DNA from: Aureimonas populi
GTDB taxonomy: Bacteria; Pseudomonadota; Alphaproteobacteria; Rhizobiales; Rhizobiaceae
Length of the DNA stretch: 64,000 nucleotides
Assembly (NCBI RefSeq): GCF_017815515.1
Contig: NZ_CP072611.1
Location: 2,914,001-2,978,000 of the forward strand
Direction: 5' to 3'
Part shown: piece by piece, positions 1 through 64,000 of the stretch
Numbering within the stretch: the first letter of the stretch is position 1
Layout: each line of letters begins with the position of its first letter
Notes under the pieces: generated by a model
The model's database searches: none
Told to the model about the DNA's origin: nothing
What the model saw: only the letters and a program-made list of their open reading frames with translations
Translations under genes and position numbers: made by a program

Positions 1-1
1 A

Positions 2-1312
2 GCGCGGTTGCGCGGCAACTCGGTCTATTTCCCCGACCGCGTCGTGCCGATGCTGCCCGAGCGCATCTCCAACGATCTCTGCTCGCTGCGCGAGGGTGTC
101 GACCGCCCTGCCCTCGCCGTGCGCATGGTCTTCTCCGCGACGGGCGAGAAGCGACGGCACTCCTTCCACCGCATCATGATGAAGAGCCGGGCGAAGCTGG
201 CGTACGAGCAGGCGCAGGCCGCGATCGACGGGATGCCGGACGACGTGGACGATGAGATCGTCACCACAGTCCTGCGTCCTCTATGGGCAGCCTACGAAGC
301 CTTGAAAGCCGCGCGCGGCAAGCGCCAGCCGCTCGACCTCGACCTGCCGGAACGCAAGATCGTGCTGGACGATGCGGGCCGCGTCGCCCGCGTGGTCGTG
401 CCCGAGCGGCTCGACGCGCACCGGCTGATCGAGGAGTTCATGATCCAGGCCAATGTGGCCGCGGCCGAGGCGCTGGAAACCAGGCGGCAGAAGCTCGTCT
501 ACCGTGCGCATGACGCGCCTTCCATGGCCAAGCTCGAATCCCTGCGCGACTTCCTGAAAACGCTGGACATGCCGCTGGCCAAGAGCGGCAATCTGCGGCC
601 ATCGCATTTCAACGGTATCCTCGCCCAGGTAAAGGACACCGAGCATGAAAGCCTCGTCAACGAGGTGGTGCTGCGTTCGCAGAGTCAGGCGCTTTACCAG
701 AGCGAGAACATCGGCCATTTCGGGCTGAACCTCTCCCGCTACGCCCACTTCACCTCCCCTATCCGCCGCTATGCCGACCTCCTGGTGCACCGCGCGCTTA
801 TTACCGCGCTTGGCCTCGGGCCGGGCGGGCTCAGCCGGGAGGACGAGGAGCGGCTGGACCAGACCGCCGAGGAGATCAGCCAAGCCGAGCGCCGCGCCAT
901 GGCGGCCGAGCGCGACACGGTGGACCGGCTCATCGCCCATCACCTCGCCGACAAGGTCGGCGCCAACTTCTCCGGTCGCATCACGGGGGTCACGAAAGCG
1001 GGTCTCTTCGTGCGCTTGCCGGAATATGGCGCCGACGGCTTCATCCCGATCTCGACCCTGGGCGGCGAGTATTTCCATTACGACGAGGCTGCCCATACGC
1101 TTGTCGGCGAGCGCAGCGGCCATGGCCATCGCCTGGGCGACAGCGTGGAGGTTCGGCTGGTGGAGGCCGCGCCGCTGGCCGGAGCCATGCGATTCGAGAT
1201 GCTGAGCGAGGCACGCAAGCTGCCGCGCTCCAACGCATCCTTCCACAAGGCGGGCCGGCGAACCGGCCGCGCCGCGCCGCGCGGGCGGTCCGGGCCGAGG
1301 AAGCGGCGATGA
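2..1312 (+). CDS. rnr: Ribonuclease R, C-terminal part (5' end outside window)
   Basis: RNase R degrades structured RNA 3' to 5' in the cytoplasm. The reading frame is open from the first base, so the gene enters from the left; about 436 residues of a family that is usually 750-800 long are visible. The RNB catalytic domain fills the first ~290 visible residues, including the ending motif SPIRRYADLLVHR near residue 250. An S1 RNA-binding domain follows at about residues 318-390 (GVTKAGLFVRLPEYGADG), then a short Arg/Lys-rich tail typical of RNase R. The stop codon overlaps the next start as ATGA, so it is translationally coupled to the DUF983 gene. Confidence 0.96.
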   Translation, partial: ARLRGNSVYFPDRVVPMLPERISNDLCSLREGVDRPALAVRMVFSATGEKRRHSFHRIMMKSRAKLAYEQAQAAIDGMPDDVDDEIVTTVLRPLWAAYEALKAARGKRQPLDLDLPERKIVLDDAGRVARVVVPERLDAHRLIEEFMIQANVAAAEALETRRQKLVYRAHDAPSMAKLESLRDFLKTLDMPLAKSGNLRPSHFNGILAQVKDTEHESLVNEVVLRSQSQALYQSENIGHFGLNLSRYAHFTSPIRRYADLLVHRALITALGLGPGGLSREDEERLDQTAEEISQAERRAMAAERDTVDRLIAHHLADKVGANFSGRITGVTKAGLFVRLPEYGADGFIPISTLGGEYFHYDEAAHTLVGERSGHGHRLGDSVEVRLVEAAPLAGAMRFEMLSEARKLPRSNASFHKAGRRTGRAAPRGRSGPRKRR

Positions 1313-1737
1313 GCGAGGAAACCGCGAAAACACGTTTCGAGAACGAACCTGCGGCACCGCAGCGCCCGGTCTGGCAGGCCATCCTGCGCGGCTTCTGCCT
1401 GCGCTGCCCGCGCTGCGGGCAAGGCAGGCTGTTCAGCGGCTTCCTGACGAGCGTCGATCATTGCGCCGCTTGCGGCGAGGCGTTCCATCACCACCGCGCG
1501 GACGATCTGCCGCCCTACCTCACCATCTTCATCGTCGGGCATATCGTGGTGGCCGCCTTCATGGGCCTGGAGCATCTGGGCGACTTGCCGCTCTGGGCGC
1601 ATCTGGCCATCTGGATTCCGATCACGACGCTGCTGACGCTGGCTCTGCTGAAGCCGCTGAAAGGCGCGACCATCGGCCTGCAATGGGCGATCCGCATGCA
1701 CGGCTTCGGCGAAACCGGCGAGGAGGCATCGCGCTGA
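1309..1737 (+). CDS. DUF983 family membrane protein
   Basis: A 142-residue DUF983 protein of unknown function. The N-terminal half carries a zinc-ribbon-like pair of motifs, C33-x2-C36 and C52-x2-C55, consistent with a metal site on the cytoplasmic side. Two hydrophobic segments follow at about residues 63-85 and 90-112 (LTIFIVGHIVVAAF and the IPITTLLTLALL stretch). The start overlaps the rnr stop by four bases, and the gene sits between rnr and a NUDIX gene, an arrangement common in Rhizobiales. Family membership is clear from the cysteine pattern and the two membrane spans; what it does is not known. Confidence 0.92.
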   Translation: MSEETAKTRFENEPAAPQRPVWQAILRGFCLRCPRCGQGRLFSGFLTSVDHCAACGEAFHHHRADDLPPYLTIFIVGHIVVAAFMGLEHLGDLPLWAHLAIWIPITTLLTLALLKPLKGATIGLQWAIRMHGFGETGEEASR

Positions 1738-2465
1738 GTCTCGCCGATCGCCACCACGAGGCGGGTAGAGACCCGCAAGCCGGGCCCGTTCGTATCCGCG
1801 ACGCGGCGACCGTCGTGATCGTGGACGACACGGCCAGCCCGCCGCGCGTGCTGGCGGGACGCCGCGCGCCCGCCCATGTCTTCATGGCCGGCAAGCTCGT
1901 CTTCCCGGGCGGGCGCATCGACCGCACGGACCTGGCCTTGGCCGGCCACTTCCCGCTGCCGCCCGCCGTCGGCGCGCGGCTGGGCGCGCGCACCGCAAGG
2001 CGCTTCGGCGAGAAGCGGGCGGCAGCTCTCGCTCTGGCGGCCATCCGGGAGACCTTCGAGGAAACGGGGATCATGCTGGGCGCACCCGGCGAATTTTCCT
2101 CGCGCGCCCCGTACTGGCGCGACTTCGCCGCCTGCGGGGTCCGGCCGATGCCTGCGAAGCTTGTGCCCTTCGCGCGCGCCATCACGCCCCCCGGCCTGGT
2201 GCGCCGCTACGACACGCGCTTCTTCGCCGTCCGCGCCGAGACGATCGTCCGCCGGATGCCCTTCGAGGACCGGCCGACCGACGAGTTCGACCAGGTGGCC
2301 TGGATGACGATCGACGAGATGCAGGGCGAGGATCTTGCGCCCATCACCCGCCAAGTTCTTGCCGAGCTCGCCGCCCGGTTGGAGAGCGCGAGCCTCTACG
2401 ACCCTGAAATGCCTATGGCATTCTACCGCAGGCAGGGCGGCGTCTTCCTGCGCGATCTCCTCTGA
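1683..2465 (+). CDS. NUDIX hydrolase
   Basis: A NUDIX-fold pyrophosphohydrolase with a recognisable Nudix box: FPGGR precedes the helix motif RETFEETGI. About 35 residues separate the two halves, longer than in MutT, as in the NUDT7/NUDT19-like subgroup. The substrate cannot be read from the sequence. Homologous sequence begins around the RDAATVVIV segment (near position 1797). The start is uncertain: the ATG at 1683 overlaps the DUF983 gene by 55 bases and has no strong ribosome site, and the only closer in-frame option is the CTG at 1734. It is probably cotranscribed with rnr and DUF983. Confidence 0.85.
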   Translation: MGDPHARLRRNRRGGIALSLADRHHEAGRDPQAGPVRIRDAATVVIVDDTASPPRVLAGRRAPAHVFMAGKLVFPGGRIDRTDLALAGHFPLPPAVGARLGARTARRFGEKRAAALALAAIRETFEETGIMLGAPGEFSSRAPYWRDFAACGVRPMPAKLVPFARAITPPGLVRRYDTRFFAVRAETIVRRMPFEDRPTDEFDQVAWMTIDEMQGEDLAPITRQVLAELAARLESASLYDPEMPMAFYRRQGGVFLRDLL

Positions 2466-2668
2466 GCGCCGCTCGGTCTTGACTTTGGTGCCGCTATGAA
2501 TAGTGTCCGCGCCTGACCGCGACGGACGAAAATCCTTCGGCTGTCGCCGCTTGCCCGATTCGTCGGCGGGCGCGTGAACCAAAACAGACACTCGAAAGCC
2601 TCGAACGAGCGCCGTCTGCCCCGCAAGGCAAGGCCGAGAGGCACCTATCGCAAGGCGGATAAGGCACC

Positions 2669-2836
2669 ATGGCCAAGGCTACGACGATCAAGATCAAGCT
2701 GCTCTCGACGGCCGACACCGGCTTCTTCTACGTGACGACGAAGAACAGCCGCACGATGACCGACAAGATGGTGAAAACCAAGTACGACCCGGTCGCGCGC
2801 AAGCACGTGGAATTCCGCGAGGCCAAGATCAAGTAA
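2669..2836 (+). CDS. rpmG: 50S ribosomal protein L33
   Basis: A 55-residue bacterial L33 of the large ribosomal subunit, starting [20 protein letters not shown] and ending in the usual Lys-rich EFREAKIK. It lacks the Cys pairs of zinc-binding L33, so it is the C-minus type common in Alphaproteobacteria. About 200 bases separate it from the NUDIX gene, so it probably has its own promoter, and it is followed within 20 bases by a strong terminator. It forms a single-gene unit. Confidence 0.97.
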
Positions 2837-2854
2837 GCGACACGCTTCTGGTCG

Positions 2855-2894
2855 AAACGAAAAACGCCGCCCTGAAGGGCGGCGTTTTTCGTTT
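2855..2894 (+). terminator. Rho-independent terminator after rpmG
   Basis: A perfect 19-base-pair inverted repeat, arms 2855-2873 and 2876-2894, with GC-rich core ACGCCGCCCT/AGGGCGGCGT flanked by A and T runs. Because A- and T-tracts lie on both sides it could work in both directions, closing rpmG and possibly leftward transcription from the divK side. Confidence 0.92.
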
Positions 2895-3177
2895 GTGCAC
2901 CCGTCATGGGCAGCTTGTCAGGAAGTTGGCCGGCCGGTCCCGATCGCGGTACGAGGACACCGCTGATGACCGGAGCCGGCCGACCGCCCCACGGGACCCA
3001 GGAGATGCGGCGGACCTGAGCATTCCATGGGGAAACCGTATCGCCCGTCTTGCGTTTTCGGGCGCTTCGATATCCAGCCCCGACCTTGCGAAGATTCCGG
3101 GGGAAAAGCAACGGTCGGATGCGCCTCGGTGCGGCGATCTTTACGTATGGTTAAGGATGGCGCGAAATTCCGGGCCT

Positions 3178-3549
3178 TCAGCCGTCTCCGAGAAAGGTCT
3201 TGATCGTCTCGATGAAGTGCGTGACGGAGATGGGCTTCGAGATATAGGCCTCGCACCCGCCCTGTCGGATTCGCTCCTCGTCCCCCTTCATCGCGAAGGC
3301 GGTGACGGCGATGACCGGAATGGCCTTCAGCTCCGCATCCGCCTTGAGCTGCCGAGTGACGTCCAGCCCCGAGATTTCAGGCAACTGGATGTCCATGAGA
3401 ATGAGGTCCGGCCGCTCGCTGCGGGCCAGATCGACGGCCGTCAGGCCGCTGCGGGTCTGGACCGTGCGGTAGCCATGTGCCTCGATCAGGTCGCGGAAGA
3501 GCTTCATGTTGAGCTCGTTGTCCTCGACGATCATCACCGTTTTCGACAT
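3178..3549 (-). CDS. divK: Single-domain response regulator DivK
   Basis: A 123-residue stand-alone receiver domain, nearly identical in pattern to DivK, the diffusible regulator that in Caulobacter and Rhizobiales feeds phosphorylation into DivL-CckA-CtrA cell-cycle control. The acidic pair E9/D10, phospho-acceptor D53 ([10 protein letters not shown]), T83 and K105 (SKP) are all present. There is no output domain. The start at 3549 gives [12 protein letters not shown], the standard DivK N-terminus; a longer reading frame upstream is not conserved sequence. In Caulobacter divK lies before pleD; here its neighbour is a DUF3572 gene on the other strand. Confidence 0.94.
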
Positions 3550-3675
3550 CCGCGATACTCCAAACGCCGTGATTCGCGACGGATCGGCCGGCTTTCGCAA
3601 GCGTCCGCCATCGAGTCCTAGGGCAATTTGATTTAAGAAGTGGGAATCTTGCGACGCGGTGCGGAAACGGAACAG

Positions 3676-3987
3676 ATGCTCGAAAAACGCGGAAAGTCGC
3701 CCGATGGTCCGAACCAGCAAGACGCCGAGTCCGTGGCAATCGAGGCGCTGGGCTTTCTGGCCGGTGATGCCGCGCTTCTGAGCCGTTTCCTGGCGCTGTC
3801 GGGACTGGAGGCGAATGACCTTCGCGCCGCTGCGTCCGATCCTGCGTTCTTCGCGGGCCTGCTGGACTTCTTCCTTGCGCACGAAGGCACGCTGAATGCC
3901 TTTGCCGCAGCCAGCGCCATTGCGCCCGAGCGCGTGGCGGCCGCGCGCCGAGCCCTGGGTGGACGCTATGAGGATGTGCCGCACTGA
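3676..3987 (+). CDS. DUF3572 family protein
   Basis: A small, mostly helical acidic protein (103 residues from the ATG at 3676; a GTG at 3640 would add 12). The central stretch [20 protein letters not shown] and the C-terminal ARRALGG match the DUF3572 family found almost only in Alphaproteobacteria. No catalytic motif or membrane segment is visible and the function is unknown. It is divergent from divK and lies about 60 bases before dinB, an arrangement repeated in many Rhizobiales genomes, so it may share a transcript with dinB. Confidence 0.85.
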
Positions 3988-5381
3988 AGAGAAGATTCGC
4001 GGGGCCGCCCGGAGCCGGTTATGATGGGGCCTGTCTGGAACTCCGTCCATGTCCGCTCGTGTCCCCTTCGCATTCTGCCGCGACTGCCTGAAGGAGCAGT
4101 CCCTCGTACGCCCGCGCTGCGAGGCTTGCGGCAGCCCGCGCGTGCTGGCCCATGACGAGCTTGCCGGCCTCTCCATCGCCCATCTGGACTGCGACGCCTT
4201 TTATGCAGCGGTCGAGAAGCGTGAGCGGCCCGATCTGGCCGACCGGCCGCTGATCATCGGAGGTGGGCGGCGCGGCGTCGTGCTGACGGCCTGCTACAAC
4301 GCCCGCATCCACGGCGTTCGCTCGGCCATGCCGATGTTCAAGGCTCTCAAGCTCTGCCCGCAGGCGACGATCATCCGCCCGGACATGGCGAAATACGCTG
4401 AAGTCGGCCGGACGGTGCGCGAGCGCATGCGCGCGCTCACGCCGCTGGTCGAGCCCCTGTCCATCGACGAGGCCTTCATGGACCTGACCGGAACCGAGAG
4501 GATGCACAAGAGCCCGCCGGCTCTGGTGCTCGCCCGGCTGGCGCGAGAGGTGGAGGCCGATCTTGGAATTTCCGTCTCCATCGGCCTGTCGCACAACAAG
4601 TTCCTCGCCAAGATCGCCTCGGACCTTCAGAAGCCGCGCGGCTTCTCCGTAATCGGCCGCGCCGACACCCTACCCTTCCTCGCGGCCAGGCCGATCTCGT
4701 TCATCTGGGGCGTCGGCGCCGCGACGGCGCAGGCGCTGGAGCGCGACGGGCTGCGGTCCATCGGCCAGCTCCAGTCGATGGAGGAGGGCGAACTGATGAA
4801 ACGCTACGGCGTGATGGGGCAGCGGCTCTGGCGCCTCTCACGCGGCATCGACCCGCGGCCCGTGAGCCCGCGCGGCGAGATGAAGAGCATTTCATCGGAA
4901 ACGACCTTCGAACGCGATCTCTCGAGCGCCGCCGACCTCGTGCCCCTGCTGCGCGAGTTGAGCGAGAAGGTGGCGGACCGCCTGAAGGCGACGGACCTCG
5001 CCGCGCAGACCATTGTCCTCAAGTTGAAGGGCGCCGACTTCCGCACTCGAACCCGCAACCGCAAGCTCGGCTCTCCCACCCGCCTTGCCGGACGCATCTT
5101 CGAGACTGGCCGCCAGCTTCTGGAAAAGGAGCTGGACGGCACGCGCTATCGCCTGCTCGGCATCGGCTGTGGCGACTTCTCTCCGGCCGAAACGGCGGAC
5201 CCCGCTGACCTGGTCGATCCGGCCGCGGCGCGGCGCGCCAAGGCGGAAGGCGCGCTCGACACCGTGCGCTCGCGCTTCGGCGCGCACGCGATAGACACCG
5301 GCTACACCTTCAGGCCGGTGGAGGAACGGAACGCGGAGGCGGCGCGGCGGGCGGCCCGCCCACGGGAAATTTCGCCCGATA

Positions 5382-8858
<3,477 letters not shown>

Positions 8859-8967
8859 CGCCTGTTCCCATCCACCCTACGCCACGCCTAGGGCCTACCC
8901 ATGAACGAGGCTTCCGCCGATGTCGTGGCGGGGGCACCCCTCGTCCACAGGAAAGGACGGCATATCC

Positions 8968-9051
8968 TCAAACAAGATGGGCGATGAGTGAGAAGCCGAG
9001 CACGAAGGCGGAGACAGCGGCCAGCGAAGCGCATTCCTTGACGATCAGCAT
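8968..9051 (-). CDS. Putative 27-residue membrane peptide
   Basis: A short frame starting MLIVKECASLAAVSAF with one continuous hydrophobic helix after a charged LysGlu pair, ending IAHLV. It starts nine bases after an AGGAA ribosome-binding site. It lies alone in the ~700-base gap between dnaE and the TRAP genes. The single-span, tiny layout resembles small membrane proteins often missed by gene callers; I recognise no family. Support rests on hydrophobicity and the ribosome site only. Confidence 0.4.
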   Translation of the reverse strand: MLIVKECASLAAVSAFVLGFSLIAHLV

Positions 9052-9140
9052 CGAATGAGTTCCTGTTTCGTTCTTGTGTTCCTTTTTTGTTCCGGTTCGT
9101 TGCCGTTGTCAATCCCATTCTTCCTCGCACAGGAATGCGG

Positions 9141-9374
9141 TCAGCGCGCCGTCTCTCTCGCTGCCAGGCCCTGCGGCCCCGCGAGTTCCATCGCCTTGCC
9201 GCGCTGACGATGCCGCGCCTTTGCGAGGACGTCCCTGATCGCCGCCGGTTGTCCCTCCGGCACGTCGTGGCCGGCCTTGCGGAGCATCCGGTCGAGGAGA
9301 AGGAGCTCGAAATGAAGCCGTTGCCGCATCGTCTCCACCAATTCGCGCTGGCGCGTGATCCGCGCATTCTCCAT
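9141..9374 (-). CDS. Small helical protein of unknown function
   Basis: A 77-residue frame beginning MENARITRQRELVETMRQR. Residues 8-33 form a strongly predicted amphipathic helix with heptad-like Leu spacing (LHFELLLLDRMLRKAG), followed by a second helix AAIRDVLAKARHR and a basic tail. A GGAGG ribosome site lies eight bases upstream of the ATG at 9374. The overlapping frames on the other strand look like noise. No known family is recognised. The charged, helical N-terminus suggests a small regulatory or structural protein. It is divergently placed relative to the TRAP permease gene that begins at 9567. Confidence 0.45.
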   Translation of the reverse strand: MENARITRQRELVETMRQRLHFELLLLDRMLRKAGHDVPEGQPAAIRDVLAKARHRQRGKAMELAGPQGLAARETAR

Positions 9375-9566
9375 CTCGCAGCCCTCCATCCTTCGCCCCG
9401 CGGTTTGCGCACCGCCTGCCCTTCCCTTGCAAGAAAGCGCTGGCCTTTGAAGCTGGAAATGTCGTAGGCGGGCTTCATCGGCGGGATTCGTGCGGCAGAA
9501 GCGGCAACCCCGCATGGCGCGCGCCCCGAACAGCCTTCCGGACGCGACGCGTTGGAGGGAAGAATA

Positions 9567-10106
9567 ATGGGCCCGCTGCTCCTCTTCAGCCGCTCGGTGG
9601 ACAGGCTGAACGCAGGCTTCGCCGTCATTGCCGAATACATGGTTCTGGCCGCCGTCCTGATCAGCGGCGGCAACGCGCTCCTGCGCTATATGCTGAGCAT
9701 CAGCTCGAACGGCGCCATCGAGATTCAGTGGTATCTGCTGGCGGGCATCGTCCTGCTCGGGGCAAGCTATACGCTGCGGATGAACGAGCATGTGCGGGTG
9801 GACGTTCTCTACGGCCTGCTTTCGCCCCGCTCCAAGCTGGTGGTCGACATCATCGGCTTCCTCGTCCTCTTCCTGCCGGTGATCGGCTATTTCTTCTATC
9901 TGTGCTGGCCGTTCTTCTGGCGCTCCTTCACCACGGGCGAGGTGTCGATGAATGCGGGCGGGCTTCCCCTTTGGCCGGCCAAGGCCGCCCTGCCGCTCGG
10001 CTTCGGGCTCCTGTTCCTCCAGGGAGTGTCCGAACTCATCAAGCGCGTGGCGGCGCTGCGCGGCCTCATCACGCTTGAAACGAAATACGAGAAGCCTCTC
10101 CAGTAG
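9567..10106 (+). CDS. TRAP transporter small permease (DctQ type)
   Basis: The small membrane subunit of a tripartite ATP-independent periplasmic transporter, 179 residues with four hydrophobic segments (about 15-37, 48-66, 89-112, 130-150). It pairs with the large permease to take up an organic acid using a sodium gradient. The ATG at 9567 is chosen because GGAGGGA lies seven bases upstream; a TTG at 9552 precedes that ribosome site. The gene is 23 bases before the large subunit and forms an operon with it. Family assignment comes from topology and from the neighbouring genes. Confidence 0.92.
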   Translation: MGPLLLFSRSVDRLNAGFAVIAEYMVLAAVLISGGNALLRYMLSISSNGAIEIQWYLLAGIVLLGASYTLRMNEHVRVDVLYGLLSPRSKLVVDIIGFLVLFLPVIGYFFYLCWPFFWRSFTTGEVSMNAGGLPLWPAKAALPLGFGLLFLQGVSELIKRVAALRGLITLETKYEKPLQ

Positions 10107-10129
10107 GCCGGCAAGGAAACACCTTCCCC

Positions 10130-11647
10130 ATGTTCGCATATGGTCCCATGCCGCCGCTGATGTTCGGCGCGATGATCTGCTTCCTGCTGTTCGGCTTCCC
10201 GGTGGCCTTCTCGCTCGCCGCCGTGGGGATGACGTTCGGCATTCTGGGCGTCGTCTTCGAGCACTTCTCCCCCGCCCTGCTGAACGCCCTGCCCCTGCGC
10301 TTCTTCGGCGTGGTCTCGAACGAGCTGATGCTGGCGATCCCCTTCTTCACCTTCATGGGCGCGATTCTCGAGCGCTCCGGGCTGGCCGAGGACCTTTTGG
10401 AAGGGGCGGGCCAGCTCTTCGGCCCGCTGCCTGGCGGCGTCGCCTATGCCGTCATCCTGGTGGGTGCAGTTCTGGGCGCGATCACCGGCACGGTCGCCGC
10501 CTCCGTCATTGCCATGGGCGTGGTCTCGCTGCCCGTCATGATGCGCTACGGCTATTCCAAGCGCATCGCCACGGGCGTGATCGCGGCGTCCGGCACCATC
10601 ACGCAGGTGATCCCGCCATCGCTGGTGCTGATCATCCTCGCCGACCAGCTCGGCCGGTCCGTGGGCGACATGTACAAGGGCGCCATCGGCCCGGCCATGT
10701 TGCAGATCCTGATCTTCCTGATCTTCATTTTCATCATCTCCAAGCTGAAGCCCCATCTCGTGCCCCCGCTTCCGCCCGAAGCGCGCACCATGAGCGGGCG
10801 GGCGCTCGTCTGGCGCGTGGCCAAGTCCATGGTGCCCTCGCTGGCGCTCATCTTCGTGGTTCTCGGCACCATGTTCATGGGCCTGGCCACGCCGACGGAA
10901 GCGGGCGCCATGGGCGCGATCGGCGCGATGCTGCTGGCCGTGCTTCACCGCCGGCTGAACTGGACGCTGACGCGCCAGGCGATGGCGATGACCATGCGCA
11001 TCACCGCGATGGTGATCTTCATCCTCCTGGGGGCAACGGTCTTCAGCCTCGCCTTCCAGGGCATGGATGGGGGGCTGTGGATCGAGCACCTCCTGTCTCA
11101 CATCCCCGGCGGGGCGGTCGGCTTCCTGATCTTCGTCAACATCTTCATCTTCTTCATCGCGTTCTTCCTCGATTTCTTCGAGATCGCCTTCATCATCGTG
11201 CCGCTTCTTGTGCCGGTGGCGCAGTCGCTCGATATCGACCTCATCTGGTTCGGCGTTCTCCTGTGCGTGAACCTCCAGACGGCCTTCCTGCACCCGCCCT
11301 TCGGCTTCGCCTTGTTCTACCTGCGGGGCATCGCGCCGCCGGACGTGAAGACCTCCGATATCTATCTGGGGGCGATTCCGTGGCTCGGCCTCCAGCTTCT
11401 GCTGGTTGCGATCCTGATCTTCTTCCCGCAGTCGGTGACGTTCTTCATGACGCCGGAGCGGACGTTCGATCCCGCGAGCATCCAGCTCAACATTCCCATG
11501 CCCGAGGCGCCCTCCTCGGGCATGCCGGCCACGCCCAGCTTCGGCGCTCCGCCGCCGCCGACCTTCGGCGCCCCTGCGGCCCCCAGCTTCGGCGCTCCGT
11601 CCGCTCCCACGTTCGAACCGCCGCCCGCACCCAGCTTCGGGCAGTGA
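10130..11647 (+). CDS. TRAP transporter large permease (DctM type) with FGAP-repeat tail
   Basis: The large transport subunit, 505 residues, with about twelve membrane segments over residues 1-440 and typical DctM features such as the LLEGAGQLFGPLPGG region and ASGTITQVIPPSLVLIILAD. It carries the substrate and sodium route. Unusually, after the last membrane helix there is a ~50-residue Pro/Ala tail with about five copies of a [T/P]-x-FGAP-like unit (positions 11500-11644), absent from typical DctM, which ends shortly after the last helix. The tail is predicted disordered and its role is unknown. A strong terminator follows 17 bases after the stop. Confidence 0.94.
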   Translation: MFAYGPMPPLMFGAMICFLLFGFPVAFSLAAVGMTFGILGVVFEHFSPALLNALPLRFFGVVSNELMLAIPFFTFMGAILERSGLAEDLLEGAGQLFGPLPGGVAYAVILVGAVLGAITGTVAASVIAMGVVSLPVMMRYGYSKRIATGVIAASGTITQVIPPSLVLIILADQLGRSVGDMYKGAIGPAMLQILIFLIFIFIISKLKPHLVPPLPPEARTMSGRALVWRVAKSMVPSLALIFVVLGTMFMGLATPTEAGAMGAIGAMLLAVLHRRLNWTLTRQAMAMTMRITAMVIFILLGATVFSLAFQGMDGGLWIEHLLSHIPGGAVGFLIFVNIFIFFIAFFLDFFEIAFIIVPLLVPVAQSLDIDLIWFGVLLCVNLQTAFLHPPFGFALFYLRGIAPPDVKTSDIYLGAIPWLGLQLLLVAILIFFPQSVTFFMTPERTFDPASIQLNIPMPEAPSSGMPATPSFGAPPPPTFGAPAAPSFGAPSAPTFEPPPAPSFGQ

Positions 11648-11664
11648 GCGCAGGGGCACGAAAA

Positions 11665-11694
11665 AAGGGCCGGTCAGTTTCCTGACCGGCCCTT
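11665..11694. terminator. Hairpin terminator between TRAP permease and binding protein
   Basis: A perfect 13-bp stem, arms 11665-11677 and 11682-11694, with loop TTTC and A-run/T-containing flanks. It lies between convergent genes and probably ends transcription from both sides. The core GGGCCGGTC/GACCGGCCC recurs in the hairpin at 56459-56490. Confidence 0.85.
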
Positions 11695-11724
11695 CCCGTT
11701 TTGCGCACGCTGTGGCTTTGCGCT

Positions 11725-12828
11725 TCAGCGGCCCATCGCCTGCTGGCTGTAGGAATAGGAGTCGTTCGTGAACTCGGCCACGCGGAACCACTCGTAGCTC
11801 TGCGTGCGGAAGACGGCCCACTGATCGTAGATCTTCTTCCAGTTGGCGTTCGTCTCGTCGAGCTGCCGGTAAAGGTTCGTCGCCGATTCATAGGCCGCGT
11901 CCAGAACATCGCGCGGCAGGGCGCGCAGTTGCGCGCCCTTGCCCACCAGCGAGCGGATCGCGGTCATGTTCTTCACGTCGTAATCGGCCAGCATATCGAT
12001 ATTGGCGGCCTTCGATGCCACGTCCAGTGCGGCCCTGTAGGCGTTCGGCAAGGCATCGTACTGCGCCTTGTTGAACATGTAATGGACCGACGGGCCGGCC
12101 TCCCAGAAGGCAGGATAATAGTAGTACGGCGCCACCTGATAGAAGCCGAGCTTCTCGTCGTCATAGGGGCCGACGAACTCCGTCGCGTCCAGCGTGCCGC
12201 GCTCGAGCGCCGCATAGACATCACCGCCGGCGAGTTGCTGGCCGACGACGCCGAGCGGCTGGAGCACCTGCCCCGCGATGCCGGCGACGCGCATCTTCAG
12301 CCCCTGAAGGTCGGCGAGCGAGTTGATCTCCTTGCGGAACCAGCCGCCCATCTGCGTGCCGGTGTTGCCGCCGGGCCGCGCGACGACGTTGTAGGGAACC
12401 AGGAACTCGTCGATGAGCTCGTTGCCGCCGCCGTGGTAGAGCCATGCGTTCTGCTGGCGGGCGTTCAGCCCGAACGGAATGGCCGAGCCGATCGCGAAGG
12501 TCGGATCCTGTCCGACATAGTAGTACAGCACGGAGTGCGCGGACTCGACCGTGCCGTCGCGCACGGCATCCAGCGCCTGCAGGCCGGGCACCAACTCGCC
12601 GGCGGGGTAGATCTGGATCGTGAACTGGCCGTCCGTGAGGTCCGAAACCATTTGCGCGAAGCGCTGGGAGGAGCCGAAGAGCGTATCCAGCGTATTGGGG
12701 AAGCTGGAGGTCATGCGCCAGCGGATCTGCGGGCGCTCCTGCGCGATGGCAGGCGCGGCAAGCGCCACGCTGGCCGCGGCGCCGCCCGAGACGGCGCTGG
12801 CCTTGAACATGAATTGACGACGATCCAC
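11725..12828 (-). CDS. TRAP substrate-binding protein (DctP/TakP type), Tat-exported
   Basis: The periplasmic solute receptor of the TRAP system, 367 residues. The N-terminus DRRQFMFKASAVSG is a twin-arginine signal with cleavage expected near AIA-QE (about residue 30). The body matches the TakP branch that binds 2-oxoacids: FPNTLDTLFG, PAGELVPGLQALDAV, GGDVYAALERGTLDATE and VGPYDDEKLGF are family signatures. Unusually for an operon subunit it is on the opposite strand, converging on the permease genes, so receptor and permeases are expressed separately. The 2-oxoacid preference is inferred from similarity to TakP, not proven. Confidence 0.93.
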   Translation of the reverse strand: MDRRQFMFKASAVSGGAAASVALAAPAIAQERPQIRWRMTSSFPNTLDTLFGSSQRFAQMVSDLTDGQFTIQIYPAGELVPGLQALDAVRDGTVESAHSVLYYYVGQDPTFAIGSAIPFGLNARQQNAWLYHGGGNELIDEFLVPYNVVARPGGNTGTQMGGWFRKEINSLADLQGLKMRVAGIAGQVLQPLGVVGQQLAGGDVYAALERGTLDATEFVGPYDDEKLGFYQVAPYYYYPAFWEAGPSVHYMFNKAQYDALPNAYRAALDVASKAANIDMLADYDVKNMTAIRSLVGKGAQLRALPRDVLDAAYESATNLYRQLDETNANWKKIYDQWAVFRTQSYEWFRVAEFTNDSYSYSQQAMGR

Positions 12829-13008
12829 TGGAATCCTCCCTTGAGATGCAGCACGGCGAACCGCCGTTTAGGGCCGAGCGGGGCGAAGCTCAAGGAAAAG
12901 CTTGCGAACATGCCGTTTCGCTTTCCCGGCCCTCGGCCGCCGAAGACGGCGCACACAAACCCAGCCTCCCTTTACAGCGCCCCTTTCCCTGCTTATCCCA
13001 TGTCCAAG

Positions 13009-13048
13009 GCCGGCTTAGCTCAGATGGTAGAGCACCTGATTTGTAATC
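13009..13048 (+). pseudogene. 5' half of host tRNA-Thr(UGU), cut in the anticodon arm
   Basis: The segment has a complete acceptor 5' strand (GCCGGCT), D arm (GCTC/GAGC) and 5' anticodon stem CCTGA with loop TTTGTAA (anticodon TGT, 13042-13044), then departs from tRNA sequence after TC. The missing 3' half, with complementary acceptor strand AGCCGGC, is found at 24281-24317. Joining the two gives a canonical tRNA, so an insertion of about 11.2 kb split this gene. Confidence 0.9.
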
Positions 13049-13146
13049 GGCGGGCCTGGAGGCGAGAATGCGAATCGGATCATGCGCTTAGGCTGCGTCT
13101 GACCCGAGCAAGTACCGAATAGGCACCGGAAATCGGTGTCGCAGGG

Positions 13147-13221
13147 GCCGGCGTAGCACAGCGGTAGTGCAGCGGTTTTGTAAACCGAAGGTCGGGAGTT
13201 CGATCCTCTCCGCCGGCACCA
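13147..13221 (+). tRNA. tRNA-Thr(UGU), complete, carried inside the element
   Basis: A full cloverleaf can be drawn: acceptor GCCGGCG/CGCCGGC, D stem GCAC/GTGC, anticodon stem GCGGT/ACCGA (last pair G-A mismatched), loop TTTGTAA with anticodon TGT at 13179-13181, T stem GGGAG/CTCTC with loop TTCGATC, and encoded CCA. The first pairs G1-C72 and C2-G71 fit Thr identity. Its sequence differs clearly from the host gene split at 13009, so it is not a duplication. It probably replaces the destroyed host tRNA. Confidence 0.93.
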
Positions 13222-13270
13222 TCCTTCTCCTATCGCGACCGCGGAAGCGGTTTTGCGGTGGTGAAGGTTC

Positions 13271-14230
13271 TCAATTTGTTCTAGTGTTTAGTCCCGGCCT
13301 TTGATGGATTGGGTCGATGATGAATCGATCCGGCTGGGATGTCCACTGCTTGCATATGAACTCGTATGGTGTGAGACCCTTGAGCGTCTTCAATCTTCTC
13401 GCGAAGTTGTAGGCATCGATGAAGTCGGCAAGATGCTTTTTCAGTTGCGCGTGATCGTCGTAGTGGAAGCGTTTGACGGTCGCATCCTTGATGGTGCGGT
13501 TCATCCGTTCCACCTGTCCATTCGTCCAGGGATGCTTGAGCTTTGTGAGCCTGTGCTCGATGCCGTTCTCGTCACAGACCCGGTCGAAGATATGATGGAA
13601 GGCATACTTGTCCCTGGCCCGGTTGGTGAACTGGATGCCGTTGTCAGTCAGAACGGTGTGGATCTTGTAAGGCACCGCCGCGATCAGGTTGCGCAGGAAC
13701 TGGGCCGCGATCATCTTGCCCGCTTCGGTGTGGAGTTCGGCATAGGCGAACTTGGATGTGCGATCGATCCCCACGAACAAGCGCAGCTTGCCCTGGGCTG
13801 TCTGGACCTCGGCGATGTCGATGTGGAAGAAGCCGATCGGATAGCTCTTGAACTTCTTTTTGGCAGGCTTGTCGCCTTCGACATCGGGCAGTCGGGAGAT
13901 GCCGTGCCGTTGCAGACAGCGATGCAAGGATGAACGCGTCAGGTGCGGGATGGTCGGCTGAAGCGCATACAGGCAATCGTCGAGCGGCAGCAGCGTGTGC
14001 TTGCGGAAGGCGACGATGATCGCTTCTTGCTCAAGTGAGAGCACCGTCGAATGCGGGTCCCTCGGCCCGGTCGGAAGATCGGCGACCGAGGCGCGCTTCT
14101 TCCACTTCGCCACGGTCTTCTGATTGATCCCATAGCGCTTGGACAGCGCCCTCAGGCTCTCTTGACTATTTTGTATCGCTCGACGGACCGCCTCTGTCGT
14201 CGTGGCGCTCCCATGTAAAATCTGGCCCAT
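13271..14230 (-). CDS. IS481-family transposase
   Basis: A 319-residue DDE transposase. An N-terminal helix-turn-helix (SLRALSKRYGINQKTVAKWKKR, about residues 26-47) binds the ends, followed by an rve integrase core with the acidic triad in FHIDIAEVQ, VLTDNGIQF and GQVERMNRT. The length is normal for IS481 and the frame is uninterrupted, so it may be active. It is transcribed leftward towards the element's tRNA. The product is expected to act on the inverted repeats at 13285 and 14286. Confidence 0.93.
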   Translation of the reverse strand: MGQILHGSATTTEAVRRAIQNSQESLRALSKRYGINQKTVAKWKKRASVADLPTGPRDPHSTVLSLEQEAIIVAFRKHTLLPLDDCLYALQPTIPHLTRSSLHRCLQRHGISRLPDVEGDKPAKKKFKSYPIGFFHIDIAEVQTAQGKLRLFVGIDRTSKFAYAELHTEAGKMIAAQFLRNLIAAVPYKIHTVLTDNGIQFTNRARDKYAFHHIFDRVCDENGIEHRLTKLKHPWTNGQVERMNRTIKDATVKRFHYDDHAQLKKHLADFIDAYNFARRLKTLKGLTPYEFICKQWTSQPDRFIIDPIHQRPGLNTRTN

Positions 14231-14286
14231 AGCGCATCCTTCCAGTCAGAAGAAAACAATGCACCATCAAAGCACGGGATCAAACA
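13285..14286 (-). mobile_element. IS481-family insertion sequence, about 1.0 kb
   Basis: Imperfect 23-bp terminal inverted repeats bracket the transposase: 13285-13307 and 14264-14286 share TGTTT, TCCCG and CTTTGATGG with a few mismatches. No clear target duplication is seen. The transposase stop codon lies 14 bases outside the left repeat, so the exact left terminus is uncertain or the last codons are borrowed from flanking DNA. It sits between the element's tRNA and its XRE gene. Confidence 0.75.
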
Positions 14287-14289
14287 TCA

Positions 14290-14363
14290 CATCGTCACTT
14301 GCGAATAGAAATGTGACGATGAGTCCGTGGACGATTAGTCGACATCTGGTCGCCATGCGACCA
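14290..14363 (+). promoter_or_regulatory. Candidate operators upstream of the XRE regulator
   Basis: Two perfect inverted repeats lie before and on the XRE start: CATCGTCAC/GTGACGATG (14290-14298 and 14313-14321) and TGGTCGC-CAT-GCGACCA (14347-14363), the latter touching the ATG. Their position suits autoregulation by the XRE protein. This is inferred from symmetry and location only. Confidence 0.45.
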
Positions 14364-14587
14364 TGGTGGACTATAAGAGAGTCCTGGCTCAGAACGTGAA
14401 GGCAGCGAGGAAGGAACTCGGCGTGTCGCAGGAGGCGCTTGCGCTGGAGACGGAGATCGACCGCACCTACATCTCCGGCATCGAGCGCGCCCTGCGCAAT
14501 CCGTCGCTGACGCTGATCGTCAAGTTGGCCGAATGCCTCAAGTCGACACCGGGCGCGCTGCTGACGCCGCCTAGGGATCGCTCCTAG
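14363..14587 (+). CDS. XRE-family transcriptional regulator
   Basis: A 74-residue single-domain helix-turn-helix protein. Residues 6-62 form the HTH_3/XRE fold: LAQNVKAARKELGVSQEALA, then recognition helix region DRTYISGIERALRNPS. Proteins of this size repress phage-like promoters, and this one has palindromes directly upstream. It is convergent with the gp10-like gene, sharing four bases at the 3' ends. It may control the satellite's leftward gene cluster, but no target can be read from the sequence. Confidence 0.88.
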   Translation: MVDYKRVLAQNVKAARKELGVSQEALALETEIDRTYISGIERALRNPSLTLIVKLAECLKSTPGALLTPPRDRS

Positions 14588-15042
14588 CTCTCGACGATCT
14601 TCGCACCGCGCACCGTCGCCAGCCCCTCCATCACCGCGATCCGTACGAATCCGGCCGGCGCCTGCTTCGAGTGGCCGTCGTTGAGCGGGCGGATGTGCGG
14701 GGCGTTGTTGGTGATGTGGATCGAGCCGTTCCTTCCGATGTCGAACGCCTCGATGGTCGGCGCGCCGACCTCGATCGCCGCGGCGGCGTTGTCCGCCGCT
14801 GTCGAGCCGCCCGCGCCCGGAACCCTTGCCGGAAACAGCCCCTCGAAGGCCCGGTCGAGTTCGGGCGTCCAGTTCGAGCGGGCCATGCCGGTGTCGACCG
14901 GCGTTGTCTCGACGGCGGATCGCAGCACGGCATGGGCGCAGTCCTTGACTGCGCGCTCGACGTTACCCTCGACCCGCACGGCGATGCGGTCGATGCGCCT
15001 GGCGAAGTCGTTAAGCCCGGCCATGAACCGATGCTCCGCCAT
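14584..15042 (-). CDS. HK97 gp10-like phage protein
   Basis: A 152-residue phage virion-assembly protein. The segment TTPVDTGMARSNW (about 46-58) and the C-terminal ITNNAPHIRPLNDGHSKQAP (about 110-129) are typical of the HK97 gp10 / tail-completion family found at the head-tail interface. It is the last gene of a leftward cluster and overlaps the preceding 118-residue gene by 32 bases. Its presence without capsid, portal or tail-tube genes suggests that the element modifies or borrows another phage's particles, or is a remnant. Family assignment is by motif memory and moderately firm. Confidence 0.75.
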   Translation of the reverse strand: MAEHRFMAGLNDFARRIDRIAVRVEGNVERAVKDCAHAVLRSAVETTPVDTGMARSNWTPELDRAFEGLFPARVPGAGGSTAADNAAAAIEVGAPTIEAFDIGRNGSIHITNNAPHIRPLNDGHSKQAPAGFVRIAVMEGLATVRGAKIVES

Positions 15043-15367
15043 GTAGCGCTTCGACCTCGGCGTATCGCTCGATGATGGCCCGAAGGATCGGATCGGCCTC
15101 GGGGTCGATCACCATGTAGGGACGATCCTCCGGCCAGAGGTCGGCGTCCCGCATAGAGCGGACCCATGCCGTTCTGCCCCGCGCCGTGGAGCGCGGATCG
15201 ACCGGGCATTCGAGGTAGCGGTAGGCCCGGAGGTGCCACTCGGCCATGAACCGGGCGCGGTCGTCGAAGCTTTCCGGCGTGCCGCCGAGATAGATGTGCA
15301 CCGTCATCGGCGTCGTGGCGAACACCTCTGCCAGGGCATCGCGGATGTGCTGCTCGCGGTTCTCCAT
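15011..15367 (-). CDS. Hypothetical phage-type protein (118 aa)
   Basis: An acidic 118-residue protein starting MENREQHIRDALAEVFATTP with no recognised family. A predicted helix-strand N-terminal half (TVHIYLGGTPESFDDRARFM) is followed by an aromatic middle part and the C-terminal helix ILRAIIERYAEVEAL. It overlaps the gp10-like gene downstream by 32 bases and starts two bases from the end of the upstream ORF, a spacing normal for phage structural clusters. Position next to gp10 suggests a head-tail connector role, but nothing in the sequence proves it. Confidence 0.65.
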   Translation of the reverse strand: MENREQHIRDALAEVFATTPMTVHIYLGGTPESFDDRARFMAEWHLRAYRYLECPVDPRSTARGRTAWVRSMRDADLWPEDRPYMVIDPEADPILRAIIERYAEVEALHGGASVHGRA

Positions 15368-15370
15368 GGC

Positions 15371-15649
15371 TCAGTCCTCTTCGGCGGGGTCGGTGATGTC
15401 GATAAGGTCGGCTGCTTCCAGCGCGGCACGGTCGCGCGCCCTGAGCGCGAGGCCGACAGCGCGCTCCGGCGAGGCGCGGCCAGTCTCGAAGGCGCGATCC
15501 TCGGCCATGGCCCGGTCGGCGATGTCCGCGATTTCCATGATCGCGGCGGTGACGGCGCGGTGTTCCTCCCCGACGAGGAGGTCGGCAAGCTCGTGCGGCG
15601 AGAAGGGGCGCTCGGCATGAGGAACGCGCTGGACGCGGGACACGAGCAC
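15371..15649 (-). CDS. Hypothetical protein, probably the C-terminal part of a gene broken by a TAG codon
   Basis: A 92-residue helical, acidic ORF (HELADLLVGEEHRAVTAAIM, ERAVGLALRARDRAALEAAD) from a GTG at 15649 with no clear ribosome site. The same frame stays open upstream without a start until a TAG at 15674-15676, and beyond it runs straight into the 132-residue ORF. Reading across the TAG gives a smooth sequence, so the two ORFs were probably one ~230-residue protein. The function is unknown. The downstream neighbour begins two bases away. Confidence 0.55.
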   Translation of the reverse strand: MLVSRVQRVPHAERPFSPHELADLLVGEEHRAVTAAIMEIADIADRAMAEDRAFETGRASPERAVGLALRARDRAALEAADLIDITDPAEED

Positions 15650-15673
15650 GGCGGCAAGCTCGCGATCCTTCGC

Positions 15674-16072
15674 CTACACGGCGAGCGCGGCGAGGCTTGC
15701 GAGCTCGGCGTCGCCCGAATGCTCGAGCTGCTGAATCAGGCGGGAGCGGCGCTCGGAGCCGATGCCGTCGCGAGCGAGCATCTGCACCGGGCTCTGGTAA
15801 TGAAAGCGGGCATCGGCGGCGTCGCGGCGCAGGGCGTCGAGGTCGCGCAGCCGCGCGAGCCGGTTGTCGTGGCTATTGCGTCGAAGCTCGGCTCTCAGCC
15901 CACCGAGGGCACGGCCGACCAGCATCATGCGCTGCCCGGTCGATAGGTCGGACAGCGTGGAGTCCAGCTCTTTGCGGCGGGTTTCCACGCGGCCGTTCAT
16001 GTCGGCGATCAGCCGCGTGTGCTGCTCGCCGAGCTCCCGCGCCCGCGAGAGCGAGGCCCGTAGGTCCGTCAC
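15674..16072 (-). CDS. Hypothetical coiled-coil protein, possibly truncated at both ends
   Basis: A 132-residue charged helical protein (SLSRARELGEQHTRLIADM, RRKELDSTLSDLSTGQRMM) with coiled-coil character. The GTG at 16072 lacks a ribosome site. A well-placed ATG with AAGGAGA upstream exists at 16109 but in a different frame; deletion of one C near 16073 would join MAKMKPRPTLAV to this ORF. At the other end a TAG separates it from the in-frame ORF at 15371-15649. A single original gene of about 16109 to 15371 is likely. No family is recognised. Confidence 0.55.
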   Translation of the reverse strand: MTDLRASLSRARELGEQHTRLIADMNGRVETRRKELDSTLSDLSTGQRMMLVGRALGGLRAELRRNSHDNRLARLRDLDALRRDAADARFHYQSPVQMLARDGIGSERRSRLIQQLEHSGDAELASLAALAV

Positions 16073-16240
16073 GGACCGCCAGGGTGGGCCTGGGCTTCAT
16101 CTTCGCCATGGTCGTTCTCCTTCGTCGTGGCGCGTCACGCCCCACGCGGTCGGATGACCCCGGCGCGGGACACGGCCCGCATGAGCGTCCAGGCCCATCG
16201 GCCTGACCGGGCCGACCCATCGGCCGGCCCGTAGACATCT

Positions 16241-16519
16241 TCAGCATGTCCCGACATCGCGCCGGACCGGACCAGCAATGGCGCCACCCGCTCCGTCGAA
16301 CCGCTCCCGCAGCCCGCTCTGCGAGAACAAGAACCAGAGGCGTGCGGCGGTCCGCGTGTCTGTGAGCCGCTCAAGGTCCTCCAGGAACAGCCAAGCGTCC
16401 ATGGCGACGCAGAGCGCCTCGTCCTCAACCTCAAGAGAGTCGCTGATAAGCGCAGCGACGGCGCGGTCGTGCGCCGACACCTGCGCGTCGGGATGGTTCA
16501 TGTATTCAGGCACGGGCAC
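16241..16519 (-). CDS. Hypothetical protein (92 aa)
   Basis: A 92-residue acidic protein beginning with GTG, placed six bases after a GGAGGG ribosome site, which decides this start over the internal ATG at 16501. The middle part EALCVAMDAWLFLEDLERLTD is a strong amphipathic helix. It overlaps the upstream gene by 14 bases, so the two are coupled. No domain is recognised. Location in the leftward cluster that ends in gp10 makes a phage-derived origin likely, without indicating a function. Confidence 0.6.
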   Translation of the reverse strand: MPVPEYMNHPDAQVSAHDRAVAALISDSLEVEDEALCVAMDAWLFLEDLERLTDTRTAARLWFLFSQSGLRERFDGAGGAIAGPVRRDVGTC

Positions 16520-16862
16520 GGCAATCCCTCCTCAAGCCGCGCGCGGCGCGCTTCCGCTCCTGCTGCTCGTAGGCCGCGTCAAACGGGTCGATCAGGCCAT
16601 GCACCTCAATCAGCAGACGCTTGGTCTCGAAAGGCAGCTCGTCGCAGACCATCCGCGCCAGCAGACCGCGATCAGCACCGCGATCCTTCAGCGCACGCAG
16701 ATAGGCGATCACGGTCGCGGACAGCATTACCGTCTGGAACAGCACGGTCTTGTTCTCGAAAGCATTCTCGAATGATATCACCCGAATGGCGGTGTTGATC
16801 TCCTCATCGGTGACCTTGACATCCGCGATGTCCTGCCAAATCCTGGAATCCCAAGGCTTCAT
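16506..16862 (-). CDS. Hypothetical protein (118 aa), first gene of the leftward cluster
   Basis: A 118-residue protein starting MKPWDSRIWQDIADVKVTDEE after a good AAGGAG ribosome site nine bases upstream; a longer frame to 16949 lacks one. The protein looks helical with a central LFQTVMLSATVIAYLRALKDRG and a basic C-terminus. It is the promoter-proximal gene of the cluster running to gp10 and is divergent from the gene at 16975, with a 16-bp perfect palindrome between them. No family is recognised. Confidence 0.65.
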   Translation of the reverse strand: MKPWDSRIWQDIADVKVTDEEINTAIRVISFENAFENKTVLFQTVMLSATVIAYLRALKDRGADRGLLARMVCDELPFETKRLLIEVHGLIDPFDAAYEQQERKRAARGLRRDCRARA

Positions 16863-16927
16863 TTTCTTCGCTCCTTCTTTCCGCCCGCAGGAGCGCGGAC
16901 GCAGGAGGAAGGTGGCAGAGCGCATTC

Positions 16928-16965
16928 TTGACGTCAAAAAGATAGGCAATTACAAACGTTTGTAA
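16928..16965 (+). promoter_or_regulatory. Divergent promoter region with 16-bp palindromic operator
   Basis: TTACAAACGTTTGTAA at 16950-16965 is a perfect 16-bp palindrome. It is preceded by TTGACGTCAA (16928-16937), also a palindrome, whose TTGACG can serve as a -35 box; seventeen bases on, TACAAA (16951-16956) can serve as -10, inside the operator. A repressor bound here would block the rightward gene at 16975 and sit upstream of the leftward cluster starting at 16862. Confidence 0.6.
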
Positions 16966-16974
16966 AGGGCGAAA

Positions 16975-17457
16975 GTGTCCACTATGTCCGATGACGAACT
17001 CGTTCCCGCGAAATATCGAGGCCAGATCGGTCGAAAATATCGGTCACCGCACCAGTCGGGCTACGTTCGCCGCCGGCCCATCGTCATGGAGTATGTGAGG
17101 AGCCTTCTCATCGACGGAGAATGGCCGACCACCGAGAAGATCGCGCGATTGATCGAGGCGCTGGATCGCGGGCACGTCGTCAACTCGAAGACCATAAGCT
17201 ACGACCTGTACCACCTCAGAAAAGAGGGAAAGGTGTGGCGCTATCCTAACAGCCACCGCGTAAAGGTCGAGGACTCCGAAGGTCCCCGCATCTATCCGTC
17301 CTTGAGGTGGGCCGCCGACGCCGAGGGCTGTTCCAAGGAGGCCGCCAGAAAATGGCTGATGAAGCCGGGGCAAATGAATCGGCGTGGCCAAATCTGGAGC
17401 TATGTCGAATCTCCCGAAGATCGACCGAAGACCAATCAGCGGAAGAAGGGCGGCTGA
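16975..17457 (+). CDS. Putative DNA-binding protein of the element
   Basis: A 160-residue basic protein; the only one in the middle of the element that reads rightward. Residues about 35-82 (VMEYVRSLLIDGEWPTTEKI through TISYDLYHLRKEGKVWRYP) look like a winged helix-turn-helix, and the C-terminal part resembles a second small DNA-binding-like region (WAADAEGCSKEAARKWL). GTG 16975 is preferred because AAGGG lies six bases before it; ATG 16984 is the alternative. It starts immediately after the palindromic operator and so may be its own repressor, a natural candidate for the element's master switch. This function is inferred. Confidence 0.6.
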   Translation: MSTMSDDELVPAKYRGQIGRKYRSPHQSGYVRRRPIVMEYVRSLLIDGEWPTTEKIARLIEALDRGHVVNSKTISYDLYHLRKEGKVWRYPNSHRVKVEDSEGPRIYPSLRWAADAEGCSKEAARKWLMKPGQMNRRGQIWSYVESPEDRPKTNQRKKGG

Positions 17458-17462
17458 TGTCA

Positions 17463-17723
17463 TCAAACGTCGCCGGAATTTGCCCTGTGCGGAACCTGAT
17501 GTTCGTCGGCCATGCGCTCCCACATCGCATCGGGAAGCGGCGCAACTGACCAGAACCATGCGCCGGTCGGCCCTCCGCGCGCGGCTACGAGCGCGTTCGC
17601 TCCGCCAAACACGGCCACGGCAAGGGGCGCGGTGGCGGCGAGCGTCTCGGCCAGCACCTGCGCCGCCAACAGGTCGCGCAACAAGGCCGACGCCGCGTCA
17701 GTCGACCGGGACGAGCGCGCCAT
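17463..17723 (-). CDS. Hypothetical small protein (86 aa)
   Basis: An 86-residue ORF from an ATG at 17723 (MARSSRSTDAASALLRDLLA) with a hydrophobic Ala-rich middle (AETLAATAPLAVAVFGGANAL) that could be a membrane segment, then an aromatic patch WFWSVAPLPDAMW. The start lies inside the frameshifted tail of the terminase-small-like gene, a typical overlap for phage genes. It is convergent with the gene at 16975, five bases apart. No family is recognised, and coding status is supported only by arrangement. Confidence 0.45.
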   Translation of the reverse strand: MARSSRSTDAASALLRDLLAAQVLAETLAATAPLAVAVFGGANALVAARGGPTGAWFWSVAPLPDAMWERMADEHQVPHRANSGDV

Positions 17724-17767
17724 CCGCCTTGGCCTCCACCTCGACGGCCAGATATTTGCCCAGCAAA

Positions 17768-18205
17768 TCAATCAAGGCGGCACGGTCGCCGGGCTCCATC
17801 CGCGCGATGACGCGGGGGGGCGAGACCGGCCGGCGCCGACGCCATAGCTCCGCCCTCGGCCGTGAAGGAAAGGAAGTTGTTCAAGCGTTCAGGCCAGCGG
17901 AATTTCAGCAAAACTTCGATCAGCCTATCGCTCGGTTCCTCGTCCGCAAGTGAGCGATCGAACGCCTTGCCAAGAATTTCGTGAAATGCGGAGTCCATCG
18001 CCTGATTGTACCTGGCGCCGAACTCGAAATCCCGCCGGCGGTGGTCGTGAATCGTTGCCGTCGAAATGCCCGTCGCCTCCGACGCCCGCTTCGGCGAGCC
18101 GGTTCTCGCGATGATGTCCAGGACCCGCGCCTCGATCGCCGCTGTCCATCTCCGATCCATGGCGGGACGGCGCACCGCCCGAACCTCGCCCTTCCTGTCG
18201 CCCAT
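17768..18205 (-). CDS. Phage terminase small subunit-like protein, 3' end frameshifted
   Basis: Small terminases recognise pac/cos DNA for packaging. Residues about 20-110 carry an N-terminal helix-turn-helix (SPKRASEATGISTATIHDHR) followed by RRDFEFGARYNQAMDSAFHEILGKAF, the usual pattern for this family. The ATG at 18205 has an AAGG ribosome site; an upstream ATG at 18271 adds 22 residues. At a run of seven C (17814-17820, minus strand) the frame shifts. One C fewer would replace the present end by a plausible tail IARMEPGDRAALIDLLGKYL, ending at 17698. No large terminase gene is present nearby. Replacement of host-phage TerS is how PICI satellites redirect packaging. Confidence 0.7.
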   Translation of the reverse strand: MGDRKGEVRAVRRPAMDRRWTAAIEARVLDIIARTGSPKRASEATGISTATIHDHRRRDFEFGARYNQAMDSAFHEILGKAFDRSLADEEPSDRLIEVLLKFRWPERLNNFLSFTAEGGAMASAPAGLAPPRHRADGARRPCRLD

Positions 18206-18761
18206 GGTCGCCGCCTTCTTCCTGATTGCCTGCCTGCGATGATGCAGCGTGCGGGACGTGCTGGGAGCCATCGAAACCGTCTCGCAAAAATTTGGGAAAT
18301 CGGCTCCCGGCCTCCCTCCCATGGAAAAGGGGCCGTTGAGCCGATGGAGATCCTAGGACGCCGGCCCGTTCTCCATGGGAAGTGGGTTGTTTCTCGCCGG
18401 GACCCTTTGCCGGTACCTGGCCCGGTGCTTTCCAATCCGCCGCCGACCATGCCCTTGATCCGACTCGCCTTCGGGCCTCGGACCCTCCTATGCGCGATTA
18501 GAGGGTCTGGCACCGTCGCCCCGCAGCGGCGCGCAAGCCCGCCGCTGCCCGCCTTCGGTGATGTTCGGCCTCGCTCACCGTCACCGCGCCGCGGCCGTAC
18601 TGGCCCCCGTCACCGAGCCACCGGCACCGATCATTACCTTTGACCGGCTGACTGGCTCGCACGCGCGAGGACTGCGTGGTCTGCACGAAAAGCGCCACCG
18701 GAAGCAATGTCGCCACCGCCTCATACAGCACGATCGCAGGGCCGGAGGATGACCGACCTAA

Positions 18762-19668
18762 GAGTCCGTCCGAGAATGGGTTGAGTGATCGGAGCGCGGC
18801 TGATTCCAGAGGGTATCTGACACCTGATCTGGAAACGCCATGTGGACCCCGACCACCCGGCGGCAGCATAGCCGCGACCACCTGCGATATGAAACCGACC
18901 TGACCGATGCCGAGTGGGGGATCATCGAGCCCATGCTGCCGAAGGGATGTTCGCGAGGGCGACCGTCGGCCTGGCCGACGCGCGAGATCCTGAATGCGAT
19001 CTTCTACGTCCTGCGGGGTGGCATTCCCTGGCGGCTCATCCCCAAGGACATGCCGCCCAAGAGCACGGTGTTCGACCATTTCAGCCGCTGGCGCGACGCT
19101 GGCGTATTCGCGACCATCAACCACCGCCTCGTCATGAGGGATCGTGAGCGGGTGGCGCGCGATGCCTCGCCCAGCGCCGCCGTCATCGACAGCCAAAGCG
19201 TCAAGACAACCGAGGCCGGCGGGCCGAGAGGGTATGACGCCGGCAAGAAGGTGAAGGGTCGAAAGCGCCAGGCCATGGTCGATACGGATGGACGCGCCCT
19301 CGTTCTCGATCCTCAGCCCGCCAGTGTCCAGGACCGCGACGGTGCCGTCCCTGTCCTGCGCCTGTCGCGGCGTTCCTTCCCGTTCGTGACGAAGGCCTTC
19401 GCCGACGCAGGCTTTGCGGGAGAGCGGCCTCGCACCGCAACGCTGATCGACATTGAGATCGTCAGGAAACCGCCAGAGCAGATCGGATTCGCAATCCATC
19501 CGAGGCGCTGGGTCGTGGAACGCTTCTTCGCATGGATCAGCCGCAACCGGCGCCTCTGGAAGAATACCGAGGCCACGCTCGCATCCGCCACAGCCTTCCT
19601 CTACGCCGCATCCGTCATGATCCTCCTACGTCGCATCGCTCGGGCATCATGAATTCCCGGACGGACTC
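18762..19668 (+). mobile_element. IS5-family insertion sequence, 907 bp
   Basis: Terminal inverted repeats of about 16 bp (GAGTCCGTCCGAGAAT at the left, its near-perfect complement ATTCCCGGACGGACTC at the right) enclose a single transposase gene. The flanks are TAA on the left and TGA on the right, fitting the TNA target of the IS1031-type subgroup but differing at the middle base. The insertion breaks an ORF of the surrounding element. Confidence 0.85.
18840..19652 (+). CDS. IS5-family transposase
   Basis: A 270-residue DDE transposase in one uninterrupted frame. The N-terminal DUF4096-type domain contains LTDAEWGIIEPMLP and GGIPWRLIPKDMPPKSTV. The acidic residues sit in AAVIDSQSVKTTE, FADAGFAGE and WVVERFFAWISRNRRLWKN, the last being the IS5 Y-(2)-R-(3)-E-(6)-K-type signature region. 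The length is usual for the family and no programmed frameshift is needed. The start at 18840 is 78 bases inside the left end of the IS. Confidence 0.95.
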   Translation: MWTPTTRRQHSRDHLRYETDLTDAEWGIIEPMLPKGCSRGRPSAWPTREILNAIFYVLRGGIPWRLIPKDMPPKSTVFDHFSRWRDAGVFATINHRLVMRDRERVARDASPSAAVIDSQSVKTTEAGGPRGYDAGKKVKGRKRQAMVDTDGRALVLDPQPASVQDRDGAVPVLRLSRRSFPFVTKAFADAGFAGERPRTATLIDIEIVRKPPEQIGFAIHPRRWVVERFFAWISRNRRLWKNTEATLASATAFLYAASVMILLRRIARAS

Positions 19669-19908
19669 TGAGATCGGACGGCGGGCTCTCCGGCCTCCAT
19701 GCGCGGCGCGCGGTATCTCGGTGGACCTCGAAGCCCGAAACTCTACGGCGACAGCAAACAGCCATGCCGCCATCCCCTTATGCCCCTCTCTATTCCATGT
19801 TGATTTATAGAGAGAGATACAACAGATACAGCAGCCGGAATTGCGCAGCCGGATCATGAGCTTGAGGCTCGGCATCCGCCTCATGGAAGATACCGCGCCC
19901 CGTGCCGC

Positions 19909-22155
19909 TCACGCCTTGAACGTCGGGTCCTCCGGCGAGACGTACCCGGTCATCGACTGCTTCCCGAACCGCAGATTGGCCTTGTGCTGCCAGCCGAGCT
20001 TGGCCATCAGCACAGCCACGCGCTTCGCATCCGTCTGGTTCTGACGGCTGCACGGCACTTCCAGCGCGAACTCCAGCAGCTCCTGCGACGAGAAGCGTGT
20101 GCGCCCCGGCGACGATGCCAGGTGCAGCCGGAGCCTGTCGAGCCAGGGGTCATCGACCTGACGGTCGCCCTGTCTGTCGGCCGCGTCGCTCCAGAGGCTC
20201 GAAGGCAGCGTCAGGGACTCGCCCGCGGCCTCCAGGATTGCGGCCTCCGCCCAGAGCTGGTCGCGGTCCCGCTTCAACGCGTCGAGGTCGATGTCGCCGG
20301 TCGAGACCGGCAGGTAGCGCCGGTTGCCGGTGTGGTCGCGCAGGTACGACGCGCTGTTGGTGGTGCCGATGAAGACGCAGCGGCGCGGGAAGGTCTTCAC
20401 CGTCCTGCCGTAGGGCGGCCGGTAGCGGTCCTCCGTGCGGGTGACAAACGCTTTTAGGTTCTCGACCTCGGCCTTGTTCATGGCGGTGAGCTCTCCCAGC
20501 TCCATGATCCAGACGCCGTGCAGCGCGCCGGCCGAGTCCTTGCCGTCGAGGCGACCGAGCTCGGCGTCGGAGTGCCACATGCCGCCGAGGATGCGCAGCG
20601 CGGAGGTCTTTCCCGAGCCCTGCCTGCCCTCGACGATCGGCACCGTGTCGAACTTCGTGCCGGGCCGGCGCATCCGCCGGACCGCCGCCAGCATCAGCTT
20701 CCGGCCCGCCGCCCGCTCGTAGGCGCTGTCCGGCGACCCGAAATAGGCCGGGAACAGACTGTCGATACGTGACACGCCGTCCCATGCCAAACCGTCCAGG
20801 TATTCGACAACTGGGTTGAACGTGTTCTTCGTCGCGAGAGCGAACAGGACGTCCGACACGTCCTCGCGCTCGGCTCGAGGGCGAACTGCTCCATGATCCA
20901 CTCGCGAACGATACGGATCAGGTCGTCGGTTAGTTCGCGGCCGATGTCCGCCATCCAGGGCAGCCGCTCGGCCCGCAGCACAGCGCGCTGCGAGAGCTCG
21001 TCGAAGCCGACCCCGAGGCGCGCCGCCTCCATGGCCCGCTGGGTGTTGCGGTAGTTCGGCTCGATCCGCCCCTTGTTGGTCAAGAAGGCCGGCGCGGCGA
21101 CCTCGGCCGGCAGGTCGATGTCGTTCGGGAAGTCCTCCGCCGCAGGAGCGCAGCACCTCCTCGATGAAGGCGCCGAGCCCTGCATCCGAGAGCGCCTTGA
21201 GGAGGGTCGCCAGCGTCACGCCGCCGGCCTTGATCGTCAGCGAGGCCCAGCGGCCGCGAATGCGATCCTCGTCGCCGGCATAGTCGGGATCGCCGACAGA
21301 CCAGGCGACGAACTCGTCGACGCCCGCGCCATCGGTGCCGTGGTGCGCCGCCATCATAATCGCCAGCCAGTCGTCGTGACGGCCGTTGTAGGCTGCCACG
21401 TCCAGCTTCGACAGCAGCCGTTCCAACTGCGCCGGCGTGATCTCGCCGGAGCCGATGGTAGATGCGGCGACGGAAGGCTTCGCAATCGCGTCCAGGAGAG
21501 CGGTGGTCGCCTCGGGCGCCTCGGCAAGCGACAGAGCCAGAATGTCGTCGTCGAGCCCGTACGAACTTCCGTTCGGATGCACCGATCCGGCGGCCACGAC
21601 CTGCCGTCCCAGCGACTTGAACTCGACGCCGGGATAGGCGGCGAGCTCGCCCAAGACGGGCATGTCTGCGGGCTTGCGGTAATAATGATGGAAACCGCCG
21701 CCGCCAGTCCTGACAAAGGGCGCCTCGGACAGGCCGAAGTCCCGCACCAGCCGCGCGAACGGGTCGTCGCCCTCGGCGAAGTTCCTCGGGTCCACGTCGA
21801 TGACCAAATCGATGTCGCGCAAGCGAGCGCCAACATTGCAACCGGCCTTCATACGGGCGACGGCCTTGGCCAGCGAGAGCGCGGGCTGACGGCGCCAGCC
21901 GGAGGACTTCGGGAACTTGCCGGCCGGCTTACCCTTGGTATCCTTCGCCTGCCAGTGCCTCAGCGGGATCAGCTCATGGCCGGCGGCGATGTGAGCATTC
22001 AGGACCTCGGGGTCGTGCTTCGACGGCGTTTCGACAACCTGGGGAGCGGTATCCTCAATCTTGTCGAAGTCGAACTCGACGGTCTTCTCCAAAGCTCCTG
22101 CGGGCGCGCCGGTCCCTTCGGCGCGCCCTTCTTCATTGGCAAGATGATCGCTCAT
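19909..22155 (-). CDS. Prim-pol / VapE-like replication protein with two compensating frameshifts
   Basis: A 748-residue primase-helicase of the type used by phage satellites for self-replication. Residues ~55-215 form an AEP prim-pol domain (LVIDVDPRNF, TGGGGFHHYY, VVAAGSVHPNGSSYG). A PriCT-like region follows to ~330. The VapE/D5-like ATPase spans ~440-680 with Walker A EGRQGSGKTS near 508. Residues ~336-429 look like nonsense in this frame, but the neighbouring frame in the same stretch (about 21150-20868) reads as normal protein (DIDLPAEVAAPAFLTNKG, RELTDDLIRIVREWIMEQF). One inserted and one lost base therefore scramble ~94 residues. The ATG overlaps the upstream HTH stop as ATGA. Confidence 0.88.
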   Translation of the reverse strand: MSDHLANEEGRAEGTGAPAGALEKTVEFDFDKIEDTAPQVVETPSKHDPEVLNAHIAAGHELIPLRHWQAKDTKGKPAGKFPKSSGWRRQPALSLAKAVARMKAGCNVGARLRDIDLVIDVDPRNFAEGDDPFARLVRDFGLSEAPFVRTGGGGFHHYYRKPADMPVLGELAAYPGVEFKSLGRQVVAAGSVHPNGSSYGLDDDILALSLAEAPEATTALLDAIAKPSVAASTIGSGEITPAQLERLLSKLDVAAYNGRHDDWLAIMMAAHHGTDGAGVDEFVAWSVGDPDYAGDEDRIRGRWASLTIKAGGVTLATLLKALSDAGLGAFIEEVLRSCGGGLPERHRPAGRGRRAGLLDQQGADRAELPQHPAGHGGGAPRGRLRRALAARCAAGRAAALDGGHRPRTNRRPDPYRSRVDHGAVRPRAEREDVSDVLFALATKNTFNPVVEYLDGLAWDGVSRIDSLFPAYFGSPDSAYERAAGRKLMLAAVRRMRRPGTKFDTVPIVEGRQGSGKTSALRILGGMWHSDAELGRLDGKDSAGALHGVWIMELGELTAMNKAEVENLKAFVTRTEDRYRPPYGRTVKTFPRRCVFIGTTNSASYLRDHTGNRRYLPVSTGDIDLDALKRDRDQLWAEAAILEAAGESLTLPSSLWSDAADRQGDRQVDDPWLDRLRLHLASSPGRTRFSSQELLEFALEVPCSRQNQTDAKRVAVLMAKLGWQHKANLRFGKQSMTGYVSPEDPTFKA

Positions 22156-22394
22156 CGACCGTCCTCCCCGCGCACGAAGGCGTCAAGGTCGTCGACGTGG
22201 TAGCGCACGACCTTGCCGTGGACGATGTGATGGCGTGGCCCGGTGCCGAGCGAGCGCCAGACCCGAACGGTTCCGGGTGTGGACGAGAGATAGGCGGCAG
22301 CCGCGTCGGTGTCGTACCAGGGACTGCTGCGATGGGCGTCGAGCACGCGGCGCAGCGCGTCCTCGACATCCTCCTTGGTGAGATTGGCCTGCAT
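22152..22394 (-). CDS. HTH_17/AlpA-like DNA-binding protein (excisionase type)
   Basis: An 80-residue protein from the ATG at 22394, chosen because GGAGGT lies nine bases upstream; an in-frame start at 22484 would add 30 unsupported residues. The C-terminal half, about 25-78, is a MerR/excisionase-like winged helix: DTDAAAAYLSSTPGTVRVWR, then GKVVRYHVDDLDAFV. Such proteins act as recombination directionality factors or as AlpA-type activators in satellites. It is coupled to the replication gene through ATGA. A second protein of the same type lies just upstream, so their roles may be divided. Confidence 0.85.
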   Translation of the reverse strand: MQANLTKEDVEDALRRVLDAHRSSPWYDTDAAAAYLSSTPGTVRVWRSLGTGPRHHIVHGKVVRYHVDDLDAFVRGEDGR

Positions 22395-22556
22395 TGTGAA
22401 TGACCTCCATTGGCCTGACGGCAGCGCCGCCGGGCCGGTTTCAGACATGTTTCTGTCTGAGGAGGACCGGGTTTTCCCGGTCACGCGCTTCGCCGTTTCG
22501 GCTCCTCGAAAAGCGCGCGTCGTCTAATAATCACCGATCAAGAGCAAAGAGGACTA

Positions 22557-22970
22557 TTACTTCTCGTTGCCATCACGAGGGGACTTGACAGTGGGCAAAA
22601 GCCTGTCCGCCGCCCGCTCGGCCACCTTGTCCATCAGCCAGGCGGGAAGGCGCTTCTTGCGCCTGCCGCCCCGCACGAAGGTATCGAGATCGTCGACATG
22701 GTAGCGGATGAGCTGGCTGTTCACGACGTAGAAGCGCGGGCGTTCGCCTCGCGAGCGCCAGCCCTTGAGCGTCCCGGGCTCGCGCCTGAGATAGGCGGCA
22801 GCCGCCTCCGTGTCGAACCACGGCGTGAACCAATGCGTGTCGAGATACCACCTGACCAGAGCCTCGACGGCCTCCATCGTGACAGGCCCCTGCTTCTTCG
22901 CCGGCCTCTGCCGCTGGACGGGAACCGGCGCGTGAGGCTTCGCGCGGGGACCCTTCCCGTTACGCGGCAT
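22557..22970 (-). CDS. Second HTH_17/AlpA-like DNA-binding protein
   Basis: A 137-residue paralogue of the 80-residue protein downstream. After a basic Pro-rich N-terminus (GKGPRAKPHAPVPVQ), residues about 35-108 carry the same layout: EAVEALVRWYLDTHWFTPWF, then DTEAAAAYLRREPGTLKGWR and LIRYHVDDLDTFVRGGRR. The tail is basic. The ATG at 22970 overlaps the integrase stop by 11 bases, coupling it to the integrase. Excisionase or satellite activator roles are both possible; the sequence does not decide between them. Confidence 0.83.
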   Translation of the reverse strand: MPRNGKGPRAKPHAPVPVQRQRPAKKQGPVTMEAVEALVRWYLDTHWFTPWFDTEAAAAYLRREPGTLKGWRSRGERPRFYVVNSQLIRYHVDDLDTFVRGGRRKKRLPAWLMDKVAERAADRLLPTVKSPRDGNEK

Positions 22971-24129
22971 CGCGCTCCTCCGTCGTGGCCGGGAGCCGCA
23001 GCGTCGAGGTCCGCACCGCCACGATCCGGTTCTCCAGCGCCTGCGCGTGCGGCCGCAGGTGCTCGACGAGATGCTCGGCGTGGACGTAGCCGCCCGAGGC
23101 GCCGGGAAGGCGCTGGCCGAGGAGAAGCGCACTCTCGGCATAGGGTACGCCGGCCGCGATGAACATGGTGCGGGCGTGGTGGCGATACTCGTGCGGGCTC
23201 GGCAGGCCTCGCTTCCGTTCCTTCGGCTCGGTCGTGCAGCCCTTGCCGCTCGCGGGCGACGGCCAGAGCCAGGGATTATTGAACGGCAGGTCGTCCTCGA
23301 GCCGCTGCGCGATCATATTCCGCAGGAACGTGCCCATCGGAAACAGCATCCGCCCGCCGGTCTTCATATGGTTGAAAATCAGCACGCCCCGCGCGAGGTC
23401 CACGTCCTTGCGCTTGACGTTCAGGATCGAGGCCCGCCGCGCGCCGGTCAGCAGCATGGCCCGGTGCAGGTCGCGCCGGATCGGCGAGAGCGCCTCCGTC
23501 TTTTCCCACCATTCGGCGACATCGAGCTCGTCGACGTGCCGGCTCTTCGGCGTCGGGAGCCGCAGGAAGGTCACCGGGTTGGAGGTCAGCGTCTCGTCCA
23601 GCCGCAGCGCCGTGTTGATGACCGCCCGCAGGGTGCGCATCACGCCGGTCGCGGTCGGCTGGCCCTTCGCGCTGCGCAGATGCTGGTAGATGTCGCGCAC
23701 TTCCGAGCGGGAAAGGTCGGCCACGGCCCGGTTCTTATAGCGGCCGAGATAGTGCTCGATGTTGTAGCGGTAGCTCACGACCGTGGCGTCCCGCAAGGGC
23801 TTCTCCTGAAGGTGCTCGTCGAGCGCCTGCAAGAGCGTGATGCCGCTCTCCTTCGGTCCCGCGGTCGGGTCCACGCCCGACTGGATCTGCGACATGATCG
23901 CCCTGGCCCGGCTGCGGGCCTCGCGCAGGCCGATCCGGTCGACGCGGTCGATCTTGACCCGCACCGTGCGGATGTGCCGGCCGTTCCTGCGGACGTCGCC
24001 TTGGACGGCGTAGGTCTTGGTCGTGGCGTGGCAGACGACGAGGAGGCCTTTTACCTGCTCGTCCCGCCAGATGCCGGATTTGAGGGGTAGATCCCTGATG
24101 CGGGACTCTGTTAGGTTGAGGGTAGCCAT
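22960..24129 (-). CDS. Tyrosine recombinase (integrase)
   Basis: A 389-residue phage-type integrase. An N-terminal Arm-binding region (LTESRIRDLPLKSGIWRDEQ and VRVKIDRVDRIGLREARSRA, DUF4102-like) is followed by a SAM-like core-binding domain (~120-210) and the catalytic domain. Catalytic residues can be placed in LTGARRASIL (Arg), HMKTGGR (Lys), HEYRHHAR (His/Arg) and GGYVHAEHL (Tyr). The ATG at 24129 has an AAGGAAA site; a longer frame to 24234 lacks one. Its start lies about 150 bases from the right junction in tRNA-Thr, the usual place for an integrase gene. It most likely made the insertion into the anticodon arm. Confidence 0.95.
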   Translation of the reverse strand: MATLNLTESRIRDLPLKSGIWRDEQVKGLLVVCHATTKTYAVQGDVRRNGRHIRTVRVKIDRVDRIGLREARSRARAIMSQIQSGVDPTAGPKESGITLLQALDEHLQEKPLRDATVVSYRYNIEHYLGRYKNRAVADLSRSEVRDIYQHLRSAKGQPTATGVMRTLRAVINTALRLDETLTSNPVTFLRLPTPKSRHVDELDVAEWWEKTEALSPIRRDLHRAMLLTGARRASILNVKRKDVDLARGVLIFNHMKTGGRMLFPMGTFLRNMIAQRLEDDLPFNNPWLWPSPASGKGCTTEPKERKRGLPSPHEYRHHARTMFIAAGVPYAESALLLGQRLPGASGGYVHAEHLVEHLRPHAQALENRIVAVRTSTLRLPATTEERDAA

Positions 24130-24258
24130 TCGATTATTTCCTTCGCGAGCACCGGATGGAGCACCGTGCGGCCGCTGCTTTCGGTTGCCGCACGTTGATC
24201 TACGTTGTCGCGTAAGTGGCTGTTCGCGAACCACTATTTGAGGAAATTAGTCCCGGTT

Positions 24259-24287
24259 AATAGGATAAAATCCTATTTACAATCAGG
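24259..24287 (+). other. Right attachment junction (attR)
   Basis: An 8-bp inverted repeat AATAGGAT-AAA-ATCCTATT (24259-24277) abuts TACAATCAGG, where tRNA-Thr sequence resumes. The left junction reads ATTTGTAATC and the right ATTTACAATC, so the two share ATTT and AATC around a two-base difference. The host anticodon arm CCTGATT-TGT-AATCAGG is itself a dyad, which fits use as an integrase core site. Confidence 0.65.
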
Positions 24288-24317
24288 GGGTCATCGGTTC
24301 GATCCCGGTAGCCGGCA
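24281..24317 (+). pseudogene. 3' half of host tRNA-Thr(UGU)
   Basis: The sequence AATCAGG (3' anticodon stem), GGGTC variable loop, ATCGG-TTCGATC-CCGGT T arm and AGCCGGC acceptor strand, then discriminator A and CC. The acceptor strand pairs perfectly with GCCGGCT at 13009 and not with the element's own tRNA. No tRNA 5' half lies upstream, so this is the displaced remainder of the split gene. The last base of the terminus is G rather than A (CCG). Confidence 0.9.
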
Positions 24318-24409
24318 CCGATTAACACCTCGAATGTCTGGCCTTTTCAGGGATATGGCTACGCGAGGGCTTTTCTCTCGGCGAGTGGTGCGCCCGTGGG
24401 GCGTCGTCC

Positions 24410-25591
24410 TTACGGATCGCTTCGCAGTCTGGTCCATCGGCTGTCCTGGGCCGAGGAGCGCAGGCAGGCGTCGATGAAGCGCATGGCCTCCACGCCGTCG
24501 TCGATGGTGGGAAAGAGGGTTCCGGGCGGGATGGAGTTTCCGTTGCGCCTGGCCTCGATCGCATCGGCGGCCTCGCGATAGATGGTGGCGAAACCTTCGA
24601 GATAGCCTTCCGGGTGACCGCTCGGAATACGGCTGACCCGCGTCGAGGACGCGCGCGCGCCGGGGCCGTTGCGGGTCAGGAGGCGCTTGGGCTCGCCGAA
24701 GGGCGTAAACCATAGATGGTTCGGCTGCTCCTGATGCCAGCCGAGGGCGCCCCTTTCACCGTAGACGCGAAGCGAAAAGCCGTTTTCATGGCCGGGCGCC
24801 ACCTGGCTTGCCCACAGCATCCCCTTTGCGCCGCCGGCAAAGCGCAGCATCACATGGTCGTTGTCGTCCAACCTGCGGCCGGGCACGAAGGCGGTCAGGT
24901 CGGCCGCCACGCTTTCCAGCGTCAGCCCGGTGACGAAGGAGACGAGGTTGAAGGCATGGGTGCCGATGTCGCCGAGGGCACCGGCCGCGCCCGCCTTCTG
25001 CGGATCGACGCGCCATTCGGCCTGGCGCGATCCGCTATCCTCGGCCCGCTCCGTCAGCCAGTCCTGAGCATACTCCACCTGAACGACGCGGATTTGGCCG
25101 AGCTCTCGGGCCGCCACCATCTCCCGCGCCTGCCGCATCATTGGATAGCCGGTGTAGTTGTGGGTGAGCACGAAGAGCCCGCCGGACGCTTGCACGATCG
25201 CTTGCAGCTCCAGCGCATCCTCCAGCCGGGCCGTGAGCGGCTTCTCGCAGATCACCGGTATGCCGGCCTCCAGGAATGCCTTGGCGGGGCCGAAATGCAG
25301 GTGATTGGGCGTGACGATGGAGACGGCCTCGATCCCGTCCGGCCGTGCGCTTTCCGCCCGCGCCATCTCCTCGTAGGAGGAGTAGGCGCGCTCCTCTTCC
25401 ACCCCGAACTCGGCAGCGGAGGCCTTCGCCCGCGCGGAATCGGAGGAGAATGCTCCCGCGACAAGGCGGAAGCGGTCGTCGATACGCGATGCGATGCGAT
25501 GCACGGCCCCGATGAAGGCACCCTGCCCGCCGCCCACCATGCCGAGCCGGACGGGCATGTGAACGCCGCCGTTCGCCGATGCAGACACCAT
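24410..25591 (-). CDS. Gfo/Idh/MocA family oxidoreductase
   Basis: A 393-residue NAD(P)-dependent dehydrogenase of sugars or cyclitols. The Rossmann fold starts at about residue 12 with LGMVGGGQGAFIG; the catalytic Lys motif CEKPLTA lies near residue 108, and GDIGTHAFNLVSF with its His is near 205. The C-terminal half is the Gfo/Idh alpha/beta sheet domain. The start at 25591 has a GGAG site eight bases upstream; a second Met 11 residues on is also possible. The substrate is not evident. It lies immediately right of the element junction and is a single gene. Confidence 0.93.
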   Translation of the reverse strand: MVSASANGGVHMPVRLGMVGGGQGAFIGAVHRIASRIDDRFRLVAGAFSSDSARAKASAAEFGVEEERAYSSYEEMARAESARPDGIEAVSIVTPNHLHFGPAKAFLEAGIPVICEKPLTARLEDALELQAIVQASGGLFVLTHNYTGYPMMRQAREMVAARELGQIRVVQVEYAQDWLTERAEDSGSRQAEWRVDPQKAGAAGALGDIGTHAFNLVSFVTGLTLESVAADLTAFVPGRRLDDNDHVMLRFAGGAKGMLWASQVAPGHENGFSLRVYGERGALGWHQEQPNHLWFTPFGEPKRLLTRNGPGARASSTRVSRIPSGHPEGYLEGFATIYREAADAIEARRNGNSIPPGTLFPTIDDGVEAMRFIDACLRSSAQDSRWTRLRSDP

Positions 25592-25728
25592 CCCAGCTCT
25601 CCTGTCTATCGTGGCCGAACGCCCGGCGGGCTCGTCCCCCTGCCCCTCGCGGCATGGATGGCGATGGCCGAATCCATCTGGCGTCAGGTTGGAGAAGCCG
25701 GAGCCGAAAGCAAGCCCGGCGAGACTTG

Positions 25729-27384
25729 TCAGCCGACGAGCTGGCCGGTCGAGCAGGCGATGCCGTCCACCCTGACATCCAGTTCGCCGATCCCTACGCC
25801 CAACAGGCCCAGAACCGCATCGAGAAGCATGTCGACGGGTGTGGCGAGCGGCCGCAGCAGGCGTACGATGCCCACCACGAGGTCGCCGACGAGGCCGAGC
25901 ACCCAAGGCCTCGTCTCAAGCTCCAGCGTGTCGATGAGGCCGTCCAGGACGCTGCCTACCAACTGGGTCGTGCCGGCCGTCTTGATCACGCCGCCGCCGA
26001 TCTCCGCACCGGTGAACGTGAGCCGTTCGGGCTTGGGCGCGAGGGCTCGCACGGCCGCGTGCGCATCGACCCGCACCAGCGAAATGAGGCCGAGAAGCTT
26101 GAGCTGGCCGATCCGGGCAAAGGGAAGAACCTTGTTCACGCTGGCCTCCTCCAGTCGCCCCAGTTCCCCGATCTCTACTTTCGCAAGGCCCGGCAAGGCT
26201 TCGACGACGACGCGGTGGCGCAGGGGGTCCGACGAGCAACTGGCCTCCACGACCCGCGCGGTGCCGCCGGCGACCACCGCCTCGATGGGCAAACCCACTT
26301 CCAGCCCGAGAAGTGTAGTGAGCTCTCCCGTTTTCAGGTTGAAATGCAGGCGCACCTGCGCCGTATCCACCTGCGCCCCGACCCCGCCGACGGCCAGCGA
26401 GCGGCTCTGCCGCATCGACTCGCCGATCATGACGCGCAGATCCTGCTTGACCAGGCCCGGAACCTTGAGCCCGAGCGAGAGCGCGTTACCGACATCGCGC
26501 TGCGTGAGAACAGCGTCCAGCAAGGACAGAACCGACACCTCGGCGGCAAGCGCACTGGACGGATAGCCGACGCGGATGCTCTTGAGCGACTCGTCCAAGG
26601 CGAGCATGTCGCCCAGCTTCACGCGCGCCTGTGCCGAAGCCCCGGTCATGGCCGCGCGACGGAGGCTGGAGGCCTGCGCATGGCGGCCTTCGGCGGACAG
26701 GTTGTTGGCCATGGCGCCTAGCAGCACGTTCAGCGTGATTTCGGTTTCGAGGATGTCGTTGACCGTGCCCACGACGTTCGACACGGGCAGCAGCCGCGTC
26801 ACTTCGCCCAGCAGCGGACCGAGTTCGAGGCCGACATCGGCAAGGCCCTTGTAATCGGCCGCCGTAAGCGAGAGCCCTGCCCCCAGAACGCCGAGCACGT
26901 CGTTGACGACCCCGCCGTCGAGCTGGGCCAGGCGGCTGCCGGTGGAGATCGAGACGGTGGTCGGGCGGCGCGCATCGGAACGCACCGAGACGGTGGGCGG
27001 CGTGTCGGTGAGAATGCGGCCGAGATAGAGGGTCGTTCCGCTCGAGGCTTCCAGCCGGATGTCGTGGCCGTCCCCGTCCACCACGAAGCGCCGGTCGCGA
27101 TGCACGCTTTCGTCGGCGATGTAGCGCCCGCGCATGATTCGGAAGGTCGCGTCCGCGTAGCCGTTGCGCGCCAGCGTCTCGCGAGCGAGCGATTCCGCTC
27201 GGGCAGGGTCGCTGACCGCCGCAAGCGCGGCTGCATCACTTGCGGCCTGGAGCGAGCGGCGTTCGAGGTAGAAGGCGCCCACATCCACGCCCAGCGCGCC
27301 CGCCCCCAGAAGCAGCGGCATGAGCAGGGCCGTCATCGTGGCGACGGAGCCGGAGGCGGCCTTTCGGAACCGGGCGCCGTTCAT
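25729..27384 (-). CDS. TadG-like membrane-anchored protein
   Basis: A 551-residue protein of the TadG/DUF2134 type, associated with Flp/Tad pilus systems or cell-envelope functions. The N-terminus RFRKAASGSVATMTALLMPL followed by LLLGAGALGVDVGAFYLERR is the pilin-like signal and membrane anchor, and QAASDAAALAA is the conserved segment after it. The remainder is a large extracytoplasmic Leu/Val-rich region without a recognisable vWA domain. The ATG at 27384 overlaps the stop of the TadE-like gene (ATGA), so the two are coupled. No other tad genes are in the window, so this is an orphan pair. Confidence 0.86.
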   Translation of the reverse strand: MNGARFRKAASGSVATMTALLMPLLLGAGALGVDVGAFYLERRSLQAASDAAALAAVSDPARAESLARETLARNGYADATFRIMRGRYIADESVHRDRRFVVDGDGHDIRLEASSGTTLYLGRILTDTPPTVSVRSDARRPTTVSISTGSRLAQLDGGVVNDVLGVLGAGLSLTAADYKGLADVGLELGPLLGEVTRLLPVSNVVGTVNDILETEITLNVLLGAMANNLSAEGRHAQASSLRRAAMTGASAQARVKLGDMLALDESLKSIRVGYPSSALAAEVSVLSLLDAVLTQRDVGNALSLGLKVPGLVKQDLRVMIGESMRQSRSLAVGGVGAQVDTAQVRLHFNLKTGELTTLLGLEVGLPIEAVVAGGTARVVEASCSSDPLRHRVVVEALPGLAKVEIGELGRLEEASVNKVLPFARIGQLKLLGLISLVRVDAHAAVRALAPKPERLTFTGAEIGGGVIKTAGTTQLVGSVLDGLIDTLELETRPWVLGLVGDLVVGIVRLLRPLATPVDMLLDAVLGLLGVGIGELDVRVDGIACSTGQLVG

Positions 27385-27824
27385 GGCAGAAGTACCGTCG
27401 TCGCGCGCTCGAGGCGGGCGGGGAATGGAACCACGGCCCCGATGAGCGGCGGCGCGGCAAGGAACTCCATCTCGTAGGCGACCGCCACCTGGAGGAAACC
27501 GCCCTCCTCCACCGTGCGCAATTGCACGCGGTCGCCATGCACCAGCACATAGCCATGGCCGGCATTGCCCACCCAATGCCCGGCCAGCGTCCTGCGTTCA
27601 TCCTGCGTCAGGCCGACCATCGCGTAGCGGGCGGCATCGGCGGAGAGTTGCGCAAGCGAATGGGCAACGCTCAGATAGAAGGCGCTGTAGATGATCCCCA
27701 GCAGCAGGACGAGCAGGACAGGTGCAACAAGCGCGAACTCCACCGCACTCGCGCCCTGGCTGTCGAGGGCCAGTTCGCGGACGGGGCGCCTGGTGCCCTT
27801 CAGGAACCAAGGGGCCAAGGCCAT
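27381..27824 (-). CDS. TadE-like pilus assembly protein
   Basis: A 147-residue pseudopilin-like protein. The motif QGASAVEFALVAPVLLVLLLGII (about residues 23-45) is the classical TadE signature, a membrane helix with Glu at position +5 after the GASAVE boundary. The remaining ~100 residues lie outside the membrane. It starts the two-gene unit with the TadG-like gene and overlaps it by four bases. The gap of ~185 bases upstream carries several GTTGC/GCAAC repeats. Confidence 0.9.
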   Translation of the reverse strand: MALAPWFLKGTRRPVRELALDSQGASAVEFALVAPVLLVLLLGIIYSAFYLSVAHSLAQLSADAARYAMVGLTQDERRTLAGHWVGNAGHGYVLVHGDRVQLRTVEEGGFLQVAVAYEMEFLAAPPLIGAVVPFPARLERATTVLLP

Positions 27825-27944
27825 TCGACACCTCCAGTCGGATTGAATCGCAACGATAGATGTTGCTGCAACCTGTGGTGGCGGCTAGTGACGCGATGCT
27901 GCTTGGGCGCGTTATTTCGGCGGCATGGATAGCGAAGACGAAAA

Positions 27945-27975
27945 CATCCGCAACATAAAGGTCATGTTGCGGATG
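27945..27975 (-). terminator. Rho-independent terminator of the ferritin-like gene
   Basis: A perfect 12-bp stem CATCCGCAACAT/ATGTTGCGGATG, arms 27945-27956 and 27964-27975, with a 7-base loop. Read on the minus strand it is followed by TTTTCGTC, and it lies 35 bases after the stop of the DUF892 gene. Confidence 0.75.
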
Positions 27976-28009
27976 TTGCAGGATTCAGGCGCTGTTAAGG
28001 ATGTGCGCG

Positions 28010-28540
28010 TCAGCGGGCGCGGGCCGGAGCCTTTCGCGCTACGGGCGGCGCATCCGCTTCGGGCGCGGACAAGCCGTCCGCCACCTGCGTCAGCAACTCG
28101 TCGGCCTTCTTCTCCTCCGCCAGGGTCTGTTCGAGAAGCGGCACGGCCTCGTCATAGCCGAGCTTGCGGGCCCAGTTGCGCAGAAGGCCGTAGCGGGCGA
28201 TCTCGTAATGCTCCACGGCCTGCGCGCAGCCGATCAGCACTTCGTCGGCGGCGGGGCTCTCCCCGAAGTCCTCAAGGTCCTCCTCCATTTCGGAGGTGAT
28301 GCCTTGCATCGCTTCGCAGGTCTTGCCGCGCGCCGGCTTCCCGATGATCTCGAAAATCTGCGTCAGGCGCTCCACCTGCTCCTCGCTTTCGGCGCGGTGG
28401 TCCTCGAAGGCCTTCTTCAGTTCCGGCGCCTTGGCGGCCCCGGCCGATTTCTTCAGCGCCTTCACGGACTGCTTCTCGGCGTAATAGACGTCCTTCAGTG
28501 TCTCGTGGAACGCATCCGCGAGCGTTTTTTCGGTGGCCAT
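28010..28540 (-). CDS. DUF892 (YciE-like) ferritin-fold protein
   Basis: A 176-residue four-helix-bundle protein of the YciE/DUF892 family, often linked to stress response. Helix motifs are clear: LADAFHETLKDVYYAEKQ, HRAESEEQVERLTQIFE, AVEHYEIARYGLLRNWA and LLEQTLAEEKKADELL, with Glu/His pairs that could bind a di-iron site. The ATG at 28540 has a GGAAGGAA ribosome site; the longer frame to 28645 lacks one. A basic Ala/Pro tail ends the protein. It has its own terminator. Confidence 0.93.
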   Translation of the reverse strand: MATEKTLADAFHETLKDVYYAEKQSVKALKKSAGAAKAPELKKAFEDHRAESEEQVERLTQIFEIIGKPARGKTCEAMQGITSEMEEDLEDFGESPAADEVLIGCAQAVEHYEIARYGLLRNWARKLGYDEAVPLLEQTLAEEKKADELLTQVADGLSAPEADAPPVARKAPARAR

Positions 28541-28641
28541 GTGTGGGTTTCCTTCCCGTGCATCACGTCTGACAAGACTCCGGCGTGATGGCGAGGTTCC
28601 CCCCGCGTGCCGGGCGATACGGTAGGCGGGACCCGATCCCC

Positions 28642-30303
28642 TCACTCCAGCATGGCCTGGAGGGTTTCCAGCCGGTCGGCCTCGAAGGCCGGCTTGTCCC
28701 AGCGCAGGCGCGAAATGCGGGGGAAGCGCATGGCCACGCCCGACTTGTGGCGCGTGGACCGCGCCAGCCCCTCGAAGGCCACTTCGAGGACGAGCCCGTG
28801 GTCAGGCTCGGCCCGAACCGAGCGCACGGGGCCGAACCGCTCTATGGTGTTGTCGCGCACATATTTGTCGAGCTGCTTCAACTCCTCGTCCGTGAAGCCG
28901 AAATAGGCCTTGCCGACGGGCACCAGTTCCGGCTGGTCCTGCGGGCCGGTCCAGACGCCGAACGTATAGTCTGAATAGAAACTGGAGCGCTTGCCGTGCC
29001 CGCGCTGGGCATACATCAGCACGGCATCGACCAGATGCGGGTCCTGCTTCCACTTGAACCAGGGGCCCTTGGGCCGGCCCGGCACATAGGCCGAGTCCAG
29101 CCGTTTGAGCATCAGCCCCTCGATGACCGCGCTGGGCGGCGAGCCGCGCAGGCGGGAGAGATCGTCGAACGTCTCGAACGGCACGAAGGGCGAGATGTCG
29201 AAGCGCGTGGGCTCCAGAGCGGAGACGAAGCGGTCGAGGCGCTTTCGGCGTTCGAGGAAAGGCAGAGGCCGCAGATCCTCCGCCCCGTCCTGGAGAAGGT
29301 CGTAGGCGCGCAGGAACACCGGGTGGCGCTTCATCACGGCGGCCGAGACGCTCTTGCGGTTCAGCCGCTGCTGGAGGTCGGAAAAGGTGCCCACTAGGAT
29401 ATCGTCCTCGGCGCGCCCCTTCCGCGCGTCGAGCGCCGGCTTTCCCGGCGTGCCCGGCGTGCCCGGCGAGGGGCGCGCGACGAGAAGCTCGCCGTCCAGC
29501 GAGCCCTCGAAGGTCATGAAGTCCACGAGGTCGGGAAAGGCCGTGGAGATGTCGTCGCCGGTGCGCGAATAGAGGCGGCGCACGCCACGTTCGGCGGTGG
29601 CCTGGACGCGGATGCCGTCCCATTTCCATTCGGCCGCGTAATCCTCCGGCGCGATCCGGCCATAGTCCGGCTCCTCCAGCGGTTGCGAGAGCATCACGGG
29701 CCGGAACGGCGCGGCGGCGGCCGAACGCGGTTTTTCGGCCCTGCCTTCCAGCCATGCGAACAGCGCCTCGTAGGGTGGGCGCAGCCCGTGCCAAAGCTCC
29801 TCGATCTCCGCGATGTCCTTCTCTCCGAAATCGGCCAGCGCCTGCTTGGCAAGGCGCGAGGAGACGCCGATTCGCATTCCCCCCGTCACCAGTTTGAGCA
29901 GGGCGTAGCGGCCTGAGGAATCCAGCCGGTCGAGCCAGGCCTCCACGAGACGGGGGCCCTCGGCGCGCGTCGCTCCGTCCAGAGCCGCGACGATATGCGA
30001 AAGACTGGGTGGATCGTCCTCCACCGCGTCCGCCCCCGGCCAGACCAGCGCGATGGTTTCGGCAAGATCGCCGACATAGTCGTAGGAATAGCCTAAGAGG
30101 ACCTCATCCATGCGGCTTTCCATCAGCGCGCGCAGCATGGCCGGCTTGACGCTGCGCACCTCCAGCTCGCCCGTGATGGCCGCCAGAGCATAGCCGCGCT
30201 CGGGGTCGGGCACCTGACGGAAATGGTCGACCATCAGGCGCAGCTTGCCGTTGCGCGAGGGCGTGAGGACGAGGCTGTCGAGAAGGTCGGCGAAGGGCTT
30301 CAA
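28642..30303 (-). CDS. ATP-dependent DNA ligase
   Basis: A 553-residue ATP-dependent ligase. The N-terminal DNA-binding region begins KPFADLLDSLVLTPSRNGKL. The adenylation domain has motif I EWKWDGIR (active Lys near residue 220), YSRTGDD and DGELLVAR, and the C-terminal OB domain includes FKWKQDPHLVDAVL. The start is a TTG at 30303 by alignment with the family's MK-F-LL N-terminus; the next Met is 22 residues in. A Pro/Gly-rich linker PSPGTPGTPGKP interrupts the core. It lies 73 bases after an exonuclease gene, suggesting a repair pair distinct from replicative LigA. Confidence 0.94.
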   Translation of the reverse strand: MKPFADLLDSLVLTPSRNGKLRLMVDHFRQVPDPERGYALAAITGELEVRSVKPAMLRALMESRMDEVLLGYSYDYVGDLAETIALVWPGADAVEDDPPSLSHIVAALDGATRAEGPRLVEAWLDRLDSSGRYALLKLVTGGMRIGVSSRLAKQALADFGEKDIAEIEELWHGLRPPYEALFAWLEGRAEKPRSAAAAPFRPVMLSQPLEEPDYGRIAPEDYAAEWKWDGIRVQATAERGVRRLYSRTGDDISTAFPDLVDFMTFEGSLDGELLVARPSPGTPGTPGKPALDARKGRAEDDILVGTFSDLQQRLNRKSVSAAVMKRHPVFLRAYDLLQDGAEDLRPLPFLERRKRLDRFVSALEPTRFDISPFVPFETFDDLSRLRGSPPSAVIEGLMLKRLDSAYVPGRPKGPWFKWKQDPHLVDAVLMYAQRGHGKRSSFYSDYTFGVWTGPQDQPELVPVGKAYFGFTDEELKQLDKYVRDNTIERFGPVRSVRAEPDHGLVLEVAFEGLARSTRHKSGVAMRFPRISRLRWDKPAFEADRLETLQAMLE

Positions 30304-30376
30304 GGGTCGCGGCTCCGAGGCGGCCGGAGCCCGACCACGCTTGCAGATAGGCGCGCGGCAGACCTTCGACAGCCCC

Positions 30377-31186
30377 TCAGGCGATGGCGGGGCCGCGCGT
30401 GAAACGGGCGAGAGCCTGCGCACGGCGGGCCTTGAGGTGGTGGCGAGCGGTGAACAGCGCGTCGGCATCCATGTTGGGCTGCTTCACGAGCCATTCCAGA
30501 TACTCGTCCGGAACCTCGGCCAGCGGCACGTTCTTGTGCTTGCCGAAGCGCAGCCGGGCCAGAAGCGCCGGTTCGGCCGAAACGCGCTCGGCCCGTTCCA
30601 GGAAATCCTCCGCGTCGGCGTAAAGCGGGCGCAGCCGCTCGGCGATTGTGCGCAGGAGCACGGCGGTGCACAGCGCGTCGTACAGCGCGCGGTGGGGGTG
30701 CGAGCCTGCCAGTCCCGCGCTCACATCGCCGAGGTCGAGCGGCACGTACTTCACCAGCGATTGCAAGCCGTGGGCGCGCACCTGCGGGAAGGCGCGCAGC
30801 GCCAGCTTGTGCGTGCACAGCCAGCGTCCCGTCAGCCGCAAGCGCGGCCGGTCGAAGTCCGCGCGCTGCGCCGCATAGGCGGGCGCGCCGGCAAACCGGG
30901 CGATGGCCTCCGCGAAGGGCGGTGCGCCGGCCAGCATCTCGTCCGTGATCCGATGCACCTTGCGAGCATGGGGATTGATCGGCACCCCGCCTGGATCGAC
31001 CAGCGTCTCCATCGGGTTGAAGATCGCGCCGGTGGCAAGATCGAGATCGACGGAGCCGATCTCGATCACCGCGTCCTCGCACAAGCGCTGGCCCGCGGTT
31101 TCCGTGTCGATCACGCGCACGATGCCCGAGGACTCCTGCGCAAAGAGCGAAAGCGTCCGGGCGGTGGCGGGAAACAGGTCGAGCAT
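30377..31186 (-). CDS. DEDDh 3'-5' exonuclease fused to DUF3820
   Basis: A 269-residue protein. Residues ~20-190 form an RNase T/DnaQ-like exonuclease: VRVIDTETAG (D, E), AQRADFDR (D) and HPHRALYDA (H, D). The usual AHNA-type motif reads AAQRA. The C-terminal part, ~212-258 (RFGKHKNVPLAEVPDEYLEWL), is DUF3820, a small domain of unknown role common after nuclease domains. Next to the ATP-dependent ligase it suggests a processing step before end joining. This pairing is inferred from adjacency. Confidence 0.9.
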   Translation of the reverse strand: MLDLFPATARTLSLFAQESSGIVRVIDTETAGQRLCEDAVIEIGSVDLDLATGAIFNPMETLVDPGGVPINPHARKVHRITDEMLAGAPPFAEAIARFAGAPAYAAQRADFDRPRLRLTGRWLCTHKLALRAFPQVRAHGLQSLVKYVPLDLGDVSAGLAGSHPHRALYDALCTAVLLRTIAERLRPLYADAEDFLERAERVSAEPALLARLRFGKHKNVPLAEVPDEYLEWLVKQPNMDADALFTARHHLKARRAQALARFTRGPAIA

Positions 31187-31226
31187 CTGGCTGAAAGATC
31201 GTCGCTTTTGCCCCGTTTCGCAAGCG

Positions 31227-32303
31227 TCAGGGCGTATCGAAAGCCAGAACCCAGAAGAAACTGTCGGACTCCTCGAACCGGCGGCGCTGAGAGGATATGA
31301 GGTAGATTATCCCTTCCTCCTGCACCGCCATGCCCACGGCATTGCCGAATTCGCTGCTGGCGGCGTTGTCGGGGTTGGCCGGGTCGTAGTCGCGCTCGGC
31401 ATGGTCGGGCTGGAAGCTGCGGCCGACGAAGGCCGCGACGCCCGGCGTGAACGGCCGTATCCCGGCCCGCAGCCTCTCGCCGCTCGTCTTCTCCACCAGA
31501 AGATTGCCGTCGTCGCCTTGCGAGACAGAGCAGCGGTGCGTGCCGACAGAACGCGCCGCCTCGTTCTGATAGCCGAAATAATAGAGCCGGCAGCTTCGCT
31601 CGCCGAGCAGCGGCTCGCTCAGGGAGAGATCGCCCGTTTGCGTGCCTGCGGCGATGGCGGCGGCGCGACCTGCCGCCGCGCGGGCGGCCGCCGGGCCGGT
31701 GGCGAGCGAGGCGCCGGCATTGGCCGCGATCGTTCGTTCGATCTGCGCCGGAAGTCCCTGAAGCTCCGCGCGATCGGCCTCGCCGAGGAGATCGAGCGTT
31801 TGTGGCGATGCGCCGGTCATGCCGGCCCCCGCGCCGGGCGTCACCGGCTCCAGCCCGCCCGCCAGCGAGGAGGGCGAGAGAAGGCGCGCCGATGCGCTCG
31901 CAAGCGCCTGTTCCGGTGCTGCCGGTGTGGCGGCGGCAGGCGCAACCGCCCCCTCGCCCGGCTGCGGGGCCGGCACCCGCCCCGCCATGGCCGCGTCCAT
32001 CGCCATCGTGCCGCCGATCTCCACCGACCCTTGAGCCTTATCGTAGACGCAAACCATGGAGACGGGCGATCCGTCCTCCACGGAGGCGCCGTTCAGGATG
32101 GCGAGCCCGTAGGATTGCAGGCCGAAGGGATCGACGAGGATTTGCGGCTCTCGCACCAGGGACGCCGATCCGGCACGACAGGCGGCTTCCACGTCGCGCC
32201 GGAACTGGCTCCACGCATCCGGGCTGGAGGCCAGCGCGGCGGACGAGGAGAAGATGCAGAGAGTGGCCATTGCCGCGCCGAGGCGGGATGAGCGGAAAGT
32301 CAT
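31227..32303 (-). CDS. Exported protein of unknown function (358 aa)
   Basis: The N-terminus MTFRSSRLGAAMATLCIFSS ending AALA-SSP is a Sec signal peptide. The mature part has an N-terminal region of ~90 residues (CRAGSASLVREPQILVDPFG), an Ala/Pro-rich linker (about 120-150), and a C-terminal region rich in aromatic residues (LYYFGYQNEAARSVGTHRC, GIIYLISSQ). Paired Cys residues could form disulphides in the periplasm. I recognise no family. The ATG at 32303 is chosen because the signal peptide starts there; the frame extends upstream without sense. Confidence 0.75.
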   Translation of the reverse strand: MTFRSSRLGAAMATLCIFSSSAALASSPDAWSQFRRDVEAACRAGSASLVREPQILVDPFGLQSYGLAILNGASVEDGSPVSMVCVYDKAQGSVEIGGTMAMDAAMAGRVPAPQPGEGAVAPAAATPAAPEQALASASARLLSPSSLAGGLEPVTPGAGAGMTGASPQTLDLLGEADRAELQGLPAQIERTIAANAGASLATGPAAARAAAGRAAAIAAGTQTGDLSLSEPLLGERSCRLYYFGYQNEAARSVGTHRCSVSQGDDGNLLVEKTSGERLRAGIRPFTPGVAAFVGRSFQPDHAERDYDPANPDNAASSEFGNAVGMAVQEEGIIYLISSQRRRFEESDSFFWVLAFDTP

Positions 32304-32475
32304 TGATTTCCTTCTCCTTCGTGCTTGCCGGCCCCGCCCGACCGACGGCCTGACGAATGACACGCGATCTCGGACACTTTGAGGCAGGCGCCCTGCCCTG
32401 TCTCCCATGCTTTCCCCGCCCCGGCCGATCTGCTAGTCGTCATCTTACGTGCACGTCAATTGGTGAGGAGGCCGA

Positions 32476-33450
32476 ATGACCCTACCCCATGTTCTCCAGA
32501 GGCTTCGGCTGCCCGTCATCGCCGCGCCGCTTTTCATCATTTCGCATCCTCCGCTGGTCGCGGCGCAGTGCAAGGCGGGCATCGTCGGCTCCTTCCCCGC
32601 CCTCAACGCACGCCCGGCGGCCCAACTGGACGAGTGGCTGCACGCGCTGAAGGAGGAACTGGCGGCGCATGACGCGGCCCATCCGCAGCAGCCAGCCGCG
32701 CCCTTCGCGGTGAACCAGATCGTGCACCGATCCAACAAGCGGCTGGAGGAGGATCTGGCGGTCTGCGTGAAGCACAAGGTGCCGATCGTCATCACCTCTC
32801 TCGGCGCGGTGCCGGAGGTGAACGAGGCCGTTCACTCCTATGGGGGTATCGTTCTCCACGACGTGATCAGCAACCGCTTCGCCCACAGCGCCATCCGCAA
32901 GGGGGCGGACGGCCTCGTGGCGGTGGCAGCCGGCGCGGGCGGTCATGCGGGCACCCTCTCGCCCTTCGCGCTCGTCTCGGAGATTCGCCAGTGGTTCGAC
33001 GGGCCGCTCTATCTCTCCGGCGCGATCGCCACCGGCGCGGGCATTCTGGCCGCGCAGGCGGCGGGCGCGGACGGGGCCTATATCGGTTCCGCCTTCATCG
33101 CGACGCGTGAAGCGCGGGCGAGCGACGGCTACAAGCAGGGCATCGTCGAGGGCACGGCGGCCGATATCGTCTATTCCAACCTCTTTACCGGCATTCACGG
33201 AAACTACCTGCGAGGCTCGATCGCGGCGGCGGGGCTCGACCCCGACAGCCTGCCCGAAAGCGACCCGGCCAAGATGGATTTCGCCAAGGCCAGCGAGGGC
33301 GCCAAGGCCTGGAAGGACATATGGGGTTCGGGCCAGGGCATCGGAGCGGTGCGGGCCGTTGTTCCTGCCGCGGAGCTGGTCGAGAGGCTTGCCGCCGAGT
33401 ATCGCGAAGCCTGCGCGCGTCTCCTGGGCCCGCAGCCGTTCACCGGCTGA
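32476..33450 (+). CDS. Nitronate monooxygenase (2-nitropropane dioxygenase family)
   Basis: A 324-residue FMN-dependent TIM-barrel enzyme that oxidises alkyl nitronates. The N-terminus RLRLPVIAAPLFIISHPPLV, the catalytic-His region AVAAGAGGHAGTLSPFAL (~residues 153-170) and the FMN phosphate site GAIATGAGILAAQAAGADGAYIGSAF are typical of class I enzymes. Divergent from the exported-protein gene. The ATG is preceded by GAGGAGG. It lies 76 bases before a tRNA-Thr gene. Confidence 0.95.
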   Translation: MTLPHVLQRLRLPVIAAPLFIISHPPLVAAQCKAGIVGSFPALNARPAAQLDEWLHALKEELAAHDAAHPQQPAAPFAVNQIVHRSNKRLEEDLAVCVKHKVPIVITSLGAVPEVNEAVHSYGGIVLHDVISNRFAHSAIRKGADGLVAVAAGAGGHAGTLSPFALVSEIRQWFDGPLYLSGAIATGAGILAAQAAGADGAYIGSAFIATREARASDGYKQGIVEGTAADIVYSNLFTGIHGNYLRGSIAAAGLDPDSLPESDPAKMDFAKASEGAKAWKDIWGSGQGIGAVRAVVPAAELVERLAAEYREACARLLGPQPFTG

Positions 33451-33526
33451 CGATTTCGGGTTGAACGGCGCTGCGATTGCGGCTATCAGAGCGCCGTCGT
33501 CGAGCGCTTCGCCGCGCCGACGAGAG

Positions 33527-33602
33527 GCCGCTTTAGCTCAGTTGGTAGAGCATCGCATTCGTAATGCGGAGGTCGTCAGTTCGAGTCTGACAAGCGGCAC
33601 CA
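33527..33602 (+). tRNA. tRNA-Thr(CGU)
   Basis: A full cloverleaf: acceptor GCCGCTT/AAGCGGC, D stem GCTC/GAGC, anticodon stem TCGCA/TGCGG, loop TTCGTAA with anticodon CGT at 33560-33562, T stem GTCAG/CTGAC and encoded CCA. It reads ACG. It is a different isoacceptor from the split UGU gene and cannot fully replace it. Confidence 0.97.
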
Positions 33603-33858
33603 TTCGTCATCTCCCCGCATCCTTCCAAATATTCGGCCGGCAACGCCGTGCCAGCATCTGGACATGGCCGCAGGCCGATCCAAATCATCCCGGCGCCGCG
33701 CCCCTGCGTGGGGCGGCGCTGGATGAGAAGGAATGCAAGATGGCTACGATCAGGGAACGCTTGAAACTGCGGTTCGGGCTGCCTTTGTCTCCCTCGGCCG
33801 ACGACATCGCCGACTGGGAAGATCGAATCCGGCTTCACGTGGCGAGCGGGATGCAGCC

Positions 33859-35300
33859 TAATGGTTTCGTCAAGCTGCATTCTTGAAGTTTGGGCTGAAC
33901 GGCGTCCTTGTTTGGAGGATGGCCCAGACGACATTTACGCGCCGCCGTGCGAGGGCGATGACGGCTTGGTTGTGGCGTTTTCCCTCGGTTCTCTTTCGGT
34001 CGTAGAAGGCGCGGCTTTCCGGGTCTGCGAGAGCGTTGAAAGCGGACTGGAAGAAGACGCGTTTGAGGGTTTTGTCGCCTCCGGTGGATCGTCGGACGGT
34101 TCTGGATTTCCCGGACTGGCGCAGGACGGGAGTGAGCCCGGCGGCGGCTGCGAGTGCATCGGCGGAACGGAATCGGGTGGCCGAGCCGACGCAGGCGATG
34201 AAGTCTGCCGTGAGCACGGCCCCCATCCCCGGCAGGCTGCGGATGAGGGCCGCATCAGGGTGGCAATCGAGAAGGAGCTCAAGATCGGCATCGATGCGGT
34301 CGCGCTGCGCACGGGCGGCCAGCGCCTCGGTGGCGAGGTCCCTGACCAGTCTGGCGCGGGTTTGGGCGCCGGGCACGTCGATGGCCTGCGCCTTGGCCAG
34401 GGTGACGGCCTCTTCGGCCATGGCGTCAGCGCCCCGCATGCGCGGATAGGCTTTCGTGAGCTGGCGTGCGAGGCGTTCGGGCTTGGCGTCGCGCAGCTCG
34501 TGCGGAGCGGCGAACAGGCTCAGGAAGACGAGGCCGGCCTTGGTCCTCACGTCGATGCGCCGCTCCAGCGCCGGAAAGAGCGAGGAAGTAAGGTCGCGCA
34601 AACGCGCGAGACGTCTGGTCTGATCGACGACGACCTCGCGACGTCGGCCGACGAGCAGACGGATGTCGACGTTGATCTCGGTTTCGACCTCCACCGGCCG
34701 CAGGTCCATGCGGGTTCGCGCCAGATCGGCGATGGTCGCGGCGTCACGGGGATCGGACTTGTTCTCGCCGCCGCGTGTTCCCTGCCGGGCTCGGTTGACC
34801 GCAAGGCCGGGCGTGTGAACAACCCGGAAGCCCGCTTCGGCCAGCATTGCACAGAGCAGAGTGGCGCAGCCGCCGAGCAGGTCGAGCGCGACCGTGACGC
34901 TTGCGGCATCCGGCGCGGACAGTTCGCTGATCAACGCCTCGATGCCTTCCGGGTCGTTCCTGACAGCATGGCTGAAGATGGCCTTTGCGTCCGAGCTGAT
35001 AGCGCAGGCCCAATGGATGTCCTTGGCGGCGTCGATACCGACGTAAAGGTGCATGCTTTCCTCCCTGATGCGTCCTCCTTTGAGCGGCAACCTTCCCACG
35101 CCGTCCTCGCCCTACACAGCGATCAATCGCAGAGCCTAATCAGCGGTCGGGTCAGGTGTGGAGACCGGGCGGTTCTGCCTCCCGAGCCATCGAGGGCGGC
35201 CAGCATGATAGCCATACCCGGTCCCCTGCCTTCCGACATCTTCGGTCATAAGAACCGCGCCGAAAAGGCAGATGTCGAAATGCACTTCATTGGTAGGGCC
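33859..35300 (-). mobile_element. IS110-family insertion sequence, about 1442 bp
   Basis: Boundaries are deduced from the interrupted gene: host sequence ends ...CAGCC at 33858 and resumes GCATGAG at 35301, with CC at both edges. There are no long terminal inverted repeats, as expected for IS110. The ~246 bases upstream of the transposase (35055-35300) have no ORF of their own and correspond to the end where IS110 elements encode a bridge RNA; I did not fold it. Confidence 0.8.
33870..35054 (-). CDS. IS110-family transposase
   Basis: A 394-residue DEDD-type recombinase. The N-terminal RuvC-like domain begins MHLYVGIDAAKDIHWACAIS and contains TRGGENKSDPRDAATIADLA; the C-terminal Tnp_20 domain has SLPGMGAVLTADFIACVG, AAGLTPVLRQSGK and GGDKTLKRVFFQSAF with the catalytic Ser. 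The ATG at 35054 follows a GGAGGAAAGC site. The frame is complete, so the element may be mobile. IS110 proteins use a bridge RNA from the element's own non-coding end to choose targets. Confidence 0.95.
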   Translation of the reverse strand: MHLYVGIDAAKDIHWACAISSDAKAIFSHAVRNDPEGIEALISELSAPDAASVTVALDLLGGCATLLCAMLAEAGFRVVHTPGLAVNRARQGTRGGENKSDPRDAATIADLARTRMDLRPVEVETEINVDIRLLVGRRREVVVDQTRRLARLRDLTSSLFPALERRIDVRTKAGLVFLSLFAAPHELRDAKPERLARQLTKAYPRMRGADAMAEEAVTLAKAQAIDVPGAQTRARLVRDLATEALAARAQRDRIDADLELLLDCHPDAALIRSLPGMGAVLTADFIACVGSATRFRSADALAAAAGLTPVLRQSGKSRTVRRSTGGDKTLKRVFFQSAFNALADPESRAFYDRKRTEGKRHNQAVIALARRRVNVVWAILQTRTPFSPNFKNAA

Positions 35301-35512
35301 GCATGAGCGCGCGGCCGACCATGCGGCGAGTGAGGTTTTCACCGGCTACGGCCTGAACCCCTTCGCCGGCGAGATCGACCTCTACCCGCTGCTGCCGCTC
35401 GATGTGGTGCAGGTGTGGACGGCGGGAATCGCCCCTAAACCGCAGCCTTCCAGCGCCGCAGCCTGATCGCGACGCGGATGAACGAAGCCCGGCCGCTCCG
35501 CGTGCCGGGCTT

Positions 35513-35908
35513 TCACGTACCTGGCGCGACAGCCCCCGGCGCGGCAGGCTCCACCGACCTGTTGTGCACCCAGCCCGAGGGGCAGGAACCGCGATAGGAG
35601 GCACGGCGCGCCACCGGCTCGGCCACACCGCAGTCGCCCTCCCCGTAGATCACCCCAACAAAGGTTCCGTTGCGGTCGCAGACGCGCACGATGTCGCCCA
35701 CATTCAGCCGCTCCAGCACCTGAAACGTGCCGGTGGGGCCGGAGCGCACATCGACGCGCCCTTCTTGCGACTGCGTCTCGCCGATCACGCCCAGTTCCGC
35801 GCAGGCCGGCAGATCGACGTCGCCGCCAACCCGAACCGGCACTGCCGGGGCGGCGACGGCCTCAAAGGCAAGCCCGGTCGCCAGAAGCACCGGGACCGTC
35901 CATCGCAT
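35513..35908 (-). CDS. Exported SH3-domain protein
   Basis: A 131-residue secreted protein from the Met at 35908 (MRWTVPVLLATGLAFEAVAA, a signal peptide); an upstream ATG at 35929 adds seven residues. The mature part contains a bacterial SH3b domain at about 45-90 (GRVDVRSGPTGTFQVLERLN, GDIVRVCDRNGTFVGVIY), likely to bind cell-wall material, followed by a Cys-containing tail (GDCG, GSCPSGWVHN). Two Cys pairs may make disulphides. It is a single gene convergent with the IS110 remnants. Confidence 0.8.
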   Translation of the reverse strand: MRWTVPVLLATGLAFEAVAAPAVPVRVGGDVDLPACAELGVIGETQSQEGRVDVRSGPTGTFQVLERLNVGDIVRVCDRNGTFVGVIYGEGDCGVAEPVARRASYRGSCPSGWVHNRSVEPAAPGAVAPGT

Positions 35909-36062
35909 CGCCTGCCCAAAAATAATCATCCGTCATCCGCATCGATATCACCATTCCCAGATAGGGAGCGCGCCCCCGCAAAGGCAAGCGGCAGGATGGG
36001 CAAGGGTGGAACCTGCCCGCCGCCATGCGCATATCGGGTAGAGCAACGACGGAGCGAGCGAC

Positions 36063-36662
36063 ATGCACAATGACGAGAAGAACATGATTCAGGGCCTTTT
36101 CGGCCGCCTCCGCGAGGCCGAGAAGACCGCGCCCCCACGCGACCAGGAAGCGGAAAGCTTCATTCGCGACAGCGTGGCCGCGCAGCCCGGTGCGCCTTAC
36201 TACATGGCGCAAACCATTATCGTGCAGGAACAGGCGCTGGAGGCCGCGCGCCAGAGGATCGAGGAGCTGGAGGGCCAGACACAGCGCTCCTCCGGCGGTC
36301 TTCTGGGCGGCCTGTTCGGCGGCGGCCAGCCGCAGCCCCGTGCCCGTTCGGCGGGCGTGCCCTCCGTCTCGCGCGGCGCGGCGGCGCAGGGCGACGTGCC
36401 CGCCGGGTCGCCCTGGAACAGCGCCGCGCGCAATGCCAGCCCCGCGCAACGCGGCGGAGGCGGCGGCTTTCTGGCCGGCGCCGCGCAAACCGCCGTGGGC
36501 GTTGCCGGCGGCATGATGCTGGGTTCCATGCTGGGCGGGCTGTTCTCCGGCGGGGACGAAGCGGTCGCCGCCGAGATGGAGCCCGATCTCGACCCCGGCA
36601 TGGATGAGGCCGGGATGGAGGATGCGGGGATGGACGAAGGGTTCGGCGACTTCGAGCTCTAG
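36063..36662 (+). CDS. DUF2076 family protein
   Basis: A 199-residue protein with the DUF2076 layout: N-terminal helix EKNMIQGLFGRLREAEKTA, then MAQTIIVQEQALEAARQRIEELE, Gly/Ala-rich linkers, a Gly-rich membrane-like segment (GVAGGMMLGSMLGGLF, about 148-163), and a very acidic Met/Asp/Glu tail. DUF2076 proteins are periplasmic ligand-binding-like, and their role is unknown. Its stop overlaps the convergent gph by four bases. Confidence 0.9.
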   Translation: MHNDEKNMIQGLFGRLREAEKTAPPRDQEAESFIRDSVAAQPGAPYYMAQTIIVQEQALEAARQRIEELEGQTQRSSGGLLGGLFGGGQPQPRARSAGVPSVSRGAAAQGDVPAGSPWNSAARNASPAQRGGGGGFLAGAAQTAVGVAGGMMLGSMLGGLFSGGDEAVAAEMEPDLDPGMDEAGMEDAGMDEGFGDFEL

Positions 36663-37345
36663 CCTTTCGCGGAAGGCAGGCGGACGTGGTGCTCGATCTC
36701 GTCCAGACGGGCGAGCACCACGTCGGCGCCCAGCTCCTCGGCGCTGTGGCGGGAATAGCCCCCGGCCAGCACCAGGACGGGCATCCCCGCCGCCCTGGCG
36801 GCCCCAACGTCATATTCCGAATCGCCCACCAGAAGCACGTCGGTCGGCTCGAGGCCGAGCCGCTGACAGGCCAGGATCAGAAGGTCCGGCGCCGGTTTCT
36901 TGGGCGGCCCGGCGTCCCCTCCGACAACGACTTCCATCAGTTCGGTGAAGCCGAAATGGTCGAGGATCAGCATGGTCTCGGCCAGCGGCTTGTTGGTCAC
37001 GACGCCGAGGCGGAAACCCTTCTCATGAAGCGCGCGCGTGGCCCCGCTGGCACCGGGGTTCATCGTCGTCAGCTCGGTGGCGCGCGGCGTGTAGATCTTG
37101 CGGAAGCGATCGACGATCCGGTCGCGGGTCGCCGGGTCCAGCGGCTTGTCGAGCGCCTCGTAGGCGCGCTCGATGGTGGTCGGCAGCCCCTTCCCCACCA
37201 TCCTGGCCACGGCGTCGAGCGTGAAGGGCGGCTCGCCCAGGCTCTCGAGCGTCTGGTTCAGCGCGGCATGGATGTCGGGAATCGAATCGACCAGCGTCCC
37301 GTCGAGATCGAACAGGATGGCCGAAACGGCATAAGGCGCGCTCAC
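36659..37345 (-). CDS. gph: Phosphoglycolate phosphatase (HAD family)
   Basis: A 228-residue HAD hydrolase that removes 2-phosphoglycolate made during DNA repair or photorespiration-like metabolism. Motif I FDLDGTLVDS (D nucleophile near residue 12), motif II TN, Lys in KKPAPD and motif III GDSEYD are all present, with a helical cap between. The start is the GTG at 37345, which overlaps the stop of the MaoC gene as GTGA; the upstream ATG at 37378 would lie inside that gene. Specificity for phosphoglycolate is by family resemblance. Confidence 0.9.
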   Translation of the reverse strand: MSAPYAVSAILFDLDGTLVDSIPDIHAALNQTLESLGEPPFTLDAVARMVGKGLPTTIERAYEALDKPLDPATRDRIVDRFRKIYTPRATELTTMNPGASGATRALHEKGFRLGVVTNKPLAETMLILDHFGFTELMEVVVGGDAGPPKKPAPDLLILACQRLGLEPTDVLLVGDSEYDVGAARAAGMPVLVLAGGYSRHSAEELGADVVLARLDEIEHHVRLPSAKG

Positions 37346-37839
37346 GAAGCGGCCTCCATGAGCGACAGAGTGATCCAACGTGCGGTGAGCGCGGGCTTGG
37401 CGGTGTTCTCGATCTCGACGCTCGCCTCCCAGGTGGACTGGACGCTGACGGCGCGCTCAGCGAGGCCGACGAGCCGGAAGCGCCCTCGCACGCGCGTCCC
37501 GGTTCGGACGGGAGCGAGGAAGCGGACGGCCTCGAAGCCGTAATTCACCCCCATGCGCGCGCCCTCGGCAAAGGGCATGGCGTCGTAGGCGAAGGTCGAA
37601 AGCAGGGAGAGCGAGAGGAAGCCGTGGGCGATGGTGCCGCCGAACGGCCCTTCCGCCTTGGCGCGCTCGGGGTCGACATGGATGAACTGATGGTCGAGCG
37701 TGGCATCCGCGAAGCGGTCGATCATCTCCTGGTCGACCGTGACCCAGCTCGAGACGAAGGGCTCGCCGTCGAGATAGGACCGATAGGTCTCCAGCGGCAC
37801 GAGCCGCCTGCGCATGGCCGATTCCATTTCGCTGGACAC
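37342..37839 (-). CDS. MaoC-family dehydratase
   Basis: A 165-residue hot-dog-fold enoyl-acyl hydratase-like protein. The catalytic Asp/His motif sits in DHQFIHVDPERA followed by GTIAHGFLSLSLLS. The GTG at 37839 is preferred because GGAAG lies nine bases upstream; an ATG at 37827 is the alternative. It is the first gene of a two-gene unit with gph (GTGA overlap). Such enzymes hydrate trans-2-enoyl-CoA, e.g. in polyhydroxyalkanoate or fatty-acid metabolism; the substrate is not determined. Confidence 0.9.
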   Translation of the reverse strand: MSSEMESAMRRRLVPLETYRSYLDGEPFVSSWVTVDQEMIDRFADATLDHQFIHVDPERAKAEGPFGGTIAHGFLSLSLLSTFAYDAMPFAEGARMGVNYGFEAVRFLAPVRTGTRVRGRFRLVGLAERAVSVQSTWEASVEIENTAKPALTARWITLSLMEAAS

Positions 37840-38027
37840 TGCCGGGCTTCCTTTCCCTTTCGAGATCACGCCCCGTCTATGCGCCCATGGCGGCGCGAAT
37901 GAAACCTCCGCATGGCCGCTTTGCCGGCGCCTTTGCACTGCGGCGCTGGGCTGTGCGACGATCTGGCCCATATAGCGGGCCACGGCCCGTTGGGTTCAGG
38001 AGAAACGAACAGGATTGGAAAGAGCGC

Positions 38028-39803
38028 ATGTGCGGTATCTGCGGTGAGATTCGCTTCGATGGACGGCCGGCTTCGCCCGAACGGATCGAGCGAATGGGCA
38101 ACTGCCTTGCCCGCCGCGGACCGGATGGCGCGGGCCAGGTGGTGCGCGGCAACATGGGCCTGGGCCACCGCCGGCTGAAGATCATCGACCTGTCGGAGAA
38201 GGCGCAGCAGCCGATGGTGGATGCCGATCTCGGCCTCACCCTCGCCTTCAACGGCTGCATCTACAACTACCCCGAGCTGCGCGAGGAGCTGATCGGCAAG
38301 GGCTACCGGTTCTTTTCCCATGGCGATACCGAAGTGATCGCCAAGGCCTACCACGCCTGGGGCAAGGACTGTGTCCAGCGTTTCAAGGGCATGTTCGCCT
38401 TCGCCATCCACGAGCGTGATACCGGCCGCGTGATGCTGGCGCGCGACCGCTTCGGCATCAAGCCGCTCTATATCTCGCACACGCCCGAGCGCCTCTATCT
38501 CGCCTCCTCGCTGCAATCCATCGTCAAGACGGGCGACGTCGATACCTCCATCGACCGCGAGGCGCTGCATCATTACATGAGCTTCCACGCGGTCGTGCCG
38601 GCCCCGCTGACCATCCTGAAGGGCGTGCGCAAGCTGCCGCCCGCCACGGTGCGCATGGTCGAGCCGGATGGCAGCTTCACGGACGAGGTGTTCTGGCAGC
38701 CGCATTTCGGCCCCCGGCCGGGCGACGAGGCGCTTTCCGCCGATGACTGGCGCGATGCGGTGCTGGAATCGCTGCGCGCCGCCGTGGCGCGGCGCATGGT
38801 GGCGGACGTTCCGGTGGGCGTGCTGCTCTCCGGCGGGGTGGATTCCTCCCTTATCGTCGGCCTCCTGGCAGAGGCGGGCCAGACAGGGCTCGGCACTTTC
38901 TCCATCGGCTTCGAGGATGCCAATGGCGAGGTCGGCAACGAGTTCGAGTATTCGGACCTCATCGCGAGGCACTACGGCACGAACCACCACAAGATCTTCG
39001 TGCCGGGCTCCGAGCTGATGGAGAACCTGCCGGGGGCCATCGCCGCCATGTCCGAGCCGATGGTCTCCTACGACAATATAGGCTTCTACCTCCTCTCGCG
39101 CGAGGTCTCCAAACATATCAAGGTGGTGCAGTCCGGCCAGGGCGCGGACGAGGTGTTCGGCGGCTACCACTGGTATCCGCCCATGGCCGGCGCCGCCGAC
39201 CCGCTGGCGGCGTACTCGCGCGCCTTCTTCGACCGCGACCAGGCAACGCGGCACCGCCACCTCTCGCCGGAATGGCATTTGGCAGAGGATGTCAGCCTTG
39301 ACCTCGTACGGCGGCATTTCGCCATGGAAGGCGCGGACGATCCGGTCAACAAGGCGCTTCGCCTCGACAGCCAGATCATGCTGGTGGACGATCCGGTCAA
39401 GCGGGTCGACAACATGACGATGGCATGGGGTCTCGAGGCGCGCGTGCCGTTCCTGGACCACGAACTGGCTGAGCTTGCAGCCCGCGTGCCGACGGCCGAG
39501 AAGCTGAAGCAGGGTGGCAAGGGCGTGCTGAAGGAGGCGGCCCGGCTCGTCATTCCATCGGAGGTCATCGACCGCAAGAAGGGCTATTTCCCGGTCCCGC
39601 AGCTCAAGTATATCTCGGGCCCCTATCTCGATATGGTCCGCGATACGCTAGGCTCGCAGGCGGCGCGCGAGCGCTCCCTCTTCCGGGACGACTATCTGCA
39701 GACGCTGTTCGCCGACCCCACCTCGCACATCACGCCCCTTCAGGGCTCCGAGCTGTGGCAGGTCGCGCTTCTGGAAATGTGGCTTCAGGCGCAGGAGCTC
39801 TAG
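38028..39803 (+). CDS. asnO: N-acetylglutaminylglutamine amidotransferase
   Basis: A 591-residue asparagine-synthetase-like enzyme that makes the terminal amide of N-acetylglutaminylglutamine amide (NAGGN), a dipeptide osmolyte of Rhizobiales and Pseudomonas. The Cys2 nucleophile (MCGICGEIRF) begins the glutaminase domain, residues 1-~215. The synthetase domain has the ATP PP-loop LLSGGVDSSLIVG near 265-277 and QGADEVFGGYHWY. The ATG at 38028 is fixed by the need for Cys2. The next gene, ngg, starts three bases after the stop, and its identity makes this assignment specific rather than AsnB. Confidence 0.95.
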   Translation: MCGICGEIRFDGRPASPERIERMGNCLARRGPDGAGQVVRGNMGLGHRRLKIIDLSEKAQQPMVDADLGLTLAFNGCIYNYPELREELIGKGYRFFSHGDTEVIAKAYHAWGKDCVQRFKGMFAFAIHERDTGRVMLARDRFGIKPLYISHTPERLYLASSLQSIVKTGDVDTSIDREALHHYMSFHAVVPAPLTILKGVRKLPPATVRMVEPDGSFTDEVFWQPHFGPRPGDEALSADDWRDAVLESLRAAVARRMVADVPVGVLLSGGVDSSLIVGLLAEAGQTGLGTFSIGFEDANGEVGNEFEYSDLIARHYGTNHHKIFVPGSELMENLPGAIAAMSEPMVSYDNIGFYLLSREVSKHIKVVQSGQGADEVFGGYHWYPPMAGAADPLAAYSRAFFDRDQATRHRHLSPEWHLAEDVSLDLVRRHFAMEGADDPVNKALRLDSQIMLVDDPVKRVDNMTMAWGLEARVPFLDHELAELAARVPTAEKLKQGGKGVLKEAARLVIPSEVIDRKKGYFPVPQLKYISGPYLDMVRDTLGSQAARERSLFRDDYLQTLFADPTSHITPLQGSELWQVALLEMWLQAQEL

Positions 39804-39806
39804 AGG

Positions 39807-41594
39807 ATGGCAGAGGCGAGAAACAGGAATGGCTACGGCCACCGGCTCAAGCGTATGCGCAGCTACGGCTCCAAGCCGCCCATCGGCGCCCAGCGCGACG
39901 AGGCCGCCTTCTCGGCCAACGCCTCAGTGGACTGCGGCTGGGGGCGCCTGATCTTCGGGCAAACCTTCGCGGAACCCGCGCCGCTGGTGGAATGCATCGA
40001 GCGCGAGGGGCCGGACAGGCGGGACATCGCCTTCTATATCCGCGATCCGCACGTGCTTCTCGGCCATGCGCCGCAGGAGCTGTTCCTCGACCCATCGCAC
40101 ACCTACCGGCTCGATCTTTCCACCTATCGGCCGAGCCGCCGCCGCCCGCGCGGCTTCTTTATCCGCCGCCTTTCCTCCATCTCCGATGCCATCGAGGTGA
40201 ACCGCATCTACCAGAGCCGGAAGATGGTGCAGGTGGACCCGAACTTCTTCTGGTCGAACAGGGACAACAGGGCCCTCACCTATTTCGTGGCCGAGGATGA
40301 GACGACGGGCGCGATCCTGGGCACCGTGACCGGCGTCCATCATGGCCGCGTCTTCGAGGACAGCGAGAACGGTTCGTCCCTATGGTGCCTGGCCATCGAC
40401 CCGCAGACCCCGCATCCAGCCGTGGGCGAGGCGCTGGTGCGCCGGCTGGCCGAGCATTTCCAGGCGCGGGGCTGCGCCACCATGGATCTCTCGGTGATGC
40501 ACGACAACGAGCAGGCCATCGCCCTCTACGACCGCCTCGGTTTCTATCGCGTGCCCTTCTTCGCCGTGAAGCGGCGCAACCAGATCAACGAGCGCCTGTT
40601 CACCGGCAGCGCCGGGGATGACGAGGCGCTGAACCCCTATGCGCGCATCATCGTGGACGAGGCGCGCCGGCGCGGCATCCAGGTGGATATTCTCGATGCG
40701 CCGGGCGGGTTCTTCCGCCTCACCTATGGCGGGCGCTCCGTGCGGTGCCGAGAAAGTCTTTCGGAGATGACGTCGGCCGTCGCCATGTCCATCTGCGACG
40801 ACAAGAGCGCCACGCGCCGCCTTGTCTCTCAAGCGGGCGTCGCGGTGCCCGAGCAGATCGTGGCGGGCGACGACGATGAGCTGTCCGGCTTTCTGGAGCG
40901 CCACAAATCCATCGTCGTCAAGCCGGCGCGTGGCGAGCAGGGGCGCGGCATCGCCGTGGGCGTCGAGACGCTCGACCATGCCAGGAAGGCGATCGCCGTG
41001 GCGCGCGAGCAATGCGAGCGCGTGCTGGTGGAATCCTGCTTCGAGGGCTTCGACCTTCGCGTCGTCGTCATCGGCTTCAAGCTCGTCGCCGCCGCGATCC
41101 GCAAGCCGCCGGAGATCACGGGCGATGGCAAGACGCCCATCGTCAAGCTGATCGAGAATCTCTCGCGCCGCCGTGCCGGCGCCACGGGCGGCGAAAGCCG
41201 CATTCCCATGGACGGCGAAACCGAGCGCGCCGTGCAGGCCGGCGGCTATGCGATGGAGGATATCCTGCCCGCCGGCGAGACGCTGACCGTCCGTCGCACG
41301 GCCAATCTCCACACCGGCGGCACGATCCACGACGTGACGGGAATGGTTCATCCCCGGCTTGTGGAGGCGGCCATCGCGGCGACGCGCGCCATCGACATTC
41401 CCGTCTGCGGCGTCGATCTGATGATCAAGGACCCGCGTGAGCCGGACTATGTCTTCATCGAGGCCAACGAACGCCCCGGCCTGGCCAATCACGAGCCGCA
41501 GCCGACGGCGGAGCGTTTCGTCGACCTCCTCTTCCCCATGTCGATGCCCGCCTCCGCACGGGCCGTGCGCAACCGGGCACAGCCGCTCTCCTGA
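39807..41594 (+). CDS. ngg: N-acetylglutaminylglutamine synthetase (GNAT/ATP-grasp fusion)
   Basis: A 595-residue two-domain enzyme that builds N-acetylglutaminylglutamine. The N-terminal half contains a GNAT acetyltransferase (WCLAIDPQTPHPAVGEALVR, DLSVMHDNEQAIALYDRLGF, about 190-250). The C-terminal half is an ATP-grasp ligase of the RimK/cyanophycin-synthetase type (IVVKPARGEQGRGIAVGVE, ESCFEGFDLRVVVIG, VCGVDLMIKDPREPD). It follows asnO by three bases, so both steps come from one transcript. A member of the standard asnO-ngg osmoadaptation pair. Confidence 0.95.
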   Translation: MAEARNRNGYGHRLKRMRSYGSKPPIGAQRDEAAFSANASVDCGWGRLIFGQTFAEPAPLVECIEREGPDRRDIAFYIRDPHVLLGHAPQELFLDPSHTYRLDLSTYRPSRRRPRGFFIRRLSSISDAIEVNRIYQSRKMVQVDPNFFWSNRDNRALTYFVAEDETTGAILGTVTGVHHGRVFEDSENGSSLWCLAIDPQTPHPAVGEALVRRLAEHFQARGCATMDLSVMHDNEQAIALYDRLGFYRVPFFAVKRRNQINERLFTGSAGDDEALNPYARIIVDEARRRGIQVDILDAPGGFFRLTYGGRSVRCRESLSEMTSAVAMSICDDKSATRRLVSQAGVAVPEQIVAGDDDELSGFLERHKSIVVKPARGEQGRGIAVGVETLDHARKAIAVAREQCERVLVESCFEGFDLRVVVIGFKLVAAAIRKPPEITGDGKTPIVKLIENLSRRRAGATGGESRIPMDGETERAVQAGGYAMEDILPAGETLTVRRTANLHTGGTIHDVTGMVHPRLVEAAIAATRAIDIPVCGVDLMIKDPREPDYVFIEANERPGLANHEPQPTAERFVDLLFPMSMPASARAVRNRAQPLS

Positions 41595-41685
41595 CGGCCT
41601 CGCCTTCATCTTTCGCCTTCTTTACATGTCAGGCGACATCAGCATCGGCGCCCATGGCGGCGCTTCGACCATCAGGAGCATTTCC

Positions 41686-42840
41686 GTGCCCCGGCTCTCC
41701 ATCGACAGCCATTACCTCACCGACCAGCTCAAGGCGCTGCTGAGGATCCCGAGCCCCACCGGCTACACCGATACGGTGGTGCGGCACGTCACGCAGGAGC
41801 TTCAGCGCCTCGGCCTGGAGGTGGAGCTCACGCGCCGCGGCGCGATCCGCGCCGTTCGCCAAGGCAGCCGGCGCGCTTCCGCGCGCGCCATCGTCGGCCA
41901 TGTCGATACGCTGGGCGCGCAGGTGAAGAACCTCAAGGCCAACGGCCGGCTGGAGCTTGTGCCCATTGGCCACTGGTCCGCCCGCTTCGCGGAAGGCGCC
42001 CGCTCCACGATCTTCTCCGAGAAGGGCTCCTATCGCGGCACCATCCTGCCTCTGAAGGCGTCCGGCCATACCTTCAACGAGGAGGTGGACACCGCCCCCG
42101 TCGGCTGGCCGCATGTGGAGCTGCGCGTGGATGCGCTTTCGCGCGACAGGGAGGAGCTGGGCCGGCTGGGCATCGAGGTGGGGGACACGGTCGCCATCGA
42201 CCCGCAGCCGGAATTCCTCGACAACGGCTACATCGTCTCCCGCCATCTGGACGACAAGGCGGGCGTGGCCGTGATGCTGGCGGCCATCGAGGCGCTGGAA
42301 CGCGAGAAGACCGTGACTCCGGTGGACATGCACTGGCTTTTCACCATCGCCGAGGAGGTGGGCGTCGGCGCGGCTTCCATCCTCACCCCCGACATCGCCT
42401 CGATGATCGCCATCGACAACGGCACGACCGCGCCGGGGCAGAACTCGTCCGAATTCGGCGTCACCATCGCCATGGCCGACCAGACCGGCCCGTTCGACTA
42501 CCATCTCACCAAGAAGCTCGTGCGCCTCTGCCAGGAGGAGGATATCCGCTACCAGAAGGATGTTTTCCGCTACTACCGGTCGGATTCGGCTTCGGCGCTG
42601 GAGGCGGGCCACGACGTGCGCACCGCGCTCATCACCTTCGGGGTGGACGCCTCGCACGGCTGGGAGCGCATCCACATCCACGCGCTTCGCTCGCTGGCCG
42701 AATTGGTGACGGCCTATGCCACCGCGCCCGTGGAGATCACGCGCGACCGCAACGTTCACGCCGGAATAGAGGGCTTCACCCGCCAGCCTCTGGCCGAGGC
42801 GGCGCAGGAGCTGGCCGAGGATTCCGAACCAGCCGAGTAA
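41686..42840 (+). CDS. M42-family peptidase of the NAGGN osmoprotectant system
   Basis: A 384-residue metallopeptidase (glutamyl aminopeptidase/endoglucanase M type) regularly found third in NAGGN operons, probably breaking down the osmolyte or processing it. Metal ligands can be placed in AIVGHVDTLGA (His, Asp), SRHLDDKAG (Asp), FTIAEEVGVG (Glu pair) and AIDNGT (Asp). The GTG at 41686 is chosen because AGGAG lies seven bases upstream; an in-frame ATG at 41626 lacks a site. It converges on fdhD with two bases between stops. Confidence 0.9.
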   Translation: MPRLSIDSHYLTDQLKALLRIPSPTGYTDTVVRHVTQELQRLGLEVELTRRGAIRAVRQGSRRASARAIVGHVDTLGAQVKNLKANGRLELVPIGHWSARFAEGARSTIFSEKGSYRGTILPLKASGHTFNEEVDTAPVGWPHVELRVDALSRDREELGRLGIEVGDTVAIDPQPEFLDNGYIVSRHLDDKAGVAVMLAAIEALEREKTVTPVDMHWLFTIAEEVGVGAASILTPDIASMIAIDNGTTAPGQNSSEFGVTIAMADQTGPFDYHLTKKLVRLCQEEDIRYQKDVFRYYRSDSASALEAGHDVRTALITFGVDASHGWERIHIHALRSLAELVTAYATAPVEITRDRNVHAGIEGFTRQPLAEAAQELAEDSEPAE

Positions 42841-42842
42841 GG

Positions 42843-43649
42843 CTAGAGCGCGCCCTCCACGCGGCGGGGGTGGGTGAAGATCTCGAACTCGTCGCCGCGC
42901 ACCACGGCGACGAGCGTGACGCCCGCCCCCTCGGCCGCGCGGATGGCGAGCGCCGTCGGCGCCGAGACGGCGGCGATCAGCGATACGCCCATGACGGCGG
43001 CCTTCTGGATCAGCTCCACCGAAACCCGGCTGGTGATCGTCAGGAACCCCTGCGCGGGATCGACGCCCGCCTCGGCGAGGTGCCCGGCCACCTTGTCCAG
43101 CGCGTTATGGCGGCCGACATCCTCGCGCGTGACGACATGGCCGCCCTCGGCATCGTGGAACGCGGCGGCATGGACAGCGCGGGTCCGCGCGCCCAGCGTC
43201 TGCCGGCCGGACATCTCGTCCATGGCGCGGACGATGCGCTCGGGCGAAAGGGTGGCGCCCTCCCCCACCACCGGCAGATCGCGGCTGGCCAGCTCCAGGC
43301 TTTCCACGCCGCACAGCCCGCAACCGACCGGCCCGGTCATCTGGCGCCGCCGCGCGACATAGGTCCGCGCCCGCTCCTCGGCCAGCCACAGCCGACAGTC
43401 GAGACCCAGTTCGCTCGCCTCCACCTCGATACGTTCCACCTGAGAGAGGTCGTCGACGATCCGCTCGTTGAGCGCAAGGCCGATCGCCAGCTCGCGCACA
43501 TGGTCGGGCGTCGCCATCATCACGGCATGGGTGGAGCCGTTGACGGAGATGGCGATGGCCGTCTCTTCCGGCACGGCGCGCTCCGATGAGACGAAGCGGC
43601 CCTGGCGAAAGGCGAGCGGAGTCTGAAGAAGGCTCGTATCCTGGCTCAT
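42843..43649 (-). CDS. fdhD: Formate dehydrogenase accessory sulfurtransferase
   Basis: A 268-residue FdhD protein that transfers sulfur from IscS to the molybdenum cofactor of formate dehydrogenase. The CxxC loop GPVGCGLCGVESL with its reactive Cys is near residue 110, and GGHVVTREDVGRHNALDK is a family signature. The ATG at 43649 gives MSQDTSLLQTPLAF; a longer frame lacks conserved residues. No formate dehydrogenase gene is in the window, so this is a stand-alone copy. Confidence 0.93.
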   Translation of the reverse strand: MSQDTSLLQTPLAFRQGRFVSSERAVPEETAIAISVNGSTHAVMMATPDHVRELAIGLALNERIVDDLSQVERIEVEASELGLDCRLWLAEERARTYVARRRQMTGPVGCGLCGVESLELASRDLPVVGEGATLSPERIVRAMDEMSGRQTLGARTRAVHAAAFHDAEGGHVVTREDVGRHNALDKVAGHLAEAGVDPAQGFLTITSRVSVELIQKAAVMGVSLIAAVSAPTALAIRAAEGAGVTLVAVVRGDEFEIFTHPRRVEGAL

Positions 43650-43724
43650 GGCGCTCCCGCTCGGCCGTGATTCGGCATCAGGCCCGGCGCCAGAACTGGC
43701 GGATCGCACGGCGCCCGGCAAGGG

Positions 43725-43823
43725 TTCAGGGAAACAGCACCATCATCGCCAGCAGCGCCGCGCCACCCAGAAGCGCCACGCCGACCGCATTCACGAAGAC
43801 AGCAACGAACATCTCGACACGCA
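43725..43823 (-). CDS. Putative 32-residue membrane peptide
   Basis: A short frame MRVEMFVAVFVNAVGVALLG followed by GAALLAMMVLFP, a single strongly hydrophobic helix after a charged start. A GGGAGG site lies six bases before the GTG at 43823; an ATG follows four codons on. It occupies the 330-base gap between fdhD and nadK, in which I see no other gene. It resembles the 27-residue peptide at 8968-9051 in design, not in sequence. The family is unknown. Confidence 0.42.
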
Positions 43824-43982
43824 CCACAAACCTCCCTCATCGAGCCATGAGAGTTATATAGTGCGCCGCGCGTTTCCGTTTGATGTCCGCGCACGGTTTC
43901 CACATCGTTTCCGAAGCGGTCGCCCTCGCCCGCCCCGCGTGTTAGAGCCATCGGTGAAGATCGTCGAATGCCGGGGACCGCG

Positions 43983-44744
43983 ATGCCTTCCTTTGCCGTT
44001 CTGGCCAGCGAGACCCCGGAGGCAAGCGCGGCCGCCGAACGTCTGTGCCGGCGCTACGGATGCCGGTCCGCCGACGACGCGGACATCGTCGTCGCGCTGG
44101 GCGGCGACGGCTTCATGCTGAACATCCTTCATCGCTTCATGAACAGCGGCAAGCCGATCTACGGCATGAACAAGGGCACTGTCGGCTTCCTCATGAACCA
44201 TTATCGCGAGGAGGACCTGCCCGAGCGTCTCGAGCGGGCGAGCCGAAGCGAAATCCATCCGTTGGCCATGCAGGCCATCGACGCGGACGGTGCTGTGCAC
44301 GACGCGCTGGCGATCAACGAGGTGGCGCTCTTTCGCCAGTCCTATCAGGTGACACGGCTGAGGATTTCCATCGACGGCAAGGTTCGCCTGGACGATCTGG
44401 CGGGCGACGGCGTGATGGTGGCCACGCCCACCGGGTCCACGGCCTATAATCTCTCGGCGCAGGGGCCGATCATCCCCATAGACGCGCCGCTTCTGGCGCT
44501 CACGCCCGTCAGCCCCGCCCGCCCGCGGCGCTGGCGCGGCGCGCTTCTGCGCAACCGCCAGACGGTGGAGTTCGAGGTGCTCGAGCCCGAGAAACGCCCG
44601 GTCAACGCGGTGGCCGATCATACGGAGGTGAAGTCCGTGCGCCATGTGACGGTGCGCATGGCGACCGACGCGAACAGCGTCATCCTTTTCGATCCCGATC
44701 ACTCCTGGGACGACCGGATCCTCGCCGAACAGTTCCGCTATTAG
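43983..44744 (+). CDS. nadK: NAD kinase
   Basis: A 253-residue kinase that phosphorylates NAD to NADP, the only route to NADP in most bacteria. The GGDG motif ([14 protein letters not shown], near residue 38), the NE motif (AINEVALFR) and the [15 protein letters not shown] loop are all present. It has the short form typical of Rhizobiales. The start at 43983 gives [13 protein letters not shown]; an in-frame ATG five codons earlier is possible. It converges on the DUF2336 gene with a four-base overlap. Confidence 0.95.
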
Positions 44745-45889
44745 GCCGCCAGCGCCGGGCGCGGGGTGAGCGAGCGGAGAGCACCGCGAGCCGAGAGGCG
44801 GGCGAGGAGCGCGCGGATTTCCTCCAGCGGCTCATCGCGCGGATCGGCGGGCAGGCTTTCCATCACGCGGGCCATGACGTAGTCGAACCCCTCCTCCGCG
44901 CTTCTGTCCACCCGGCCCAGCAGGACTGCCTTCCACGCTTGGATGGCGGACAGGAGCAGCGGAACGACAGGCTGCGCCACGCCGGCCGAGGCGCAAAGCG
45001 CCTTGAAGGCATGCGCCTTGGCGTCCACCAGAAGCGCGCGCACCCTTCGAAAGGTGAGGCGCGCCAGCGCCGCCAGCGAGGCCGCGAAAAGGTCGATACG
45101 CCCTTCGCAGGCCGTTCGCAGGAGAAAGGCCGTGCTGATCTGTCCAGTGGTGCGCAGGTGATCCACGAAGCGCGCCATGCCCGGCGTGTCGAGATCGTCG
45201 GCAATCTGCCCGATCCCTTCGGCGCAGGCTTCCGCGAGGACGCGCTGCGCGCGCGCCTCGCCGAGGGCGTTGCGCACGAGGTCCGCCGTGCCGAGCGCCG
45301 AGGCCGTCTGCAACAGGAGGGTCTGGCGAAGTTCCGCCGGCAGGTCCCGCCGCTGCAGAAGCCGCTCGCGCATGGCGCCGTCCGAACCGTGATTCTCCAC
45401 GATGCGGCGAAGGCTTGCGGGTGCGATGGTCGCGGCGTCGTTGGCCAGAAGTTCGAGGCAGGGGGTGCGCCCGCCGACCTCGGCCAGCGCCGCCGCCACC
45501 CGTAGGGGCACGCGCGGACGCCGCGCGATGGCACACTGGACACGCGGCGTGCCCGTCGCGGCAAGGTCGATCAGATCATCCTCGGTCAGGGCGAGCGAAT
45601 GGGCGACGATGCTCGTGGCGACCGTATCGATATCCTCGGCCAGGACGCGCGCCAGACGGCGCGGCGCGCCGGGCTCATGCGCCAGGCGCTCGGCCAGGAC
45701 GGCGCGAACCTTGGGTGAGGGATCGTCCGCCAGCGCCAGCAACGCCTCCTGCGCCTCGCGGGTTTCGGCCGGCGTCAGGCCGGTGTCCAGAAGCGCGTCG
45801 AGGATGCGGCGCGCGGCTTCGCACTTCTGTGCGCTCGTTGCCGCGCCGCGCCATGTCGCCAGTTCCCGCATCGCTCGCTCTCGCCCCAT
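44741..45889 (-). CDS. DUF2336 family protein
   Basis: A 382-residue all-helical protein of the DUF2336 family, seen almost only in Alphaproteobacteria. The repeats are HEAT-like ([40 protein letters not shown]). The family is thought to act in regulation, but no enzymatic motif is visible and the function is unknown. The start at 45889 gives [15 protein letters not shown]; a Met six residues on is an alternative. It is a single gene convergent with nadK. Confidence 0.88.
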
Positions 45890-45952
45890 CGTCCTTGTGG
45901 ACCATGATCGCAGGCAAGATTTAACGAAGGATTTACCATGCGCGGCGGGCGT

Positions 45953-46558
45953 TCAGGCTTTGGGCCGCACCATCTGGAAGACGGATTTCGTCACCGCAAA
46001 ATCGAGATAGCCGAGGCGCGAGAGCGGGGCCGCGAGCGCCATGTCGATCCGCCCCTCACGCAGAATCCGCTCGTCTATATGGATGCCCACCACCTCACCG
46101 ATCACGACGAGCGACGAGGACGCGCCCCCTCCGAGGCGCCTGGGCACGAAATGCTCGGTGACGCGGCATTCCAGCGCCGCCGGCGATTCGGCCACGCGGG
46201 GCGCGGCCACCAGCCGGCACCCGGCCATGGTCAGCCCGGCCGTATCGAATTCGCTGACGCCGCGCGGCAGCGGGGCCGAGCTTCGGTTCATCGTCTCGGC
46301 CAGCGCTTCTGTCGCAAGATTGGCGACGAACTCGCCGCTTTCGATGGCAAAGCTCGCCGAATCCTTCGCCCCGCCGGAGGAGGCGAACATCACGAGCTTG
46401 GGATCGTCCGAAATCGCGTTGAAGAAGGAATAGGGCGCGAGATTCACGGCCCCGTCCCTTGCCCGCGTCGAGATCCAGCCAATCGGGCGGGGCGCCACGA
46501 TAGCCTTGAACGGGTCGTGGGAAAGGCCGTGGTCGTTGGTTGCCGTTTCGTAGAACAT
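45953..46558 (-). CDS. Flavin reductase family protein
   Basis: A 201-residue FMN-binding split-barrel protein. IVAPRPIGWISTRARDGAVN and APYSFFNAISDDPKLVMFAS are the signature of flavin-reductase-like proteins that bind FMN and use NAD(P)H; some are flavoredoxins. The substrate is unknown. The stop of the upstream nitroreductase is three bases before this start, so the two redox proteins form an operon and may act together. Confidence 0.93.
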   Translation of the reverse strand: MFYETATNDHGLSHDPFKAIVAPRPIGWISTRARDGAVNLAPYSFFNAISDDPKLVMFASSGGAKDSASFAIESGEFVANLATEALAETMNRSSAPLPRGVSEFDTAGLTMAGCRLVAAPRVAESPAALECRVTEHFVPRRLGGGASSSLVVIGEVVGIHIDERILREGRIDMALAAPLSRLGYLDFAVTKSVFQMVRPKA

Positions 46559-46561
46559 GGA

Positions 46562-47143
46562 TCAGACCTTTCCGGGCGCCTGCGCTTCGCTCACCACATC
46601 GGCCAGCGCGGGCCGGGGGCGCTCGCTCGGCGGCTCGCTGGGCGTTCCGATATAGATGAAGCCGGCGATCTTCTCTTCCGGCGAGACGCCAAGCAGCGCC
46701 TTGGCGTCCTCGTCGTAGGACACCCACTCGGTGATCCAGTTCGCTGCATACCCGTGGGCGTGGACGGCATGGATGAGGTTCATCGTCACCGCGCCGGCGG
46801 AAAGCACCTGCTCCCATTCGGGAATCTTCACGTGCGGGCCGGCGGTGGACACGACGGCGACGACCAGCGGCGCGCGGATGAAGCGATTCTCCTCGAAAGC
46901 GCGCCTGGCCTCGCTGAGCGGCCCCTCGCGGCGCTCGGCAAGGCCCGCGACCGCGCGGCCGAGCGCCGCGGCGGGCTCGCCCCGGATGAGGATGAAGCGC
47001 CAAGGCGCGAGCTTGCCGTGGTCGGGCACGCGAACGGCCAGCGACAGGATGCGGGCCAGCTCGTCACCCTCGGGAGCGGGCGCGGCGAGCGCCGGAATGG
47101 GGATGGAACGCCGGGTTGCCAGATGGTCCTGTACGCTCGTCAT
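46562..47143 (-). CDS. Nitroreductase family protein
   Basis: A 193-residue FMN-dependent oxidoreductase of the nitroreductase fold. Motif positions ATRRSIPIPALA (FMN-contacting Arg-Arg-Ser), VPDHGKLAPWRFILIRG and the C-terminal KIAGFIYIGTPSEPPSERPRP are family features, the last being typical of YdjA-like enzymes. The ATG at 47143 fits the family's usual start. First gene of the pair with the flavin reductase. The natural electron acceptor is not known. Confidence 0.93.
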   Translation of the reverse strand: MTSVQDHLATRRSIPIPALAAPAPEGDELARILSLAVRVPDHGKLAPWRFILIRGEPAAALGRAVAGLAERREGPLSEARRAFEENRFIRAPLVVAVVSTAGPHVKIPEWEQVLSAGAVTMNLIHAVHAHGYAANWITEWVSYDEDAKALLGVSPEEKIAGFIYIGTPSEPPSERPRPALADVVSEAQAPGKV

Positions 47144-47320
47144 GCCCGCTTCCTTCCGCATCCGTTTCGCGGGCAAGAGCTAGCGGCTCGCGGAGCCGAT
47201 GCCAAGCGCCCGAATGCCCCTCCCTCTCGCCTGGAACGAACGCGACGTCTTGAAAAGGACCCAGATATCCGGTTCAACGCATCGGCGCATCAGCGGCGAT
47301 CGTGGGGGACATATCTGGCT

Positions 47321-48448
47321 TTGCAAGCGCTCCGCCTTTCTCATTTTCCGGCCGTCCTCTGCCTGTCCGCCTGCGCCTTCGCGCTGCCGGCGCTCGCCCA
47401 GCAGGGTGGCGGTGGGCCCGGCGGCGGCCCGAGGGATGGTGATGACGGACCGGGCGTCTACGCCTCCCCCTCCGCCATTCCAGACGGCAATGGCGAGCGT
47501 TTCGGCATTCCCCAGTCGCTCCGGCGCACCACGCTTGCGCCCATCGCGCTGCCGGAAGGCACCGGCAATCCGCTGCAGGCCCCGTCCTTCCCGGCGCTGC
47601 CGGACTTTGCGGTGCCGATGCTGCCCTCGCCCGAGCTGCTTCGCAGCAGTGAGGCGCTGGTGCTCAGGGCGCGGCTGGATGAGGAGGGCGAGGATATTCC
47701 CGACGGGCTCGTCTGGCGCATCTTCTCGCAGGAACGCAACCGGGAGGGCCAGCTCCAGCTCGTCGGCGTGTTCAAGGGCGGCGAGGCCGCTTTCGACGTG
47801 CCGCCCGGTTCCTATTTCCTCCATGTCGGCTACGGCCGCGCGGGCGTGACGCGCAAGATCGAGTTCTCCGGCCGGCGCACGGAGGAGACGGTGGTGCTGG
47901 ATGCCGGCGGCCTTCGGCTGAACGCCTCGGCAACGGCCGGTTCGGACGAGCCCATCCAGTCCGAAAAGCTGACTTTCGACATCTACCGCGAGGAAACGCC
48001 GGGTGCGGGGCGCAGCCTCGTCGCCACGGGCGTGCCGGCGAATGTGGTGGTGCGCCTGAATTCGGGCACCTATCAGGTGGTGTCGAACTATGGCGCGGTG
48101 AACGCCGTGGTGCGCGCCGACATTCGCGTCGAACCCAACCGCATCACCGACGCCCTCCTCCAGCACCGCGCGGCCGAGCTGACGATGAAGCTGGTGCGCG
48201 AGGAAGGTGGAGAGGCCATTGCCGATACCGCATGGTCCATCGCCTCCGCGCAGGGCGATATCGTGCGCGAAAGCGTCGGGGCGTTCTCTTCGGTGATCCT
48301 GGCGGAGGGTGATTATCTGGTGGTCGCCAAGAACCGCGACCGCATCTACCAGCGCGAGCTGAGGGTGGAAGCCGGCAACAACGCCGAGATCGAGGTTCTC
48401 GTTTCCGAAGCGCAGCCGGCGGTGCCGGGCGAAGGCTCGGGCGACTGA
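47321..48448 (+). CDS. Exported protein of unknown function with a non-ATG start
   Basis: A 375-residue secreted protein. No ATG is in frame; TTG 47321 gives a signal peptide (QALRLSHFPAVLCLSACAFA, then LPALA-QQ) with a GGGGGA stretch 12 bases upstream, and CTG 47315 is an alternative. The mature protein starts with a Gly-rich segment, then about three beta-sandwich-like repeats with PPGSYFLHVGYGRAGVTRK, NSGTYQVVSNYGAVNAVVRA and AEGDYLVVAKNRDRIYQREL, resembling carboxypeptidase-regulatory-like domains. It lies between the nitroreductase gene and thrS. The function is unknown. Confidence 0.78.
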   Translation: MQALRLSHFPAVLCLSACAFALPALAQQGGGGPGGGPRDGDDGPGVYASPSAIPDGNGERFGIPQSLRRTTLAPIALPEGTGNPLQAPSFPALPDFAVPMLPSPELLRSSEALVLRARLDEEGEDIPDGLVWRIFSQERNREGQLQLVGVFKGGEAAFDVPPGSYFLHVGYGRAGVTRKIEFSGRRTEETVVLDAGGLRLNASATAGSDEPIQSEKLTFDIYREETPGAGRSLVATGVPANVVVRLNSGTYQVVSNYGAVNAVVRADIRVEPNRITDALLQHRAAELTMKLVREEGGEAIADTAWSIASAQGDIVRESVGAFSSVILAEGDYLVVAKNRDRIYQRELRVEAGNNAEIEVLVSEAQPAVPGEGSGD

Positions 48449-48472
48449 TCGAACGCCCGAGCCCTCCTGCCC

Positions 48473-50440
48473 CTACCGGGCCCGCTTGCGCTTCAGGTCC
48501 GGCGGCACGGCCTCGTCCGAAAGCGCGGCGACGGCCTCGGCCAGCGAAAGCGCCTGCCCGTCGCGTGAGCCGAGCCGGCGGATGTTGACCGTGCGCTCTT
48601 CCGCCTCGCGCTTGCCGCAGACGAGGATGACCGGAACCTTGGCCAGCGAGTGCTCGCGGACCTTGTAGTTGATCTTCTCGTTGCGAAGGTCGGTCTCCAC
48701 ATGCAGCCCCGCGCTTTTCAGCTCGGCAGCCACCTCGCGGGCATAATCGTCCGCGTCCGAGGTGATCGTGGCCACCACAACCTGCACCGGCGCGAACCAC
48801 AGCGGCATGTGCCCGGCATAGTTCTCGATCAGGATGCCGAGAAAGCGCTCCATCGAGCCGCAGATGGCGCGGTGGATCATCACCGGCACCTTCTTCTCGC
48901 TATGGGCGTCGATGTAGAAGGCCCCGAAGCGTTCGGGCAGGTTGAAGTCCACCTGCGTCGTGCCGCATTGCCACTCGCGGCCGATGGCGTCGCGCAGCGT
49001 GTACTCGAACTTCGGCCCGTAAAAAGCGCCCTCGCCCGGATTGATGCCGGTCTTGATGCGCCCGCCAGATTCCGATTCGATCCGCTCCAGAACGCGCGTC
49101 ATCACCTGCTCGGCATTGTCCCAGAGCTCGTCGGAACCGACGCGCTTCTCCGGCCGCGTCGAAAGCTTGACGACGATCTCCTCGAAGCCGAAGTCGCGAT
49201 AGACCGAGAGGATCAGGTCGTTGATCCGCATGCACTCGCCGGCCATCTGCTCCTCGGTGCAGAAGACATGCGCATCGTCCTGCGTGAAGCCGCGCACGCG
49301 CATGAGGCCGTGCAGAGCTCCCGAGGGCTCGTAGCGATGAACATTGCCGAATTCGGCATATTTTATCGGTAGATCACGGTAGCTCTTCAAGCCATGCTTG
49401 AAGATCTGGACATGGCCGGGGCAGTTCATCGGCTTCAGGGCGAAGACACGGTCGTCCTCGATCGTCTCGTCCGCCATCGTCACCTGGAACATGGCATCGC
49501 GATACCAGTTCCAGTGGCCGGAGGTCTCCCACAGGGACTTGTCGAGAACCTGCGGCGCGTTGACCTCGTCGTAGCCCTGCTCCGCCAGTTGCCGGCGCAT
49601 GTAGGAGACGAGGGTCTGGAACATGCGCCAGCCGCCCGCGTGCCAGAAGACGACGCCCGGGCCCTCCTCCTGGAAATGGAAAAGGTCCATCTCCCGGCCG
49701 AGGCGCCGATGGTCGCGCTTTTCCGCTTCCTCCAGCATATGTAGATAGGCTTTGAGCTGCTCCGCGCTGGCCCAGGCCGTGCCGTAGATGCGCGTCAGCA
49801 TCGCGTTGTCGGAATTGCCCCGCCAATAGGCGCCGGCCACCTTCATCAGCTTGAAGTTCTCGCCGACCTGCCCCGTGGAGGCCATGTGCGGGCCACGACA
49901 GAGATCGAACCATTCGCCCTGGCTGTAGATCTTGACGTCCTGATCCTCGGGAATGGCGTCGAGAAGCTCCACCTTGTAGGCTTCGCCCTTGCTCTCGAAG
50001 ACCGAGCGCGCCTTGTCGCGGCTCCAGACCTCCTTCTTGAAGGGGGCGTTGCGGCGGATGATCTCGGCCATCTTCTTCTCGATGACCGGCAGATCCTCGG
50101 GCGTGAAGGGCGTGTCGCGCGCGAAATCATAGTAGAAGCCGTTCTCGATCACCGGGCCGATCGTCACCTGCGTGCCGGGCCACAGTTCCTGCACCGCCTC
50201 GGCCATGACATGGGCCGCGTCGTGGCGGATCAGCTCCAACGCACGCGGGTCTTCGCGCGTCACGATCTCCAGCGCGCCCGAGCGGCCGACGGGGTCGGAA
50301 AGATCGCGCAACTCGCCGTCGAGCGCGTAGGCCACGGCCTTCTTGGCCAGCGACTTCGAAATGCCTGCCGCGATCTCGGCCCCCGTGGCCGTGGGCTCGT
50401 ACTGGCGGACGGAATTGTCGGGGAAACTAAGGTCGATCAT
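48473..50440 (-). CDS. thrS: Threonyl-tRNA synthetase
   Basis: A 655-residue class II synthetase charging tRNA-Thr. The N-terminal TGS domain (about 1-60) and the editing domain ([20 protein letters not shown]) precede the catalytic core with motif 2 region [20 protein letters not shown] and zinc-ligand Cys in [10 protein letters not shown]. Motif 3 is [15 protein letters not shown], and the anticodon-binding domain ends the protein. It is of normal length and is the partner of the several tRNA-Thr genes in this window, including the one carried by the mobile element. Confidence 0.97.
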
Positions 50441-50560
50441 CGTTTGTCCTTTCCGCTCACCCCCGCCTACGATCGCGGGAAAGCTTGTCGATCGAGAGAA
50501 GCGCCGAACGGGCGCGCACGGGGTTCTAGCACCTCCGATCCGTCGCGCAAGACGCCGCCC

Positions 50561-50824
50561 TCAGGCGGGCGGAACGGGATCGTGCCCCGGCTTGCCGAAG
50601 GGGCCGCAACGCGCGACACGGCGCGCGGCCAGCCAGCCGCCGCGCCACAGGCCGTGGCGGGCGAGCGCCTCGTAGGCATATTCCGAGCAGGTCGGCACAT
50701 GCCGGCAATGGCCGCCTACGAGAGACGAGAAGGTGAGCTGGTAGAGCCGCACGAGGCCGACGCCCAGAAGCCGGCCCGGCGTTTTGCGCCAGGGGCCGGC
50801 ATAGTTGCGGCCAGGGCGGCTCAA
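50561..50824 (-). CDS. yidD: Membrane protein insertion efficiency factor YidD
   Basis: An 87-residue YidD, an amphipathic protein that helps YidC-dependent membrane insertion. The motif LVRLYQLTFSSLVGGHCRHV, PTCSEYAYEAL and the GPFGKPGHDPVPP ending are characteristic. No ATG is available; the start is a TTG at 50824 overlapping the stop of the scaffold gene as TTGA. It is coupled to that gene. Confidence 0.9.
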   Translation of the reverse strand: MSRPGRNYAGPWRKTPGRLLGVGLVRLYQLTFSSLVGGHCRHVPTCSEYAYEALARHGLWRGGWLAARRVARCGPFGKPGHDPVPPA

Positions 50825-51267
50825 GCCGCCTCGCTGGCCTGGCGCCGCTCGATCTGTTCGAGCGCGTCCACCACCGCGTCGAATGTCAGCATGGTGGAGG
50901 CGTGGCGGGCCCTGTAGTCGCGCACCGGCTCCAGGAACTTCAGCTCCGCAAAGCGCCCCTCGGGCGCCGGGCCGTTTTCCTTCAGCATCGCCAGCATCTG
51001 CGCGCGCACCTCGCGAAGCTCCTGCACCCCGGCGCCGACGACATGCGCGGCCATGATGGAGGACGATGCCTGGCCGAGGGCACAGGCGCGTACCTCGTGG
51101 GCGAAATCGACCACGCGGCCTTCCTCCACCTTCAAGTCCACCGTCACGGTCGAGCCGCAGAGCTTGGAGTGCGCGGTGGCACTCGCGTCGGGCGCGGCCA
51201 GCCGCCCGATCCGCGGAATATTGCCGGCCAGATCGAGGATACGGGTGTTGTAGACGTCGTCGATCAT
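50821..51267 (-). CDS. Iron-sulfur cluster assembly scaffold protein (SufU/IscU-like)
   Basis: A 148-residue NifU_N/IscU-fold protein. Two of the three usual Cys ligands are seen, [11 protein letters not shown] (near 37) and [14 protein letters not shown] (near 62). The third, near the C-terminus, is not: the usual Cys region reads [15 protein letters not shown], so cluster ligation would need His or another residue. The ATG at 51267 starts [16 protein letters not shown]. It is translationally coupled to yidD downstream and divergent from folE. Confidence 0.88.
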
Positions 51268-51394
51268 GCGCGCTCGCTTCCCTTCCGCCGCGCGGCTCCC
51301 TACAAAGCGCGCACTCGCGCGGATATATAGGAAACCGGAGAGGCGCCCGAAAGCGGCGACTTTCCCGAAAGCGTGCGAGCCGGAAAGGCCGAAG

Positions 51395-52009
51395 ATGACC
51401 GCGACCGTCGCGACATATCCCCTGAAGACCGGCGCCGGCGAGCGCCCCAGCCGCGCGGAGGCCGAGGCCGCCGTCGCAACGCTCCTGCGCTGGGCGGGCG
51501 CCGACCCTGCGCGCGAGGGCTTGCGAGATACGCCGGCGCGCGTGGCCAAGGCCTATGAGGAGATGTTCTCCGGCTACGCCACGGACACCGAAGCGCTGCT
51601 CACCCGCACCTTCGAGGAGGTCGCCGGCTACGACGATATCGTGCTGGTGAAGGATATCGAGTTCACCTCCCATTGCGAGCACCACATGGTGCCCTTTCTC
51701 GGCCGGGCGCATGTCGCCTATCTGCCGGCCGGGCGCGTCTTGGGCCTTTCCAAGATCGCCCGCGTGGTGGATGCCTTCTCCCGCCGGCTACAGACCCAGG
51801 AGGCGCTGACGCAGGAGATCGCAAATCTCCTCCAGCGCGTCCTCGCCCCCCGGGGCGTGGCCGTGATGATGGAGGCGGAGCATCTGTGCATGTCGATGCG
51901 CGGTGTCAGAAAGCGCGGCGCGAGCACGGTGACGACCAGCTATCTGGGCCTGTTCCGCGAGGACCGGGCCGAGCGCGAGCGTTTCCACGCGCTGGTGTCC
52001 CGCCCGTGA
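51395..52009 (+). CDS. folE: GTP cyclohydrolase I
   Basis: A 204-residue GTP cyclohydrolase IA, the first step of tetrahydrofolate (and pterin) synthesis, forming dihydroneopterin triphosphate. Zinc and catalytic residues are in [20 protein letters not shown] and [18 protein letters not shown]. The ATG at 51395 gives [13 protein letters not shown]. The stop overlaps the next gene's GTG as GTGA, coupling folate synthesis to hisI. Confidence 0.97.
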
Positions 52010-52443
52010 CCGGCGCGCTCTTCGCCCCGCCCTCGCCCGTGAAGTCGGAGGTCGACGAGACCTCGCGCCTCACGCCGCGCTTCGACGCCGCCGGCCTCGT
52101 CACCGCCATCGTGACGGACTGGCACGGCGGCGAGCTCCTGATGGTGGCGCACATGAACGCCGAGGCGCTGGACCGCACCATCGCCACGCGCACCGCCCAT
52201 TACTACAGCCGCTCGCGCGCCACCTTGTGGAAGAAGGGCGAGACCTCCGGCGCGCTCCAGCATGTGCGCGAGCTGCGCGTGGATTGCGACCAGGACGCCG
52301 TATGGCTGAAGGTGGAGGTCGAGCGCCCGCAGGATACCTGTCACACGCACCGGCCGACCTGCTTCTATCGCTGCGTCGATCTGAACGATGGCCGCAGCCT
52401 CGTCACGGATGTGCCGCAGGCGGATCGTAAGGCGGGCGGCTGA
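52006..52443 (+). CDS. hisI: Phosphoribosyl-AMP cyclohydrolase
   Basis: A 145-residue HisI, the third step of histidine synthesis, opening the purine ring of phosphoribosyl-AMP. Signatures are [33 protein letters not shown] and the zinc/Mg motif [13 protein letters not shown], then [11 protein letters not shown]. It is the stand-alone form without a HisE domain. It starts with GTG overlapping the folE stop. The folE-hisI pairing is common in Rhizobiales; both are cyclohydrolases acting on purine nucleotides. Confidence 0.97.
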
Positions 52444-52482
52444 GCCGCCCGGCGTGAAGGCGGCGGAAAGGACCCTTCGGGG

Positions 52483-53442
52483 ATGCTGAGCAAGAAGCCC
52501 TCCACTTCCCTCCTGCCTTCGGCCGAGGCGAGCCCGCAGCCCGCCAGCCACCGGGGCATCGCGCTGGCGCTGGGCGGCGGAGCGGCGCGGGGCTGGGCCC
52601 ATATCGGCGTCCTGCGCGCGCTGGATGAAGCGGACGTGCGCATCTCCATGATCGCCGGCACCTCCATCGGCGCCCTGGTCGGCGGCTGCTACCTCGCGGG
52701 CCGGCTGGACGAGTTGGAGGAATTCGCGCTTTCGCTCACCCGTCGCGGGCTTCTCCGCTTCCTCGACTTCTCCATGAGCGGCGCGGGCCTCTTGGGCGGC
52801 ATGCGCCTGAACCGGCGCCTTATGGGGGCGCTGAAGGACACGCAGATCGAGGAACTCGGGCGCCCGCTCGTCTGCGTCTCGACGGATGCGCGCAGCGGCC
52901 ACGAGGTCTGGCTGAACGCGGGCTCGCTGGTGCTGGCCATGCGCGCCTCCTATGCGCTTCCCGGCGTGTTCCTGCCGGTGGAGTGCGGGGGCCGCCGGCT
53001 GATGGACGGCGCGCTGGTGAACCCGGTTCCCGTCTCGGTCTGCCGCGCGCATGAGGAGCCGCTGGTCGTGGCGGTGAACCTGAACTACGATCTCTTCGGC
53101 CGCGCGGCCGTGGTGCGGATGCGCGCGAGCGAGGCGGACCAGCCGGGCGGAGCCCTTCCGGGCGACAGGGAAACGGCGGTTCTGGCCTCCACGCCGGAGG
53201 AGCGGCGCGAGAAGGTTGGCATCGCGCGCGCGATGGTGGATGCCTTCAACATCATCCAGGCGCGCACCACGCGCTCGCGCCTCGCGGGCGACCCGCCGGA
53301 CATCTCCATCCTGCCGCCCATCCGCGATATCGGCCTCTCGGAATTCCACCGCGCCCGCGAGGCCATCGACCTCGGCTACAGCGAGGCCCGGCGCCATCTC
53401 TCCGAGATCGACCGGCTCAGCCGAAGCCTCGCCGCGCGCTGA
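52483..53442 (+). CDS. Patatin-like phospholipase
   Basis: A 319-residue Ser-Asp dyad lipase of the RssA/YchK type. The oxyanion motif ALGGGAARGWAHIGVLRAL (from residue ~27), the nucleophile elbow GTSIGA (Ser near 66) and the Asp motif DGALVNP (near 175) are all present. The C-terminal region is helical and has no membrane segment. A ribosome site GAAAGGA lies upstream. It follows hisI by 39 bases, so it may be on the same transcript as folE-hisI. Confidence 0.94.
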   Translation: MLSKKPSTSLLPSAEASPQPASHRGIALALGGGAARGWAHIGVLRALDEADVRISMIAGTSIGALVGGCYLAGRLDELEEFALSLTRRGLLRFLDFSMSGAGLLGGMRLNRRLMGALKDTQIEELGRPLVCVSTDARSGHEVWLNAGSLVLAMRASYALPGVFLPVECGGRRLMDGALVNPVPVSVCRAHEEPLVVAVNLNYDLFGRAAVVRMRASEADQPGGALPGDRETAVLASTPEERREKVGIARAMVDAFNIIQARTTRSRLAGDPPDISILPPIRDIGLSEFHRAREAIDLGYSEARRHLSEIDRLSRSLAAR

Positions 53443-53449
53443 GCCTCGT

Positions 53450-53881
53450 TCAGCCGGCGTGGATATAGGTTCGAAGCTCCTCCGCCTCGCGCTCCACATC
53501 CTCGATCCGGCGCTTGACCGCGTCGCCGATGGAGATGATGCCGACCAGCCGGTCCTCGTCGCAGATCGGCAGGTGCCGGAAGCGGCCGCGCGTCATGGCC
53601 TCCATCGCCTCGTTCAGCGTCATTTCCTCCCGCCCCGTCACCACGTCGCGCGTCATCACCTCCGAAACGGTCTTGGACAGTCCTTCCGCCCCATGGGATA
53701 CGACCAGCCGCACGACATCGCGCTCGGAAAGGATGCCGGCCAGCCGGCCCCCTTCCTCGATGATCGGCAAGGCGCCGATCTTGCGCTCGCACAGCATCCG
53801 GGCCGCGTCCGCCACGCTGGCGGAGGGCAGCACCGTCAGGATGTCTCGCCCCTTGGCATTGAGTATGTGCCGGATCGTCAT
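53450..53881 (-). CDS. CBS-domain protein
   Basis: A 143-residue protein made of two CBS domains (about 8-62 and 75-130), a fold that binds adenosine nucleotides to sense energy state. The repeats start VADAARMLCERKIGALPIIE and LNEAMEAMTRGRFRHLPICD. No catalytic domain is fused, so it probably acts as a regulator of another protein. The start at 53881 gives MTIRHILNAKGRDI. It is convergent with the patatin gene and shares the strand of the rhomboid gene 65 bases upstream. Confidence 0.93.
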   Translation of the reverse strand: MTIRHILNAKGRDILTVLPSASVADAARMLCERKIGALPIIEEGGRLAGILSERDVVRLVVSHGAEGLSKTVSEVMTRDVVTGREEMTLNEAMEAMTRGRFRHLPICDEDRLVGIISIGDAVKRRIEDVEREAEELRTYIHAG

Positions 53882-53946
53882 TGATCGCCTCCCGAACGAA
53901 ATCCGATCCCCGATGGTGCGATGGATTGCGCCGGGCGGCAAGGTTC

Positions 53947-54687
53947 TTAGCGGCGCGGCGGCCGGGGATCGAAAAAGGCGAAGCCCAGGAAGCCGAGCGC
54001 AAAGCCCCCCAGATGCGCTTCCCAGGCGATAGGCCCGCCCCCGAACGCGCTCCCCAGCCCACTGCCGAGAAGGAGGTTGGTGGCGAAGAAGATGCCCACG
54101 AAGAACAGGACGGTCCGGTCGGACAGGCTTTGCAGAACCGTCAGGCGCGGCGCCAGCGCCACCTCCCGGTTGCCGAGGCGCCCGAACCGCCCGAGCGCGA
54201 ATCGCGCCGCTCCACCCATCACGGCCGAGACGACGCCGGAAGCGCCGATCATCGGCGCGGCGATGGTGGGATTGACAACATAGAACAGCCCGGCCCCCGC
54301 AAGCGCGCCAAGGAGGCAGAAGACGAGGAAGCGAACTGTGTGGAGCCGGCGCGCGACGGGCGTGCCGAAGGCGAGGAGCCAGGCGCAATTGGCGGCCAGA
54401 TGCGTCCAGTCGCCGTGCAGGAAGGCATGCGTGACGGGGGACCAGTAGTCGGCGCCGTCCGGCCGGACCTGGCAGAAATCGGCAAGGTCGCGATAGCAGC
54501 CGGCGATGAAGGCGTAGTCCAGAATGACGAGCGTGTCCTGCGATGCGCTCAGGAGCTGCATCCGCCAGAGATGCACGAAGACCAGCGCGGCGATGAGGGC
54601 CAGGACGATCCGCGGGACATTGAAGGCCGGCGGATTGGCCGGCGCGCCCTGGATCGGGGGCGTGCCGTTTCGAACATGCGCGTCCAT
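53947..54687 (-). CDS. Rhomboid family intramembrane serine protease
   Basis: A 246-residue membrane protease with six hydrophobic segments. The catalytic Ser is in GASGVVSAVMG, the catalytic His in WEAHLGGFALGF, and the L1-loop region shows PVTHAFLHGDWTHLAANCAW. The ATG at 54687 has an AAAGGAG site; the longer frame upstream lacks one. Rhomboids cleave membrane-anchored proteins; the substrate is unknown. It may be cotranscribed with the CBS gene. Confidence 0.92.
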   Translation of the reverse strand: MDAHVRNGTPPIQGAPANPPAFNVPRIVLALIAALVFVHLWRMQLLSASQDTLVILDYAFIAGCYRDLADFCQVRPDGADYWSPVTHAFLHGDWTHLAANCAWLLAFGTPVARRLHTVRFLVFCLLGALAGAGLFYVVNPTIAAPMIGASGVVSAVMGGAARFALGRFGRLGNREVALAPRLTVLQSLSDRTVLFFVGIFFATNLLLGSGLGSAFGGGPIAWEAHLGGFALGFLGFAFFDPRPPRR

Positions 54688-54826
54688 GAAAGCTCCTTTG
54701 CCGCAGCTCCTCCATCTATGGCGCTGGCCCGACCCGCGCCAGCCTTCAATCCTCACGCTTCGTTAATCTTCCATCCTTACCTTTTGTCCATCGCCCTTAC
54801 CGTTCCGTCACGCAGCGACAACGACC

Positions 54827-55432
54827 ATGCAAGGCAACGTCCTTCTCCGGCCAGCCGCGTCCGAGGATCGCAGCGACTTCCAGCGCGTGGCCGTGGACCT
54901 GCTCGGCCGCTTCATGCTGGAAAGCTTCGACGAATATCCCTGCCGCATCGACAACATGTCGCCCGGCGACGTGGCGGTGATGACGCCGGTGGAGCCGGCC
55001 CTCGGCGAGCGCGTCATACTCTACGTGGACCATGTCGGGCGGATCGAGGGCAGCGTAGAGCGCGTCTTCGCCGGCGGTTTCGCCGTCTCGATCAAGGCCT
55101 CGGATCGCAAGCGCGAGAAGCTGGCGGCGCAGCTCACATGGCTGGCCAACCGCCACGAGCTGAACCTGCCCGAGGACCGGCGCCACGACCGTATGGCGCC
55201 GAAGAACTCCTCGGTGAACCTCACGCTGGAGGATGGTCGGACGTATCCGGCGCGCATCCTCGACCTCTCCCTCTCGGGAGCGGCGCTGATCTGCGACGTG
55301 CGCCCGGCCATCGGCTCGCGCATCACGCTCGGGAGCACCAGCGGGCGCGTGGTGCGGCACATGGAGGATGGTATGGCGGTGGAATTCGCCCGCATCCAGG
55401 ACCGCGACACCCTGCTCGAGAGCATCGGCTAG
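54827..55432 (+). CDS. Double PilZ-domain protein
   Basis: A 201-residue protein with two PilZ-like domains. The first (about 18-100) has RVAVDLLGRFML and CRIDNMSPGDVAVMT; the second (about 115-195) has RRHDRMAPKNSSVNLTL, RILDLSLSGAALICD and GMAVEFARI. PilZ domains bind cyclic di-GMP through an RxxxR and a D/NxSxxG motif. The second domain shows RRHDR and DLSLSGA, the first only NMSPGD with a weaker Arg motif, so one domain may be degenerate. It is divergent from the rhomboid gene. Confidence 0.88.
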   Translation: MQGNVLLRPAASEDRSDFQRVAVDLLGRFMLESFDEYPCRIDNMSPGDVAVMTPVEPALGERVILYVDHVGRIEGSVERVFAGGFAVSIKASDRKREKLAAQLTWLANRHELNLPEDRRHDRMAPKNSSVNLTLEDGRTYPARILDLSLSGAALICDVRPAIGSRITLGSTSGRVVRHMEDGMAVEFARIQDRDTLLESIG

Positions 55433-55859
55433 ACGCTTCGCATACGGGGCATTCGCAGAAATTTTCAAAAAAATTTTCGAGGGATGCCGCCCGTTGGCGG
55501 CCTGCGTTAACCGGTTGGTCCCGCCCCGTTAACCATGGGTCGGCGGGCCCGGAACGCATCCGTTTCAGCCGCTGCCGCCGTGGTTAACGGCCGCAGCGCC
55601 GTCTCCCCTGCCCCGTTAACATTCGCGGCCTGCCGCCCCAAGGGCCGCGCCCTCACCGTTCAACCAAGGTGAAGATCGGCATCGGCATGATGACCGGGCG
55701 GTAAATCGGCACGGGCCTCGCCGGCCCGATTCCTCAATCTTTGCGCAAGCATGATCCCTGAACGAACTCTCGAAACTTCGTCGCAAATTGCGACGCGCGA
55801 TTTCGAGCGGCGGTAAAATCGCGCTGCCAGTGTGCTTCCCAACGACGGGGAGCCAAGCG
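55433..55859. promoter_or_regulatory. Intergenic region with four GTTAAC sites
   Basis: This ~430-base stretch has no convincing gene. GTTAAC occurs at 55506, 55528, 55583 and 55615, spaced 22, 55 and 32 bases apart, close to whole turns of the DNA helix. The second is followed by CAT (TTAACCAT, resembling a CtrA half-site), but no pair shows the TTAA-N7-TTAA spacing. It could serve the transglutaminase-like gene downstream. Confidence 0.4.
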
Positions 55860-56453
55860 ATGCGCAAGATCCTTCAGACAGCAGCCACGATCATCGGCCT
55901 CGGAGCCTTCGCGCTGGGCACCGGCAGCGCCGCGGCCACCATGCCCACGCTCGGCCAGAGCTCCCAGCCCATCGGGCACTACGAATTCTGCAAGACCTAT
56001 TCGGACCAGTGCACGGCGAACCGCACGGTGGCCGTGGCGCCGATGAGCGATGCGCTGTGGCAGACCATGGTGCAGATCAACAGCGCCGTGAACACCGCCA
56101 TCTTCCCCCGCACCGACCAGGAGATGCACGGCGTGCCCGAATTGTGGTCCTACCCCACCACGGAGGGCGACTGCGAGGACTACGCCCTTTTGAAGCAGTA
56201 TATGCTGGAACGCGAGGGCCTGCCCCGCTCGGCCCTGCTCATCACGGTCGTTCGCCAGCCCAATGGCGAAGGCCATGCCGTACTGACCGTCCGCACCGAC
56301 CGGGGCGACTTCGTGCTCGACAATCTCGACGAGCGCGTTCTCGACTGGAAGGAGACGCCCTACCGCTTCCTCAAGCGCCAGTCGGAGCGCCATGCGGGCC
56401 AGTGGCTCGGCGTGCATGACGACCGCGGCATGCTGGTCGGCAGCGTTCGCTGA
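55860..56453 (+). CDS. Bacterial transglutaminase-like cysteine peptidase (BTLCP)
   Basis: A 197-residue exported peptidase. The signal MRKILQTAATIIGLGAFALG ends near AAATM. The catalytic Cys is in EGDCEDYALLKQY, His in GEGHAVLTV and Asp in VLDNLDER. BTLCP proteins are often linked with c-di-GMP-controlled surface adhesion (LapG-like), but no LapA/LapD genes are here, and the exact role is not shown. Two Cys (FCKTYSDQC) may form a disulphide. The ATG at 55860 is 11 residues inside a longer frame lacking signals. Confidence 0.9.
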   Translation: MRKILQTAATIIGLGAFALGTGSAAATMPTLGQSSQPIGHYEFCKTYSDQCTANRTVAVAPMSDALWQTMVQINSAVNTAIFPRTDQEMHGVPELWSYPTTEGDCEDYALLKQYMLEREGLPRSALLITVVRQPNGEGHAVLTVRTDRGDFVLDNLDERVLDWKETPYRFLKRQSERHAGQWLGVHDDRGMLVGSVR

Positions 56454-56458
56454 AAACC

Positions 56459-56490
56459 GCGAAGGGCCGGTCTCTTGACCGGCCCTTCGC
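56459..56490. terminator. Hairpin between BTLCP peptidase and DUF3126 genes
   Basis: A perfect 14-bp stem, arms 56459-56472 and 56477-56490, loop TCTT, between convergent genes. There is no long T run, so it may be weak or act with Rho. Its core AAGGGCCGGTC/GACCGGCCCTT matches that of the hairpin at 11665-11694. Confidence 0.75.
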
Positions 56491-56512
56491 ATTCCAAGGC
56501 CTCGTGCCAGGC

Positions 56513-56722
56513 CTACTCGATGTCGATATCGAGAATCGTCATCGTGAAATGGTAGGAGAGCTCGCCCTCCTCCGTATCCTTGGAGATCAACCCGGCGAAC
56601 TCGTCCGACACGTAGACCTCGGCGGTATCGTTCTTGCGCGGCAAGGCGCGCACCTCGATGTCGGAGCCCCTGAACGTCTTCTTCAGGTAGCTTTCGAGCT
56701 TGCGGATTTCATCGCCCTTCAA
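56513..56722 (-). CDS. DUF3126 family protein
   Basis: A 69-residue conserved small protein of Alphaproteobacteria. Sequence motifs KLESYLKKTFRGSDIEVRAL, VYVSDEFAGLISKDTEEGEL and FTMTILDIDIE match DUF3126. No function is known; the fold is probably alpha/beta. No ATG is available: TTG 56722 lies eight bases after AAGGAG and restores the usual N-terminus (MKGDEIRKLE). It lies 78 bases downstream of cysE on the same strand. Confidence 0.9.
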   Translation of the reverse strand: MKGDEIRKLESYLKKTFRGSDIEVRALPRKNDTAEVYVSDEFAGLISKDTEEGELSYHFTMTILDIDIE

Positions 56723-56800
56723 GGGGTCTCTCCTTACTGGTCTTGTGCCCGCGCTAGCTAGCGCGCCTTGCGCGCAAGGCATACCCCTCGGCGCTCTAAT

Positions 56801-57640
56801 TCAGTCCGGTTGTTCCACGAAGCTCTGGTCCATGGCGCGCGCCGGCTCGTCGCAGCCCGAGGAGCCGATGATGCGCGCCGGAATGCCCGCCACCGTGGAA
56901 TTGGGCGGCACTTCCTTCAGCACGACGGAGCCGGATGCGATCTTGGAGCAATGCCCCACGCGAATATTGCCCAGCACCTTGGCGCCCGCCCCGATCAGCA
57001 CGCCGTCGCCGATCTTGGGATGGCGGTCGCCGAACTCCTTGCCGGTGCCCCCCAGCGTCACGTCCTGAAGGATGGAGACATTGTTGCCGATCGTGGCGGT
57101 GAAACCGACCACGAGACCCGTGGCGTGATCGAGGAAAATCCCCTTTCCCATGCGCGCGGCCGGATGGATGTCGGTCTGGAACACCGAGGAGGAGCGGGAC
57201 TGGAGGTAGAGCGCGAAATCGCGGCGCCCGCCGTTCCACAGCCAGTGCGCCAGCCGGTGGGTCTGGATCGCGTGGAAGCCCTTGAAGAAGAGCAAGGGCT
57301 CCAGGAAACGCTCGCACGCCGGGTCTCGGTCGTAGACGGCCTGGAGGTCGATCCGCAGGCTCTCGCGCCATTCGGGCGCCGCGAGGCGCATCTGCGTGAA
57401 GGCCTGCTCGATCAGCGTCGCCGGAACGTCCGCATGGTCGAGACGCTGGACGATGCGATGAACCACCGCGTCGTCCAGGCTCGCATGGTTCAGGACCGTC
57501 GCATAAAGGAAGCCCGACAGCGACGGCTCGCGTTCGGCCGCCTCCATCGCTTCCTCGCGCACCTGGCGCCAGATCGGATCGACGCTCTCCAGGCGCTCAG
57601 GGCTGTGCTTTCCGATCACCGTCATCCGGTTCGTCCTCAT
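56801..57640 (-). CDS. cysE: Serine O-acetyltransferase
   Basis: A CysE of about 279 residues, forming O-acetylserine for cysteine synthesis. The N-terminal helical SATase domain is followed by the left-handed beta helix: FFKGFHAIQTHRLAHWLW, SVFQTDIHPAARMGKGIFLD, HATGLVVG, GGTGKEFGDRHPKIGDGVLI. The C-terminal tail ends SFVEQPD, not the usual Ile required for binding the sulfhydrylase. Start candidates are 57667, 57640 and 57625; none has a strong ribosome site, so the N-terminus is uncertain by up to 14 residues. Confidence 0.94.
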   Translation of the reverse strand: MRTNRMTVIGKHSPERLESVDPIWRQVREEAMEAAEREPSLSGFLYATVLNHASLDDAVVHRIVQRLDHADVPATLIEQAFTQMRLAAPEWRESLRIDLQAVYDRDPACERFLEPLLFFKGFHAIQTHRLAHWLWNGGRRDFALYLQSRSSSVFQTDIHPAARMGKGIFLDHATGLVVGFTATIGNNVSILQDVTLGGTGKEFGDRHPKIGDGVLIGAGAKVLGNIRVGHCSKIASGSVVLKEVPPNSTVAGIPARIIGSSGCDEPARAMDQSFVEQPD

Positions 57641-57704
57641 CGTCGGCCGCCGGCCGTCATCGTGCATATGATAGGGCTGCGGGGCCCGATGCGGAAGCCG
57701 TACG

Positions 57705-58478
57705 TCAGATAGCCGGGATCGCGGCGTCCTCTTCCAGGAACCGGACGACCTCCGCCTTGAAGCTCCGGTCGCCCACCGCCAGCATGTGATCGCGCCCCTC
57801 GATCGCGAAGGCATGGCCATTGGGCATCAGCTGCGCGAGCTCCGTGGCCGAGCCGGCCAGATCGTCCCTGGTTCCGACGCCGATGAGGGTGGGTTGGCGG
57901 ATTCGGCCCACCTCCTGCGCGGTCAGCTCCTTGCGTGAGGCGGTGATACAGGCGGCCAGCGCCTGTCGGTTGCTGCGCGTGCGGTCCGCGAAGGCACGGA
58001 ACATACGGCCGCGCTCGTGCGTCACATCGTCCAGCGACGGCGCCAGAAGCGCGTCGGCGATCGGGTCCCAGTCTCCCACACCGTGGACGAGGCCGAGCCC
58101 GAGCCCGCCGAAGACGAGGGCGCCGACCCGTTCCGGCCCGGCCAGCGCCGCGAAGGCTGAAACGCGTGCGCCCATCGAATACCCGAACAGGACCGCCCGC
58201 TCGATGCCCAGATGGTCGAGAAGGGCGAAGGCATCGCCTGCCATCTTTTCGGGCGTGTAGGCGGTGGGGTCGGTCGGCTTGTCCGACTCGCCGTGGCCCC
58301 TGTGGTCGAAGGCGACGGCGCGGTAGCCAGCCTGCGTCAGCACCTGCACCCAGCCGGGATCGACCCAGTTGACCCGCATGTTGGACGCAAAACCGTGAAC
58401 GAGCAGCACGACGGAGCCGTCGCGCGGCCCTTCGTCGAGATAGGACAGGGAAAGGCCCTCGTTCGTGAATGTCGCCAT
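57705..58478 (-). CDS. Alpha/beta hydrolase
   Basis: A 257-residue alpha/beta-fold hydrolase. The oxyanion HGFASN, nucleophile GYSMGA (Ser near 100), acid Asp region GTRDDLAGSA and His in GRDHMLAVGD are all present. The DHRGHGESDKP motif is typical of the wide esterase/haloperoxidase group, so the substrate is not predictable. The start at 58478 gives MATFTNEGLSLSYLDEG. It precedes cysE on the same strand by about 65 bases. Confidence 0.92.
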   Translation of the reverse strand: MATFTNEGLSLSYLDEGPRDGSVVLLVHGFASNMRVNWVDPGWVQVLTQAGYRAVAFDHRGHGESDKPTDPTAYTPEKMAGDAFALLDHLGIERAVLFGYSMGARVSAFAALAGPERVGALVFGGLGLGLVHGVGDWDPIADALLAPSLDDVTHERGRMFRAFADRTRSNRQALAACITASRKELTAQEVGRIRQPTLIGVGTRDDLAGSATELAQLMPNGHAFAIEGRDHMLAVGDRSFKAEVVRFLEEDAAIPAI

Positions 58479-58607
58479 CGTCGTTTCCCTCGCGCGTCGA
58501 ACGCCCGTCCCATAGCGCGGGCCGAGGCGGCACGGCCACCCTGTTCTTTTCCCCTCGCGCTCGTTAATATCGCGCGCAGAGACGAGCATCGATCCCGGAG
58601 AGTCCCG

Positions 58608-58853
58608 ATGGCCGGACATGGCACCCCGCATTTCCAGAACGACGCCGGCCACCCGGTGATCGAGGTCGGGGTGACGGAGTTCATGTGCGTGGGCGCGAAC
58701 CCGCCTTTCGATCATCCGCACGTCTTCCTGGACATGGGCGACGACGGGGAGAAGGTCTGCCCCTACTGCTCCACGCTCTACAAGCTCAACCCCGCGCTGG
58801 GCCGCGACGAGACAAGCCCCGCCGGATGCACCTATCTGGAACGCGCCGCCTGA
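58608..58853 (+). CDS. zf-CHCC zinc-finger domain protein
   Basis: An 81-residue protein with a C-x-H-x-C-x2-C zinc site: FMCVGANPPFDHPHVFLDMG and KVCPYCSTLYKLNP. This matches the zf-CHCC family, whose mitochondrial relative is NDUFS6 of complex I. In bacteria it is often near oxidases or alone; no complex I genes are here. The ATG at 58608 follows CGGAGAG. The FAD monooxygenase gene begins 13 bases after its stop, so the two may be cotranscribed. Confidence 0.92.
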   Translation: MAGHGTPHFQNDAGHPVIEVGVTEFMCVGANPPFDHPHVFLDMGDDGEKVCPYCSTLYKLNPALGRDETSPAGCTYLERAA

Positions 58854-58866
58854 CCAGAGCCGGGCG

Positions 58867-60012
58867 ATGACGGAACGGTCGCGATCGGCGATTCCCATCG
58901 TGGGCGCCGGAATCGGCGGGTTGGCCGTCGGCCTCGCGCTGGCGCGCGCCGGCTTCGACGCGGACATCTTCGAGCGCACGACGCGGTTCGAGGAGGTGGG
59001 CGCCGGCATCCAGCTTTCGGCCAATGCGCTGCTCGTGCTGGAACGGCTTGGCGTGTTCGGCCTGGTGTGCTCGGCCTCGACGGCGGCCGAAGCCGTCACC
59101 TTGCGGGACGCGCGCAGCGGCAAGGCCATCGCCCACGTGCCCGTGACATCGCGGGAAGGCAGCGGATATCTCGTGCTGCACCGCGCCGACCTGCACCGGG
59201 CCCTGGCGGAAGCGGTGGCAAGCGAGCCGCGGCTCGAGCTTCACACGGGTGTCGAGCTGACCGGCCTTTCGGCCGATGGCGGCCGGGCGGTTCTTCGCCT
59301 GAAGCGGGACGGGCGCGAGTTCGAGCGGGCCCATCCCATCGCCATCGCGGCCGATGGCGCACGCTCGGCCGCCGTCTCCAGTCTCGGGCTCGCGCCCGCG
59401 AGGCCCACGGGCCGCGTGGCGGATCGCTTCGTGGTGGATCAGGGTGCCGCGAGCCCGGCTCTTGCCGCCTCCATCGAGGCTTGGCTCTCCTCCGGCCGCC
59501 ATATCGTTACCTACCCCGTTCGCGGCGGGCGCCTTCTCAATATCGTGGTTATCGGGCCCGACAAGACGGAGCCGCCCTCCGGCGAGGCGCTTTGGTCGGG
59601 CCTTGCCGCGCCGCTCGGCGAGGCGCTGCGCCGGGCGCGCTATCTCGGCCGCTGGCCGCTTCTCTCCGCGCCGGCAAAGCGGCGTCTGGTGCATGGCGGG
59701 GCGCTGGCGCTGGTGGGCGATGCGGGCCACGCCATGCCGCCTTTCGCGGCGCAGGGCGCGGCCATGGCAATCGAGGACGCCTATGTGCTGGCGCAATCCC
59801 TGTGCCTCGAGCCCGATCCACGCCTGGCGCTACGGCGCTACGAGGCCGAGCGGCTGCCCCGCCTTGCCCGCTTGCGGAGCCGCGTGGCGTTCCATCGCTT
59901 CGTCTATCACCTGCCGCGCCCCTTCTCTTTCGCGCGAGACGCCGTGCTGGCCATGCGCTCTCCGTCCTCCCTGCGGGACGATCTCGCATGGCTCTACGAC
60001 TGGCGGCCTTGA
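58867..60012 (+). CDS. FAD-dependent monooxygenase (UbiH/salicylate-hydroxylase type)
   Basis: A 381-residue flavoprotein aromatic hydroxylase. The Rossmann GxGxxG motif IVGAGIGGLAVGLALARAG opens the protein. The second FAD motif LVGDAGHAMPPFAAQGAAMA is near 285-305, and the middle DG motif AADGARSAAVSSLGL is near 163-177. Ubiquinone hydroxylases and salicylate hydroxylases share this plan; the substrate is not determined. The start at 58867 gives MTERSRSAIPIVG. Confidence 0.92.
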   Translation: MTERSRSAIPIVGAGIGGLAVGLALARAGFDADIFERTTRFEEVGAGIQLSANALLVLERLGVFGLVCSASTAAEAVTLRDARSGKAIAHVPVTSREGSGYLVLHRADLHRALAEAVASEPRLELHTGVELTGLSADGGRAVLRLKRDGREFERAHPIAIAADGARSAAVSSLGLAPARPTGRVADRFVVDQGAASPALAASIEAWLSSGRHIVTYPVRGGRLLNIVVIGPDKTEPPSGEALWSGLAAPLGEALRRARYLGRWPLLSAPAKRRLVHGGALALVGDAGHAMPPFAAQGAAMAIEDAYVLAQSLCLEPDPRLALRRYEAERLPRLARLRSRVAFHRFVYHLPRPFSFARDAVLAMRSPSSLRDDLAWLYDWRP

Positions 60013-60159
60013 GCGATCGCGCCCGAAGCGCCCTTTCAAAGCCGCAACGCCCCCCTACTTCTTCGACAACCTGACGGCCGGTGAAACGGCCGCACGGCTT
60101 GCGCGGCAGAGGAAACCGCCATGCCGACTCGGGCCTGCAAGGGACAATTGCAAAGGTCG

Positions 60160-62022
60160 ATGACTATGCCGAACTTGAATCGAACCGGCCGTTTTCTGTC
60201 GGTCGCCGCGCTCGCAGCCTCCACGGCCCTCAGCGGGCCGCTGGCGGCCTATGCGCAGGAAACCTCGGCGGTGCGCCTTGCACAGGTGAGCGAAGAACAG
60301 ATCGTTCCGCCGGTGGAAGAGCCCGCACCGGAGGCCGCGCCTGAGCCAGAAGCTGCACCGGAGCCGGAGCCCGAGCCGGCCCTCGAGCCTGAGCCAGCCC
60401 CGGATCCCGAGGCGGTGCCCGAGCCCGAAATGCAGGAAGAGCCTGCGCCGGAGCCCGCCCCCGTGGAGGAACAGGCCGCGCCCGAATCCTCCGTGCCGGA
60501 TCCGGCCGAGACCTCGCCGGACCCCGACGCGCCTGTCGGCGAGCCGGAAGAGCTCCCGGTGGACGAAGGCACGCAGACCGACATAGCGCCCGGCACCGAC
60601 ACCCCCGCCGAAGCGCAGCCTGAGCCCGAGGAGACCCCCGTGGAGGAGGCGCCGACGGAGGAGCCGCAACCGCCGGCCGATGCGCCGCCGAGCGAGGCTC
60701 CCGAGGCCGATCCGGCAGAGCCCGCGCAGGCCACGGAGGAAACCCCGGAGCCCGCACTGGAGGCGCCGGCCGAAACACCGGTCGTTCCCGAAGCCGCACC
60801 CGAGGAGGTGACTCCGGAAACGCCGGCTGAAAACGCCATCGTCCCACCCGCTGCCGAGACCCCGCTCGAGGGCGAGGCGCCTGCCGAAGGCGAGCCTGCC
60901 GCTCCCGCCGAGGAGGCCGCGCCCGTCGAGACGCTAGCCGCTCCGCCGGCCGAGACACCTCAACCCGTGGACGCGGCCATCCAGGAGGCGCCTGTGGCCG
61001 CCGATGGGCTGGCGGCCAGCGATGCACGCGTCCAGAACATCCAGAACATCCAGATCGAATCCATCACCAATGTGGAAGGAACACGCATCGACGCCGCGCC
61101 CGAGCCGGAACTGCCGCCGCAGGTGGAAGTGCGCGAGCGCATCGGCAACCGCGATATCCTGACCATCGTGGGCGCTGGCCTGGCGGGCGCCGCGGCGGGT
61201 GCTGCCGCCTCCTACTTCATCCGATCGGACGATACGGAGCGCCTGCGGGGCGATTCGCAGGAATTCTATGTCGAGGAGCTGCCCCGTGGGCTGACGCGCG
61301 AGACGATCGTGCGCGACAACGGCGTGCAGATCGTCACCGTGACGAACCGCTACGGGGACGTGATCCAGCGCTCGCGCATCATGCCGGATGGCCGTGAGGT
61401 GGTACTCTTCTACGATCCCTATTCCGAGGATGAGCGGCAACCGGACTATTACTACGATGCCGGCGCCGAGCTGCCGCCGCTTCAGCTCACCATTCCGCGC
61501 GAGCGCTACATCGTCGATGTGGCGGTGCCGGACGAGGACCTCTACTACGACACGATCATCGCCCCGCCGGTGGAAACGGTGGAGCGGATCTACTCGGTCG
61601 ACCAGGTGCGCCGCTCGGAGCGAATTCGCGACAAGGTGCGCCGCATCGACCTGAACACCATCACCTTCGGCTTCGGGTCCGCCCAGATCGAGCAGGCGGA
61701 ACTGGAAAACCTGCGAGCGCTTGCAGATGCCATCGGCCGGGTGCTGGAGGCCAATCCGGACGAAACCTTCCTCCTGGAGGGCCATACGGACGCTGTCGGC
61801 TCCAACGAGGCGAACCTTGCGCTTTCCGACCAGCGGGCGGAATCGGTGGCCATCGCCTTGACCAACTATTTCGACATTCCTCCCGAGAACATCGTTACCC
61901 AAGGCTATGGCGAGGAGTTCCTGAAGGTGGAGACGCAGGAGGCAAACCGGGATAACCGCCGCGTTACCCTGCGCCGTATCACCGCGCTGGTGAAGCCCGT
62001 GGTTAGCGCGCAGGCGGACTGA
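60160..62022 (+). CDS. OmpA-family protein with long Pro/Glu-rich region
   Basis: A 620-residue envelope protein. A signal peptide (RFLSVAALAASTALSGPLAA, cleavage near YA-QE) is followed by ~250 residues, about 45-290, of Pro/Glu/Ala repeats (runs such as PEPEPEPALEPEP) that are probably extended and negatively charged. A short Gly/Ala hydrophobic segment near 332-355 follows. A C-terminal OmpA/MotB domain lies at about 500-615 (EGHTDAVGSNEANLALSDQR and NRDNRRVTLRRI) and should bind peptidoglycan. The ATG at 60160 is chosen by the signal peptide. A strong terminator follows. Confidence 0.9.
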   Translation: MTMPNLNRTGRFLSVAALAASTALSGPLAAYAQETSAVRLAQVSEEQIVPPVEEPAPEAAPEPEAAPEPEPEPALEPEPAPDPEAVPEPEMQEEPAPEPAPVEEQAAPESSVPDPAETSPDPDAPVGEPEELPVDEGTQTDIAPGTDTPAEAQPEPEETPVEEAPTEEPQPPADAPPSEAPEADPAEPAQATEETPEPALEAPAETPVVPEAAPEEVTPETPAENAIVPPAAETPLEGEAPAEGEPAAPAEEAAPVETLAAPPAETPQPVDAAIQEAPVAADGLAASDARVQNIQNIQIESITNVEGTRIDAAPEPELPPQVEVRERIGNRDILTIVGAGLAGAAAGAAASYFIRSDDTERLRGDSQEFYVEELPRGLTRETIVRDNGVQIVTVTNRYGDVIQRSRIMPDGREVVLFYDPYSEDERQPDYYYDAGAELPPLQLTIPRERYIVDVAVPDEDLYYDTIIAPPVETVERIYSVDQVRRSERIRDKVRRIDLNTITFGFGSAQIEQAELENLRALADAIGRVLEANPDETFLLEGHTDAVGSNEANLALSDQRAESVAIALTNYFDIPPENIVTQGYGEEFLKVETQEANRDNRRVTLRRITALVKPVVSAQAD

Positions 62023-62046
62023 CCGCCTATCTCATCACCGAACCGG

Positions 62047-62081
62047 AAGGCCGGCGGCACGCAAGTGTCGCCGGCCTTTTT
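62047..62081 (+). terminator. Rho-independent terminator after the OmpA-family gene
   Basis: A 14-bp stem AAGGCCGGCGGCAC/GTGTCGCCGGCCTT, arms 62047-62060 and 62065-62078, one G-T pair, loop GCAA, followed by a run of T. It lies 25 bases after the stop. Confidence 0.9.
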
Positions 62082-62139
62082 ATGTCTGCCCTGCTTTGTT
62101 AGAGCCCCGGGGGACGAAACGTCCGAGAAGGAGAAAGCG

Positions 62140-63321
62140 GTGGTGGAGGCAACGCATTCCATCGTAGCGGCGGGAGCTTGGCTGCTCGCCTGGTCCGGCG
62201 CGGTCGCCGCCGAGGCGATTTCCCCCGAGGCGGCGTTGCAGCGGCTGTTCGAGGAGGCCGCACCGGACGCCGACTGGTTCGCGCCCAGCTTCCTGGCCGC
62301 CGTGCCGCCCGCGCAGATCGAGGCGATTGTGGAGCAGATGACGCGGGCCTATGGCGCGCCCTCCTCCATCGAGCAGAGCGGCGGCCGGTTTCTCCTGCGC
62401 TTCGACAAGGCGGAGATTCCAGCGGAAATCGCTCTCGACGAGGAAGGGCGCATCACCGGCCTGTTCTTCCGCCCGGCCGTCGAGATCGGCGGCAGCCTGG
62501 ACGAGGCCGTCGCGCAGATCGCCGCTCTGCCCGGTTCCGTCTCGCTTCTCGTGACCTCGAACGGAGAGACGACCGCGCAAGCCGGCACTCAAGAGCCGCT
62601 CGCCGTCGGCTCCGCCGCGAAGCTGGTGATCCTCCGCGCGCTCCAGATGGCGGTGGAAGCTGGCGAGCTCGAATGGGAAACCGTGGTCGAACTGACGGAG
62701 GCGGATCGCTCGCTGCCCTCCGGCCTGTTGCAGACCTGGCCCGAGGGCACGCCCCTGACATTGGGGTCACTTGCCAATCTCTCGATTTCGTTGAGCGACA
62801 ACACGGCCGCCGACATGCTTTTGCGACGAGCAGGGCGCGAGGCGGCACAAGCCCTTTCCCCTCGCAACACGCCGTTCCTTTCCACCCGTGACCTTTTCGT
62901 TCTGAAGGCGAAGGGCAATGAGGAATATCTCGCCCGCTACACGAGCGCGGACGAATCCGGCCGTTCGGAGATATTGAACGAACTGGCCGGCCTGCCGCTG
63001 CCCGGGACGGCGCAGTTGTGGAGCCGGCCCGAGCTTTCGGCCGAATGGTTCATGACACCGCAGGAGCTCTGCGACCTACTGGCGGCGCTCCAGGAGGTGC
63101 CGGCCATGGGCATCAACCCCGGCCTTGCCGACCCGGCCGATTGGGACGGCATTGCCTATAAGGGCGGATCGGAGCCCGGCGTCCTCAACCTCTCTACGCT
63201 CGTGACGGCGGACGGGGCGCAGCACTGCGTGGTCGCCTCCTGGAACGACGAGGCGCCCCTCGAAGAGGAGCGCCTGATGGGGCCATACCGCTCGATCCTC
63301 AAGCAACTGGCGTCGACTTAG
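62140..63321 (+). CDS. Exported serine hydrolase (class A beta-lactamase fold)
   Basis: A 393-residue exported enzyme. A signal peptide (HSIVAAGAWLLAWSGAVAAE) precedes an N-terminal ~130-residue domain with DUF3887-like features. The C-terminal catalytic domain has SAAK (SxxK; GSAAKLVIL), SDN (SLSDNTAAD) and KGG (AYKGGSEPG, in place of KTG). Whether it cleaves beta-lactams or peptidoglycan/ester bonds is unclear. The start is the GTG at 62140, seven bases after AAGGAGA. Confidence 0.88.
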   Translation: MVEATHSIVAAGAWLLAWSGAVAAEAISPEAALQRLFEEAAPDADWFAPSFLAAVPPAQIEAIVEQMTRAYGAPSSIEQSGGRFLLRFDKAEIPAEIALDEEGRITGLFFRPAVEIGGSLDEAVAQIAALPGSVSLLVTSNGETTAQAGTQEPLAVGSAAKLVILRALQMAVEAGELEWETVVELTEADRSLPSGLLQTWPEGTPLTLGSLANLSISLSDNTAADMLLRRAGREAAQALSPRNTPFLSTRDLFVLKAKGNEEYLARYTSADESGRSEILNELAGLPLPGTAQLWSRPELSAEWFMTPQELCDLLAALQEVPAMGINPGLADPADWDGIAYKGGSEPGVLNLSTLVTADGAQHCVVASWNDEAPLEEERLMGPYRSILKQLAST

Positions 63322-63323
63322 CC

Positions 63324-64000
63324 CTAAGCCTCCTTGTCGTCGTCGGGCACCGGCGAGCGCTCGGAGGAGAGGAAATTGCCGAAGGTCTGCAGGCCTTCGA
63401 CATAGTTCGCCAGAATCTTCACGCCCACCATGATGGGCACGGCAAGGAACATGCCGACCACGCCCCAGATCCACCCCCAGAAGGCGACGGACAGGAAGAC
63501 GGCGGCGGCATTCATCTCAAGCCGCCGTCCTACTACCAGCGGAGTGAGGAACTGGCCCTCCACCGTGGTGCAGGCGAAGTAAAGCAGCACCGGCACCATG
63601 GCCGCGCCGAGAGAGCCGAACTCGGCGAGCGCAATGACGCCGACCATCGCCATGCCGACGACGGCACCGATATAGGGAATGTAATTGAGGATGAAGACGA
63701 GCGCGCCGAAGACGGCGGGCGTCGGCATTCCCGTCCACCAGAGCAAGCATCCCACCACCACGCCCAGCGCCGCGTTGATGAGCGTGATGGTGAAGAGGTA
63801 GCGCGACAATTCCCGCTCGATTTCGTGGGCGATGGACAGCGCCCGCTTCTTGTCCGAGAAGGTGGGCATCGCTTCGATCAGCTTCTGGTGGAAGAGCGTG
63901 CCCGAGGAGAGAAGGAAGAACAGGAAAATCAGGGAGAAGGCGACGCTGGCCAGCATCTGCGGCGCGGTCGTTGCCGCATTGTCGAGAAGCGTCGGGCTGC
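63324..64000 (-). CDS. AI-2E family transporter (5' end outside window)
   Basis: The C-terminal ~225 residues of a PerM/YhhT-type membrane protein; the frame is open to the window end, preceded by SPTLLDNAATTAPQ. About five hydrophobic segments are seen. Signatures GALVFILNYIPYIGAVVGM and EGQFLTPLVVGRRLEMN are family-specific, followed by WGWIWGVVGMFLAVPIMV. Members were named for AI-2 export, but many carry other small molecules, so the substrate is not known. It converges on the serine hydrolase gene with two bases between stops. Confidence 0.93.
   Translation of the reverse strand, partial: SPTLLDNAATTAPQMLASVAFSLIFLFFLLSSGTLFHQKLIEAMPTFSDKKRALSIAHEIERELSRYLFTITLINAALGVVVGCLLWWTGMPTPAVFGALVFILNYIPYIGAVVGMAMVGVIALAEFGSLGAAMVPVLLYFACTTVEGQFLTPLVVGRRLEMNAAAVFLSVAFWGWIWGVVGMFLAVPIMVGVKILANYVEGLQTFGNFLSSERSPVPDDDKEA

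Follow-up and report, generated by a model that had tools for sequence, protein, structure and literature searches.

A small integrative element of Aureimonas populi interrupts the host tRNA-Thr(UGU) gene and contains a complete tRNA gene with the same anticodon

The host tRNA-Thr(UGU) gene of Aureimonas populi is interrupted inside the anticodon loop, and its halves border an element of 11,236 bp. It lies in a stretch of 64,000 nucleotides, analysed as a whole and called the window here. We regard it as very probably a phage-satellite-like integrative element using tRNA-dependent integration, whose carried tRNA now replaces the split host gene. The halves flank an integrase identified by family search, with predicted activity, and integration leaves no functional host tRNA reconstructed. 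This bears out a sequence-only reading, according to which a mobile element cuts the gene at the anticodon: both halves are found, an integrase lies inside and the gene is left unrestored. The halves had been placed at 13009-13048 and 24281-24317; both are present, with boundaries corrected as in Table 1.

Table 1. Coordinates of the split gene and of the element in the window
Feature	Position	Strand	Remarks
Host tRNA-Thr(UGU), 5' half	13009..13046	+	ends TTTGTAA; first 40 nt equal the intact genes of relatives G004, G011, G014 and G018; upstream gene common to relatives
Left attachment arm, 100 bp, crossover to carried tRNA	13047..13146	+	block TCGGATCATGCGCTTA; paired integrase-type sites at ~13111-13129
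Element-borne complete tRNA-Thr(UGU)	13147..13221	+	only intact UGU gene found; identical in elements L153 and L157
Insertion-sequence transposase just inside the element	13271..14230	-	PHROG transposase 7e-27; inverted repeats 13285-13307/14264-14286
HTH repressor-like protein	14363..14587	+	HTH_3 1.8e-14
Phage neck / HK97-gp10-like connector protein	14584..15042	-	phrog_169 7.4e-35
Terminase small subunit-like protein	17768..18322	-	phrog_4044 3.3e-10, match confined to the part coded by 17768-18211
Second insertion-sequence transposase	18840..19652	+	PHROG transposase 1.3e-12; inverted repeats 18753-18777/19653-19677
Primase-polymerase / VapE-like helicase replication protein	19909..22155	-	VapE-like 5.2e-72, Prim-Pol 1.1e-15
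AlpA/excisionase-like HTH protein	22152..22484	-	HTH_17 4e-7; phrog_66 9.2e-6
Second AlpA/excisionase-like HTH frame, overlapping the end of the integrase frame	22557..23141	-	HTH_17 3.1e-5 (below Pfam cut-off)
Tyrosine integrase	22960..24132	-	phrog_1 1e-33; Pfam integrase domains all slightly below cut-off
Right-arm paired repeats, candidate integrase arm sites	24148..24166	+	AGCACCGGATGGAGCACCG
Mutated copy of the anticodon-loop core at the right crossover	24276..24282	+	TTTACAA; TTTGTAA in sister element L183
Host tRNA-Thr(UGU), 3' half	24283..24320	+	CCA reads CCG

Rejoined in silico, the halves give a tRNA-Thr with 7/7 acceptor pairs, in line with the full complementarity claimed before, and plain RNA folding yields a z of -3.69. 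The 3' half has changed in two places, in the core (TTTACAA versus TTTGTAA) and at the end (CCA to CCG), and the left and right cores of the window differ in 2/7 bases. ARAGORN called no tRNA at either element junction; its two calls in the window are Thr(UGU) at 13147-13221 and Thr(CGU) at 33527-33602. Among the 20 largest families listed by a repeat search of the element there is no long direct repeat linking the two ends, which is expected since the core measures only 7 bp. A chance origin of the halves is excluded because the intact gene is identical over the 40-nt 5' piece in four relatives and intact UGU genes adjoin the same upstream TRAP-transporter gene in 19/20 congeners.

One could argue that the host tRNA is still made, either from halves transcribed apart and joined in trans or by removal of the insert as RNA, and the halves do still pair fully in the acceptor stem. 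However, the 3' half no longer has the original anticodon core or CCA end, and integrase, transposase and replication genes indicate mobility at the DNA level, so that we find this explanation hardly credible. Split tRNAs joined in trans are known mainly from archaea. An assembly artefact joining unrelated sequence is extremely improbable too. No support for it was found, the A. populi genome consists of a single contig (3.82 Mb, completeness 99.61%), and the same kind of junctions is seen in independent genomes, including locus L177 on a Devosia algicola (strain G20-9) record titled chromosome.

The inner tRNA had been described as full, different and provided with an encoded CCA. It is indeed complete and only 71% identical to the rejoined host tRNA, whereas the CCA is unremarkable, being present in every listed A. 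populi tRNA without a clipped end. As a point against its function, its plain RNA folding exceeds that of shuffles only modestly (z -1.93, 9/200 shuffles equally good). The same tRNA, without a single difference, is found in the window and in elements L153 (Pseudolabrys) and L157 (Parvibaculum), yet it is at most 91% like the tRNA-Thr(UGU) genes of congeners, which argues that it travels with the element.

Whole-genome tRNA calling identified 47 Rfam tRNA matches in A. populi, all of which were read by ARAGORN (47/47), and the anticodon UGU occurs only in the copy of the element. A plain DNA search proved unreliable across the two tRNA types, missing the carried tRNA; hence an independent anticodon-loop pattern was used, which returned one UGU-type 3' region, again in the element. 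The proposal that the element's tRNA replaces the cut gene thus holds, its copy being the only intact one found. With the host gene split, losing the carried tRNA alone would be expected to be lethal. The suggested tie of the host to the element is nevertheless partial, since precise excision would rejoin the host gene. Counting against the proposed dependence, ACA is rare in the vicinity: it makes up one of 65 Thr codons in four nearby host frames. Applied to 19 genomes, the pattern tied the split gene to its carrier in 15, each with one intact cognate gene found, on a mobile element (15/15); because the pattern tolerates no mismatch and MAGs or drafts may be incomplete, "sole copy" is firm for the window alone. 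The remaining genomes showed no match (G365), six matches of which several are intact (G366), one intact copy that could not be tied to the element (G348) and a canonical situation (G362).

In relatives lacking the element, an intact tRNA adjoins the upstream gene seen in A. populi. On the other side, the gene that follows the 3' half did not turn up in the sequence compared around the tRNA of the relatives. A homologue is present somewhere in all 20 relatives; the presumed empty site is therefore supported on the upstream side only. In 9/20 congeners the resident gene is of a second type (type B), 88-91% like the carried tRNA. These genes could suggest that the carried tRNA was resident long before an ordinary restoring island inserted alongside it, the unrestored junction being due to later loss of the 3' half. 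In the same direction, the first 22 bases after the core resemble the tRNA 3' half in some split elements (2000 shuffles; p<0.05 in 5/11, not in 6/11), a hint only that the post-core bases of split elements may descend from a tRNA 3' half; the 15 matching bases of L184 may be a recent conversion. Against such a resident origin, the layout is the same in 11 measured elements of different hosts, with a spacing of 97-101 bp from crossover to tRNA, the carried tRNA is shared by elements of three hosts but at most 91% like congeners' genes, no element arm lies upstream of the type B gene in any of the seven inspected (of nine), and none of the 20 congeners was found to have both types. We thus consider it improbable. 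The converse idea, domestication of an element tRNA as the congeners' type B genes, is disfavoured by the same seven inspected genes, all without an upstream arm.

The arrangement of tRNA plus integrase recurs in other genomes. Among 36 loci of the integrase family, assigned to layouts by eye, 12 share the forward split layout of the window, in the order host 5' half, arm of 96-101 bp with integrase-type repeats, complete cognate tRNA, body, integrase and host 3' half. The targets are tRNA-Thr(UGU) in nine and tRNA-Arg(CCU) in three. Three further loci are inserted in reverse, each with a cognate tRNA, and carried and broken tRNA agree in anticodon in 12/12 forward and 3/3 reverse cases. Nine integrase relatives restore the gene canonically. 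Outside these counts stand loci with a missing end (L160, L163, L167, L168, L179, L180, L181, L183 and L185), two partial reverse loci (L165 and L173) and L154, kept apart with its own carried tRNA broken. Both halves were recovered at 10 split-forward loci, and they pair 7/7 in the acceptor stem in all of them. The left arm was aligned in the 11 measured elements and the spacing equals its length; in L152 (Martelella limonii NBRC 109441) it is ~96 bp, counted by eye. Junctions in relatives share ~7 bp, as read by eye.

Some loci point to repeated insertion. At L178 and L154 an element arm lies ahead of the split gene itself (the corresponding signal at L176 is barely above shuffles), and L154 also contains a prophage-like insert, with a further integrase-like frame, that has interrupted an element-borne tRNA and brought another tRNA. 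The integrases of L176 and L177 are frameshifted, yet no cognate copy other than their tRNA was found.

In the integrase tree the 12 forward loci, L154 and L183 form one clade (support 99/99). Canonical and whole-tRNA types stand side by side within one integrase family, with at least three changes between types on the tree. A single clade of forward and reverse whole-tRNA types (19 rows) was rejected by the AU test (p 7.45e-06), where the groups were named after inspection of the data and one origin with losses is compatible with the result. L180 was left out. The rows of L176 and L177 are single-frame translations across frameshifts and hence partly wrong; each drew a flag for unusual composition, the pair shares a branch of length 2.14, and L177 was also flagged as a long end branch.

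Eight of nine split elements compared measure 13.4-15.4 kb and that of the window 11.2 kb; L153, outside this comparison, is 3.7 kb. All nine have integrase, AlpA-like HTH, primase-VapE and TerS-like frames in common, a terminase small subunit-like homologue being present in 8/8 of the other elements. The second AlpA-like frame of the window repeats the first over 176 nt at 70%. Whole-tRNA elements occur in several alphaproteobacterial families and often carry defence genes. Phage structural or packaging matches among the scanned window frames, a scan that passed over some small frames, are confined to neck and terminase small subunit. These two genes, together with the origin of L183-L185 from a virus collection, would fit a full prophage in decay better than a satellite-like element. 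However, the consistently small size and the gene set common to all nine argue otherwise, as does the integrase, which matched 13 of 50,697 phage records, all at ≤26.5% identity. A decayed prophage is hence unlikely, and a small element with a PICI-like gene set (integrase, AlpA-like regulator, primase, packaging gene) remains the preferred reading.

Judging from the junctions, the tyrosine integrase would recombine with the host tRNA-Thr(UGU) gene through a short core, ~7 bp in the anticodon loop, and the repeats of the left arm probably serve as integrase arm sites. As the element does not supply the missing 3' half, integration breaks the host gene. A complete tRNA of the same anticodon lies ~100 bp inside the left arm, in the same direction, as the sole intact UGU gene found. 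Transcription most likely starts at the host tRNA promoter and runs across the 38-nt stump and the arm into the carried tRNA, which RNase P and the usual 3' processing would release. A consensus scan detected no sigma-70-like promoter on either strand from 12880 to 13280; transcription of the host or the carried tRNA gene is thus putative, and promoter capture is proposed from the fixed spacing and direction. Nor would it be universal, since reverse-inserted relatives could not use the host promoter in this way. Unless its own gene is rejoined by precise excision, the host would rely on the element tRNA to read ACA codons. Excision today is doubtful because the cores differ by two bases, and mismatched cores may hinder rejoining of the gene. 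Such a design would let the element exploit tRNA genes of varied body sequence.

A broader reading is tentative, and we hold it at slightly less than an even chance: the complete tRNA would be a fixed part of the attachment site driven by the promoter of the broken gene, elements would stack, as each carried tRNA presents a new anticodon-loop target, the tRNA would outlive the integrase, and through this family tRNA genes of Alphaproteobacteria would gradually be replaced. The family also illustrates how a mobile element can take over a single-copy translation gene of the chromosome. Search tools for islands that take a restored tRNA for granted would probably overlook such elements, and the attP-plus-tRNA module could yield integration vectors tolerant of varied target sequences.

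PICI/P4-type satellites are small and possess an integrase, an AlpA-like regulator, a primase-helicase and a terminase small subunit, some with defence cargo. The element family resembles them in size and in all of these genes, with defence cargo in some elements; unlike them, it has no known helper phage and its integrase is at most 26.5% identical to any matched phage record. Canonical tRNA genomic islands (Islander, PMC4383910) likewise combine a tyrosine integrase with a split target and a displaced fragment, but they restore the tRNA gene, as do the nine integrase relatives, whereas the window element leaves it broken. An alphaproteobacterial precedent is given by two Sinorhizobium prophages, each with a broken host tRNA and a cognate prophage tRNA resembling genes of other species. 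They concern another isotype, and the accessible portion of that account describes no element family, clade or spacing.

The closest match is tRNA-dependent lysogeny, described in 2024 in actinobacteriophages such as Fionnbharth, with prophage Lj965 of Lactobacillus johnsonii cited as a likely case (PMC10865867). The principle is thus already published, which makes the case less novel than the earlier reading implied. Common to both are the tyrosine integrase, a short core in a tRNA gene (~10 bp there), a host tRNA left unreconstructed, an encoded tRNA of the same isotype, and canonical relatives inside the same integrase family. The actinobacteriophages are temperate phages with Lys, Ile2 and Leu targets, in contrast to the small satellite-like proteobacterial elements with Thr(UGU) and Arg(CCU) targets. 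In the forward type the tRNA keeps the same direction and stands 96-101 bp away from the crossover, a distance for which the available text of PMC10865867 gives no counterpart. Dependence on the carried tRNA was tested there by mutants and is predicted here from sequence. The same source calls the prevalence outside actinobacteriophages and the evolutionary link to canonical integration open; the present family bears on both points, being spread over several alphaproteobacterial families and not confined to full phages. Taken together, what is new is a satellite-like, often defence-carrying family with a tRNA hard-wired beside attP, target switching with a matching tRNA, and stacked insertions.

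The genome containing the window (G000; 3,822,311 bp, single contig) holds 47 tRNAs as predicted by Rfam, all 47 of which were read by ARAGORN. Thr is represented by a single gene for each of the anticodons GGU, CGU and UGU, the last being the element's own gene. A pattern of the UGU anticodon arm and T arm was matched once in this genome, by the same carried gene. The two halves of the host tRNA-Thr(UGU) are separated by 11,236 bp and together give one ordinary gene, with all 7 acceptor stem pairs formed. The complete tRNA-Thr(UGU) is located 100 bases inward of the left junction and runs in the direction of the 5' half. Two insertion sequences are found within the element. The 7-bp anticodon-loop core at its right end is altered from TTTGTAA to TTTACAA, whereas the sister element L183 still has TTTGTAA there. 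By this change excision may be hindered and the tRNA replacement nearly permanent.

Features of the element and of the split gene in the window
Feature	Position	Remark
Host tRNA-Thr(UGU), 5' half	13009-13046	cut directly past the anticodon loop
Left arm	13047-13146	
Carried tRNA-Thr(UGU)	13147-13221	complete
Host tRNA-Thr(UGU), 3' half	24283-24320	
Tyrosine integrase		adjoins the right end of the element
Remaining gene content		AlpA-like HTH frames; primase-VapE protein; terminase small-subunit-like and neck proteins; repressor-like HTH

The resident gene was compared between 20 relatives of the genus and the window's own genome. Intact tRNA-Thr(UGU) is of type A, the type of the host gene, in 11 relatives and of type B in 9, the latter being 88-91% identical to the carried tRNA. 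The gene upstream in the window encodes a putative TRAP transporter binding protein. This gene adjoins the tRNA in 11/11 type A and 8/9 type B relatives (the exception is genome G006). Judging from this shared neighbourhood, the 5' half is what remains of the resident tRNA-Thr(UGU) gene. For the downstream neighbour no match was found in the relatives' sequence around the tRNA. Types A and B are very different for a single genus (loci L048-L058 versus L108-L114, L141 and L142). Moreover, in three congeners (G014:C17, G001:C44, G005:C21) a 3' half of this tRNA has been displaced to a position 9-22 kb from the intact gene. These halves suggest that other islands probably target the tRNA-Thr(UGU) gene in congeners and restore it.

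An integrase search in 297 genomes of the order revealed three close relatives (64-74% identity). Using the alignment of the four integrases as query, 31 genome loci and 3 virus-contig loci were obtained, which with the window and the locus in genome G266 make up 36 family loci. At 34 of the 35 loci other than the window, the integrase start adjoins half a tRNA gene that was cut within the anticodon loop. At L176 no such half was seen in this position and the 3' half was not found. The tRNAs hit (34 loci, determined by eye and by blast of tRNA halves) are those for Thr, Arg, Lys, Asn and Cys.

Twelve loci are split-forward, leaving the host gene broken (window, G266, L152, L153, L155-L158, L176-L178, L184; the ends of L152 are on different contigs and are assumed to belong together). 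Their order is 5' half, an arm of 96-101 bp, complete tRNA with the same anticodon, body, integrase and 3' half, with Thr(UGU) as target in nine and Arg(CCU) in three. In the split-reverse layout the element sits the opposite way round in tRNA-Arg(CCU) and a complete Arg(CCU) gene lies 0.15-3.6 kb inside the far end. This was resolved at three loci: L162, whose two ends fall on separate contigs, L164, and L171, which belongs to a MAG labelled Thiohalocapsa; it is partial in L165 and L173. Canonical restoration of the host gene was found at nine loci (L159, L161, L166, L169, L170, L172, L174, L175, L182). Nine of the 36 loci are unassigned to a layout, and L154 stands apart as nested. The L175 element (extension L198) has two identical tRNA-Asn(GUU) genes in tandem at its canonical end.

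Carried and broken tRNA agree in 12/12 forward and 3/3 reverse loci. All ten forward loci having both halves show 7/7 pairing between them (G-U allowed). Carried and host tRNA are 71-96% identical in nine of these; in L178, whose broken gene itself belongs to an element, identity reaches 100%.

Cognate tRNA genes were searched by pattern in 19 genomes and 2 virus records. The split gene is tied to a carrier in 15 of the 19 genomes, nine for Thr (G000, G266, G358, G335, G337, G363, G350, G351, G334) and six for Arg (G333, G336, G338, G360, G361, G364). Each of them yielded a single intact cognate gene, which lies on a mobile element; as several of the genomes searched are MAGs or drafts, further copies can be excluded only provisionally in these. 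In G334 the sole intact Thr(UGU) gene found sits on a nested insert. Among the other four, G362 has the canonical layout, and G348, G365 and G366 could not be interpreted. The integrases of L176 and L177 are frameshifted, yet the pattern search found no UGU gene there besides the carried tRNA.

An element arm was sought upstream of the 5' half in eleven forward loci and L154. It scores 113 in L178 (≤25 in 200 shuffles) and, as a raw score, 45 in L154, is marginal in L176 (34 versus ≤32 in shuffles) and stays within shuffle range in the other nine of the 12 loci. Given the upstream arm, the gene split in L178 and L154 had already been an element-borne tRNA. In L154 (a Nitrobacter MAG; extension L186) it was split by a prophage-like insert, which has a putative integrase-like frame of another kind and, on the opposite strand, a Thr(UGU) gene of its own. 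This insert apparently represents an independent case of tRNA-dependent integration. At L163, arm-like repeats lie to the right of the displaced 3' half, which would fit another element following in tandem.

The integrase tree comprises 35 sequences of the family plus six outgroup rows. In it, the split-forward loci fall into one clade (99/99) together with L154 and the unassigned L183, the rows of L176 and L177 being partly mistranslated owing to frameshifts. Canonical and reverse types are located outside. Three changes between canonical and whole-tRNA layouts are needed for 25 labelled rows, and three between Thr and Arg targets for 13 forward rows; these counts are blind to gain versus loss and the deep branches are poorly supported. 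The likely direction is from canonical to whole-tRNA.

Nine split-forward elements were compared in gene content. Integrase, HTH, primase-VapE and TerS-like frames are common to all; eight measure 13.4-15.4 kb and that of the window 11.2 kb. L153, outside this comparison, has only 3.7 kb. Several elements exhibit defence-type genes in the zone adjoining the carried tRNA, 8 of 10 proteins from six elements being matched by PADLOC. These include Gabija GajA in G266 (3e-275; zone L210:13265-15577), restriction-modification-type genes in L155, L156, L177 and L184, among them restriction and cytosine methyltransferase genes, and an LmuB-like match in L158. Against 50,697 phage records the integrase gave 13 matches, all of ≤26.5% identity. 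By its gene content the element appears satellite-like, with a hypothetical helper phage. Most of the left arms of the window and ten other elements keep a block TCGGATCATGCGCTTA besides paired integrase-type repeats. It is a possible candidate for a host-factor or excisionase site.

Directly observed are the broken host gene, the single intact copy, the agreement of carried and broken tRNA, the repeated occurrence of the layout and the constant spacing. As to the mechanism, we assume that the integrase would recombine the 7-bp core using paired arm repeats on both sides, and that the host promoter would transcribe on into the carried tRNA. Losing only the carried tRNA would be lethal, whereas the host gene would be repaired by precise excision.

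Among the open-licence papers listed by the searches, no account of this integrase family or of a satellite-like tRNA carrier was recognised. The principle was described and tested in actinobacteriophages by Guerrero-Bustamante and Hatfull, who also asked how common it is elsewhere and whose discussion names prophage Lj965 of Lactobacillus as a probable instance (PMC10865867). For Sinorhizobium meliloti, two prophages located in tRNA-Leu(UAG) have been reported as well (PMC11476347, PMC12429752).
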